From Cunninghamella blakesleeana (taxonomy: Eukaryota; Mucoromycota; Mucoromycetes; Mucorales; Cunninghamellaceae), in assembly GCA_017871115.1 (NCBI GenBank), contig JAFCIZ010000001.1, positions 5,313,501-5,377,500 on the forward strand: 64,000 bases of DNA. The letters run 5' to 3'. The notes beneath the pieces were generated by a model. That model was not told where the DNA came from, did not search any database, and saw only the letters and a list, made by a program, of their open reading frames with translations. How positions within the stretch are numbered: position 1 is the first letter of the stretch; the number at the start of each line of letters is the position of its first letter. Shown piece by piece: positions 1-64,000 of this stretch. The translations under genes were made by a program, and so were the position numbers.

Positions 1-1
1 G

Positions 2-1258
2 CTTCCTCCTTTAGATAACTATATCTCTTATGGTCGTGATGTCTTTGTTACCAATGAAAACATTCAACGTATGATGTTTGATATTATTGATACTGTCATG
101 AAGAGTGATCGTGTTGGTGAAAATGATCGTGTCTGTGCTTGTAAGTATAAACAAATAAATATGTACTTTTTTTTTTTACATTCCTTTCAACTATATATAT
201 ATGTATTCTATTTATTCATTTTATCAATTTTTATATTATTATTATTATTATCATAGGTAAACTTATGGAATCCGTTTTACTTAACTGTCGTGGTCAAGTT
301 GATATGGTAATTTAATTTTTGTATACGATAGAGTATAAATATAATCACAGAATATTAATATTATACGATTATTCATTTTTTTTAACAATCATAATAGTAT
401 GTTGCTCCCTTCTTAAATCTTGCTTTCCAATATATTTTTACCAATTCTATGAAAACTACTGAATTTAAGGTCCATTGTATTGAAGTGGTAAGTACAAGAA
501 AAGGGTATAGATGGTTATGATCAACAATACTTATTTGTTAATATGCTTTTTCATTTTTTTATTTCTATTTGTAGGTCATTAATTGTTTATATTATAATCC
601 CGTACTAACCCTTCGATTATTGGAAGAAAACCAATGGACTCAAGGCTTTTTCACTTTATGGTTCAATACACTTGACAAATTCTCAAGAGTTCATGATAAA
701 AAATTGGTTATTGTTGCCTTATGCGCTTTAATTGAATTACCTACTGAAAATGTTCCTGCTTCTTTACAAGCTGGTTGGTCTCAAGTATTAGCAGGTATCG
801 TTACTGTTTTTAAAACTTTACCTAAAGCCGTTGAAAATCGTGAAAAATTAGAACAACTTTATGGTGAATTTGATGACGATGACTTACTTCATGATGAATT
901 AGATGGTAGTCTTGATGAAGAAGAAGTAGAAGATAATGACGACGAAGATGTCCCTGATCAAGAAAATGAATATTTGGAATATCTTGCTCAACAAGCAGCT
1001 TTACATGCAAATGACGATGACGAAGAAGAATATGATGAATATGAAGAAGAAATTGAAGAAGAGATTTTATTCGAATCCCCATTGGATGAAATCAACCCTT
1101 ATGTTCGATTTGAACAAGTCTTCCGCAACCTTCAACAAAACCATCTTGCATCTTATACCCTCTTAACAAAGGATTTGGATGCTGATCAACAAAACTTGAT
1201 CATGTCTGTTTTAAAAACTGCTGAAGAACAACGTAATCAACAACAACCTACTGCTTAA
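2..1258 (+). CDS. Importin-7/8 family karyopherin (Sxm1/Nmd5-like), C-terminal part
   Basis: 3' end of an importin-beta family nuclear import receptor; the start lies left of the window. Exons read 2-140, 257-306, 398-487 and 575-1258, giving 320 residues to the TAA. The visible part has the helical HEAT-repeat style of IPO7/IPO8 and yeast Sxm1/Nmd5: an opening LDNYISYGRDVF segment, a KLMESVLLNCRGQVD helix pair, then an acidic loop (roughly residues 170-250 of the visible part, very rich in D/E) followed by a final helix block containing ESPLDEINPYVRFEQVF. The acidic loop near the C-terminus is typical of this subfamily. Known members carry ribosomal proteins and other cargo into the nucleus under RanGTP control; cargo here is inference. 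All introns have GT-AG ends and phases that rejoin the conserved reading frame. Confidence 0.85.
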
Positions 1259-2170
1259 AAAAAAAAAGCTTTTTTTCCTTTATTTATTTCTCTTTGTGTA
1301 ATTTTTTTCAACTTTTTATCTTTTCATTTATTTTTATTATTACTTATTTATTGCATTTATAATTATACTTTTTTATTATATATTTATTTATTTCACTTTT
1401 TACTTTTATTTTTAGAAGAATATATGATATGATTAAAAAAAATAAAATAAAATTTATCAATTTTGTTTATTATTTAGAAACTAACACACTACCTTGGCTT
1501 TTTTATTATTATTTCCCTATATTTATATACTTGAAGTAATTATTTATATGAATAGTATATACGTCTTTGAATGAATATGGATATTTATTCTATATGAAAA
1601 AATATTAATTTTGTTATCTAATAAAGAAAATTATATAAAGAGAACAATGACAAAAATTATATAACTAGTTAATTATTAATTTATATATTTTAACCTTTAT
1701 AAATAACTCCACAAGTATTATTGTTATAGGTACTTCGTGTTTCATAATTTGATATTAAACCTATAACAAATGATATCATACAAACCAACCACTATAATCA
1801 AATAATCAATTGATTTGAATTTTTTATGTATCTTATATTAAAATAAGGTTTTTTTTTTATAATAAATTAAATATTTACATTTGTAGATACTTTTTAACTA
1901 TAGCCATACAATTCATCCTAATTATACTTTTAAAATAGTGTTTACTAAATACAATGAAAAATCTACGGACATTAAATTTTTTTTTTCTTGTGATAAAAAG
2001 GCCACAATTTTATTTTTTTCCCTTATTTTCTCTTTATTTTTTAAAAGCTTTTTTTTAAATTTTTTTCTTCTTCTTCTTCTTCTCCTCCCAATAAATTATA
2101 TTATACAATATATAAATCAAATCAAATAATTAATAATAATCAGTAAAATATTAATCAATAATTCCATCTG
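1259..2170. other. Intergenic region, no gene seen
   Basis: About 0.9 kb of A/T-rich DNA between the importin stop and the F-box gene start, both on the plus strand. It holds the importin 3' UTR, poly-T runs, and a pyrimidine-rich stretch with CTT repeats near 2065-2090 that probably belongs to the F-box gene promoter or leader. No conserved open frame was found. Confidence 0.6.
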
Positions 2171-5100
2171 ATGCGCCACTCTCCATATTATTCATTAAAT
2201 TCGTGGAGTGAAATAGAATTTGATATTCAACCAAAAGGAAACAATTTACCTAATAGTATATTAATAGCAGTATGTCGTTTTTTACCAACTCATAAAGATC
2301 GTTATGAGGCTTGTTTAGTCAATCGTGCTTGGAATTCAGCAGCTACAAGTGTATTATGGGAATGTCCAACTTTTAGTAATGGTAAATCATTTGTACTTTT
2401 TAATAATACTATTCAAGAATATGTTTATTGTGCACTTCGAATTCGTGATCTACAGCTTTGTGTTCAAATTGAACCCAACAATACTGTTTTTCAAGAAATT
2501 AATCCTTTATTACTTGATATACATACTTTGGACTCCCATCCTTTATATAATTTTGACAGAATTAAAAGTATCGTTTCTTTATGTGAAAACTTGACCAGCT
2601 TAACTATTTATGGATGGCAACTTGAACCCCAACATATCGATCAACTTTATACCACTTTGAAAAGATTAAGAGGTTTAACTATTATTGGTGCGAATGAGAA
2701 TTTACGCAGGGATAATTTTGATGTCAATAACTATGTTTTTCATCTCTCTTCCCTTTCTCTCTTTGGCTCTTTCAACACTTGTCCAAATTTTACTTCTACT
2801 ATTGTTGCAAAATATCATCAATTGACTTCACTTAAATTATCATTGAAGGATATGTCTCAAAACGACTTTTTTAACCTTCGTGAACCTGGTTTAGCTCGCC
2901 GGTTGGAAAAACTAACCTTAACTGATAGTAAACATTTAAACGATTATATTATTCAAGATTTCATTGGTAGTTTCCACAATTTGAAAAAGTTATGTATTGA
3001 AGGTTCAACTGATTTATCTGGCGAAAGTGTGAGATCAATCTTGGAAGCTTGTCTTGATTTAGAATACTTGGAAATACGTCAACGTCATTTGAAAACTGGA
3101 CTATCTATCAAGGATAAAGATTGGAACATCTCAAAAGAAATATTACCATTGCGTTCTTTAATATTAGAAAAAGTATGGATTCATAATTTTTTGATTGAAA
3201 ACATTGCTTATTATTGTGGATATCTAACAACGCTTGGCATAAAGGATACGGGTACAGATTTTACGGATCAAAGTATGGTCAACTTATTAAAATCCCCTAT
3301 GAATCATTTCCGTTATCTTAATTTAATTTATTGTCCAGGTATATCTTCACTTACTTTATTACATTTACCTATTCCTTCTTTATATTCTATTCATTTTGAA
3401 TCTTGTGGTGCTATTTCACCAAGGGATGTTTTTGAAGTATGTGTACAAAGTATACAAACTTCCTCTTCATCTCCTTCATTATCATCACCAATGCCTAATA
3501 CTACCAATAAAAAAACCACAACATCAACTTCGGCATCAGTAACCGGATATCATTCACGGCATAATCTCAAATTGATACGTATTGTTGGTTATGAAAATAT
3601 TGCTACATCCGTTATAGGCAATCATGCTATTGAAAGGTTTACCGATCAAGATATTGATTGGGAAGAGCAATGGAGAGAAAATGGCTTTGTTGTCACTTTG
3701 GATGAAACTGCTATTGATGCTTTAGCTCATTCTGATGAATTTATTTCTATACCGCAAGGAAAATACTTAACAGGTGATCAAATTGTTATTCTTGCTCATA
3801 AATTGTCCATGACTGTATCAAGTTTAAATCAATTATTAGACAGCTTATCTGTAAGTTATATATAAATATGAAATACCTACATTATATAATTATAAACTAT
3901 TTAGATATATATATTTATCCTCGCTCATTATTATTATTGCTATTTTTTTTGAATATTTTAATAGGTATATGAATCAATTGAAAGAAGTGAAGGTATGGGC
4001 GAAAAAAAAAAAAACACAGGTATTTTTTAAAACATAATTTTTATTAATTTTATAACGGCATGCTCCTTTTTTTATCTTTATTTTTTTTTTCTTGAATAGA
4101 TTCAAATTCATCACAACATTCTGATTCAACAATATCGAACTCATCACAACATTCTAGTACAACATTATCGAACTCTAAAGATTCACGAAATGATGATATA
4201 TTTTTTGACGATACAACTTCTTCACAGCCTATAGCTAATAATATTAATACAACGACAAGTTTTACTTCAGAACATACAAGTAGTAGTGATATTATTGAAA
4301 ATCAACCCAATGAAAAGCCTGTCTCTTTAGGTGGTTGGGGAACTGGCAACGTTATACCATGGAAAAAAATTAACAAAAAACCTTCATCACGTTCTGGTTC
4401 AGCATCGGACAGTAACACTCCTAATGTTAATAATAACAACACCGTCCTCATCAACAACAATAATAATTATAATAATAATAACAATAATAATAACAATAAT
4501 AATAATAACAATAATAATAATAATAATAATTATAATAATAATAACTATAATAATAATAACTATAATAATAGTAATTATAACAATAATAATTATAACTATA
4601 ATTATAATAATAATTATGATTATAATAATAATTATGATTATAATAATTTTAATAATAATAGCGACACTTATGGAATAGGTAATGAAACAAGTAATAAGCT
4701 ATCTTGGGCTCCTTCGACTATGGAGGAATTCCAAAATCAATGGCAGCGAGATCCTTTACCTGTAAATAGAGAAACTGCATCATTAAAAAATGACAAAAAA
4801 GTAGAAGATTCAATAGTCAATAATGATCCATGGGGAAGCTCTGTAAAATTCGTCCCTTGGGGTGATACAACACCATATGAACCTGATGTTATAGCTCATC
4901 AAAAGGCTACACCTTTTTGGAGAGAAACTGAAGAAGGATGGAGTTTATTACAAAATGAAAGTGGCTCAGATAATGAAAAATCGCAATCGCAATCGCAGTC
5001 GCAATCGCAATCACAATCACAATCACAGCCTGAAAAGAAATTCTCATCTCATAAATCGAAATCAATTGAAAAGCAACAATATCAACAAGCTAATGGGTAT

Positions 5101-6836
5101 ACATATCATGCTAATAAACCAAAGTCGTCTTTAAGCTCTGATGAAGCCAATATTGATTGGGATGATGATGATGGTATTACAATAAAAACAACGGACTTGG
5201 ACGTGAATGAATCTATGGTACATAAAACCAAAGAACCTTCTCATCCCTCTAATCCAAGTTGGTATACTAGAAAGCATCGTAATAATGGTAAATTTATACA
5301 TACATTTATTTCTATTTTTTTATATAAAAAACAATTCATAGATTGGCTAATTATGTTAACTTTTTTATTTATTTTTATCATTATTTTTATTTTTAAATAG
5401 ATAATGAAAAGCATGTAAATAAAAGCAATGGGAATGCTTCATCTTCCAAATTCTCAAGACCAAGATCAAGTGCTAGGTTCAGTAGAAGCACCTTTAATTC
5501 ATCGAAAGAAGTTAGCAATTCTTGGGCTTTGTATGCAGCAGATAATAGCAAAAAAAACAGTCTACCAAACAACAAGAGATCCAACACACCAGCCTCAAAT
5601 ATATTATTTTCAACAAATACACTAGATTCATCAAAAAGTATGCATGATGTTATCCGTGATGAAGACGTAGAGGATGAAGAAGAAGAGCAACGACAACAAC
5701 AACTCTTAATTAATACTGGCGATGTAGATGATTCACGTTTATGGGTCAGAAACCAAGGGCAGCAACAACAACAATGTCTTGTTGATGTTTATGATGATTT
5801 AAACGAAATCAATGCTCTTAATTTAAACCCAGCTAATCATAAAATGGGTAGTGTTATTATGGAAGAAACTATTCAATATGTAGAAAAAGTGAATGAAGAT
5901 TTACTTACGATTGGGTCTAATTATCTGTTTAATCAGCAACAACAACCCAGCATTATGGATGATAAAACTAATAATACTCTCGATAATAGTCTTTTTACGC
6001 CTGTAGTAGAGGAGGGTTTATTATTAAATGAAAAACCTATTAACAACGATTTACTTTTAAATATAAATGAAAATATCAATAATCGCGTTGATCGCAATAG
6101 TTATAACAATAAAACAAAAAGTGTATTTGATGACGATTATGAAAGTATCAACAATGGTATATTCCAAAATTCCACTATTAGTCAACTACAACAGCAGCAG
6201 CAACAAGAAATCTTTTCAACTACCTTCACCGATGGTTCTTCTACCCCACTTATTGATGATAGTACAAACGAAACTATTGTCACTCAAAACAATGTTACAC
6301 ATGAAAATAGTAATCAGAATAATGTCACCCAAGTACCAAAAGATGATTTGATGGGTCTGCGATTATCTTCTGATGATGTAAGCACCAATAGTATTATAAC
6401 CAACAACAATAGTAAAGATGATGGTGACAATGAAAAAGAGAAAAAAGGTAATCATAACAACAATAAAAACAGTGAAAATGACAAAGATCTTGGTGATGCA
6501 ATAGTGAAATTCTTGGCACCAACTCCAAATGATGGTAAAGTGCGATTAGATTTGTATGAAGTAAGTATTCAAAAAAATAAAAATAAAAAATAAAAAGATG
6601 AAGGGAAAATATAAATAATATTAAATTTTAAAAATTCTTTTATTATCTATTTATATGTAATAATCATTATTTAGAATCGTGATCCAGCTATTGATATTCA
6701 TCTATTTTGTGAGAAGTATGGTATTCCTGAAGATGAAGAGATTAAATTGAGGGAAAAATGTATAAAGGTTTATACTGAAAAGAAGACGACAAATATATTG
6801 GGGAAGCCAAAAAAGAAGGCAAATAAAAAACCTTAG
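2171..6836 (+). CDS. F-box / leucine-rich-repeat protein with long disordered Trp- and Asn-rich tail
   Basis: Exons 2171-3850, 3965-4019, 4100-5287, 5401-6560 and 6675-6836 join in frame into 1414 residues. Residues about 27-70 form an F-box (LPNSILIAVCRFLPTHKDRY, then CLVNRAW and a VLWECPTF ending), followed by irregular leucine-rich repeats to about residue 420, so the N-terminal half looks like a substrate receptor of an SCF ubiquitin ligase. The rest is unlike ordinary F-box proteins: an Asn/Tyr tract, an Ser-Gln repeat (4981-5030), glutamine runs, scattered tryptophans several of which touch glycine (GGWGTG, DPWGSS, VPWGDT, EEGWSL), and a final ordered block with LYENRDP and LFCEKYGIP. 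The product beyond the F-box/LRR part is not recognised. The join at 3850/3965 decides whether this is one gene or two; both splice sites are good and no promoter-like gap or strong second start is visible, so I favour one gene. Confidence 0.75.
4440..4670 (+). repeat. In-frame AAT/TAT trinucleotide tract coding poly-Asn/Tyr
   Basis: A run of AAT, AAC and TAT codons about 220 bp long inside the third exon of the F-box gene. In the coding frame it reads as asparagine with regularly placed tyrosines and a few Asp, Ser and Phe. The composition is that of a prion-like or phase-separating low-complexity segment, and as DNA it is a likely site of length variation. Confidence 0.85.
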
Positions 6837-8225
6837 TGTAATTATGTTTTTTTCCTTTTTACTTATATTTTTTCATTCTCTTTTTATTACATTATATTTT
6901 ATTTATATATCTATTTTTTAAAATATTAATAATAAACAAAATAGGAGAAAATGATGTTAAAATATTAAAAAAAATATACTTTTTTTTTGACGTATAAAAT
7001 ATGAAGAATATTGAGGCGAACAGGTTAAAGCACACAAGTTACCTAAGTAAATCATGCTGTTATATTAATCAAATACTTTACAATATAATGTTATTGATTT
7101 ATAACAAAATCAAATAAATAATCATAGGATAATGGTTGGTATTTTTGTTTGTATTTTGAAATGCGGCTCTTTTTTTTATTTTTATTATAAAAAATGAAAA
7201 TAGTAAAAATAATAAAGAAAATTGAAATTATCATTTCAATATTCTCTTTTTTCTTCCTAACTGTTTTTTAATTTTTTTTATAAAATAATATTTAAATGAA
7301 CTACTCCCATACTATCAATATTTCTTTGCTTATATCTTTTTCAGCATACCTGGATTGTTACTATATATATATATAATACCTTTTTTTTTTGAGAATCTCT
7401 GTTTAGTATACGATGCTATAAACTGAAAATATTCATGTTTATGATTTTTCAATCTAATCCAGGCCCAAAAACTCTATCCAGTTTTATGTTGGTAATATAT
7501 TGATAGGATAGCTTACCATATAGTATTATCTAGCTTTTAATCAAAGCTATTACGCTTTTCCTTGCATGTAACATCAGTCGATGTTTTAGGGTGTTTATTA
7601 TACTCTTTTACAAATATATGCAATATTTTGTTTAAAATTCAGACTAATTTTTATTTTTATTATATTTTCCGTGTGCTGCTCTGTGGCTGCTGGATTTAAA
7701 TTTTCTTAGATACCTTTATAAATCAATTTTACATTTTATTCACTTTCTTTTTTTTACTTATTTGAAAAGCAAATTTTATTTATTCTATTTTATTTTTATT
7801 TTGAAATTGTTAAATTATCATCATAAAATCATATTTTCTGTGGTAAATATAATTTTATTTATATAGTTTAAATTTTTTACTATTATATTATATATTAACT
7901 TTTTGTTAAATTAATAAAATAGATTTTTGGTTATAGTATTATTCCCATTTATAAAACATCGCGTAGGGGAACTCTAAAAAAAATATAAAAAATTTCAAAC
8001 TCATCTGCTCGATTTTTTAAAATTCGAGCTTTCTCCTAATTTTTTTTTATACAACTCTTTTCTTCTCTCTATTTTTTATTTGTTACCTATATTTATTATT
8101 ATTATTAAACTCTTTATTTCTGATTTTGTTATTATTTTGGTACATTGTTATATTTTTTGACTTTTACTTTTAAAACCTTTCTTTTAAAATTTTCATTTCT
8201 CTTTTTATTTTAAACGTTTCTCACC
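6837..8225. other. Intergenic region with a dispersed repeat copy
   Basis: 1.4 kb between the F-box gene and the B56 gene, both plus strand. No conserved reading frame was found. Positions about 7340-7660 are a little less AT-skewed than the surroundings, and 7665-7935 matches 33014-33280 (listed separately). The last 150 bp before the B56 start are rich in CTT and poly-T, as expected for a promoter or leader. Confidence 0.6.
7665..7935 (+). repeat. Dispersed repeat, copy A (matches 33014-33280)
   Basis: Read side by side with 33014-33280, the segment aligns over its whole length in the same orientation with many substitutions and small indels. Shared blocks include a GC-richer start (GTGCTGCTCTGTG here), a block ending AAAATCATA, and an ending GTTAAATTAATAAAAT. 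No coding frame, terminal inverted repeat or target duplication was identified, so the element class is unknown. Confidence 0.65.
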
Positions 8226-11200
8226 ATGATGAAAGGATTGAAGGGTGTTGTAAGTTATATACTGTTATTCCCCTTATTACTATATTGATGTGAAAAAAAT
8301 GGAATATAAAAAAAACATGAAACTAAATAATATGGGCATTGTAAAATAAAGTTACTTACCATTATTTTTTATATTTTGATTTTTATACATTGGTATATAT
8401 ATATAAATACTATTATTACCATTATTGATAATAGCTTACTAGAAGTAAATCCCATAGAGAAACAAAATCACGACAGACTTCAGGAAAATCCACCAATGTT
8501 CCAGTAAAACAGCCATCTCCTAATGATAAACAACCTGACGACTCACCAGTTCCTTCTTCTGCTAACAATCCCTCACCTAATGGAACACCTCCTGCACCTC
8601 CAGTTACTATACAATTAGAATTACCACCTTCAACACCTACTACTGTAAGATTTAATATACATATTATTATTAATTTTATTACTGTATTTGAAAAGAAGTT
8701 TTTCATTCTTATATATATATTTCTATATTTCTATATTCTCTCTCTCTTTTTTTTATCAAAAAAATAATCTTAGGTTCGACCTCCCTCGACCTTACCAAAA
8801 AATGGCTTAATGCAAGGCACACCTAAAGATACCATTCCTATGAAATCACCTAGACGTCAACGTTCTTCTCGATTCTTTGTTCGTGATGTTATAGAATTAG
8901 AACAATACCCTAACTTTCATGGTATGTACAAAATTCTCGTATATAAATATTATCCAAAAAAAAAGGAAAAAAAGAATTACCAATTTTATATAATTATAAC
9001 TCAATAATTTTTTTTTAAATTGATTAAACTATTTTTAGAGGTGCCACTCAGTCAACGTCAAGACTTGTTAGTAAAAAAATTAAAGCAATGTCAAGTATTA
9101 TTTGATTTTAATGACCCATCATCCAACTTGGCAAGTAAAGAAATTAAACGACAAGCCTTACAAGAAATGTTACACTATGTTGGCACAACTCGTGGAGCTG
9201 TACCTGAATCAGTTTACCCTGAAGTAGTTCATATGGTATTTAAATAAATAAGAACTATAGATAAAAGAATATATTTATTTTTTTATAGAAAATGGGACAG
9301 TATATTGATCTATCTCTTTATCTATTTTCTATATAGTTTTCTTTAAACTTATTTAGATCTATCTCACCTCAAGTTGCTCCTCTTGCTGAAGGATTTGATC
9401 CAGAAGATGAAGAACCCGTCTTTGAATTGGCATGGCCACATTTACAATTAGTTTATGAATTTTTTTTAAGATTTGTTGAAGCTCCTGATTTTAGTACCCA
9501 AGCTGCTAAGAAATGTATTGATCAAAAGTTTATACTTCAGGTAAAATAATAGAAATTGAAATAAATATAATAAATTGAAATAAAATAAAAAAATAAAAAT
9601 AAAAAATATGATATTAAATACTAAATTATATATACATTATTTATTTTTTTTATTTTAGTTATTAGAATTATTTGATAGCGAAGATCCTAGAGAACGTGAT
9701 TTTTTGAAAACAATTTTACATAGGCTTTATGGAAAATTTTTAGGTTTACGAGCATTTATACGTAAATCAATCAACTATATATTTTTTCATTTTATTTATG
9801 AAACAGACCATTTTAATGGTGTTGCTGAATTATTGGAAATTTTAGGAAGGTATGAATGAATTGATCAATTTTAAAAAGAAATATATAATTATAATAATTA
9901 TAAAAATTTATATATACTCATTCTAAAACATTTATATATACATTTATAAAATTATTTATTTAGTATCATTAATGGATTTGCATTACCACTTAAAGAAGAA
10001 CATAAAAAATTCCTTTATCAAGTATTAATACCTTTACATAAACCAACATCTTTGGCTATGTATCATCCGCAATTAACTTATTGTGTTGTTCAATTTTTAG
10101 AAAAAGATCCTTTATTAACAGAAAAAGTAAGAAAAAAAGATATATTGATAGATGTGATGGAATATAATGTAATGACATGGATTGCTTGATCTGATATATA
10201 TATATATATATATATATTTGAAAAAAAAAAAAAATAGACAGTTCAAGGATTATTAAGATACTGGCCTAAAATAAATAGTGCGAAAGAAGTGATGTTTTTA
10301 AATGAATTTGAAGAAATACTTGATGTAACAGATGCTGTAGAATTTAAAAAAATTATGTGTCCCATTTTTGAAAGGCTTGCATATTGTGTTTCAAGTCCTC
10401 ATTTTCAGGTAATATTAAGAATTATATATTTAAAGGAAAATAAAAACAAAAATAAAAATAAAGAATAGTAACAAGGCTAAAAATATAAATAATGCATGTG
10501 GTATTCACAATAAAGTTTATATATATGGTTATGCTTTTCAAATAGGTGGCGGAGCGGGCTCTGTACTACTGGAATAATGAATATTTGATTAGTCTCATGG
10601 CCGAAAATATTGATGATCTTATGCCAATTATGTTTCCATCTTTATATAAACATTCACAAACACACTGGAATAGGTAATCGTTATTTTCTTTCTTTTTTTT
10701 TAAAAAAAAAAAAGAATTAGATATATCTTTATTAAATTTTATTGTATCCTAATATAGAGCAATACACGGATTGGTTTATAATGCACTGAAACTATTTATG
10801 GATATGAATCAAACCCTTTTTAATCAATGCACTGAACAATTTAAAAACGATGAACAAATGTAAGTTAGTTAATAATATAAAATTTAATAGTTTATAAATG
10901 AAAGAAAGATCATTCGTTTACCTCTTTTTTTTTTTTGTTTTTATTTGGATTATTTTATATTTAGGGAACATTTACGTGAAGAGCAACGAAAGAAAAAATG
11001 GAAATTACTTGAAGAAAAAGCTTTTACTAAGAGAAATAAACTGCCAGAATCAAATACTATTATTAAAGAGAATATTGCTGTAGGATACAATTATACACAT
11101 ATACGAAGGTTTTATTATAAAATATTAATATATATATATATATATCTTTTATATTATTTTTATTATATAGAACAATACCATTACATTAAAATCAGCTGAA

Positions 11201-11344
11201 GATCTTTCTAATGCAACTTTAACCGATATCAATACACCAACCTCAAAACCATTACCTAAATCACCACCTCTTTTAGCTTCTTCTATTCCTTCTTCTCCAG
11301 TGACAGCTGATGATTCGGATGCAGATTCTTGGCACAGTGTTTAA
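8226..11344 (+). CDS. Protein phosphatase 2A B56-type regulatory subunit (Rts1/PPP2R5-like)
   Basis: Twelve exons (8226-8249, 8435-8644, 8774-8921, 9039-9235, 9337-9540, 9659-9849, 9964-10126, 10238-10408, 10546-10673, 10758-10859, 10965-11079, 11171-11344) give 608 residues. The B56 HEAT-like core starts about residue 120 ([17 protein letters not shown]) and keeps family hallmarks: [53 protein letters not shown], and [19 protein letters not shown] near the end. The N-terminus is Pro/Ser-rich and disordered; the C-terminus is a charged helix then a Ser/Pro tail. B56 subunits target PP2A to LxxIxE substrates; in yeast Rts1 acts in stress, septin and centromere control. The start is the first of two adjacent ATGs after a TCACC context; the first exon is only 24 nt. 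The intron-11 donor (GTAGGA) is weak, but it is the only phase that restores the frame. Confidence 0.9.
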
Positions 11345-11994
11345 CCTTGTTTTTTATTATTATTCTATCTTAATATACTTAATAATATACACACTAAATA
11401 TATATACATTATATATAATAAATTTAATATTTTACATTTTACCTTTTATATATATATATATATATATTCTCTTTATTTTTTTCTTTTACAAGCAAATATA
11501 TATAAATACTAAATTTACAATTATATAATTTAATAATAAATAGATTTTTTATTATTTTAATGGTATTATCATTCATGCTACCAACTATATATAATTAAAA
11601 AAATGAATGATAAATCAAATCAATTTTTTTATTTGCACCTAGTTTTTAAATTACCGCAAATTTCTTTTTCCTCACATTGTATTTTATTTTTCTTTTACAA
11701 TCTTTTTCTACTCCTTTTATTTTCATATCTTTATATTCTTATTTTCTATATTGTATTTTCTTATTTGTAATTTTCCATTCCATTTCCTTTTTAACACATT
11801 CAATTTATTTTCTTTTTTGTGAAAATAATAGAATAAGTAAATACATATTTGATTGATTTTTTCTATTTTATAATTGGATAAAAATAGTATTTTTTCATTA
11901 ATTAATTATTATTGTATTTTTCACCCAGCTATATATATAAAGTCACTACAAACCATTATCAAGTGACGATATTACTATTTGATTTACTAAAAGA
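11345..11994. other. Intergenic region, no gene seen
   Basis: 650 bp between B56 and MED12, very AT-rich, with (TA)n near 11450-11468. A pyrimidine-rich block (about 11660-11820) precedes the MED12 start. No coding signal. Confidence 0.6.
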
Positions 11995-12089
11995 ATGGCG
12001 GGCAGACATCAAGGTATAAATGAAAAATAATATAAATATAAAAGCAAACTATTTTTTTTTTTTTTCACGATCTTTTATTACATTTCATA

Positions 12090-12128
<39 letters not shown>

Positions 12129-15100
12129 TTATAGAAACCCTAATCTATTTTATCACTTTCTTTCTTACATTCTTTCTTTCTCTTTTCCTATTTTTGAATT
12201 CATAGCTCCATACACGCGTTATAATACCGCTAATAACTCATATACCAATAGCAACAACAGCAATACATTAAATAATAATAATAATAATTCACTCAATATC
12301 CCATTCCCACCTCAAAATAATGGATCAGCCAATACACCCTATTCTTCGTCGTCATCACTCGCTTATAATACAACGCCAACCAATACTACCTCCCCATATT
12401 CAACTACCTCATCTCCAGGTTATCACTCTCCCAATGTTTCTAGGCAGCAGCTTAATAGCACTACACCATTAAAAAAGTATTCACTACAGCCTCCTGCCAA
12501 ACTATTACCTTATAGTAAATCTATGCCTTCCTTAGGTTTTCCTGGTATGTTTCCTCAAAGATCTAATCAAGATGAAGATATTTTAACTGAAGCAAACATG
12601 AAAACTGGTTTTACTGACCGTTCTTCTGTAGCAGTAAGTATATTTTTTTTTTCCTTTTAATATTATTATTTTCGATATATATACCATGAATGTATGATAT
12701 AAAAAGATGATGGAAGTATAATATTTTTATTGATCTTTTTTTTTTTTTCATTTCTATATGAATAAATCATTGATTAACTAAAAACTGGATTGATAATAAT
12801 AACAACAAAAAACAATTTTTAGAATGATCAAACATGTGCTCATGATATTATATATGGAAAATTACAAGATGATCAACGTTTACTAAATGATATGGGATCT
12901 TTTATGGTGGATGTATTAATGAGAAAACGCAATGCAGCTCGTATTTCTGGGTAAGAACCATGAATGATTGGCTATTATAAAGTTATGAATTTTTTTATTA
13001 CCAAGTGTCTAATTACTTTTATCACTTTTATTACTATTATTACTATTATTATTATTATATATAAATAGACCTTCTTTATTCAAGCCTCCTTCTCGTACAG
13101 CACTTGTAGAATCAAAGAAAGAACAATGGATACATGAATTAGCTAACGGTACTGTCCTTTTAAATAAGCTAGCTCGTAATGTTCCGCATGGTTATAAAGG
13201 TGAAAAATTACTAGAAACTTTAGCTACTCGACAAGTTCCATTCTTAAGAGCCATATGGTATATCAAAATTGTTGGATTATCTGAAATGGTAACTTATTTG
13301 TAATTAAATTTTAATGAGATCAGACACTTTTTCAAACAATACATACACACGCATATATATATATATATATATGCATGCTGATAAAACTAATATTGTATTT
13401 ATCTTCACTTTATTTTATTTTATATTGTAGTCTCAACGTAATGTTAGTAATGCAGGATCAAGTACCTCTCATGCATATAATTGGACTATTGTTGTAACCG
13501 GCTATTTAAAAAAACAATTAGCAGACCTTGCTACTACTCAATCAAATAGTAATACGAATACAATGCGTGGATATAGAAATTCTAACGTACCAGGTGTTAG
13601 CCCAGCTGTCAATGCAAATGATAATCAAACGAAACCATGGATTACCCCTGAAGCAAAAACACGTTTTGAATCAAGATGGGCTTATAGTACCAAATTAACA
13701 CGCTGGCAATATTGCGAAGGTTTATTAGATCAAAGAACATTTTTAAAATGGTCATTGGATACGTTGGCTTTATGCAGCTCTTTTGAAATAATGTGGGTTG
13801 TATTAATTGGTCTTATACAAGATTATATTGATGAATATAAACGGAATAGAACTTTAACTAAATTATTAATCGAAACTTTAATCAAGACTTATAATGCGGT
13901 ATGCATATATATATAATAAAGATAAAAAAAAAAAAAAAAAATACTTATTATACCATTTATTTTAATTTTATTTTAATGTATCTTAAAATTTTTATCAACA
14001 GGTATTACAATGTTCTAATGCTAACTCACAAAACAATAATTCAGATTCGTCAAATGCTCAATTAAATGTAATATATGGTCTAAAGCGTGATATAGAAAAA
14101 ACACTTCAGGTAAACTATATATATTCAAAATTAAATAAATTAATAAAAATGGTTCAATATAGTATAGTAATTTTTTTTACTCTCTTTATTTTCAATTTTA
14201 ATTTATTAATCTAGTCATTATTTTTATCAAGTCCTGATATGTTTGTCATTCCAAAATTATACCACCAATATAGACATTTATTTGAAATGATCCTTCAACA
14301 AACAACAAAAACTTTGCCTGATACTAATTACGTAAAGGATATATACTGGACCTCAGTAAAAAAAAGAAACGAAATATTTTGTGGGACATGTGAACAAAAT
14401 CAACTGGGTAATACATCACATATTAATAACAGTAATAACAACGGTAACAGCAGTAATAGCAACAATAATAATACCAATAGTACCAATAGTTTACAAAATA
14501 ACAGTAATAATAATGTTAATAATACAGATATAGAAAGTAAAACCATCAAATCATTAAATAATTCAGTTATTGAAACTAAATCAACAACATCAGAACGTGG
14601 GGAAATAGATGAAGAACATATTGTACATACCTTAGATATGATTGGTCGTCATGCGGACAGTGGGCACTTAATACTTAATAAAATGGGAAATGATAGCTAT
14701 GGATGGTCAGATATAAGAGGGCATACAGCCTATTCAGCATCTATGGCTATTTTTGGGTGTATAATCAATAGCAACGGAGCTATTCATTCAAGTAGGCTTG
14801 TCAAAATAGTCGGTATTTTATGTCAATGGGCAATTAGTGAAGCACGGCATGGTGATTGGAGGGCGTTTTTAGTATCATCTATTTTATTATGCTGGCGTGA
14901 TATGGATAAATCTACAAATAATCGAAGGAACCATTTGCAAGAAGCTTTGATGGAATTTCTAGATAACCATATTTCTATGACAAGTAACAGTAATATAGCA
15001 GCTTTATCCTCGTCTCAAACAATAGGAACAATTAATGAAACTATCTCTAATACACCCACTAGCTTTTTATTTGATACCTTTATACGGATGCATCTATTTT

Positions 15101-18100
15101 CATATCATAGATATTTAAATAGATTAACAGCAAGGGGAAACCTTGAGAGGACACAACAAAATCAAGAAGATGTAACATCTTGTTTATATCATTTGAAATC
15201 GTTACCTTTATTACACCCTGCACCTATACATTTAATTAATCAAAGACGTGTTGCTCTTTATGGAACTAGACGTGATAACAATGATAAAAGTCGCTTGGAA
15301 ATAGAAGCAATTGAGCAATTAAAACAAATAGCTAGACAATGGATTGTAGGGGAAACTAAAGATGATACACTATTTGGAGCTGATGCATGTGATATGACAG
15401 AACCTGTACCAAATGATACACCAGAAGCTTTTGAATTGGCTTTATCAGATAAATGGGAATATCAATTACAAAAGCTACTTCCATCGTTAACGCGATATGT
15501 TATTATACAATTTACAAGTGATTGGTTGGTTAAACAAGTTCAGTTGTTTGTTGTAAAAAATATACAAATTGATAAAGACAATTGGCGGGTGATGACATCC
15601 CCCGGGTCATGTTTACTTAATGTTCGTCAATACATAGCTATTATCAAGATATTAGATATCTGTAAAGACTACATTAATATTTTAAATGTAGCACTATGGG
15701 TACTTGAAAAATCAAATGATCGATATGTGTTATCTGCAGTCATTGATACACTTCAACGTTATTCTAACATATGGAAATTGGCAAATGAAGGAAATCGTGT
15801 GGCAAAAAAAATATGGGAAAAACATCAACAATTACAACTACGTAATATTCGTGAAAGGTGCATCATGATGTACATGATTCAATTGGTACAAGAAGGCTTC
15901 AATATTACAGACGAAGTACGATTGCAGTTACAACATGACTTACAAATGAAACCAAAAATACGTGGCCGACCTCCTCAAATATCATTAATGGATGAGTTAC
16001 ATCAAGTCATTAGTAATGACGCTTCAAATTTGTCTGTGCAAAATACTATTGAAACACTTTGTTTAGCTTATCAATATCAAAATGCTTCGCTTTGGATGAC
16101 GATGGTCTTGGATGGTTTATTAGAAACAATTCAACAATGGTATAAAAAGACAGCAAGTGATACTGCTTTATATGTTGGGGATGATCAACAACGCAATCAA
16201 CAACTAACATTACAACGTCTACTATGTGCTTATGCAGATGTTATTAAAGGGATAGTAGATCAATGCACGTTAACAGGGCAATTGAATGATATAATTGTAA
16301 ATTGGTTGTTAAGTAAACCTATTATTGCTACACAATCATGGATACCATTCTTTATAGCACTGTTAGCTGCAAGAAATTTAGTCACAATGGATTCAATTTT
16401 TTATCGGTTTGCATTACCATGGTTTGATCAAGTCAATCAACATTTATTACAAGAACCTGAAGCTACAACAACAACAGTTAATAATCAATGGTTACAAGTA
16501 TGCGAAAACATGATGGTTTTAATTCGTATATTAGTTGTACAAGAACGCTGTTACTGGATTCATCAAAATGAAGATTCTATAGAGGATAATAGTGGTACGT
16601 ATCAACAACCTTGGGTATTACGCGCTGAAGATGTATTTCGATTACAAACATTACGATATTCACGATTAGCTGCTAGTTTAGATAAAATTGAACCTATGTT
16701 TGCCTTGATGGAAAAATTGGTACTTATTGCTAGTAGTTTACCTTTAAGTAGTCCGTTACTTCAAGAACTTGTAATGCTTAGAGCTGATTTATTACAGATT
16801 GAATGGTTTAGACAAGCATGTGTTCGCGACTTAAACGGTGTGTATCAAAGATTCTCTTCACATGGGACAGAAGCCAGTACAGAAAAAAAAATCAAGAAAA
16901 AGATGCTTAGTATTGTGGATGAATTGATTGGTGGTACTTTGGTAGATTTACGACCTCATTTGCATCACGCAGCCCTTGTTCAAGAGCCAGATTTTATTGA
17001 TAAGATTAGACGAGTATTTATGAATGTAACACAGTGGAATGAAGAACAATGTCGTGTCCAAGTAAGTTTATTACTGGATAATATCTTACTCTCTGATGGC
17101 GGCAATACTCAGAACCCAAATAACCCTCATATTTTGGGTGGTGACGATGTTACGATGCATAATAATAACACAACATCTGATAGCGGTAGCAATAACAAAG
17201 ATTTAGATGCTTTTGTAAAGTTCTTTTTTGATATTGCTTTATCCAGTGATGACCGATCTCTCTTTTTCAATAATGTGATCCACGGACTACGCAAACGAGT
17301 GCTGTTAGAATTATTAAATTACGGTATAAGACTTTTAGAAGGTTGTAATAATATTATTGGTAGCAATGAAGATGGTTTATCAAAACAACATATGCAAGAT
17401 CATGCTTCTAATTCACCTACAAATCAAGATCAGGCTCATAATGATCATTCCATGACTTCCTCCTCATCTTCCTCTTCCTCTTCCATTTCTTCTAATAACG
17501 TACAACAACAACAAACACAGCAACAACAGCACCAACAGCAAAAGCGATTGAATGTTATCAACTCACCTTCTCCTATGTGTGCATTATCAACTATTCCTTT
17601 TCCAAAAAATGTATTATTATTATCTTCTGTGGACGAACCTTTTGTTTCTACAAGATTTACTTATAAAAGTCAAGCCTTTTTAAATATCATGCAACATATG
17701 ATGGCACAGAATATTTGGGATAATAATAAAAAAATAGATTTGATAAAGACTACTTTACGACACATTAAACGTTTTCAATCTTGTTTGCCTGTATATCAAG
17801 TCATGCAAAACGCTCATACCACTTTTTCAAAAGCTGTAGCAGCATTAGAAATTACAAAAAATAATGTGGTAATTTAATAATAATAATAATAATAATTATT
17901 TTTATTTTTATTTTTATTTATTTATTTTTACATATATTTAGGATGCTGCTGTTACTTTAGTAGCTACTGAAGGTATCCAATTGGATCAATCTGATTTATC
18001 TGTTACACTTCAAGATTTAAGAACTAGGTATATATATATATAATATTAAATATTTTATATATTTTAATTTTGCCTTCGTTTACTTATCTTTATTTCTATT

Positions 18101-18790
18101 TCCTACCTTTTAATTTAATATCTTTAGTTTATTAATACGTATACGATTAATCGTTCCATTTGCTTCATTAATATGGGAATATCCAAAAGAAAATGAGTGT
18201 GATGCACTATCATGGATACGTATATTAGTTATTCTATTAGGGGTAATAAAAATAAATATATATAAAGCCGAATATTCAAATAAAGTTGGAAATAAGAAAC
18301 TAGACCATTTTTTTGTACTAATACAATTATTATTTTTACAATTGTTTAGAACCCAGTTGTACATGGAAATGGAAGCCAAGAAAGATTTTTTGAATTTATA
18401 CTAGATTTTGTATCATTAATTATTGATGAAGTACCAAAAGATTTGCGTAAATCAACACTTGCATTATTATCTAACCTTCATAGTGAACTAACATTAGTAC
18501 CATTTATGTTCCAAACCCGTGTTAGCCGGATTTTACCATTTTCAACACACAACATATATCTTTCTAATAGTCGACTAGCCGTTGGTATTTTAGGTGCACC
18601 GCAAACATCAGATTCTCATCAATTACAACAACATTTAGAAACGTGTATGGATCAATCAAAAACTTGGGAATGGATAGAAGATTATGTTAATGACCCACCT
18701 CATGATAACGATGCATCTATTAATTTATCATTATTTAAGGCTCGTAAATCAAGAAAAGTAACTGGAACTTATATTCGATGTAGAACTTAA
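11995..18790 (+). CDS. srb8: Mediator complex subunit 12 (MED12/Srb8)
   Basis: Ten exons (11995-12013, 12206-12633, 12823-12950, 13069-13288, 13431-13898, 14002-14109, 14215-17868, 17942-18027, 18128-18242, 18350-18790) give 1888 residues. The N-terminal MED12 signature is clear: KYSLQPPAKLLPYSKS, then DEDILTEANMKTGFTDRSSV, followed by the WIHELANG segment that links to the Cdk8 kinase module, and the LCEWAV-type helical region (WQYCEGLLDQRTFLKWSLDTL). The large seventh exon of 3.65 kb is uninterrupted. Asn-, Ser- and Gln-rich insertions (for example 14410-14530 and 17455-17545) are species-specific low complexity. MED12 belongs to the Cdk8/cyclin C/MED13 module that represses or tunes RNA polymerase II transcription in the nucleus. 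The first exon codes only MAGRHQ plus one base. Confidence 0.93.
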
Positions 18791-19440
18791 TAACATATAT
18801 ATATATATATATACATATAAATACTATTAAAAAAGTTTTTTTTCTTAATTTATAATCATATTATTTTTATTTTTACTTTATATAAATCATTATTGCTTTT
18901 TTTTATCATCTGTTTAATAAATTAACGTTGTTACCATTTATACATATCTCTTTTTATATTATAAATCATAGGCAATTCTATCAACTCTACCCATCTGAAA
19001 ATGATGAATCAAAAAATGAAAAGTGATAAAAGATATATCTATGACAGCTTGAATTTAATATGATTATCAGGATAATTCATATGAAAATTACGGAATGTAA
19101 TAAAAGTTTACCATCCCAATTTGGATATGTCTTTTTTTGTATAAATCAGGAAATGATCTAATTTCCCCTGTGATATCAAAGCGCTTTATTTTTTTATTCT
19201 TTATGCTTTCAACATTATATAAAAAACTAAAAAATGCTATCATAAATTGCTACTAAAATATTCATAATAAAGAGATTTTATCAAAAATAGATTAAAAATT
19301 ACAAATACGAAGTGACACTAGATTTAATCTTTGTAATAATAATTAAAACAATAACTGATATAAAGTCAATTAAGGAATCAGCTTTTTTTATCTATCTATC
19401 CCTCTTTCTTCATTTCTTTTAAAAATAAATTATAAAAATT
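18791..19440. other. Intergenic region, no gene seen
   Basis: 650 bp between MED12 and the NADH dehydrogenase gene, containing the MED12 3' UTR and the next promoter. A T-rich block lies at 19385-19425. Nothing conserved was seen. Confidence 0.6.
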
Positions 19441-22115
19441 ATGTTAGTCAAAATGCCAAAAGGTAGAATTATATACTATTATTATTACTATATTTATGAA
19501 AACCATCCTATTAAATAAATATATATTTCTTATTTTGATTTATTTATTTTTATAGAATTTTTCAGCGTCCTCACACTAAGATTTACTCGTATACGTTTGA
19601 ATACCATCCAACGTGCTTATCATACAAGTTCAAATACTTCTTCTATTATTATTCATCAAAAAAAATATTTACAAACTATTAAACGGAATAGTCAAACTAA
19701 TAAAGGTGAGTGATTATTTTTAAAATACCAATAGTTATAATAGTTAAAATTAACCTTATCTTTATTTTGTATCTATTTACTGGTAGAACGTATTGTGATC
19801 CTAGGGAGCGGTTGGGGAGGTTATAGATTAATGAGAGATCTAAATAAAGAGATATATGATGTAACAGTTATTTCACCCAGAAATCATTTTGTATTTACAC
19901 CGTTATTAGCAAGGTATAAAAAAAAATAACTGATTTATGATTGAATAGAATAATGAAAATAAATATAAAAAAATATTAACACGTAATTTTTTTTACTATT
20001 GTATTTAGTACAACTGTTGGATCATTAGAATTTAGATGTGTTACCGAGCCTGTTAGAAATTTTTCTCATTTAATCAATTATCATCAGGCTGTTTGCGACA
20101 ATATAGGTAATTACATCATTACCAATTATTATTATTTTTAAATAACAATAATAATAACCATATTTTATCAATTATTATTTTTTTTATATAGATTTTAAAA
20201 ATAAAATAATTCATTGTACAAATCAAATTGGCGACACAAAAGGAACTCAGTTTACTTTAGATTACGATACCCTAATTATTGGTGTAGGTGCTTATTCAAA
20301 TACATTTGGAATTCCTGGTGTAAAAGAACATGCTTGCTTTTTAAAAGATGTTAATGATGCTCAAAAAATAAGAAAACGATTAATGGAATGTAAGTAACAT
20401 ATGTAAAATTGTCATTGCTATTATTATATATAAAATAACACGTACATTTTTTAAAAACTTCCTTTAAATAAATAGGTTTTGAAAGTGCATCTAAAATAGA
20501 TACTACTGATATTGAAAAAAAAGATCACCTACATTTTGCGGTCGTTGGCGCAGGACCTACGGTATATAAAGATATAAAAATTTGATGATAAAAAAATGAA
20601 GTCATTTTTTACTGTTGGCTAAATATATATATTATTTATTTATTTAACTTTTAAAAAATAATAGGGAATCGAATTTTCAGCTGAATTATATGATTTTATT
20701 TCTAATGATATGTCTAGACTATACCCTCAATTAATGCCTTTTGTTCAAATATCTTTATACGACGTGGCTCCAAAAATTCTTAGCGCTTTTGATTCAAAAT
20801 TATCTTCTTATGCTCATCAACAATTTGACCGAAAAGGAATTAACATAAAAACCCGTAAGTTTATTTTATTTTTTTTAAAAGATAAAAATAAAAATATGTA
20901 GATGATGATGATGATTTATTCATTTTTACTTTATATTTTGTTTTTATATTTTTATAGAAAGATATGTGAATGAAGTATGTAAAAATAAATTAATTATAAA
21001 AGATGAAGGCGAAGGTAAATAACAGTAATAATAATAATACATACATAATGATTTTTTTGTTAATATATTTCTTATTTTTATCTTTTAGTTAAGTTTGGCC
21101 TATTAGTTTGGTAAAATAATGTATTCATTTCAGTATACTTATTTTTATATTATAAATACGTGCTTAACTTTAATTTTTATTTTTTATTTTTTAACAATTA
21201 GGGCTACTGGTAACTGTCCTACTTCAATGGTTTCGAAATTAGAAGTTATGAAAGATGATCAAAATCAAAGGTAAAAAAAAAAAAAAGTAATACCATTCGT
21301 ATTTTATATTTTCTTTTATTAATTCATATTTTTTTTTATATATATGTACTTGTATATCTAGAATTTTAACAAACTCTTATCTCCAAGTCTTTGATAAAAA
21401 TAAAATAGAATATCCCAATGTGTAAGTAATCTTTTTTAATAAAATTGATTTTTTTATATTTCTAACTTTATATACTTTAGATATGCAATAGGTGATTGCT
21501 CTACTATCGAAAATAATGATTTACCAGCTACTGCTCAAGGTATGTAGAGTTATTAAATAAAAAGAAGAAATAAACAATTAAATTTAATCAACTAAATTTA
21601 TGCATATGTATAAATTTTATTATTACTATTATTATTATCATTATCATTCATATTTAGTTGCAACCCAAAAAGCTATTTATTTAAGTCATGGTAAATTATA
21701 TATTATTTGATCAATATAAAAATATATCAATTAAAGTAACTAATTGTTTTTTTATTTTATACGAATAGTTTTAAATCAAAAGAAATTTAAAAAAAGTACA
21801 CCAGATATATTTAAATTTAAAAATAGAGGAATGATGGCATATATTGGCAAATCTGAAGCTTTAGTGGACATGTCTCCTGTTCATCGAAATGCTAAAAACA
21901 GTGGTACGCTTGCTTGGTTATTGTGGCGCTCTGCATATTTTTCAATGAGCATGAGTATAAAAAATAAATTATTAATCCCTTATTACTGGTAATTCATTCT
22001 TTTCAATATATGTAATAGTAATATGCTTAAAATGAAATAGATTATTCATGCATTTTTCTTTTTAATACATAGGTTTCTGATTAGCGTTTTTGGTCGTGAT
22101 ACAAGTAAATTTTGA
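19441..22115 (+). CDS. Type II (alternative, rotenone-insensitive) NADH dehydrogenase
   Basis: Fifteen small exons (19441-19462, 19556-19705, 19787-19913, 20009-20106, 20192-20389, 20476-20561, 20665-20854, 20958-21014, 21089-21110, 21202-21270, 21362-21421, 21481-21539, 21658-21690, 21769-21988, 22073-22115) give 477 residues. A basic, Arg/Ser-rich N-terminus ending near RAYHTSS looks like a mitochondrial presequence. The first dinucleotide-binding fold has [16 protein letters not shown], then [20 protein letters not shown]; the second has [15 protein letters not shown]. The flavin-site segment YAIGDCST and the C-terminal membrane anchor ([18 protein letters not shown], ending FGRDTSKF) are classic NDH-2. 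The enzyme passes electrons from NADH to ubiquinone without pumping protons. No EF-hand insertion is present. Whether it faces matrix or intermembrane space cannot be read from sequence. Confidence 0.92.
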
Positions 22116-22755
22116 GATTTATTACATGTATATTCAAAAAAATAAAATAGTAAAATAAACAAATACATAGATATAATTAAAAGTAATATAATGTTTATCC
22201 TGAAAAATATAAACGAGTACATCGAGTGCTATTTTATTATTTTAAAATATAAATTTGCACCAATAGAAAATAAAATTACTACTTCAATTATTATTTTATT
22301 ATTTTGATAATATTTATGCTATTTTTTGACTTTTAGAGGGACACACTAAAGTTTTTATGTATGACAATAAAAAAGATTTCGTTGGGTCTAGTACATCTTC
22401 CTTTCTTTTTAATGTGTATCTAGATTTGTTTACTCTGACGATCCTTTTAAAGTAATTTTTCTTAGAGAAAAAAAATAGCGGAGAAAAAATAAACAACCAC
22501 ATGTTAAACATGCAATACCAAAATCTGAACTTTAATTTCTATGTTACTTTAACTATTTTTATTACTATTTATTATACAAATATATACATATATATAAGGA
22601 ATTTATGATACTAAACTTTTAAACTATGTAAAATTAAAAGAAGAGCGATCATTTAATACAATTGATTTGCGCAAAATAATTATTCGACTATTTTTTCAAT
22701 AAGTATTTTAGAATATATTTATACATATTTCAAATAAAAAAAATTCGCCATACAA
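22116..22755. other. Convergent intergenic region
   Basis: 640 bp between the 3' ends of the plus-strand NADH dehydrogenase and the minus-strand RdRP gene, so it should hold only two 3' UTRs and terminators. No coding frame with family resemblance. Confidence 0.6.
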
Positions 22756-25700
22756 CTACGAAATAATAAGATCACTTAGTTTTATATTTACAATTGGTAC
22801 AGTTTCCCCAGATTCATCTTCTTGATGTAAGATTTCTTCATATTGCTGAAGACAATATTCTTCGTTGTGACCTTGAATGATATTAAGTATGTCATTTTTA
22901 TCATTTATTTTCCCATTTTTGCGTTCTTCTTTCTCTTCATCAGTAATTTCAAATTTATTATCATTCGTATCACTAATTAATTTAATAATATCATGGACTT
23001 CACTATATTTATTACCATCTAATATGGTTTTGCTATACTGTTCAATTGTTATCTTATCTAAAGGAGAACTGTCTGTTGCATTAGGTTGTTCTTTAGCTAT
23101 TGTACACAAGTAATCATCCAGCACCCAAGGGAAGCTAAGAAAATTAGATTGATGAATGGCTCGTTCTGAGGGATGATAAGTGACATAATACCACGCTGCT
23201 GCTTTCGACTCCTTTTGTATTTTTATTTCCATCCTTTCATTTGCTGACATTCTTGCTGTTGCTGATGTCGGTGTAATGTTGGATGAAAATTCTAATTCAA
23301 AAATATGTCTATATTTTAGTCTTAAGGCGTAAACAGATGCCATCATTTCTTGCTGTAAATGATCATAATGATAAGATTCATCTAAAACTAGGTTATCATA
23401 CTTGTTATTGTTTTGGCTGTTGTTACTAAAGCCATTAGTATTTTCACCATAGTCTTTCTTTTTTCCAATTTCATTGTTATATTTACTGTTTAAATAATAT
23501 TGATTTCCAAGAGGTGTTACGACATACCCTGTGATAATTTCTGCTTCCGTTTGGATACCATATTGCTCCATTAATTTTTTTAATGCATATTCATATTTTT
23601 TTTTTGTTTCACGAGCATCTATAATGTATTTTTCCATACCATCCTTTTTAAGCCGTGGATCATAAACAACTGTTGTATCGGTTAACTTGGTGATCATTTT
23701 TTCCATATAATCTATATAGGTAATCGGTTGGATCATTCTGTATATTCTTCCTAGTATTTTAACGGATTTATAACTGGTATAATTTGGTACTTCTAAAAAA
23801 TCTGGGAAAGTTAAGTCGTTCGACTTATCTTCCAAAGTAATAGCACAAGGTGCTTGAATGAATTCTATCCATAAAAATAAATGTAAATATATAAATATAC
23901 AAGTATATGTTCATCATCATTATCATTTAATACAGTTATATGTGAATGCATGTATTTATATATGTATGTATGTATGCATATTTACCCATAACATCAGCAT
24001 ACTGAACAGATAGTTGAGTACATTCACCATCTAGAGCATTACGACTAGATTTATCAGCAGCTCTTAAGAAATATTTTTCAATACATTCACGATGATCATT
24101 AAGAACATAATGAACAAAATATTTTATAGCCATAGAACGAGAGAATGGTTTATCTGATGCTGTATTAGGTGATTCTTTATTTTCTAGTGTGTTTGATAAT
24201 GGTCGGAATGGAATTAATTGAGGATCCCAAATAATACTTGTAAAATATATATATAATGAATAATGAATAATGAATAATGAATATAAATATAAGTATAAAT
24301 GATGATAAATATAATTTTAGTTATGGTCATATATATATATGATCTATTTTATTTTTAATTCTATATGTTTTTTAACTTTTTATAATCCTATATTTTATTT
24401 TTTTAAATCCTATTTTATATTTTATTATAAATATTACTCACGTGAAACGTTGACCAATAAACTGACCACCAACAATTTGACTGGGTAAACTAGATGGTTG
24501 TTTAGATGAGACGACAATAACATCATTCCAATGCCTTAATTTAGGTGAATTTATCGCTTGAACGATTTTTATATCCCCTGAATGAAGACAAGGTTTTGGA
24601 AATATCATACATGGCCCTTTAACGATTTGACGTTTTGATAAAAAACCTTCGTTTAAATCAGAAATTTGGCAAAAAATTTCATCAGGCGCTAAAGTACCTG
24701 TATCGTCCAAGATTACCATTAATTCCGCCCCACGTTTAATATGTAAAGAGCCCATTTTACGCATACTTTTTAATCGATGAAACTTGAAAGCACAAATGCT
24801 ATTATAGATAAATGGATCTAATCGTGTTAAAAACCCAGCTTGAATCATATTTCGCATACGTTGCACAGTACCAAATTCATTTGCAAATTCCTTTAAATAA
24901 TCATATGTAATAGATGGATAGTTATTTAATGTATCCAATTTTTGGACAGAATGTTGAACCATAGAATGAAACACCCGTTCATGAATCCCAAGCGACATCA
25001 ATATAGTAATTAGAGAACGGTCAAGAAAGGCTGGTTTATAAGTGGAGAATTGAATGATTTCTAAATCGGAAGGCGGTTTATTAAAAACATACTGACAGGG
25101 TCTTAATTGTATTTTCACTTTGCCGGATATAAAATTAGATAATGCTAGTACACCTAATGTACCGCCTAAAGTAAATTGGATTGCACTTGGTGTCCCATTA
25201 ATAGCATCAGCTTTGTAGGAGAGTTTGGTTAATTCACGAGCAAATTGGGAAGACATTTTACCACAACTTGGTCTTATTGAACCATCATTATTATAACTGT
25301 AATCAATCCATTCAATACATGTAGGTGTTTGATTATTACTGTTATTATTTTGATTTTGATTTTGATTTTGATTTTTTTTATTATTATTCTTCAATTTCTT
25401 CATACTGGCATTATTATTATTGCTATTATTATTACCGTTCAATTGCCAATCTATTTTAACTTTTTCTGTAGGATGAAGACATATATCCATTGCTGAAGTA
25501 TATTGAGATAAAGATGTTACTAAATCCATTTTTCCCATACTATTTAAAATATCGTCTATAGTTAATGTTGGAAAGGAAGCAAAAAACCAGCAAGCATGAT
25601 GTTTAAGTAAAGTTGTATCATAGGCCAAGAATTGATATGTTAATTTTCCTAACTGAATACCATTAGTTAAAACTTTATAAATACGATCAAATATAGATTG

Positions 25701-27314
25701 CTCTTTATAGGATTCATCTAGTGAAGGAGGAGGACCACGACGTAAAAAAGAACTTGGTAAAGGGCCTAAATCTTCTTCCACAAATTGAACTTTTAAAAAT
25801 CGATCCATATGGTGTTTGTATTTTCTCAATAAACGATTGGATTCTTCAATACGAGGTGGTTGTACAATCAAAGACGTGGGGGTGATATAGACGGAATAAA
25901 TGGTAGCAAAATGATCATCGTCCATGATAGGTAACATGCCATACTCCACGGTTGATTTTATTTTATCCCAAGCAATTTGTAAAGCCAATTCTGGGTCATG
26001 TTCTATTTTATTTTCTGCAATAATACATTCTAATAATTGGCAAGCAATGGAAGGTTCTAAATCATTCAATATTTTATAAAAAGACCGGCCCAAAGTATAA
26101 GGGTTAAAGCAGCGATTACTTATCGCGCATTCCAATAAATAAAGTAATTTATGATCGCGTATGGTTGCAGAACGTTGTTCTGGGTCATAAAAATATGTGG
26201 CTGGCCCTTTTGTAGTAACAAAATCCAAAGAAGTCAATTTGCTATAGTCAGTGTTGAAACGCAAAATACCCAGTTCACTTGTTTTTTTAAAAAACTCTGT
26301 AAAGTTAGGTGATGAGATATCCCTTTCTGCGAATTCAATGCAGAATACATTCCATTGATGAAAATTGACAATAAAAAAATCTGGTTCTACACCTATGGGT
26401 TGTTGATTTACATCGTCGGCTTCATAATAAATCCCCCCTCTTTCTAAAACAAGTAAACGTTTCCAGACTGTTTTTGGTTCATGAGGGTGATGGCGGTGCT
26501 TCATTTTATCTTTTTCCCATATTATAGGCGGATGTTTCAAAGCAAAAGTCAAAGCTGCATATTGAGGATCTATCACTTCAAATTTCATTCCCATTGTTAG
26601 CATAGTATATGAAAAGTCGATTTTGTACTTTATGCCGTGATAATAGAATTTAATTTCATAACAATTCGTTGATGTATCCATGGTTAAATTTACTTTGATT
26701 GGCGCTTTCCAATATCTAGTAAATTGTGCTGATTTTGAAAAGAATCCTAACGATAATGCTTCCGCATTGGTAGTGATTATTTTTTCTTGTTGTTCATGTT
26801 TAATAGATGAAGTGCCTTCTTCTCTCTCCGGTATTATAAACCTTGCTTCTACCAAATTACCATCCAATTCTAAATTTCCTTTTGTAAATTCTGCTGAGAA
26901 TGGTTCTATTCTTTTTTAAATAGAAAAAAAAGTAACATAATAGAAATAGATTGAAATAAGTATAATGATCTATCAAAATAAAAATAAAAATAAAAAACCA
27001 TAAGCTTACGCAAAAGTAATAGTGGCAACGTTGGTTTTAGGGTCTAAATCTATACTTCTTATAATACCATATTTTGAAAAGAAGATTTCTATTCGTTTTT
27101 TTGTAATCCTTGAATTTAAATTGGTTACAATAAGCGTGTTACTGATTAATTCATTATGTGCTTCTCTTGATTCAATATTATAATTCACTTGATCGTGAGT
27201 TGTTTCATTAATATTTTTATTATCCTCTGTATTCGAAGGTGTATTAGATAAATGAGAAATATATTCATTTATCCTTTCTTCATTGTTATTATTGCTATTT
27301 GAATGAAATGGCAT
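22756..27314 (-). CDS. RRM plus RNA-directed RNA polymerase (RDR/QDE-1 family), catalytic loop lost
   Basis: Four exons (27314-27010, 26910-24442, 24236-23986, 23864-22756) give 1377 residues. Residues about 55-130 resemble an RRM (NTLIVTNLNSRITKKRIEIF, then KYGIIRSIDLD). The rest follows cellular RdRP order: DEIFCQISDLNEGF after an LMVILDDTGTL segment, CLHSGDIKIVQAI, the catalytic-loop region, IIWDPQLIPF, then IQAPCAI and FPDFLEVPNYTSYKS. Where the family has D-x-D-G-D, this protein reads GG-QFIGQ-RFTIIWDP (residues 918-922), so all three metal-binding aspartates are gone. The lysines expected in GGxKG and RPSxxKF are also replaced (GGTLG at 684-688, RPCQYVF at 705-711). There is no stop or frameshift, and flanking motifs are kept. 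Active homologues make double-stranded RNA for silencing; this one probably cannot polymerise and may be structural or regulatory (inference). The intron-1 acceptor AAG was chosen over a nearby TAG because only it keeps the frame. Confidence 0.88.
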
Positions 27315-27913
27315 ATAGGTATAAAACTATTTTTTATATTTATTTTTTATCGAAAAAAGAAAAAAAAAAAAAAATAAGCGAAAGAGAGGGAAAAATAAAA
27401 ATCAAAAATTCGAGAAATATGCGGATTTTAAAATTTCGAACAAAGAAATGTCAAAACCTGTTTTTTTTATCCTGCCCTTTTTCATTTTTGCAACTGTTTA
27501 ATAAATTTATCCTTTACTATGTTAACTTATAATAAGGAAAACCATTATTTATATGCTTTTTTATATATATTTCACCCTTAAAACTACCTATCAATACCGG
27601 GAGTAGGCTATTTATAAGGTAAAAATTTAAAGTTGATAAATCATGCGTTTCAAAATATAAAATTAAGGAGAATTAAGGAGTTTTTCTTTTTTTATTGACA
27701 ATGAGATTACTAAATAATACAAAATAACAATGATGATAATAATAAACTAATAACTGAATAAATAAATAAATAAATAATGATAATGTTAATGATAATAAAA
27801 GGAGATATAGGGAGAGAGTAAGCTTTTTTTTTATGTTAATCAATAATAATAATAAAAAAAAAGGAATAAAGAAAATGTACAAAAGAAAAAAAGGAACTAA
27901 TTACAAAAAAAAA
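27315..27913. other. Intergenic region: RdRP promoter and methyltransferase 3' end
   Basis: 600 bp between two minus-strand genes. It contains poly-A and purine-rich stretches (pyrimidine-rich on the RdRP sense strand), plausible for a fungal promoter. No gene seen. Confidence 0.55.
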
Positions 27914-29741
27914 TTAATATGGTTTTTGAGCAATAGCATTATGCCATTTAATGTAAGCGTGAGAACGAGACCATTCAGAAGGTAATTGATCAAGTATATT
28001 TTCATATTTTTCATGAGGATAACCCATCGCTGTTGATAACCAAGGTTGAAGAGATTTTAATAAATATTTATATTGACTAGCTGTTGCTCTAGCAAATTCC
28101 GAACAAGAATGACTTGGTGTATCGCTGGTTGAATGTGATCTTCCCCATCCTAATGGTAATGATTGAAATTGACTTGATACTCTTCTAAACCCATTAATCG
28201 CTAAAATAGAGGGCAATCTTCTTGCAATATAAGGATCTTGTTGACGCATTGATAATCCATATAACACTAAAAATAAAATAAAAATTAAAAGAGAAATAAA
28301 AATATTAATAAATGGAATATTTCATATATAAGCTTATTTTTATAATGCACTTACATTTATCATTGAAAGATCTTTCTACAAGTTGGGTACTTTGGGTTTC
28401 AACATCCATTTCCATTAATTCAATCCAACCACCTGGTTTTAAAATTCTTAAATATTCTTTAATCAAGTCTTTCCATTGATGCGACTGAAGCGCCCAATTA
28501 AAATCACGTTGAAAAATATAATCTACACTTTGGTCGGGGAAAGGCAATGGTAATGTTGTTAAATCCATGGTTCTAAAATGACAATTTTTTGGTTTAATAT
28601 CTTTTGGAAAAATAGGCAATTTATCAATTCCAATAAAAGTAGAGGATGGATAAACGGTACTCATTTCCATTGTCCAAGTACCTGTCCCGCAACCCATATC
28701 TAATACAATGCATCCTTGTTTTAATAAAGGTGTCATACTTGTGGCCATATAATCATTTCCATAAAAGGCTGTTCTTAAAATATAATGCTGAGCTACCATT
28801 CTATCCTGCTCTTCATTATCTTGTGATAAAGGGTATTTATAATGATGATGGTGATTTTGATGAATAGGAGAAGAAGGATAGGAAGAGGGTTTGGAGGATG
28901 TTGTCATAGGAGTAGATAAAGATGAAGTAATAGGTAAAATAACAGATGGAAGAGTACTTGATATACTAGAAGATGGTAAAATAGATGATTGAGGATTTGT
29001 TGAAGATGAATAGGCTGATGACATATCAATATGATGGAGTATATGTTGTATATCTTTATCCATATTAGATGAAAGGGCTTTTACAGTTGATGGTGAGCGA
29101 GTAGTAGTGGTGGTAGAAGAAGAAGAATATGATGATTTTGATGATGAAGATGATGAAGGCGAGGTTGGAGTTGGTGGTGATGATGATAAACTAAAAACAG
29201 GACCTATTGGTTGAAGGATATGTATATCTTTTTTATTTTTATGACTATAAGGGGTAGATGGTAATGACTTTAATGAAGTGGGTGAAGTATTTATTTTTTT
29301 AGTTGTGCTTTTATAAGGTAAGGTTGAATAACTTGAGGTAGAAGAAATAACAGATTTCGCAATACTATCATTATTGGATAAAGATCGTTTCCTTAAACTA
29401 CCAGTAGAAGGCAATAAAGTAATAGGTTGGTTATTTAATGTGTGTTGTTGTTGTTGTTTTATAACGGTGCGTTTTGAATAAGTAGAGGTTGGCAATGCAG
29501 GTAAAGGACGATTGCGTTGTTGTTGTTGTTGTTGTTGCTGCTGCACTTGTTTAGAACGAGACATGCTATTTATTGTAGAAGAATTTGTTTGATGCTTCGT
29601 ATTATTTAACCATGGTATAGGTTTATTCATATTTGATAAAAATAAAGGCTGCTGTTGCTGTTGTCTGTGCTGTTGTTTTTCTAGTGTTATTGGTTTTTGG
29701 TTATAAGATGGTAAATCCATTACTGAGCAATTAGAAAACAT
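27914..29741 (-). CDS. SAM-dependent methyltransferase (class I, LaeA-/UMTA-like) with long disordered N-terminus
   Basis: Two exons (29741-28355 and 28266-27914) give 579 residues. Roughly the first 310 residues are low complexity, rich in Ser, Pro, Thr and Gln with a His run. A Rossmann methyltransferase follows: motif I VLDMGCGTGTW at about residue 347, an acidic loop after beta-2 (FIGIDKLPIF), FRTMDLTTLPLPFPDQSVDY, and the post-motif III segment EYLRILKPGGWIELMEMD. This pattern is shared by fungal LaeA-like and related methyltransferases, many of which regulate transcription or secondary metabolism. The substrate cannot be told from sequence, and the name LaeA should not be applied without a phylogeny. 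The second exon is the C-terminal lid domain. Confidence 0.8.
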
Positions 29742-30760
29742 AAAGAATATATGAATATTTTAAAATGAATAAAAAAGAAAAAGAAAAAAATAACAATAAC
29801 AAATAAATAAATAAATAAATAAAAGGCTCTTAAAAAAAAGTGAGGGAGAAAGAGAAGAAAAAAAAAAAGGAGAAGAAAGGTACAAAAACCAACTTTTTAT
29901 CCATTTTTTTACTTCATATTTTTTATAATCCGGTCATTTTTTATAGTCCGAACATCAAAAGACTTTTTTTTTGAGGGGTGGGGTTGAGTTTTGCATGATT
30001 GTGGTACAAAAACCAAACAACCTTAAGCTCATTTCGTTAGTTGTACTATATATAAAAAAGGACTTTATGAGCAATTCAAAATGCCGATCATTAACACTAT
30101 ACTGCCTAATATGGGCACCTCTACCTCTCATCTTGATCCTTTTTAACAAGATTGTTCATCGCTCACAACTTGTTACATAAACATCCGTGCCACTCTTCGT
30201 TTTACCTTTTTAATTCATTCGCGCGACCAATTCCTAGTTTAATTTCCATTGTTTTAAGTTGAAACTAGATATATAGATGAGTATATTTTTTTTAAAGTTA
30301 AGTACTTTTAACTATTTTTTAATATATTAATCATTTAATACTAATTAAACTCAAATAGACACTTTTTTTTAAAAAAAAAAATCGAAAAGTTCTATTTTCG
30401 ATATAGAATTCGAGCATGTAAGTATATGGCCATTTTTTTGTTTTTTTGTTTTTTCTTATTTCGAAATAGAATTTTTTAAAAAATAAAATAAAATAGAAAA
30501 GAAAAAAGAAAAAGAGTCATTATTAAATATATATTTCAATTAAAAAAGTATTAAAATAAGGATAATAATAGTTAATTTATTTATTTTATTTTTAATAAAA
30601 GAAAGAAAGAAAGAAAAAGAATATTAAAATTACCCAAATTGAAATAAAATAAATAAAATAATCATAAACATATCAAAAATACCCACGGCTTAAAAAAGAA
30701 AAAAAAAGAAAAAAAAGTATAGATAAGTTATGTTTGTATTGATATTATTCTATCCATTAT
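29742..30760. other. Intergenic region, no gene seen
   Basis: 1 kb between the methyltransferase start and the SR-factor stop (both minus). The half next to the methyltransferase contains poly-purine runs and ATAA repeats. An imperfect inverted repeat of about 19 bp (30387-30406 with 30459-30478) is reported as a finding. Short open frames here show no family resemblance. Confidence 0.55.
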
Positions 30761-32611
30761 TTAATTTTCATTTTCATTTGAAGCTAAAGGTACATCTGAT
30801 GATTGATCATGATTAACATTTTCACTACTATGAGCTTGTTCATCATTATTCATTTCCCCATCGTTATTATTTTTATTATTATCATCCTCTACTGCTGCTG
30901 TTGTTTGTGGTGGTAAATCATCATTATCATCACGAGCTGGAGAAGGGGAACGAGATCCAGAAGGAGGTGTTTTACGTGAGGGTGAAAGTGATCGAGAAGG
31001 AGATCGTGAATAAGATCTTGATCTTGAATAGCTTGAATAACGACGACGAGATGGACTTCTTGATACTGATCTTGAATAACTTCTTCTACCACGAGAGGGT
31101 GATCTAGAATAATTTCTGTATCGACGACGAGGAGGACTTCTTGATACTGATCTTGAGTAACTTCTTCTTCTTCCCCCTCTTCCACGAGATGGTGATCTTG
31201 AATAACTACGATAACGACTTGCTCTAGGTGGTGGTGAACGAGAATAACTTCTATATCTTCTACGTGATGGTGATCTTGAATAGCTTCTGTATCTTCGACT
31301 ACGTCTACCTCTTGATCTTGATCGGCTACGAGATCTACGATGTCTAATAAACAAAGGCAAAAATAGAATATAAAATAAAAAGGATATAAAAATTAATAAA
31401 TGCGATTTTCTTTTTTTTACTTTTTCCATTGATAAAAAAATAAAAATAGTTCTTCAATACTGTCACCGATAAAAATAAAGGAAGGGCTTAAAAATGATAA
31501 TCACAGGCTGTTGAATCACTTTCGGTCAAAAAATAAAATAAAAAATAAAAATACAAAAAGTAAAAGGTATAAAAGGTATATATAATAATAAAGTACGGAA
31601 TAGGAAATAGAGAGTATGGAAAGACATAGACTACGCTTGGCTGGTCGCCTATTTCCGTTATATGTCATTCTGTCAGACACATGTACATATATATTGATTC
31701 CTTCCCCTCCTCTCTTCTTTTGATCATCTTCTTTTTTTATTTATTTTTCCTTCAACCCTTTTTTCATTTTATTTCTTTCCCTTTTATTCCCTTTCCTTTT
31801 ATTAATTATCGACAGTATTTATCTCTTTCTTTTGATACTATAATTATTATTATTGTTATTATTGTTATAGTTATTATTATTATTATTATTAGTGCATACC
31901 TAGGACGTTGTCTACAGTCTCTGGCAAAATGGCCTATAATTTGATAAATAAATAAATATATAAGTATATTTGTTATTCAAATTCATACTTTTGTATTAAA
32001 ATAATAAGAATAATGGCAATAATTATATATACATATGAATATAAATTATTATACCTTCTTCACCACAGTTGTAGCAACCTCTTTCGTCACTTCGGCGTAC
32101 ATGGCCTTTAGCCTTTTCAACAATAATTCTTACTCCATCTAAATCCTATATTCAAAATATATATGTTTATATGGTTATAAATTTATCAATAACATATATT
32201 TGTGTTCAACTATCCTTATTAAAATACTGATAACGGCTCTATGTATATTTACCATTCCATCAGTTTCTTCCATAGCATCATAAGCATCATCCATATTATC
32301 ATATTCTACGAATCCATAAGCTAATAATAAAAAATTAAATCAGTAAACTAATAAAGCAAATACTAAATCAAATTATAAATAATAGTATATACATACAGAA
32401 ACTTTTTCCTTTCTAATAAAATAAATATAACATAAATACAATATTAGTAAGTGTTTATTTACTGTTATTGCTCTTGATTTATTACTATTGAGATGCTTTT
32501 ATTTTAATTTACCTTCACATCACAACGAGTTATTTTTCCATACTTGCTGAAAATATCTTCCAAGTCATAATCCTTTATAGAAGGTGGGAGTCTACCGATA
32601 AATAAAGCCAT
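30761..32611 (-). CDS. SR splicing factor: RRM + CCHC zinc knuckle + RS domain (SRSF7/RSZ-like)
   Basis: Six exons (32611-32513, 32412-32397, 32320-32253, 32145-32055, 31933-31900, 31343-30761) give 296 residues. The RRM covers residues about 1-75 (ALFIGRLPPSIKDYDLEDIF; RNP-1 is KGKSFSYGFVEY, split by introns). A zinc knuckle CYNCGEEGHFARDC follows, itself split at the glycine by an intron, then a long RS domain made of SRSPSRRRYRSYSRSP-like repeats, and an acidic/Asn-rich tail. This order matches human SRSF7 and plant RSZ proteins, which bind exonic enhancers and recruit spliceosome components in the nucleus; RS serines are targets of SRPK-type kinases. The second exon is only 16 nt. The fifth intron is unusually long (556 nt). 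Confidence 0.9.
31344..31899 (-). other. Unusually long intron inside the SR splicing-factor gene
   Basis: Intron 5 separates the zinc-knuckle exon from the RS-domain exon and is 556 nt, against mostly 70-190 nt elsewhere in the window. SR genes in animals and plants often keep a poison exon or retained intron at such positions for autoregulation through nonsense-mediated decay. I did not identify a definite cassette exon in it. Confidence 0.6.
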
Positions 32612-34053
32612 CTTTATTAATTTCAAGCAAAAAAAAAAAAAAAAGAGGGGAGTGAAAAGAAAAAAAACGATGTGAAGAAAAAAAAGTAAAATATTTTTTT
32701 AAAATCAGTCTTAAATTTACGTCATGACTGTAGGGGTTTAAATAACTAAAATAAAGAAATCCAACAATGTAATCAAAAAGTATTATATAGTCAATTGGTC
32801 AAAATTGTTATAGTCAATTAAAGATAGTTAAAAAAGTAATTTTATTACTATTTGATCAATCCAGTTATTATAATTATAACTTTCTAAAAGTAAGAAATTT
32901 AATAAAATATAACAATACCAAAGGCAAAAAAAAAATGGAGTAAATTGATTGGTTAAAGTAATTATATAAAAAATGAAATATTATTAAGTCACATGCAGTT
33001 ACTAAGGAATATAAATTTTCCTATGCGCTGTTCTGTGATTGCCAAGTTTTAAAAGTACTTTTTATATATCAATTTTATACATTTACCACTTTTTTTTTTT
33101 ACTTTTTAAAAAAACATATTTTTATTTTATACTTTCTTTTTATTTTTAAGTTACCAAGTTATTATCAGAAAATCATACCTTTTGTGACAAATATTATTTT
33201 TATTTACAAAATTTAGTTTTTTATTATTTATATTATTCATTAGTTTTTTCGTTAAATTAATAAAATAAGTTTTTAATTTTATTACTTCTACAAAATAACC
33301 CACAGAAATATATAAAAAAAATAGCAGGTTTCAATAAAACATTGCATATTATTTATAAAAAGAAACTCTTAACTAAAAATTGGTCAATACTATATTCAAA
33401 AAGGCTTAATCAATATGATTAAAAGTATCGTTTTTTATATATAATCAAATTCATAAATATTCTTAATATTTATTTTTATATTTATATTTTAAAGTAAAAC
33501 TATATTATTTTATGTACCTATTTATTACATAAGCAAATATGCCTTTCCATATAAAACAATGAACAATGTTTTTTGAAAATTACCTTTATCCATATTTTTT
33601 TCTTTTTAAACAACTTAATATTGAAATTTCGTTTTTTATTTAATCATTCAATTTCCAAGATCATCTTGTTAAAATTAGCTAATAGATAGATATGAATTAT
33701 TCCATAGATCTATTAGAGTGTTGAGCTATTATATCTATTTTCTTTGGAATTAAAGATTATTTTGCTTGATTATGATTCTTTAAATTAATCTAAAATTATC
33801 TATTATCCTGTGGGATTTAGTCAATTTATAGAGGATTATTAAATTATTAAATTATTAAATTATTAAAATTTCATACCATTTGGCTTATTATTTAAGGGAA
33901 TAAAAAACAACAGTTCTGTGGGAAACTAGCAATATTAACGTTTTAAAATTTTTACATTATAAAGATACTTTTTTATCTTTTTTAAAAAAAATGAACTTTA
34001 TATTAATATGATGAGAAATAAAAAACTTTATTTTTTTTTAAAAAAAACTAAGC
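32612..34053. other. Intergenic region with a dispersed repeat copy
   Basis: 1.44 kb between the SR-factor start and the GST stop. A dispersed repeat copy lies at 33014-33280. Short direct repeats containing TAGTCAATT occur at 32787-32822, and an ATTAAATT tandem is at 33838-33868. No coding frame found. Confidence 0.55.
33014..33280 (+). repeat. Dispersed repeat, copy B (matches 7665-7935)
   Basis: Second copy of the element described at 7665-7935, same orientation. It keeps the GCGCTGTTCTGTG opening, the block ending AAAATCATA and the GTTAAATTAATAAAAT ending. Divergence between copies is substantial, so the family is old. Confidence 0.65.
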
Positions 34054-34662
34054 TTAGATAAATGGGAGAAATCTTTCTTGACTTTCAACCCTTTCAAACC
34101 ATTTAAGAATATGTGGATAAGGAGAAAGATCAAATTCACCTTCATCAGCTTTACGAGTATAAGCATATAAACCGATATCAGCAATAGAGTAAGTGTTATC
34201 CACAAAGAAATCGTTTTTACTTAAATGATCATCCATGATTTTTAATGCAGCATACCCATTTTTAGTCTTTTCTTGAATTCTAGATCTCCATTCTTCCTGT
34301 GATTCATTTCTTTTTAATATCTTTTTCCAAAAGCGTACGGTAGCAATGTTAGGTTCATGTTTATATTGTTCAAAGAATAACCATTGTAATACTTTAGCTT
34401 TACTTAAAGGATTGGTAGGTAAATAAGGGGTTCCTTCACTAAGATAAAATAAAATAGCATTGGATTCAGCTAATGATTCTTTTTCAGAAATCACCAAGGC
34501 GGGTACTTGTCCAACTGGGTTGATTTTTAAATATTCTTCGGTATGAGTTTCTCCAATTACAAAGTCTACTTCTTTATAATCATAGTCGATATTTAAGTGA
34601 TGTAATAAAAGTTTGATTTTATAACAGTTGCCTGAAGCACCGTAGCCATACAATGTATACAT
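34054..34662 (-). CDS. Glutathione S-transferase family protein
   Basis: Single-exon gene of 202 residues, one of the few intronless genes here. An N-terminal thioredoxin-like fold (MYTLYGYGASGNCYKIKLLL, with the cis-proline segment VGQVPALV and ESNAILFYL, which binds the glutathione gamma-glutamyl part) is followed by an all-helical C-terminal domain with the capping-box-like SIADIGLYAYT. It resembles cytosolic GSTs of the bacterial/fungal beta- or omega-like sort; class and substrate are not certain. The start codon is the ATG of MYTLYGYG, the usual GST start position. It lies head-to-head with prefoldin subunit 2 across 688 bp. Confidence 0.88.
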   Translation of the reverse strand: MYTLYGYGASGNCYKIKLLLHHLNIDYDYKEVDFVIGETHTEEYLKINPVGQVPALVISEKESLAESNAILFYLSEGTPYLPTNPLSKAKVLQWLFFEQYKHEPNIATVRFWKKILKRNESQEEWRSRIQEKTKNGYAALKIMDDHLSKNDFFVDNTYSIADIGLYAYTRKADEGEFDLSPYPHILKWFERVESQERFLPFI

Positions 34663-35350
34663 ATTAGTTTAGCCTTAAAAAAGATAAAGAAAAAGTAAAA
34701 AAGAAAAAAGAAAATGAGCAAAACATGACTCATAAATATTTTTTTTAAAAAAAAAATGTAACACAAAGTATTACTAATGGACTGAAGTCCTACAGCATAA
34801 TCAAAAAAAAAAAGTTTAATCAAAAAAGATAACAAATGTCATAGTGACACTTCGTTTTTATTAAAGTAAAAAGTTGCTAAAAAAGAAAAAAAATGATCAT
34901 TTTTGTTTTAAACTTCCGAATTTTTTTTCGAAAAAGATTTGGTTTTTCATCTCTTTACTCTTCAGATAAATTTTAAAAAAGAAAAAAACTAAACGTGTTA
35001 ATATGCTTATTTCATAAAACTTATCAAGGTATAAATAGCTCGAATATATTTTTTATTAATAGTATTCATAATAAGTACAGTTGAATATATTTAAGTGAAA
35101 CTTTATTTTATATACATATTTATATTTATATAATAGTAATTTTTACTTCAAATAAAAAATAAGCATAGTATTTATCATTACTGGTAGACGAAGAATAAAT
35201 ATAAAGCTTAATCTTTAGGCTACTTTTAAGCCCCCCCTAGAATTTTTGAAATCCGCCATTTTTTTAAATTTTTAACGAGGTATACTATTTTTTTTTTCCA
35301 CCTTTTTTCTCTCAATTTTTTTAACACCTATATCAACTATAACTTAAACT
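34663..35350. promoter_or_regulatory. Divergent intergenic region between GST and prefoldin 2
   Basis: 688 bp shared 5' region of a minus-strand GST and a plus-strand prefoldin gene. It contains a TATAAATA-like site at about 35029-35036 and poly-purine/poly-pyrimidine stretches near both starts. Assignment as a promoter rests on gene orientation. Confidence 0.5.
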
Positions 35351-35640
35351 ATGTCTAACAAAAAACCAACAGAAGCTGAACTTACACAACAAGTAAATAA
35401 CTATTAAAATTTTTATTTATCGTCGTCATCATCACAAATAAATACGTACTTTTTTTTTTTTTTTACTAAATAACATTAATCTGAATATAATTAATATCAT
35501 AGTATAACCAATATAAAAATGAACTCCAATCTATGGCACAAAAAATAGGTGAACTTGAATCTGAAGTAGAAGAACACAAGTAATATATATTTATATATAT
35601 AATGAAATAATTAAAATATTTAATTAATTAAAGAATAGAT

Positions 35641-35680
<40 letters not shown>

Positions 35681-36093
35681 ACCTCTCTTCTTTAATACTA
35701 ATATGATTGTTGCTTTTATTAGGTTAGTTATTGACAGTATCTCTCCTTTAGAACCTGAAAGAAAATGCTTCCGTATGGTTGGTGGTGTATTAGTTGAAAG
35801 AACCATTAAAGAAGTCTTACCTGCTTTAGAAAATAATCACAGTGGGGTAATGTTAATTACACTAATATTAACAATAATATCAAGAATAAACATAAGAGTG
35901 AATTGATTATTGTATGTAATTATTAATATCTATTATATTATTTTATTCATTTATATATATATACATATATATTTTTTAAAAAAAACAGATCCAGCAAGTT
36001 ATTCAATCTTTATTAAAATCATACAAACGAAAAGAAGAAGAATTTGTTGATTTTCAAAAAAAGCATAATATTCAAGTAGTTTCAAGAAAATAG
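35351..36093 (+). CDS. Prefoldin subunit 2 (Gim4/PFDN2)
   Basis: Four exons (35351-35392, 35503-35579, 35723-35846, 35989-36093) give 115 residues, the usual size. Two helices forming a coiled coil flank a beta-hairpin: the N-terminal helix QYKNELQSMAQKIGELESEV, the hairpin RKCFRMVGGVLVERTIKEVL typical of beta-type prefoldins, and the C-terminal helix with QSLLKSYKRKEEEFVDFQKK. Prefoldin is a heterohexameric cytosolic chaperone that hands unfolded actin and tubulin to the CCT chaperonin. Nothing odd apart from a (TA)n array in intron 2. Confidence 0.93.
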
Positions 36094-36940
36094 AATTATA
36101 TAAATACATCTATATATAATAATAATAAAATGGAATTTAATCATCATGTAAAAAGAAAGGAGATTAAAAAATAATAATGAATTAAAAGTAATTAAAAAGT
36201 GTTGAATTATATCAAAAGAATAGGATAAAAAACGCACCTTTATTTACAATTGAAATTTTATAGTCGCGTCACAGTGATTAAATAATGGAAAGGAGGAAAG
36301 ACATAAATAGCATAAAAAAAATAATGTTTAGGTTACTGAAGTATAAATATATTTAAAAATACTATTATGCAATTTTCAATTAGATATATATTTGGGTTAA
36401 AAAAAAAAGGAATATGTACTCGCATAAAAAATAGATTATCAACAAAAAAAAAAAGGAAAATAAATAAGAAAATGGAAATGTAGAATGGGATTGGATTAAA
36501 AGTATCTAAAAAAATCAGAATATGATTATTGGTGCCGGTAATCATATAAATATATTTATACACCATGGGAATATTTATATTATAAAGGATTTAAGTTAAA
36601 TCACCATATAATATATAAGTAACCTTGTATTAATAAATTATATTTACATATTAAACTAGTAGCAGCTTTTTTGTTTTTTATAATTTTATAGTTTTTGATT
36701 GGATAGATAATTTTTCCACGGCAATATTTTTTCCATTTTTTAAGTCATTAAAACCTCTGATCAATGAATTTTGCCACGGAATCAGACTTTATCCTCGCTG
36801 TTTTAAATAAAAGGTATATATAAATATGTGGAGAAAATGCTTTTTATTTTTTTATTTTTTTAAAATTAACATATAACTATTATTAATACTTTATATTATA
36901 CAAGGGAAAAATAAAAATAAAAGAAACAACTTAAAAAAAG
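36094..36940. other. Intergenic region, no gene seen
   Basis: 850 bp between prefoldin 2 and the DUF1479 gene. A TATATAAATA site at about 36814-36823 is a plausible TATA element for the downstream gene. Short open frames on the minus strand are hydrophobic AT artefacts. Confidence 0.55.
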
Positions 36941-38608
36941 ATGCAAGCTTCTACAAAGAAAAGTAAAGGAAATATTTCATCTGTATTTGGACAACTTGGC
37001 GGTGGCAAACCAACTCTCGCTCCATACTTTCTTGATATAAAGAAGCAACTCGTTCCTGGAGAAGAACAAAAAAAGAAAATCCAAGCATCTTATGAACGAT
37101 TGATCCAAGCATTTGAAAAAGAAAAAAAAGAAATCCATGAACGTGGCTCCAAAGTGATTCCTGAGGTCCATATCAATGATATCAAGAAAAATAATGGAAA
37201 ACTACCAGATGCTATTGCTCAACTCGTTAAAAAACGGGGTGGTTTAGTTGTTCGTGGTATATTAGAGCGAGATCAGGCATTAAAATACAAGAATGATATT
37301 AAAAATTATATTCAAGCTCATCGGGATGATATTACTGGTTTTCCTGAAGATAAACCACAAGTATGGGAATTGTATTGGTCTGCTTCACAAGTAGCTGCTA
37401 GAGCGAATGAAAATTTTAACACCGCTACACTCGCTTTAGGTCAATTATGGCATGCTGACCCTTCTACTCCTATTGATTTTACTAAAAATTTAACTTATTG
37501 TGATCGTTTAAGAATTCGTGAAGCAGGCGATTCAAGTTTTACTTTGGGTGAACACATTGATAGTGGTTCAGTTGAAAGTAAGCCATTTATTATATTATTT
37601 ATTATTATAGTATTTTATCGTGATGATCATTAAAAGAATCATTTTTATTCTAATATGCACCTCTTTCTTTCTTTCTTTCTTTTTTTTGCTTAGGGTGGGA
37701 AGATGAAACTTATAGAAAATGTTACCAAAAAATATTTGATGGCGAATGGGAAGTAAGTATCAAAATATTATTTTTAGAGCATTGCAATTTATCATTTATT
37801 TTTATTTATCCATTTATAAATTTCTTTGCTTTATTTTTTTTTTTTAAAAAAAAAAAATTAGGAATATGATGCTTTTGACGCTACTCATCGTGCAGAGGCA
37901 AAAATGATACTCCATGAATCACCAGGTGGCTGTAACATGGTAAGCATGGAGATAGTATATTAGAAATATTTACCAAATATAATAGAATAAAACTAATATA
38001 TATATTTTTAATTTTTATTTATAAAGTTTCGTAGTTTCCAAGGATGGATTGGTTTATCAGACATTGTTAAAGACGGTGGTCATATTAAGCTTTGCCCCTT
38101 ACTTAAAGAACAAACAGCGTATTATATGATGAAACCTTTATTAGAAGAATATATTAATGAACCTGATTTATTAGGCGCTTATCCTGGTCGATGTCATGAT
38201 ATTTCAAAAGAACATCATTCACCTATTGTTGATATTATGGTTTCTGCCCCTGATATACGATGTGGAGATGCCGTTTTTTGGCATTGTGATCAAGTCCATT
38301 CTGTAGAATCCGTGAATACTATGTCAACAGATTCAACTGTTTTATATATCCCAGCTACACCACTATGTAAAATCAATTCTGATTATTTAAAATTACAACG
38401 TGATGCCTTTGAAAAAGGTTTAACACCTCCTGATTTCCCTGATAATCATAGTGAACAAAACTTTAACGATCGTATTAAAGTGGAACATTTGAACGAACTT
38501 GAAAAGATTGGTATGGGTTTCCAACGGTTTCCTATTTTTGATCACGAGTCTTTAACTCCTGGTCAGCTTCAAGCTATTAAACAACATAATGAAATCCTTG
38601 GTATATAA
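36941..38608 (+). CDS. DUF1479 family protein, putative Fe(II)/2-oxoglutarate-type oxygenase
   Basis: Four exons (36941-37577, 37694-37752, 37862-37939, 38027-38608) give 451 residues, the normal length for fungal DUF1479 proteins. Typical segments are KKRGGLVVRGIL, a QLWHADPSTP block, GEHIDSGSVERWED with a candidate H-x-D metal pair, FRSFQGWIGLSD, and a distal histidine in FWHCDQVHSVESVN. The arrangement resembles the double-stranded beta-helix of Fe(II)/2-oxoglutarate oxygenases, but the reaction is unknown. Neighbouring fumarylacetoacetase does not obviously share a pathway with it. Confidence 0.85.
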
Positions 38609-39398
38609 AAAATAACAGTAACAATAATTCCATGGATTTTTTTATTTTAAAATGTAAAATAAAAAATAAAACGTTGTATTCATCTAAATAATATTTTAAA
38701 TTGGAAACAAATAAAGTTTAAATATATTTACGCATAATATAAAAATGTTATTACAAAGAAATAAAATATTATACTTTATAGGTCATTTTTTGAAAGCCAC
38801 TCTAAACTTATATACGTATACGGATAATATCCGTAATTTATTTTATTTTTTTTAAACATATGCAGCTACTTATAATTTAATACGCATATGTTAATTATCG
38901 TATTTTCTGAGATTAAGTTTTATAATCTTTAAAAAAGGGACAAAAATATATTTAAACTTCAGACCTAGGATGTCTCGGATATTGTCCTAGTTCGGATGAA
39001 AAATCAACTTTAAAAAAAATGACATTTGTATAAATCCGAGATCCCTTTTTTTTCTATTCTTACATATTAAAACATATTATATATAATTCTAAATGATTTT
39101 TTCAAACTTATAAAATTTATTTAATAAAACCAATAAAAATTATTATAATAGAATAGCTATTTATTACTAAAAAATAACATATATAGAGATATGAATATTG
39201 TTAATTTATACCCAAAATTAATCCGAGTAAGTTATATGGAGTTTTAATTTTCTCACGATGATTTTTTTTTAAATAATCCTAATGCATTTTTTTTTTTTTT
39301 TCACTCTTTCTTTTCCTTTTCCTTTTTTTTTTTTAATACAATAAATAATTTATATTATTTTTTTCTATAATACATATACACATATATAAACTTTCAAT
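38609..39398. other. Intergenic region with short inverted repeats
   Basis: 790 bp between DUF1479 and fumarylacetoacetase. It contains a small palindrome at about 38812-38836 (TACGGATAATATCCGTA core) and an 8-bp inverted pair TCTCGGAT / ATCCGAGA at about 38973 and 39038. A long pyrimidine tract (39288-39335) precedes the fumarylacetoacetase start. No gene seen. Confidence 0.55.
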
Positions 39399-41290
39399 AT
39401 GGTTCTCTCTAGCTTTATTAATGTAGAAAAGGATTCACATTTTCCTATTCAAAATTTACCATTTGGTATCTTCTCTACAAAAGAAAAGGTAATTTATAAA
39501 TAATATCAAACAGAAATAATAACAATACTAAACACGTATTATTTTAAATAAGTACTAATACTAAATTAATATATATAGGTTCAACCTAGAGTTGGTGTTG
39601 CTATTGGTAATCAAATCCTTGACTTATCTGAAATCGCCAAAGCTGGTCTTTTTGATGGTATCGATGGTTTAGAAGATCCCGTTAGTGTTTTCAGCCAGGT
39701 AAGAATAATAACCATATATATATGAGCGTGTATAGAAAGGGGAAAAGAGATATAAGAAAGGGTACAGCTTGTCTATATATATAAATGAGTGTAGAGTGAT
39801 ATATTATTATTATTATAAAAATAAAACATTAGCTGATTTTTCAATATTATTATTTACTTTTATAGCCTACTTTAAATAAATTTATGGAATTCGGTCGTCC
39901 TGTATGGAGAGCTACAAGATTACAAGTTCAACAACTTTTAAATGCCAATGAAGCACGTCTTCGTGATGATAAAACTTTACTTGAAAAGGCTATCGTCTTA
40001 CAATCTGAAGCTCAACTTCATTTACCTGCCCAAATTGGTGACTATACTGATTTCTACTGTTCTCGTGAACATGCTACAAATGTTGGTATTATGTTCCGTG
40101 GAAAAGATAATGCTTTACAACCTAACTGGCTTCACATCCCTGTCGGTTATCATGGCCGTGCTTCTTCCGTCGTAGTATCTGGTACAGATATTGTCCGTCC
40201 TTCTGGTCAACGTATCACTCCCGCTAATAAAACCCAACCTATCTTTGCTCCTTGTTCTAAACTTGATATTGAACTTGAAGTTGTAAGTTAATATAAATAA
40301 AAATAATATAGATACTTTACATTTGTGCATGATTTATTCATATAACTTAATCATATATATATATATATATATATATTATACTTGTATTTTTATAGGGATG
40401 GTTTGTTGGTAAAGGCAATAAATTAGGTCAACGTATTGATATTGCTAATGCCAAGGAACATATCTTTGGTATGGTTATTATGAATGACTGGAGTGCTCGT
40501 GATATTCAAGCTTGGGAATACGTACCTTTAGGTCCTTTCTTGGGTAAAAACTTTGGTACCACTATTTCTCCTTGGATTGTTACTATGGATGCTCTTGAAC
40601 CTTTCTTAGTGGATGGTCCTTCTCAAGCTTCTCCTGAACCTTTACCTTATTTGAAAGAATCTCAACCTTCTGCTTACGATGTTAAATTAGAAGTCCAATT
40701 AAAACGTAAGTATTATTATCATTATTATTATTAATATATATAAATGTATGTATGTACATGTATAAATACTATACATTGACATTTATTGATTTTCTTTTCT
40801 TTTTTTTTTTGTTTTATATTTGATTTTAATTAGCTGCTGAATCCAATAAATTCCAAACCGTTGCTACTTCAAATCTTAAATATATGTACTGGTCAGTCAC
40901 TCAACAATTAGCTCATCATACAGTGAACGGTTGTAATATGAGAGTTGGTGACATGTGTGGTACTGGTACTCTTTCTGGACCTGTAAGTTATTTTTCATTT
41001 TAAATAATAATAGCAAAATAATTCGTATTAGATAAAGGAAAAACAAATGTATTCATTCTTCATTTCAATCTTACTTTTAAAAAACACTATAGGCCGAATC
41101 AGAATACGGTTCTTTCTTAGAATTATCTTGGAACGGAACAAAGAAACTTGCTCTCGAAGATGGTAATGAACGCGTCTTCTTAGAGGATGGTGATGAAGTT
41201 AATTTAACTGGCTATTGTGATTCTGCTGAAGGTTATCGTATTGGTTTCGGTGATTGTCGCGGAAAGATTTTACCTTGCCCATACCAATAG
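39399..41290 (+). CDS. fahA: Fumarylacetoacetase
   Basis: Six exons (39399-39488, 39579-39698, 39866-40282, 40396-40705, 40834-40982, 41093-41290) give 427 residues, the family length. An N-terminal SH3-like domain ([26 protein letters not shown]) precedes the catalytic beta-roll: [20 protein letters not shown] with the catalytic Asp/His region, [30 protein letters not shown] metal ligands, [20 protein letters not shown] and [12 protein letters not shown]. The enzyme hydrolyses fumarylacetoacetate to fumarate and acetoacetate, the last step of tyrosine catabolism. No other gene of the pathway is adjacent. Codon use looks more biased than in neighbours, suggesting good expression. Confidence 0.96.
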
Positions 41291-41556
41291 ATTCTATGAT
41301 ATAGAAATATATGATTTTTTTATAAATATATATATTTTAAAAAATAATAATAATAAGAACATATCGTTTGATTTATTCATTTTTTATTCAATTGTAACAT
41401 ATAAAATATTCCTTTGCATAATAAAAAAAAAAGTAAATTTTTTTGTGTCAATTTTTAAGACCCAGCTTTTTATTTCATTTTAAATATTGGCGTAGTCAAT
41501 TTTTTTTTTTTTCTTTCTTTCTCTCAACTATTTTGCACTCAATATATTTGGGTAAA

Positions 41557-44551
41557 ATGGAAGAATTTATTAACCATCAAATAGAGCTTGTTCAAGAAGA
41601 AAAACGTATTGATGTGGAAGAAACACAAAAATTATTATCAACTTTCACTCCTTCACAACTTCAAAAACGTGGCGTGGCATTACTTGGTCTCAGAGTAACA
41701 GGTACGGAAGAGTGATATGAATAAATAAGTGTGTATATATTTTATTATATATAATAATTTAATCATATATACTTATTAATAACAGGAATGCGTACTGGCC
41801 TTGGTGGTAAAAGGTAAAAATGTTAATGATGACAATAAAAGAATACAAATAAGGTTAAAAAAAAGCTCATAATAGCAATTATAAAAATATATTACTATTC
41901 TAGTTTAGTAGACTTGGAACTTGGATATACAAATAAAGAATCAACCATGTTTCCAACACATAAAATCACAACTGGAGATATAGTTGGATTAGAAGAATAT
42001 AAAAAGGATAAAAAAGAAAAACCATCCAAGTCAAAAGAAAACTTATGGTCTGGTGTAGTATTACGAGTAACTGACACAAAAATAACGCTAACTTTATCTC
42101 AAGACGATGAACTACCACCTGAAATACAAGATCGGTGTCAAATGTAAAAAAGAAAAGAAGCCAGTGACATGTATACATATATAGGAATGCATGTGAATAG
42201 CAATTTTTATATTAATGTTTTTATTTTTCTTCTCTCTCTTTCACTACATTTTCTTATTCTAGCGTCAAACTTGCAAATAATGTCACTTATGAAAGAATGA
42301 TTAAGACATTGGAACAACTTAAAATCCACGCATTAGAAGGATCATCACCATTATATCAAGTATTATTAGGTCAGCAACGTCCTTCCACAGTAAAACAAAT
42401 AGATGACTTGGAGTTTTTTGATAATACATTGAATGATTCTCAAAAAGATGCCGTACGATTTGCTTTGGGCTCTCAAGATATTGCACTTATTCATGGTCCC
42501 CCAGGGGTCAGGTCACAAATATATAAATAAAGAGAATAGGAATGGAGTTGATTTTTAAAAAAAGGATAATAAAAGGGATGAATTTGGGAAATAAAAGCAC
42601 CATTATTCATACTTTTTTTTAATATTTCATTATATATAGACTGGTAAGACCTATACACTAGTTGAAATTATTCGTCAATTATCAGTCAAACAAGGGAAAA
42701 AAGTACTTGTATGTGGGCCATCGAATATATCAGTAGGTAAAGTATGAAATATAATAAGAAAAGTAAAAAATAAAAAAATAAAAAAGCGATTATAATTAAA
42801 TCTTAACTTCTATTATATTAGATAATCTTGTTGAACGCTTGGCTCGTCACCGTATGAACCTTGTTCGTGTTGGTCATCCTGCCCGTATCTTACCTACAGT
42901 TTTGGAGCATTCTTTGGATATTATCACGCGTACATGTGATTCAGGAAAAATCATTGCTGATATTCGAAAAGAAATGGACGATAACTTAAATAAAGTTGGT
43001 AAATCAAAAAATAGGACAGAAAGAAGAATGCTCTATGGTGAAATCAAAGAATTACGTAAAGATTATAGAATTAGAGAAAGAAAAGTTGTGGATGAAGTCA
43101 TTACTGGTGCTCAAGTAGTTATTTCTACATTAAATGGGTAAAAAAAAATAAACGAAATAAAATTAAAATTAAAAAATAATGAGCATAATACATACGTACC
43201 ATTAATATTAAATATATATATTGGCGGATTATTTTTATTTTTTATTAAAAAAAAAAATAGTTGTGGAAGTAAAACAATGATGAAACGTGAATTTGATGTA
43301 GTTATTATAGATGAAGCAACACAGGCTCTTGAAGGTAATAATAATAAACAATAAATAGAAACATATATATATATATATATATATATACTTAAAGAGACAA
43401 AAATATAACATGAAAATCTAATATAAAACTTAATATTTAATCTTTTATTTTATTATTATATTAGCGGAATGTTGGATTGCGTTACAAAAAGGAAAAAAAG
43501 CTATTCTTGTAAATGACGATAATAACAATAGTACAATTAAAAAAAAAAAATTAAAAGGATTAAATAGTAACATATTATTTATTTTATTTTTACTTATTTA
43601 TTCTAATGCATATTTTTATATCAATTAGGCAGGAGATCATTTACAATTACCCCCAACAATCAAAACTCCCATAAAATTAAAGGATAACAATATAATCAAA
43701 AAAAAGAGTGGACTGTCAACTAACATAGATCTTTCAACCACCTTATTTGATCGATTATTATCTATGTATGGGAACAAGATTAAGAAAATGCTCGTTGTAC
43801 AATATCGGATGAATGAAAAAATCATGCAATTCAGCTCCAAAGAACTCTATGATAATTTACTTGTAGCTGACCAGAGTGTTGCCACTCATTTATTACAAGA
43901 TCTTCCAAATATAGAATCCACTGAAAATACTGAAACACCTGTCGTTGTTATCGATACAAGTGATACTGGGTTAGGGCATGAAGTAACAGATGATGATCAA
44001 GAAGAACAAAGTAAAGCTAATGAATTAGAAGTTTCTTTAGCAGTGCATCATGTACAAGAATTAATCAATGATGGATTAAGTCAAGATCAAATTGGAATTA
44101 TTACACCTTACGCTGCTCAAGTATCTCGATTAATACGTGATATTCGTGATAAATGGCCACATGTTGAAATTGGTACAGTGGATGGATTTCAAGGACGTGA
44201 AAAAGAAGCTATTATTGTCTCACTTGTTAGATCAAATGATGATGGCCAAGTTGGGTTTTTACAAGAAAAACGTCGTTTAAATGGTAAAAAAAAAGAAATG
44301 GCATGGTCATTATTTTCATTTTTAACATAATTCTCACTTTCTAATTAAATTATTTTAATATTTGTGTATTTTTTTTCTTAGTGGCAATGACAAGAGCTAA
44401 ACGCCATTTATGTGTTATTTGTGATTCAGAAACTCTATCAGGAGCTAAAAGTGGTGGTACATCTGGAAGATTTGATGGTGGATTTTTAAAACGGTGGATG
44501 GAATGGTTATCTGAAGAAGCTGATGTAAGATTTAGTGAATTTATTATTTAA
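41557..44551 (+). CDS. SF1B DNA/RNA helicase, IGHMBP2/Hcs1 (DNA polymerase alpha-associated helicase A) type
   Basis: Ten exons (41557-41701, 41786-41813, 41904-42143, 42263-42506, 42640-42736, 42822-43137, 43261-43334, 43465-43508, 43629-44283, 44382-44551) give 670 residues. The N-terminal OB-like domain (LGLRVTGMRTGLGG) is followed by Upf1-like helicase motifs: QKDAVRFAL (Q motif), GPPGTGKT (Walker A, split by intron 4), VCGPSNISVDNLVERL, DEATQALE (motif II), ILAGDHLQLPPT (motif III), QYRMNEKIM (motif IV), GTVDGFQGREKEAI (motif V) and VAMTRAKRHLCVI (motif VI). It ends soon after WMEWLSEEADVRF, as in Hcs1, without the R3H and AN1 domains of human IGHMBP2. The intron-4 donor is GTCAGG, weak but fixed by phase. 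Confidence 0.92.
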
Positions 44552-44705
44552 AAGAAATAAAATATGAACACCTTTTTTTTTTTTTGATAACTATATATGT
44601 ATGATTTCAATAAAGTACAAATATATTTTAATTTTATTTTGTCAATACAATATGTATAAATGTTAATAAACAAGTCTATAAATTTATATATAAAAAAAGG
44701 TGTAG

Positions 44706-45527
44706 TTAAATAATGAATTTTTGTTTTTTATTTGGTGTTGTATTATTATTATTATCATTATTGCCATTTATTGATGATTGATCAGATCCAGCTGGAATTG
44801 CTGATGTATTATCCGTTGGTAAAATTGTATCGGTGGTTGTCATATTTTCTTTAGTTGTATTTTCAGCAGCTTCAACAGAGGCAATCACTATAAAATAATA
44901 AAAGCATTAATGATTATTATTTTTATTAGCATTGGAATGAGTATTTATATAAATATACATATATTCAGTGATATTATTTAATATATAATATCTATTTATT
45001 GTTTATTATTATTTACATTTATCCAAATAGTCATCTTCAACATCGTCTTGATACATTTGTTTATGTTTTTCATCTAGTTTTAACAAACGAATTTCATTAC
45101 GTAAAGATTCGGGTACTGGGGAATTTGTTTCCAATAAATGTAGAAGTTCCGTTAAAAGTTTAATTTTATATTGTATATGGTCCTTATAATCGTTGTATTC
45201 CGATTTTAACCAAATTAAATGCAAACCTTCAGAACCAAAAACAACCCACATAAGATATTCTAAAAAATAAGGCATATGCTTTTGTTGTTTAAAATGATAA
45301 GCTGCTGAACGAACGTCTGTATTCGCTTGAATAGTAGCCATACGACGTTGTAGTTGTTGTTGTTGATTGTAAAATAAAATTGAGGATTTTTTTTTAAATA
45401 GCTGATTACTGATATTGTTTTGTTTGATGAGTGACATGGAAAAAATAGATCGTGTATTCATTTTTAATGGCAGTGTCGTAATACGGGCTGAAGAGTTTAT
45501 TATATTATTTAACTTTAGAAGAAACAT
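44706..45527 (-). CDS. Unknown protein, probably mitochondrial, with one hydrophobic segment
   Basis: Two exons (45527-45017 and 44887-44706) give 230 residues. I do not recognise the family with confidence. The first about 65 residues are basic, Ser/Asn/Gln-rich and free of acidic residues, like a mitochondrial presequence; internal ATGs at residues 23 and 63 are alternative starts. Residues about 85-105 (PYFLEYLMWVVFGSEGLHLI) are hydrophobic and could be one membrane segment or a buried helix, followed by a charged coiled-coil-like helix (YKDHIQYKIKLLTELLHLLE) and a low-complexity Asn/Thr tail. The shape is that of a small inner-membrane assembly factor, which is inference only. It is tail-to-tail with the helicase, 154 bp apart. 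Confidence 0.7.
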
Positions 45528-48500
45528 GTTGATCTTTTTTTTACTGGAATGAAAAAAAAAAATAGAATGAAAAAAAAATGACCCTTAAAATATAGAATTT
45601 TTTTTTATAATGGGTAAAAAAATAAATAAATGCGGAGTTATGTCAAAAAAAAATTTAAACACTTGTATATTCTACACCTAAAAAGTACGTTACTAACAAT
45701 TTATATTTCATTTGTTTATTTTCGATAAGTACAGATAGTCTATTTCATTTCTAATATAATTTCATGTTTAAATTTATCAAATAATATGTCCTCAAGAATC
45801 AAATATTATATAAATGACGGTAAACCAGAGTGGTGATTATTTTATACATATAAGGAAATAATAAAGTAACTGATCTAATGAATAAAAATATAGGCCAAAC
45901 CTATGCAAATTAAGTACTAGACATTTGTTTTATTATTAAATAGAAATTAAAATATATTAATTATAAAATGAATAAATATATGAATTGATTTTTTATATGC
46001 GTAATTCATTACTTTATATATATCAATCTTTCTCTTTATTTTATCTTGTTTCTTCTCATAAGATCTTAAGTTTTAAATAAAATACAAATTTTATTTTCTT
46101 ATAGTTTATCAAATAATGAATAAAAATTTGTGCAAATATATATTGAAAACATAATAATACTGAAATATTTATCGAACAATTTGTTTTTAATATCAATACT
46201 ATTGTTAAAAGATATGTAAAATGCAGAAAGAAAAAGATAAATTTGTACCAGAGTCCATTTTTTGGTATTAAACTATAATCTGGACAAAGTAAAAATAAAA
46301 AAGCAATAGTTAATAAATTAAAAATATTTTATCATATTTATTTGAATAGATTTACTTTTATATGTATATATATGAAAGATGAGGAACAAAAAAAAATTGC
46401 AGCAAAAAAATAATTTTTTTTTATTTTTTTTGAAAACCCCGCTATTTAAAAAATTTGTTCAACTTCTATGCCTTTTTTTATTTTTTCACCCCACCTCTTT
46501 CCTTTTTCACTTTTCCCTTTTCCTCTTTTTATAAGTTTACTAGATATGACTTTTTAATAATTTAATATTCCTTTATGAAAAAAATAAAAAGATCTTTACT
46601 GTATACTCTCCTTGAAGGCCACTTTTTAATCTTATTCTCCCTTTTTTTAAAGTTTTTTTTTTAACCACCACGCGTACCACTGCCACTATTATTGATACTA
46701 CACCTCTTTTTCCTTACTACTCCTCGTTATTTTTTTTTTATACGTATATACATTCTCCTTTATAACTCCTTGTAGAATAATAATAGAATAAACTTGGAAT
46801 TATCCTTTTATATATATATATATATATATGTTTATAATAAAAATATTATAAAGTAAGAAAAGGAATGAATAGACAAGTCATATTTAATTCTACCTAAGTA
46901 TTACTATATATCAAGTATTCATTATTCATTATTACTATTGTTACTATTACTATTATTATTATTATATATAAAAAAGAAATCAATTAATCTCCTATTGAAT
47001 GATTATCTCCTCTTTCGATAAGATTAAAGTTTATAAAAGAAGATCCTCGAAATTAAACTTAAGCCACATGGTATAAACAATATAAGGGAAATAAAAAACC
47101 AAAGTAAGGGAAATAATTATAATAGCAAAAAAAAGGGTAATATATCAATGATAAAATAATAAAAAGGAAAAATAAAAAGTTTAATTTCTATTACGTAAAA
47201 ACCAAGAACTTTTTTTTTTCGATCAATGGTTCATTAAATTAAAATTAGGGTTAATAAGATAAATGGAATGACAAGATTATATTTATTTAGATAACAAAAG
47301 GAGAATGCTGTGGTTATATTCAGATTATTTTTTTTTTTACCAAAAGACAAGTTTGTATATATGAATAAAAAATGAATCATCATAATTCTCAATCTCTTGT
47401 TTTGTATATAAAATAGTAGTGTATAATTAAAAAATGAAATCATATTAATAATAATCTTCTTATTCTTATTCTATTTTGATAATTATAATAATAACTTTTT
47501 TTTTTTAATTAGACTACTGTTTTTACCCCATAAAACGTGGAACAAGCTATTTATTTTCTCCCTCGTGGCACCATAAAAAAAGGAAAACCAAGGGAGATAA
47601 ATATTTATCCAGCGTCCTACCCTTTTCATTCCGCTAATCCCGAGATCTTGGTATATGCAAAAAAAAATAAGGTATTGATTTTATTTGATGTAAAAATAAA
47701 AATAAATATATAATAATAATGATAATGATAACAAGATAACAATAAAGGGAAAAATGATATCAAATTTTATTATCATTATTAATATTCTTATTAAATTTAT
47801 TTCTATTATTTTTAATAGATTTATTTTAGATAGGATAAATCATGATAAAAACGATCTTCAAACAATAAAGTAACAAACGTCATAAATAAATAAGTATAAT
47901 ACTTATTTGGAAAAGATGACACTTTTGTATAATAAAGATGCATGCATTTTAATTAAGAATAAAAAAAAAAAACTATAATCCATATATATACATTATGTTG
48001 TGTTCATAAACAAGAATTGTTATCACTTTTTTATTATTATGATGATTACAATTATTATATGATGTGCATTTTATTTTATTTTATTAATCCAGAAAATAGA
48101 TGGAGGAGCAGCTTAAAAAGGGTGCACTTCCGAGTATATAAAACAACGTCCAAGGGAGGAAAAACGTTTCTTCCAAAAAGATAAAAATAATATAATAATA
48201 ATAATAATAATAAAATTCGGGTTTTTAACTTTTTTTTTTTTGTTCCAAAATATTCCATCCATAGCGTAGTAACACAATGATTTTTAAAAATAACAAACAA
48301 GTTACCAAATGGTAACTTGATTTAATAAAGTAATTCTATTGTTATATTAATTACTATTATCCATTGTTTATTGTTTTATTATTATTAATAATGATAATAA
48401 GCATAAACATAATTATCTATGATAATGAAATAATCATGACTAAAATGTTTATAAATGAAATAAAATAGACTTTTAAATAAATTATCTCATGATTTTCCCT

Positions 48501-48787
48501 TTCAATCGTCATTCATTCATATCCTTTTTTTTTTTTTTTTTTTACTACTCTCCTTAGTGTACCATTATACTCCTTAATTGTTTGTTTCCTTTATTGATCA
48601 TTAATACACAAATATATGTAAAAAAAAAAAAGAGAGGGAAAAAAGTTTTAAGCAGCAAATACTAAAAAAACAAGATGAGAAAGGAGAAATGTGGTTTCAA
48701 TGCATGAAATAAACTTTATACATAATAAAACAATAACTTACATATATATAAATACTTTAATATATATAAAATTATATTTACAAATAC

Positions 48788-48788
<1 letters not shown>

Positions 48789-48831
<43 letters not shown>
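48789..48831. repeat. (TA)n microsatellite, longest in the window
   Basis: Uninterrupted TA dinucleotides over about 43 bp, flanked by further TA-rich DNA. Shorter arrays lie at about 12090-12121, 35645-35678, 40351-40377, 43366-43386, 46809-46829, 53857-53879, 54519-54539, 56253-56274 and 59485-59515, mostly in introns and spacers. Confidence 0.9.
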
Positions 48832-48841
<10 letters not shown>

Positions 48842-50280
48842 TTATAATAATATATATTTATATCAATGTTATTATTATTATTAGCAAGTAATCGTACCTT
48901 AAAACATCGTTTCCTCGGTCGGAGATGAAAATAAGAATGGTAGCAATAGTAGTAATAATATTAATTGTTACTTGAATTAAACTTTTCCCACTTTTTTTTT
49001 TTTTAAAGAAAAACCAGTCTGTGGGATTTTTCATTCTATACTTTATACTCACACTCCTCTTTTTTTTTAAAAAAAAAAAACAAGATGGGAAAAATAATAT
49101 GATAAACTTTTATGCAATAAAAAGAAAAAAATATAATCATCTTTTTCTTTCTTTCATTCACTTTCACTCCTATAAAGAAAGAGAACAAACTGTAGGATAA
49201 TTGCCCCTTAATCTTGTAAAAAAAAAAGATGAAGATTTGGATTTAAAAACCCGATATAAATCTTTAGGATTCTAATATGTACTATAAAAGTGTGTATTTT
49301 AATCATCAAGTGAAATAAAAAAATAATAATAATTCAATATACTAAAATAACAAAAGAAGGTAATAATAAAAAATAGTTATTTTAGAATATGACGAAGACT
49401 AATATAATTATATTTCGCTCTCTGTCTCTCTCGCGTGGCAAAAAGTAGTATTATGTATGTAGGTGTGTATATATATGTGGGAGAATGTGTGACATTAAAA
49501 AGATTTCAGTGGATAACAAAAATAAAATATAGGTGCGTACTACCACTGCCACGTTTTTTCTTTTTTTTTTTTTTTTTAAAATATAAATTCCAAATAGATG
49601 GTATACCTGTTATAGAAAAGCTTGGTAATAATAAAAAAAAACACATATTAGAATCGAAGGCATGATAAGTGTTACCATAGGAACCATATATGGTAGTCAT
49701 GTCCATTATTGGTTTGTATCGGGTTAATAAAAAAAAATTTTTTTTTGCCTCCTTTTTTTATAGAAATCCATACAAAACCCGTACATTATTTTTATTTATT
49801 TATTATTTTTGCCTAGCAAAAATAAATAAATCATAATAATCAATATACTTATTATACCTTATTAAAAGGAAATAATACCAAGAAATCAGAGTTGATAATG
49901 CAAATAAAGATCTTCGCCATTATTATTAATATTATTATTACTACTACTACTACTATCATTATTAATCGTGATATGAATAATATATGATAAATACATTATA
50001 TAAAAATAATTATATATTTATTTTTAGTGATAAAAATGAAATTATAAGGGTTTTTATATATTATTGGTTGATTGATTATATAATTTTTTTTAAATAAATA
50101 ATTATTTTTTTATGAATGGAAAGGAAGGAGATCTACTCAAAAAGTAAATTGATATATATAAAAAAAAAAAAAAACCTTAGGCCATGTGCCAATTCTAAAA
50201 TATTTTTATTTTAGAACCAATTATAAAAAAAGGAAACGGTTGAAAAAATTTTATCCGACTTAATTTTATGAGATAGAGAG

Positions 50281-50288
50281 TATAAATA
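50281..50288 (+). promoter_or_regulatory. TATA box of the Zn2Cys6 gene
   Basis: A consensus TATAAATA about 190 bp before the start codon, followed by a CT-rich initiator-like stretch (50305-50332) and long poly-pyrimidine leader. It is the clearest core promoter in the window. Confidence 0.6.
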
Positions 50289-50471
50289 GAATAGATTTTT
50301 ATATTCCCCCTTTCTTTTTCTTCTCTTTTACAAATCAATATCTTTTTTTTTTTTTTTCTAATTAAACAACCAAACTTATATCTATATATCTATATATTTT
50401 ATATCTTTTCCTTATATTTTATCTTTTTTATATTTTATCTTTTATCTATATATCCTTAAAAAAAATACAAT

Positions 50472-51743
50472 ATGCAATACAACAATAACAATCAATATTA
50501 TCCTTTAGAAAATCAAGTAACTGAACAATTTTATGCTGGTGAACAACCTACTGCACTTCCTCAAATTTATTCTGATGATCAATTAACTACTACTACTACT
50601 ACTACTACTACTAAAAAACAAAGAACTACTAATGATAAAAATAAGAAAACAAAAAGAAAACAAGTTAAGAATGCTTGTAGTAAGTATTATTTAGGAGTTT
50701 ATCTTTTCTTTTTGAATAATAATAACAATAGTGATTGAACCTTATTCTCATTGTTCTTTTTTCTTCTATAGTTAACTGCCAAAAAGCATGTAAGAAATGT
50801 GATGAAGGTAGAGCATGTCAAAGATGTATTAAGCTTGGTATTGCTGATACTTGTGTGGATTCACCTAGAAAAGAAAGATTAAAGGGTGTTAAACGTGGTC
50901 CTTATAAGAAACGTCAAAAGCAAAATGGTAAGTTGATTTAAAAAAAAAAATTTTTTTAAGCTTCAACATGTTAGGTATTTCCATTTTTGTATTTCTTTCA
51001 CCTTGTGCAAAAAAAACTTTATTAATTTTTTTTTTTTTTTTTTTTTTAAAATAGTTCCTACTTTAAATCGAGGTTACGATATGAATGAATCACCATTTAA
51101 ATATGAACAACAACAACAACAGCAACAACCTATTATGTGGAATAATGATCATAAAGTATTAACACCTATTCAAACCACTACTACTATTATGTCATCCCCA
51201 TCTAGTACTTTCCAACAACAATCTCCTTTATCAACCACTCATTTAATGGATAATACCAATATGATGTATTCTCAAGATTCTTCTTCATTTATGACCAATG
51301 AATCTTTATTATCATCTCCTATCCATTCATTGAATGATGCTTATTACTCTTCATCCTCTTCATCTACTTCTTCATCTACTTCTCCTGAATCAACCACTAT
51401 GATTTTACCTCAAGATACCCTTCATATGTTTTCATTAGATGATATGAATTATCCCATGAATCCCTCTACTATGTCACATGAAAATCATGATTTAATGATG
51501 ATGATGCCATTACAACAACAACAAGATAACTGGTCTAATTTATCTTCTCCAATTGATAATAATAATACTCAATTTATACCTCAATTATCTCAACCTATTT
51601 ATCAACAACAACAACAACAATTTTATTATCAACAACCTCAACCTCAACCTCAACCTAAATTACAACAACAAATGATGTATTTTGATGCTTCATCCATTGA
51701 TTGGTTGAATCCTTCTCTTTTACCTTCTCAACCTTATATGTAA
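50472..51743 (+). CDS. Zn(2)-Cys(6) fungal-type transcription factor
   Basis: Three exons (50472-50679, 50772-50927, 51055-51743) give 350 residues. The binuclear zinc cluster at residues 69-97 has the spacing C-x2-C-x6-C-x5-C-x2-C-x8-C, with an extra cysteine (residue 76) between the second and third ligands: NACINCQKACKKCDEGRACQ, then RCIKLGIADTC. A basic linker SPRKERLKGVKRGPYKKRQK follows, suiting DNA contact and nuclear import. The remainder is disordered, with Gln, Ser, Pro, Met and acidic residues, as in an activation domain; no fungal-specific middle homology region is present, so the protein is short for the class. The first intron cuts the cluster between the first two cysteines. 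The target genes are unknown. Confidence 0.88.
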
Positions 51744-54033
51744 AAAGTGATCATACATCCTATTAAAAACCATTTATCATCGTCATCATCATCATTATAT
51801 TTTCATTCATCTTTTTTACTCTCCCTCTCCTTTTTTTTTTTTTTTTTTTTTTTACAAAAAAAAAAAATCGTATATCCCATTTTCATGCCTTTTTACTTTT
51901 TTTTTTATTATATTACTATGTATATTTTTCATTTTAGACCATTTTATATTACTATTATTTTATGCCAACTAGTACTACATTTTTATATATTCTTCCTAAA
52001 ATTTATTTTTATGCCCTATTATTTTTTTTATATTTGTATATATACATATATACCTTAATTACTTCTATAGACATTTTTTTTTTATAATATTCATTCCATG
52101 CAAAAAAAAAAAAAAAAAAAAAAAAAAAGTTCTTCTTTTTTTATAATAATTCTATCATCATAATAATATCATATATTCATTCTTTTTTTTAGACTATTCA
52201 TTTTTTTTTTTATTATTCATGCCATTCCATCCATTAATTTTTTTATTTTTATCCTTCCTCCCCTTTATTATTAATATCTTTAGACTGTTTACAAAAATAT
52301 ATATAAAAATATAAAATATTGTTAGTAGTATTCATTATAAATTATAATATATAAATATATCATTATTAGTTTTTTTTAATATATTTTTTTTTTGTAACAC
52401 AAATAAAATAGAATAAATAATAATTATTTTATATTCACTATTATTATTATTATTATTATTATTTTGGTTGCTTATTTATTTATTATTATACATTATATAT
52501 TTGATATGGATCGATTATTTATTTAGATAATGCGATCCGATTCTTGATTAAGAAATAAAAAAAAAAAAGTTGATTGTATACGTAATCTAAAAAACAAAAC
52601 AACTTATATTGTCTCTCGCTATGCATAGAAATATACATGAAAAAAAATTTTTTTTCATTCTAAACAAGAAAAATCATTATCCAAATGTAGATAAATATAT
52701 AAATATAGAGTGAGGGATTAACTATTTACCAAGAAGTGCGCGCGATTGGATTAAATAAAAAAAAGTTGTTTTTTTATTGTTATGCTAACGACATGTTTTT
52801 CCTACATGGAAGGTTGCACCCGAAGAGAATAGCGAAAAACTTTTTTTTCTTAAACTTTCTAAATATATATAAATAAATAAAAATGAATAGATTTGATGGA
52901 TTTGAGTCGTTACATTTTTTTTTTCGAATCAAAAGTCCAGTTCTTCCTTTTTTTTTGTTATTTTTTTTTTCGGCGTCCTTGGCAAGCCATTCATTTTATT
53001 TTTATATCTTTTTTTCCTTTTATAACTTTTTTTTTTTTTCTTATATAATTATAATTATTTACATATATTTTACCTTTTAGAATAATCGTTTCTTCTTGGA
53101 ATCAATCAATCTTTTTCTTTCCTTTTTTTTATTTTAAGGTTGTGCTATTTTTATTCAATTTGTGCTACTCATTCATATATATCTTTTATATGATTCGATA
53201 ATAGTTAATAGAATTTAGCCACACGTGGTATCATTTATATATATAAAATATATGTGTATAACCTTGAATAAATATATATATATATATATAAATATATATA
53301 TTTATTTATATATATATGTATAATTGTATATATTATTATTATTAGTATGATAATATCATTGATATAATTAAAAAAAACATAAGCTAAATTGTCTCAGAAA
53401 GAATTATAAATCACTTGCCTTTTAAAGCAACTGTTGTATAAAGAAATCATAATTAACTATCATGTTTCATTCTCACGATTAAATCTTCATTTCTATAAGA
53501 AAATTCTTTGATAAAAAAAACTAAAACTTTTTGAATAAAATAAAATTGTTATCCTAACTTATATTAATTATTATTATTAAGATGATAATAATAATTATAA
53601 TAATAATAATAATGGCAATTTACCTTATGAAAACCGGATTTTTCTTTTTTTATATATAAAGTTGATTATGCACAGCCATGTTTTTGTTAGTTTCTTGTTC
53701 CTTGTTCCTTGTTTATTGTTCTTTTTTTTTTCTGCATAGTCATCATATGATTTCGTTGTTTTGTAGATCCCATATTTCCAATGTATCATCTATGTAATTA
53801 GTAATAAAAAGGAGTTCATGTTTGTATATACGTAATAACAAACATAAAATCATGCATATATATATATATATATATATATTTAAAGTGCAGAAAATAATTA
53901 TTTATATAAACAAAAGGTATTATATTTACAATTTCAAATAATAATAGTAATAATAATAAATAATAAATAAATTAAAATATTAAAAAAATATAATAAAACA
54001 AGCTAAATAGTCAAGTAATACTATGTATTTTAT
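51744..54033. other. 2.3 kb gene-free region downstream of the Zn2Cys6 gene
   Basis: Convergent spacer between the Zn2Cys6 gene and glycerol kinase, so only 3' UTRs are expected. It holds poly-T at 51831-51853, poly-A at 52102-52128 and many T-runs. A small plus-strand frame at 52883-53080 has plausible ATG context but a wholly hydrophobic, F/Y-rich product of T-run origin and is not called a gene. Confidence 0.55.
52102..52128 (+). repeat. Poly(A) tract
   Basis: 27 consecutive A residues in the spacer downstream of the Zn2Cys6 gene. A second tract of 29 A lies at 61670-61698 after the ataxin-2-like gene. Confidence 0.9.
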
Positions 54034-56450
54034 CTAATCTTCGTCATGATCACTTGGTCGAATAGAATTTAATGCTGTTTGCCAACCATAGCTACGTTCT
54101 AAAGCTAAATCCCATAATTTAAGTCTATATTCACGATCTAAATATCATATAATAAATGATTGTATTTACAATAAGTTATGTATTATTTGATTAAATGACA
54201 TAATTATTTCTATTTCTATTTCCTATTTTCCATTTCCTATATATACCTTCTTGATCGGTTTTTGTTTCAAAAGTATCAAAATCAATGGCTTTAAGATGGC
54301 ATAATTGTTCTAACCCTTCCCATACACCAACAGCACATCCGGCAGCAAATGCAACTCCTAATGCAGTGGTTTCTCTCATTTTTGGTCTTTCTATATATTT
54401 TAAAAAATAAAATAAATTATAAGTAATCATATGACTTTATATGTATATGTGTATGTATGCATTTAGGTATGTATATATTTAAAACCATTTAATATAACTA
54501 AATATAAAAAAAGAAATATATATATATATATATATATATCATTCACTTTACCTACTGGAATGCCAAGTAAATCAGTTTGAATTTGCATACATAAATCTGA
54601 ATTTGACATTCCACCATCAGCTTTTAATACTTTCAATTCAACATGGCTATCTTCCTTCATTGCTTTTAAAATAGCATTAGTGGAAAAACAAACGGCTTCT
54701 AACACGGCTCTTGCTATATGACATTTATTTGTATATTGTGTAATGCCAACCAATGTTCCTCTTGCATCGTCACGCCAATAAGGTGCAAATAATCCGGAAA
54801 AAGCAGGTACAAAAACAACACCGCCAGTATCTTCCACTACAAAACATTAATATATATATATATATATATAGATTGATGAATTAATTAATTGATTTATTTA
54901 CCTATTTTTTTATTTATATCAATTATATGTCCAATTGTTTTATTTCCTTTTTTTTTTCATATTTCGATATATCTATATATAGTTTACCTTTAGAAGCCAA
55001 TTCATTGATTTCATCTGGTGTTGATATAATACCTAAATTATTTTTTAGCCAATTGACAGCAGAACCCGCCACAGAAATCGATCCTTCCAAAGCATAAACA
55101 GTGGGCTGAGATCCAAATTTATACCCAACAGTGGATAATAATCCATTTTTTGATAATACAGGTTGGTGGCCTACATTTAGTACCATAAATGCCCCAGTGC
55201 CATACGTATTTTTAGCTTCCCCTTCTTGAAAACATTGTTGTCCAACAAAAGCAGCTTGTTGATCTCCTAAACATCCAGCAATAGGTATTCCTTCCAGTGG
55301 TCCCCATTTTGCTTTACCATATATTTCCGATGAAGAAACAATTTTGGGTAATACGTGGTCTGGTATACCAAAAAAGCTATACATACATAAAATATAAAAC
55401 AAAACAAGATAATAAATATGAGCATTAAGAAATATCTCTATTTTATTTTTTAAAAAAACACAACCAACTTACTCTAATAAACGAGAATCCCATTCACAAG
55501 TTTCTAAATTCATGAACATAGTTCTACTAGCATTTGTAACATCGGTGACATGCAATCCACCTTGGATACCTCCAGTAAGATTCTAATTTAATTACAAATA
55601 TATGAATAGAATGAGAAAAAAAAAGGATATATCCCAACTTTTTTTTTTTTTTTTGTTTACCCATATTAACCAAGAATCCACAGTACCAAATAATGCTCTT
55701 TTATTTTCCACCGCCTCTTTTACTTTTTTGACATGTTTGATTAACCAAAGAAGTTTAACAGCCGAAAAATAATCATAGATAGGTAACCCGCAGATTGACT
55801 CAATATCAAAGTCCATTTCCTTTTTTTTTTGCTTTAATTTTTCTACGATTTTGGATGTTCTAGTATCACCCCATACAATAGCATTATATAACGGTTCACC
55901 TGTTTTACGATCCCATACTATTGTTGTTTCTCTTTGATTTGTGATACCAATAGCTAATATATATGTATAAAATAAACCATATATATATATGAAGAGTGTA
56001 AGTTATTTTCCTTATTTTTTAGTGATACTATCTTCTTTTTCTTTTTCTTCATATTCTTGGTAAAGAATAAATAAAAAATAGTTTATATGATTTTACCTTT
56101 TACATGAGACATAGTTCTACCCATCATACCAAATTTACGAAAAGCTTCATCAGCACAACGAATAACCGTATCTAATAAATCGTATGGATCATGTTCAATC
56201 CATCTATATTAATATAAAAAAAAAAACCAAGGACAATTCAGTACTTGGATATATATATATATATATATATATATAGCAATAGTCAATCATTTATTATTAT
56301 TATTATTATTATAATTATCTACCCGGGGGATGGATATTTTTGTTCAAATTCAATTTGGTGATAAGTAACAAGTTTTCCTTTATCATTAAATATAAGAAAC
56401 CGTGTAGACGTGGTTCCTTGATCAATGGAACAAACATAAGTATTTGTCAT
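54034..56450 (-). CDS. Glycerol kinase
   Basis: Eight exons (56450-56323, 56203-56097, 55953-55661, 55582-55473, 55376-54988, 54836-54552, 54390-54247, 54137-54034) give 519 residues. The FGGY-kinase fold is complete: the N-terminal phosphate-binding loop [62 protein letters not shown], the central [13 protein letters not shown] and [32 protein letters not shown], and [20 protein letters not shown] with the C-terminal [15 protein letters not shown] and [17 protein letters not shown]. It phosphorylates glycerol to sn-glycerol 3-phosphate with ATP in the cytosol. A poly-lysine insertion near [12 protein letters not shown] replaces part of a surface loop. The last exon ends in an acidic tail. 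Confidence 0.95.
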
Positions 56451-57216
56451 AATTTTTTTTAAATCAATTGAAATAATAACAATAACAAAAAGAAAAAAAT
56501 TGGAGAAAAAAAATATTATGCTTCCTTTATTTTTTCTTATTTTTAGAGTGCGCTGACTGAGTTTTAATAATAAAAAACTTCACTACTCCCAAAGTCTATA
56601 CTATTTTTTGGGTCTTGGAGATAAATAGTTTTAAATTAGGCCAAAATATATATTAACTAATCAAAAATTTGAAAGAAAAATAAAAATCAACCTATACTAG
56701 TATGCATTAATTTATAAAAGGATCATATGAAACCTATTCTATTTTCATTGATATCATTTTTTAATATAAATAAAATAAAGTTAATGATGTTATCCTGTAG
56801 TAAAAGATAAGAAATAATAAGCAGAGTAACAAGTGAAACCCAAATATTATTGTCAATGTCATGATTCAAAGATACGATCTGTAACAATGTTGATGATCAT
56901 ATATACATGAGCTACAATGAATTAAAACTCAAAGATAAAAATAATGTACATTTTTGAATAAAAAAGCTTATTTATCAATATATTTCAAAATGATATATTA
57001 TATATATATATAAACATGTATTTATAATTGTATTTATGATCAGAATTAAATTAATAAAAAATCGTACGCATGTTAATTTCTTCTAATCTAATTTTATTAT
57101 TCTTATAAGTCGTGAACAGCTTTTAATAATTTTTTAAAAAAAAAGTCGAAAACATGATTTTTTATTTTTTACAGATGATGCTTTTATTATTATTTATTCG
57201 ATAAAACACATTTACT
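56451..57216. other. Intergenic region, no gene seen
   Basis: Glycerol kinase promoter and uL11 3' flank, 766 bp, both genes on the minus strand. A poly-purine run lies just upstream of the kinase start (56480-56515). No coding signal. Confidence 0.55.
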
Positions 57217-58297
57217 TTATTTTTCCTATTTAATAAAAATAATATATATACATATATAAAAGATAGGTACAAGAATAAAATTAGTAAAAAATATTTAATT
57301 TATATATATATGTATATATATATTATTATTTTAATAAACTTACGGGGATTTCTACTTCACCAGCATCAATGGCTAAGCAAAGATCTCTGGGATTTTGACC
57401 ATCAACGGTACAACCAACAGAGTGAGCGGTACCAAGGATTTCCTATAAAAAATATTTAAAAAAATAAATAAAAATGAAAGGTTAAGTATATATATTCAAA
57501 TAAAAATTTCATGAATTATTATTGTTATTCATTCATTTTATTTATGTAAATAATTTACCTTGACGGTTCCGCTAAGTTCACGAGCGAAAGACTTGTAACG
57601 CATAGTACGAGCAATTTCAATAACGTCATCCAAAGAAATGTTACCACTGTGTTTAATGTTCTTTTCCTTCTTACGATCTCTTGGGGGTTCCTTTAAGGCT
57701 CTGATGACCAAAGAAGAAGCGGAAGGAACAACGGAAACTTGAGCTTGACGATTTTGGATAGTCAATTGGACAGTAACACGGAGACCTTTCCATTCCTTAG
57801 TACCCTTGGCGATATCTTCACCAACTTTCTTAGGAGAAAGACCAAGAGGACCAATCTTGGGAGCTAAAATAATAATCAAAATAGTAAAATAAATACATAT
57901 ATTTAGATAAAGTACTTGATATTTTCTTCTAAATGTAATATCTATTTTAAACATATATGCGTATTCCATATTGTTTTATTTTTCTTTTTTTATAAATAAC
58001 AAGTTTAACATTAATATTGATATATATAACTTACCAAGGGCACTGGAAGCACCAACTTCACCACCTATTATTATTATTAATTTTAAAAAATAAATATATA
58101 CACATATACATACATATATATATAAATGTTTATTTATTAATATTTGTCACTCTTTTTTAATATTATATGGCTGTGTATTGCTTATATTTGTATATTATTA
58201 TTTTATTATTGATAAGGTTGAATGAGTTTTTTTATTATTTACCAGTAGCACGGAGGTAAATAATCTTAACTTCAGAAGGATCGAATTTAGGAGGCAT
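57217..58297 (-). CDS. rpl12: 60S ribosomal protein L12 (uL11)
   Basis: Five exons (58297-58243, 58064-58035, 57863-57559, 57442-57344, 57225-57217) give 165 residues, exactly the eukaryotic family length. The sequence is highly conserved: [59 protein letters not shown], and the C-terminal [20 protein letters not shown] ending EVEIPEK. uL11 forms the base of the ribosomal stalk and the GTPase-associated centre. The second exon is 30 nt, and the last coding exon is a 9-nt piece carrying Glu, Lys and the stop; reading straight through the last donor instead gives a less family-like VSLLK ending. Confidence 0.95.
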
Positions 58298-58847
58298 CTA
58301 ATAATATATATTTTCAATAATATTAAAGAAAGAGATGATAAAGGATATGTTAGTGATGGATTGTATATTGGATGGATGTTTTATCCTTTTGGATGGATGG
58401 ATACAATTTTTATTTACTTCTTTTAAAAATTTACCTTGAAGTAGGTGGGTAAAAAAAAGAGGAGGATCAAATATAATGCCTTTATTTTTTTTTAAAGGTT
58501 GAAAAAAAAATACGGAGTTTTAAAATACAAAGTCGATTTTTTTACATACACACTCGCGCTTACTAAAAAGGAAAATCATTTCACTATGTACTTTTTTTTA
58601 TGCATTTATAATAAAGAGTATCATCTTAAATAGAATGAAACAATAATGAACCACAATGAAATGATCAATAATATATCAGTCAGTTTTCATCACATGTTTT
58701 TATTTTTATAAATAAACCAAAGTGGGCCGTTTTTTTCAATAATCATTTTTTACCTTTTTTTTATCTCTAATTTTTTTAAAAAATACTAGTTATTTTTTTT
58801 TATTATATATCGACTAATTTTTTTACTCTTCACTAACGATATTCTAA
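58298..58847. promoter_or_regulatory. Divergent intergenic region between uL11 and the ataxin-2-like gene
   Basis: 550 bp between two divergent starts. It contains pyrimidine tracts on both sides (58480-58505 and 58738-58800). No TATA consensus is obvious. Promoter assignment rests on gene orientation. Confidence 0.5.
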
Positions 58848-59476
58848 ATGACTAATACAACCATTCAACATTTTGAAAAACAACACGAATCTTTAAAGTA
58901 CATTTAAAGGAAAATAATAGCAATAATATTTAATATATTATAGGGAAAAAAACGTGTATTAAGTTTTATAAACTTTTATTTTTATTTTCATTATTATTAT
59001 TATTATTATTATAGATCTATTCAGGAAAAGAATCAAGATCCTAAACAATCCATTCATAACTCAATCTTAAATATGTCTAATCGGCAGCAATTTAATAGTA
59101 CGGCAAAAGGTATGGATAGTTTAATGAAGAATGTTTTATCAATTTCAACACGTTTCATGGTGAGTTTATATAAATATATAGACACATTAAAGTAAAGTTA
59201 AAATATCCTATAATATAATAGTAAAAGTCTTCACTTTTTTATTCCTTTCCTTTTATTATTTTTTATTTAATAGGGAAATGTTGTATATGTTACTTTAAAA
59301 GATGGCACTTGTTTTAAGGGAACTTTATTTAACAGCCTAGAAAATGACAAACTACAATTAACTTTAACTATGGTAGAGGAAATAAAAAATGGTGAAACGA
59401 TTGGACAAATCAAGGATACATTAAATATATATGGCCATGAAATTATAGATATTCAAGCTATTAATACAGATAAACG

Positions 59477-59519
<43 letters not shown>

Positions 59520-61591
59520 TGAAAAATTCATGTTTATTAATTTATAGTCATAATATTTTATATGTTTATTTTAAATTAATAGATGAACAAAGTAAAACAA
59601 TCATATCATCTTCATGTTCAAAAAGTATAAACTCTCATTCCTCATCAAATAATTATAATTCCAATAATTTCTTAGATCTGGATGACGCCTTTGAACCAAA
59701 GCATGATATACCAATCGTAAGTATACCAAATACAACACCAAAAAAAAAAGAAGACTCAAAAAAATTTATTACGTCCGATGGATATAACAGCAATAAAGTA
59801 ATCAATGTTTATAAAGAAAATGTAAGTAATATATATATATATATATATTCATATACAAGTAGTAATGCATAAAATTTACTTAATGATTAATTAAATTATC
59901 TATTATTTTTATGCTGGTACAATACAGTCATATAAAAATAAACAATATCGAAGAAATGAGTGTAAAAATGCCAGTATCAAAAGATCATATAATAACTATC
60001 GTGTACCAACGCCAAAATACGATCAAAATAAATCTTTTCAAAAAGGAATCAAGCCCAACCAAACAAATAAAGAGCAAAATTACTACAACAATAATAATTG
60101 GTGCTATAAAGACCAATATAATGAGGACTATAATAATGCATTATGCATACAGGTATGAATATATACAGAAAATAATCTGGAATAGCATTACTAATATTTA
60201 AATCTCTCTTTTTATCTTATCCTATTCTATTCTTTTTTTTAATCAGTCCGAAATTAATAAAAAACAATCCAATACAAACGAAATAAATATTAATCCATCC
60301 TTCAACAAAAATAAAACACGTGAGACATCAAAAATAATTTATAATGAGGTATCTCCATATAGGTGCACTATGAATAATAAAAATTCCGACTATGATTCTA
60401 AAAAGAATGACAAGAAAAGAGATAATCGAGTTTTATGCAATTCATCATTTCCGTCACCATCTACATCATCGCCACCTTGTTACATACCATGGATATATCC
60501 TCCTCTTAGTAATAATCATAATCCTAATAAACTATTAAATTACCATCGACAAACATTGAATGATCATATCATGAACGATGAACCGTCACAAGACCATCCT
60601 ATAAATCTTTTTTCTTCCTCACATATATCTACTAGTCATCATCATACTCCCTATTTTATTGAAGAAAAAAAAGAAAAAGAGCAAAAACAAGGTGGGGACA
60701 AGAAAATGAAAGAAAAATCATTACCATCCTATTTCAAGTTTAATATCAAAGCTGTAGAATTTAAACCTACTACTACTACTACAAGCATTGATACTGCTAC
60801 CACTGACCATTATACTATATTAAACATAAGTGTGAGTATTATTTATTTATAAATAAAATAAGAATCTATCTGCAAAAATAAAATAAAATAAAAAAAAAAA
60901 AAAAAGATAAATATTTTTTAAAAAGTACTTATGTTATATACATAGGAAAAAATAAAAACTAATGGCGATAAAGATAATTCAAGCAAGCTTTTTGTAAATA
61001 AAATAAGTTTTTCACCTTTTTTGAAAGCGAATTTACCTGCACCAAATAAAGTTGGTAAGATAGTATATAGTAATTACCTAGTATTAATGAAAATAAACGG
61101 ACAAAAAGGAAACGTTATATATTTAATATATATAATTATAAATTTTAGATCCTATTTGGCCATATGGTAAATATTCTTTTAAACTTGAATATCAGCCACC
61201 TTTGGTTTACGCTGTCCAAGATTTTCAAGGTTATATACACTATTTATATCCTCATGTAAGTTGTAAGAATAGTGTTAATAAAAATATAGTATAAACTATA
61301 TAGATAATTACTTATATAACAGAGGTTTATATTAATCACCATATATTTCACAGCGTCCATTACATATGATGAATATGCAAGGCTTAACAAGTGCTTTTTT
61401 TTCAATAATACCTAATAATGAATTAGAACAAAATCAATTGGTATATCACGATCTTTCTTATCTTTCTATGCATTAAAGTAAAAATAAAAATAAAAGTAAA
61501 ATAACGATGATATAAAAAGCCTATATTCATAGTTATTCATATCATTGTACTCATTCTTTTTCTTTTTTTCTAGGGAAATACGTTAATCTAA
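58848..61591 (+). CDS. Ataxin-2/Pbp1-like protein: Lsm (SM-ATX) domain and PAM2 motif
   Basis: Ten exons (58848-58897, 59015-59159, 59274-59475, 59583-59821, 59928-60152, 60247-60831, 60946-61054, 61149-61255, 61354-61440, 61574-61591) give 588 residues. Residues about 55-130 form an Lsm fold (GNVVYVTLKDGTCFKGTLFN, then IIDIQAINTD). A long Asn/Lys/Ser-rich disordered region follows. At residues 495-506 SKLFVNKISFSP has the exact PAM2 spacing S-x-L-x6-F-x-P, which binds the MLLE domain of poly(A)-binding protein. The C-terminus has DPIWPYGKYSFKLEY and HMMNMQGLTSAFF. Lsm then PAM2 is the ataxin-2 order; the LsmAD domain that normally follows the Lsm fold is not recognisable, so it is divergent. 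Pbp1/ataxin-2 proteins act in stress granules, mRNA stability and TORC1 control. The last exon is only 18 nt. Confidence 0.75.
60982..61017 (+). other. PAM2 motif coding segment
   Basis: Codes SKLFVNKISFSP, matching the PAM2 anchor positions Leu-3, Phe-10 and Pro-12 that insert into the MLLE pocket of poly(A)-binding protein. Part of the ataxin-2-like gene. Confidence 0.7.
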
Positions 61592-61667
61592 AAAAATAAA
61601 ATAACAGTAACCGAATATGCATATAATCGATATCCAATTATGGAATCAGTATATTTTATGCTCAAAA

Positions 61668-61700
<33 letters not shown>

Positions 61701-62071
61701 AAAAAACGGACATTATAATCCAGTATGTATATATTTATATATTATTTAGTAGTATAATATTATATTTTCTTTGTGTATATACAAAAAAAGAAAAAAAAAT
61801 ATTATAATTATAAGCAAAAATCACAACATAGTCAATACTCAAGAATAAAATTTTTATTCAATATTATTAATCCATACTCAAATTAATAATACATAGTAGT
61901 ATATGGAAAGCATCCATTATCATAAATGGGACAAGATTCAAAAATTGCATCATTTTTCAGGGCCAATTAAAATTTAATTTTAAAAAAAATATATTAAGGT
62001 CCATTTTTTTTTTTTTTTGTCTTTTTTTTTTTCACTCTTTTCCATTTAAATATATATAAAAATATTAAAAG
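61592..62071. other. Intergenic region, no gene seen
   Basis: 480 bp between the ataxin-2-like gene and glutaredoxin, including the poly(A) tract 61670-61698 and a T-rich block (62005-62035) just before the glutaredoxin start. Confidence 0.6.
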
Positions 62072-62499
62072 ATGTCATTAATCAAAGAATTTGTAAAAAG
62101 AACTATTGCTGAAAATAAAGTTACTGTAAGTTATAACATAAGATCATTCATTAATAAAATAAAATAAAGATAATGTATATGTATATATATGTATTAATTT
62201 TTATTTTTACTATTATAATTTTATTATAGATCTTTAGTAAAAGCTATTGTCCTTATTGTCTTGGGGCCAAAGATGTTTTTGATGACCTTCAAGTAAAATA
62301 TACAGCTTTAGAATTAAACGAACGACCTGATGGTGCTGATATTCAACAAGCACTTGCTGAATTGACTCAACAAAACACAGTACCAAATATTTTTATCAAC
62401 CAAGTGCACGTAGGTGGTTCTGATGATCTGAATCGTGCTTTAAGTTCTGGGAAATTAGCTACATTATTAAAGGAAGCAGGTGTCAAGCATAAACTCTAA
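62072..62499 (+). CDS. Dithiol glutaredoxin
   Basis: Two exons (62072-62125 and 62230-62499) give 107 residues. The thioredoxin fold has the dithiol active site CPYC in IFSKSYCPYCLGAKDVF, the cis-proline loop NTVPNIFINQVHVGGSDDL that holds glutathione, and a final helix KLATLLKEAGV. Class I glutaredoxins reduce disulfides and protein-glutathione mixed disulfides using glutathione, which is recycled by glutathione reductase, encoded just downstream on the other strand. No targeting sequence, so probably cytosolic. The intron lies immediately before the active-site strand. Confidence 0.95.
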
Positions 62500-63385
62500 T
62501 TGTTATTATTATACTTAGAAAAAGACTAACAAGTAAATCACTGTATGTAAATTAGAATTTTTTTTTAATTATTTTATAAGAAATAGAAAATAATAAATAT
62601 CTTGTAATAAATAAATAAAAATGAATCAATTGTATTTTAATAATTTTTACTTAAACTTTATTGAAGATGTTTTATTTTATTTTATTTTTACTTTTATTGT
62701 TTTTAAAAAAATACTTTACGTATTAAAAAGCTATAGCTATATTGTTAATTTAGTTGTTTATAAATCACTTTATTATCATTATTATCACTTATATATATAT
62801 ATATATATACTAAAAAATAAAAAAAGAGAAATCATCAAAATAAATACATGAACGTTTTGTTATCTAAAAGTTCATATCGTCAATAAACAGTTTTTACACA
62901 GATATTCAGAATTCGATGGGTTTCCTATAAAAGTATTGCAAGTCTTTTGTCCAATTAATAAACAAGTTTTTCTACCTCAATCAAACACCATATACGTCAA
63001 ACATTAAATCAATTCCTTCAAACTCAATGCATTCGACTTCTTTTTGGCCTATTTTACAAAAATCATTGCATAAATTTAAATATACTTGATCTCACTCAAA
63101 TTGATAATAAATGGTGCCAATAAGATTTATGAAACAAATGGCAATGGTCATTTATCATTAAAGTAGAATGAGTCATTTTTTTAAAAAAAGAAAAGGGAAA
63201 AAGAAACAATTGAAAGAAACAATAAAAATCAATCCCTATTTTCAAGAGAAAAGTATTTAATCGATCGATTTTTTAAAACTTTGTGTTTCTCCCTTTCACT
63301 ATTTTTTTTTAAAAAAAAATAGCCATATTTATATTTTAAAAATCATTCTTTTATATTAAATAAAAATTAAAAATACGTAATTATT
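62500..63385. other. Convergent intergenic region, no gene seen
   Basis: 886 bp between glutaredoxin and glutathione reductase 3' ends. The stretch 62880-63180 is less homopolymeric than the rest and could be decayed coding or repeat sequence, but I found no frame or family match. Confidence 0.5.
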
Positions 63386-63807
63386 TTATCGCATGGTAAC
63401 TAATTCTTCAGCAGCTGTTGGATGTATAGCAACACAATTATCAAAGTCGGCTTTTGTAGCACCAAATCGAAGACAAACACCGAAACCTTGCAAGATTTCA
63501 TCACTACCTTTGCCTAAAAGATGAAGACCTACTACTTTTTCTTCAGGACCTGTGACAATAATTTTATAAGCAGAAGGCTCTTTATGATCCAATAAACCAT
63601 AGTATAAATTGACAAATCTAGATTTGTATACTTTAATGTTATCTTGTCCATATTTTTCTTTGGCTTGGTCTTCTGTTAATCCAACGGTACCAGCTGTAGG
63701 ATGAGAGAATACTACTGTGGGAATGTTTTCATATTCTAACTTTGAGTTTTTGAATTTTTCTCCACCAAATAAACGATCCATTAATCTACGACCAGCAGCA
63801 ATAGCAA
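63386..63807 (-). CDS. Glutathione reductase, C-terminal exon (partial)
   Basis: Last exon of a minus-strand gene that continues beyond the right edge. About 140 residues: the end of the NADPH/FAD region ([16 protein letters not shown]), then the dimerisation domain with [39 protein letters not shown], and the catalytic [12 protein letters not shown] whose histidine and glutamate act as the general acid-base pair with the partner subunit's cysteines. The enzyme keeps glutathione reduced with NADPH. The sequence from 63808 to 64000 reads as intron; the redox-active CxxxxC is outside the window. Confidence 0.93.
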
Positions 63808-64000
63808 CTATAAACAGAAATAGATTAAAATATTGAGAATGAGTAAATCATTTCTTTTTCTTCTTTCAATCACTGTTTTTTCATTTTTCTCAATGATCAC
63901 TTTTTTCTCTTATTTATTAATTTCTGCTTTTTTTTAAGTAACCAATATTTATGGTTTTTTCTCTTGAATATTAATTTTCTTTCTTTGTTTATATATCCTA

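What the first reader, a model, noticed from the sequence alone, without database searches (positions are those of the whole stretch)
24450..24464. RNA-directed RNA polymerase with the catalytic D-x-D-G-D loop replaced by Q-F-I-G-Q
The minus-strand gene 22756-27314 is a full-length uninterrupted member of the cellular RdRP (RDR/QDE-1/Rdp1) family, yet the loop that should read D-L-D-G-D reads Q918-F-I-G-Q922. The alignment is unambiguous: the preceding GG, the following RFTIIWDPQLIPF and the upstream LHSGDI and downstream FPDFLEV segments are all in place. All three metal-binding aspartates are absent, so RNA synthesis by the known mechanism is unlikely. Absence of stops or frameshifts across about 1377 codons, and introns that join in frame, argue for a retained pseudo-polymerase with a non-catalytic job (RNA binding, scaffold for a silencing or degradation complex, or regulator of active paralogues). 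Mucoralean fungi are known to use RdRPs both in canonical silencing and in a Dicer-independent RNA degradation route; a catalytically silent member would be an interesting partner there (inference).
Basis: partly seen in the sequence, partly recalled or inferred. Interest (0 to 1): 0.9.

Follow-up and report, generated by a model that had tools for sequence, protein, structure and literature searches.

The report
Retained dead RNA-copying enzyme in fungus
A fungus carries, beside two normal-looking RNA-copying enzymes of its gene-silencing machinery, a third full-length copy whose active site has been dismantled while its far end has changed no faster than in a normal copy, which suggests it was kept for a job other than copying RNA.

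Summary
The minus-strand gene at 22756-27314 (4 exons, 1377 codons) encodes a homologue of RDR-alpha RNA-dependent RNA polymerases in which D-L-D-G-D reads QFIGQ (24464-24450). Each aspartate codon is two bases away, so a read error is unlikely.

It does not look like a recent pseudogene. Its three introns match paralogue L007 in column and phase. Against plant outgroups, changes on its side and L007's are 61:8 in the catalytic core but 7:5 in neck3/head, the region giving most of the QDE-1 dimer contact. The genome shows a transporter-HMG-helicase locus like the mucoralean sex locus.

Best reading: a retained pseudo-polymerase acting by binding RNA and/or a partner. Mechanism, expression and orthology (Mucor RdRP2 or RdRP3) are unproven; no orthologue could be fetched. 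New variant of a known kind.

The parts
22756..27314 (-). whole pseudo-polymerase gene, 4 exons, 1377 codons
   Evidence: spliced translation, one terminal stop; other matches of exon 2 in the genome: L007 gene at 37% and 32%, L008 gene at 34%
27010..27314 (-). exon 1, start of an N-terminal RRM-like domain
   Evidence: Pfam RRM_1 22.8 bits, cut-off 20.7, profile 1-44 of 70
24442..26910 (-). exon 2: N-terminal region, slab, DPBB1, neck, DPBB2 up to the active-site loop
   Evidence: Pfam RdRP 298.1 bits, profile 1-434; PDB matches 7w82, 7w84, 7eu0, 7roz; region borders by alignment to RDR2
24450..24464 (-). loop QFIGQ in place of D-x-D-G-D (residues 918-922)
   Evidence: RDR2 D830/D832/D834 > Q/I/Q
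24237..24441 (-). intron 2, just after the loop, same column and phase as in L007
23986..24236 (-). exon 3: most of the bridge-helix/trigger-loop region, the most eroded region (28 window-only against 2 L007-only changes); bridge Gly > E975
22756..23864 (-). exon 4: end of the trigger-loop region (Lys > Q1012), neck3/head, the best preserved region (35 of 43 invariant residues kept), and C-terminal tail

Best explanation
The gene is an old paralogue of an RDR-alpha polymerase with an intact motif (L007 in the same genome). It lost catalysis and was kept as a non-catalytic protein. Shown by sequence: loss of metal A, the metal-B Asp-Gly, an NTP lysine, the bridge-helix glycine and the trigger-loop lysine; intact frame and introns; relaxed evolution strongest in the catalytic core and not detectable in neck3/head. 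Inferred: it works by binding, holding RNA in the RRM-like domain or cleft and a protein partner through the head. The likeliest partner is an active RdRP of the same cell, whose access to transcripts it would set, or which it would tether to transcripts marked for silencing or degradation. Rough odds: dead by the known mechanism 0.95; retained as a protein 0.8; this binding/partner mechanism 0.3 (lowered from 0.35 on rechecking, because the N-terminal region is poorly conserved and half of the invariant charged head residues are changed).
For: Catalytic set: 2 of 12 four-way-invariant active-site residues kept, against 45 of 72 other four-way invariants (p=0.004; with only the 10 taken from the RDR2 paper, 2 of 10 against 45 of 74, p=0.019). 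Relative rate with two plant RDRs as outgroup, window-only: L007-only changes: slab 22:9, DPBB1 16:3, neck 15:4, DPBB2 17:3, bridge/trigger 28:2, neck3/head 7:5 (core 61:8 against head 7:5, p=0.02; a second alignment 61:8 against 6:5, p=0.014). Among residues identical in both plants and L007, head keeps 35 of 43, core 47 of 108 (p=2e-5). Of residues identical in both plants, the window protein keeps 41 of 80 in head and 55 of 179 in core (p=0.002), while L007 keeps 43 of 81 and 108 of 178 (p=0.28). No stop in 1377 codons although 6.1% of modelled point changes make one: 12.7 stops expected at 0.05 neutral changes per site. Three of three window introns shared with L007 in column and phase. 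In QDE-1 the head gives 1,720 of 2,215 square angstroms of dimer contact per subunit (PMC1750930, passages); RDR2 and RDR6 head truncations lose silencing though the head's role is unclear (PMC8713982, passages).
Against: No orthologue, transcript, protein or binding data. Relaxation is not confined to the core: slab (22:9, p=0.03) and neck (15:4, p=0.02) also run faster than in L007. The head contrast rests on few changes (7:5) and one pair of paralogues with distant plant outgroups. Of 10 invariant charged head residues 5 are unchanged, so what is kept there may be fold rather than a binding surface. The part before RDR2 residue 369 had no outgroup; window-L007 identity there is low (29% in residues 1-100, 24% in 101-200), which speaks against a well-kept RRM. 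Arabidopsis RDR2 behaves as a monomer (PMC8713982, passages), so a head-mediated dimer in RDR-alpha proteins is not established. The only structure model made was useless (mean pLDDT 31.7).
Confidence: 0.7

Rival explanations
1. Negative regulator or decoy: the dead protein competes with active RdRPs for RNA or for a shared partner and thereby restrains silencing.
For: Same region order as the paralogue with an intact motif and a preserved head. In Mucor, loss of RdRP3 raises epimutation and impairs the non-canonical pathway while transgene silencing is unaffected (PMC5384783, passages); window and L007 stand to each other as RdRP3 and RdRP2 do in identity.
Against: Orthology to RdRP3 is unproven; nothing here separates restraint from assistance.
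Confidence: 0.2
2. Recently dead pseudogene that still looks intact.
For: The protein changed more than L007 in five of six regions with p below 0.05; no expression data; at 0.01 neutral changes per site the chance of no stop is still 0.08.
Against: Core erosion of this depth under neutrality would bring many stops and would erode the head as well, but the head is 7:5, p=0.77. Introns and splice sites are intact.
Confidence: 0.07
3. Sequencing, assembly or gene-model error.
For: Only one assembly was seen.
Against: The three Asp codons differ by at least 2 bases each; 10 active-site residues spread over three exons are changed; the spliced frame is open; the splice path matches L007; no contiguous DxDGD-coding stretch lies in the gene.
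Confidence: 0.02
4. A still active enzyme using another chemistry.
For: Precedent in the same group: R3B2 has altered catalytic residues yet cleaves single-stranded RNA (PMC4395119; PMC8072676; passages).
Against: Metal-A triad, metal-B Asp-Gly, NTP lysine, bridge glycine and trigger-loop lysine are gone, and an insertion of about 40 residues rich in Asn/Gln sits before the metal-B position.
Confidence: 0.04

Closest known systems
RDR-alpha polymerases (Arabidopsis RDR2, PDB 7roz/7eu0; L007 here)
   Same: Aligns from slab to head, and has an RRM-like N-terminus; 25.5% identity to RDR2 and 32.5% to L007 over aligned columns
   Different: Active site dismantled (10 of 12 residues lost)
Mucor RdRP2/RdRP3 (mucoralean RNAi and non-canonical pathway)
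   Same: Global identity/similarity 29.1/45.9% window-L007 and 17.9/33.2% window-L008, against published 30/48% RdRP3-RdRP2 and 17/29% RdRP3-RdRP1 (PMC5384783, passages)
   Different: No statement on RdRP3 catalytic residues was in the passages read; orthology could not be tested by sequence
Mucor circinelloides 'RDR2' with loop DPDED (PMC4791657, passages)
   Same: The only complete homologue in that paper's alignment that departs from DxDGD beyond the second residue, and from the same fungal group
   Different: Keeps all three Asp and has Gly>Glu; the passages do not say which Mucor gene it is, and some gene numbers there are arbitrary
Cryphonectria parasitica rdr4 (PMC4182546, passages)
   Same: Fungal RDR relative lacking DXDGD
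   Different: Disrupted RdRP domain and alternative splicing; its authors call it a pseudogene; RRP-3 clade
Branchiostoma RdRP candidates (PMC6396948, passages)
   Same: 3 of 6 candidates have an intact DbDGD, so 3 do not
   Different: Only 2 of 6 have a complete RdRP domain and prediction defects are noted; no retention analysis seen
Paramecium RDR3 (recalled; PMC4937312 seen only in search listings)
   Same: Recalled as an RDR with a disrupted catalytic motif that is needed for transgene silencing, which would be a functional precedent
   Different: Ciliate; the paper could not be read (cap reached)

Membership tests
Cellular RdRP family by descent (Pfam PF05183) | Profile match over the RdRP domain | tested here: met
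   298.1 bits in exon 2, cut-off 23.8; exon 3 alone 23.0 bits; matches to RDR2 and QDE-1 chains
Cellular RdRP enzyme | Metal-A D-x-D-G-D | tested here: not met
   Q-F-I-G-Q
Cellular RdRP enzyme | Asp-Gly at the metal-B position (RDR2 D555-G556 by my count) | tested here: not met
   P649, S650
Cellular RdRP enzyme | Invariant Gln and Lys of DPBB1 (RDR2 Q582, K589) | tested here: not met
   Q kept, K>L
Cellular RdRP enzyme | Bridge-helix Gly (G886) and trigger-loop Lys (K923) | tested here: not met
   G>E, K>Q
Cellular RdRP enzyme | RNA-templated RNA synthesis | not testable with these tools
   needs purified protein
RDR-alpha subclade | Closer to RDR2 than to QDE-1, N-terminal RRM | tested here: met
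   E 1.3e-64 to RDR2 (7roz) against 3.5e-6 to the best QDE-1 chain (5fsw); RRM_1 partial, 22.8 bits, cut-off 20.7. No tree was built
Orthologue of Mucor RdRP3 | Reciprocal best match or tree with Mucor RdRP1-3 | not tested
   No Mucor sequence available; only identity levels compared, which fit RdRP2 as well as RdRP3
Mucoralean non-canonical pathway (NCRIP) setting | R3B2 present | tested here: inconclusive
   Not recognised among matches to PF00636, PF14622, PF00035; these profiles may miss it
Mucoralean non-canonical pathway (NCRIP) setting | RnhA-type helicase beside the sex locus | tested here: met
   TPT transporter, HMG-box gene and AAA_12 helicase within about 8 kb on C5; that the helicase is RnhA is inferred from AAA_12 and position

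The most novel reading that the evidence does not exclude
A dedicated catalytically dead subunit of an asymmetric RdRP heterodimer. QDE-1 is proposed to work as a dimer in which one subunit is held open and inactive at a time (PMC1750930, passages). Here that inactive role would be fixed in a separate gene that pairs with the active paralogue through the preserved head, turning an RNA-copying enzyme into an RNA-holding one, possibly for Dicer-independent RNA degradation in Mucorales.
Probability: 0.15. Interest if true: 0.88.

Novelty: new variant of a known kind. Interest (0 to 1): 0.66.

Why it matters
In Mucor all three RdRPs take part in Dicer-independent degradation of mRNA, and their functions there are said to be not fully understood; the published suggestion is that they make short complementary strands on target transcripts (PMC5384783, PMC11943222, passages). 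A member that cannot synthesise RNA would show that at least one RdRP in this group acts by binding, which can be tested directly by comparing dead and active paralogues. It would also add a clear pseudoenzyme to the two-barrel polymerase superfamily, with a domain-by-domain record of what was kept once catalysis was dropped.

Tried and rejected
Scans of bacterial/archaeal genome contigs (9 pattern matches, none a relative) and viral contigs (no pattern match) gave no relatives, so no dN/dS and no orthologue count. Alternative exon with an intact loop: no contiguous candidate in the gene. R3B2: the two RNase III-like matches outside Dicer (C2:2490k, C5:3805k) I read as mitochondrial-ribosomal type; of 4 dsRBD matches at E up to 10 one is in that C2 gene, one lies beside the Dicer gene, C5:98k I read as a helicase-like protein, and C2:2382k was not examined. 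These names are my reading, not tool labels. Placing the species by FKBP12 was dropped: the best of 6 matches looked like a nucleolar FKBP, the others were not read, and one call failed on frame; the sex-locus test was used instead. Twelve open frames of 220 residues or more in the window were listed, 2 of them exons of this gene; 6 others were scanned with Pfam (importin-like, F-box, Mediator-12-like, methyltransferase, Gig2-like, helicase) and showed no RNAi gene; shorter frames were not scanned.

Claims about print: in the listings (at most 20 shown of up to 466 hits each, open-licence papers only) I saw no title or abstract on a retained catalytically dead mucoralean RdRP. Fifteen papers were opened as found passages; none was read in full.

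Full report
Observation. The gene model was rebuilt from the minus strand: exons 27314-27010, 26910-24442, 24236-23986 and 23864-22756, GT..AG introns, 1377 codons and one stop. Pfam RdRP matches exon 2 with 298.1 bits; exon 3 alone gives 23.0 bits (cut-off 23.8), exon 4 has no Pfam match, and the N-terminus has a partial RRM match. The best solved-structure relatives of the whole protein are two plant RDRs (7w82/7w84, which I recall as the maize enzyme, and Arabidopsis RDR2), ahead of QDE-1.

Setting. The window lies in a 31.9 Mb genome of 12 contigs in which three PF05183 genes were found: this one, one on C2 (L007) and one on C4 (L008) (such counts are lower bounds). L007 keeps DLDGD and L008 keeps DYDGD. 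One Argonaute gene and one gene with two RNase III domains (Dicer-like) were found; in the exons read, against motifs I recall, both seem to keep their catalytic residues. On C5 a triose-phosphate transporter, an HMG-box gene and an AAA_12 helicase lie within about 8 kb, picked out of 20 HMG and 12 AAA_12 matches. [quoted passage not shown] that these are HMG genes with a transporter on the other side is recalled. This supports a mucoralean-type fungus. The species was not identified.

Paralogue relation. Window and L007 align end to end at 29.1% identity and 45.9% similarity, window and L008 at 17.9% and 33.2%. Published values for Mucor RdRP3 are 30/48% to RdRP2 and 17/29% to RdRP1 (PMC5384783). 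So window and L007 plausibly correspond to RdRP2 and RdRP3, in unknown order, and L008 to RdRP1; this is inference from identity levels, not a tree. The three introns of the window gene sit in the same alignment columns and phases as three introns of L007 (L007 may have a further 5' exon that was not determined). Intron 2 lies just after the active-site loop in both, which supports the splice path at the critical spot and an old duplication at DNA level.

Active site. An alignment of the window protein, L007, Arabidopsis RDR2 369-1126 and the second plant RDR, repeated with L008 by another method, gives 84 columns identical in the four other proteins; the window protein keeps 47. Of 12 active-site columns it keeps 2, Q582 and the loop glycine G833; of the other 72 it keeps 45 (p=0.004). 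Ten of the 12 come from the RDR2 paper (D830, D832, G833, D834, the Asp-Gly, Q582, K589, G886, K923; PMC8713982, passages; the numbers 555-556 for the Asp-Gly are my count). K610, matched by position to QDE-1 K767, and R584 are my additions; without them it is 2 of 10 against 45 of 74, p=0.019. In RDR2, changing DGD to AAA or D834 to G abolishes activity, and RDR6 G921D, at the position of the bridge glycine, is null (same paper). Each Asp codon here is two base changes away. An insertion of about 40 residues rich in Asn and Gln sits upstream of the lost metal-B motif.

Retention. The pattern of change separates decay from retention. With columns identical in both plants as outgroup state, changes on the window side against the L007 side are 22:9 (slab), 16:3 (DPBB1), 15:4 (neck/connector), 17:3 (DPBB2), 28:2 (bridge/trigger) and 7:5 (neck3/head, p=0.77). 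The head thus changed at about the rate of the other copy while the catalytic parts ran free (core 61:8 against head 7:5, p=0.02; second alignment 61:8 against 6:5, p=0.014). Slab and neck are also faster than in L007, so the relaxation is graded, not confined to the core. Counted as residues identical in both plants and L007, the head keeps 35 of 43 and the core 47 of 108 (p=2e-5). Of residues identical in both plants, the window protein keeps 41 of 80 in the head and 55 of 179 in the core (p=0.002), L007 43 of 81 and 108 of 178 (p=0.28). Window-L007 identity is lowest in bridge/trigger (24%) and highest in the head (43%), the reverse of L007-RDR2 (51%, its highest, and 33%, near its lowest of 30% in the neck; contrast z=4.1; columns are shared, so this z is only indicative). 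My six region bins hold 223 of the 226 invariant columns; RDR2 531-539 fell between bins. A simple AT-rich model makes 6.1% of point changes in this coding sequence stops: 2.5 expected at 0.01 changes per site (probability of none 0.08) and 12.7 at 0.05 (3e-6). A very recent death would therefore not show as stops, but it would not explain deep core change with a preserved head.

Results against a simple binding story. Of 10 invariant charged residues in the head only 5 are unchanged, K959 being replaced by R, so part of what is kept may be fold. The region before RDR2 residue 369 has no outgroup in my alignment, and window-L007 identity is low there (29% and 24% in the first two hundreds of residues).

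Mechanism. What is kept is a scaffold: an RRM-like domain, two barrels without active residues, and neck3/head. In QDE-1 the head makes 1,720 of 2,215 square angstroms of the dimer contact per subunit and one subunit is thought to be held open and inactive at a time (PMC1750930). In plants head truncations abolish silencing, while the head's role is unclear and RDR2 behaves as a monomer (PMC8713982). I therefore favour a protein that acts by binding RNA and a partner, with an active RdRP as the likeliest partner, over a pure decoy; the evidence for either is indirect.

Known or new. Altered loops in this family have been noted: Mucor circinelloides 'RDR2' with DPDED, in passing (PMC4791657), with the Gly>Glu change of loss-of-function alleles RDR2 G833E and RDR6 G866E; Cryphonectria rdr4, judged a pseudogene (PMC4182546); Branchiostoma candidates, 3 of 6 with an intact active site (PMC6396948). 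Paramecium RDR3 is recalled as a functional dead RDR; its paper was seen only in listings. What stands out here is loss of nearly the whole catalytic set in a full-length, intron-conserved gene with a reversed conservation profile, in a fungal group where an RdRP-dependent, Dicer-independent pathway is known. It is a family member by descent, fails the enzyme's defining features, and is best called a new variant of a known kind.

Limits. One assembly, no orthologues, no expression data, no usable structure model, R3B2 unresolved, L007 first exon not determined, no tree. Papers were seen as found passages or listings, not in full.

Noticed in passing
L033 3035-6180 and 6537-9588, L034 to 4550 (C5:586.5-594.5 kb): Triose-phosphate transporter, HMG-box gene and AAA_12 helicase in a row: looks like the mucoralean sex locus with rnhA.
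   Followed up: yes
C8:1141147-1142119 (L009/L010) and C1:7062453-7063367 (L011): One Argonaute and one two-RNase-III Dicer-like gene found (lower bounds), against three and two reported for Mucor lusitanicus (PMC7763443, passages).
   Followed up: partly
window about 25315-25440: Insertion of about 40 residues rich in Asn/Gln in this gene, absent from L007 and the two plant RDRs, before the lost metal-B motif.
   Followed up: partly
PMC4791657: A Mucor circinelloides RDR is reported with loop DPDED, the Gly>Glu change of known loss-of-function alleles; loop erosion may be wider in Mucorales.
   Followed up: partly
window 43629-44330: Exon of an AAA_12 helicase (174.9 bits), about 16 kb from the pseudo-polymerase gene; not the sex-locus one.
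   Followed up: no
window 14215-17877: 1220-residue open frame with Mediator subunit 12 matches (29.9 bits, cut-off 23).
   Followed up: no
window 60453-60467 (minus strand): Only contiguous DxDGD-coding pattern in the window; no minus-strand open frame of 40 residues or more was listed there, so probably chance.
   Followed up: partly
window 36935-37633: Gig2-like protein (PF07350, 185.7 bits).
   Followed up: no
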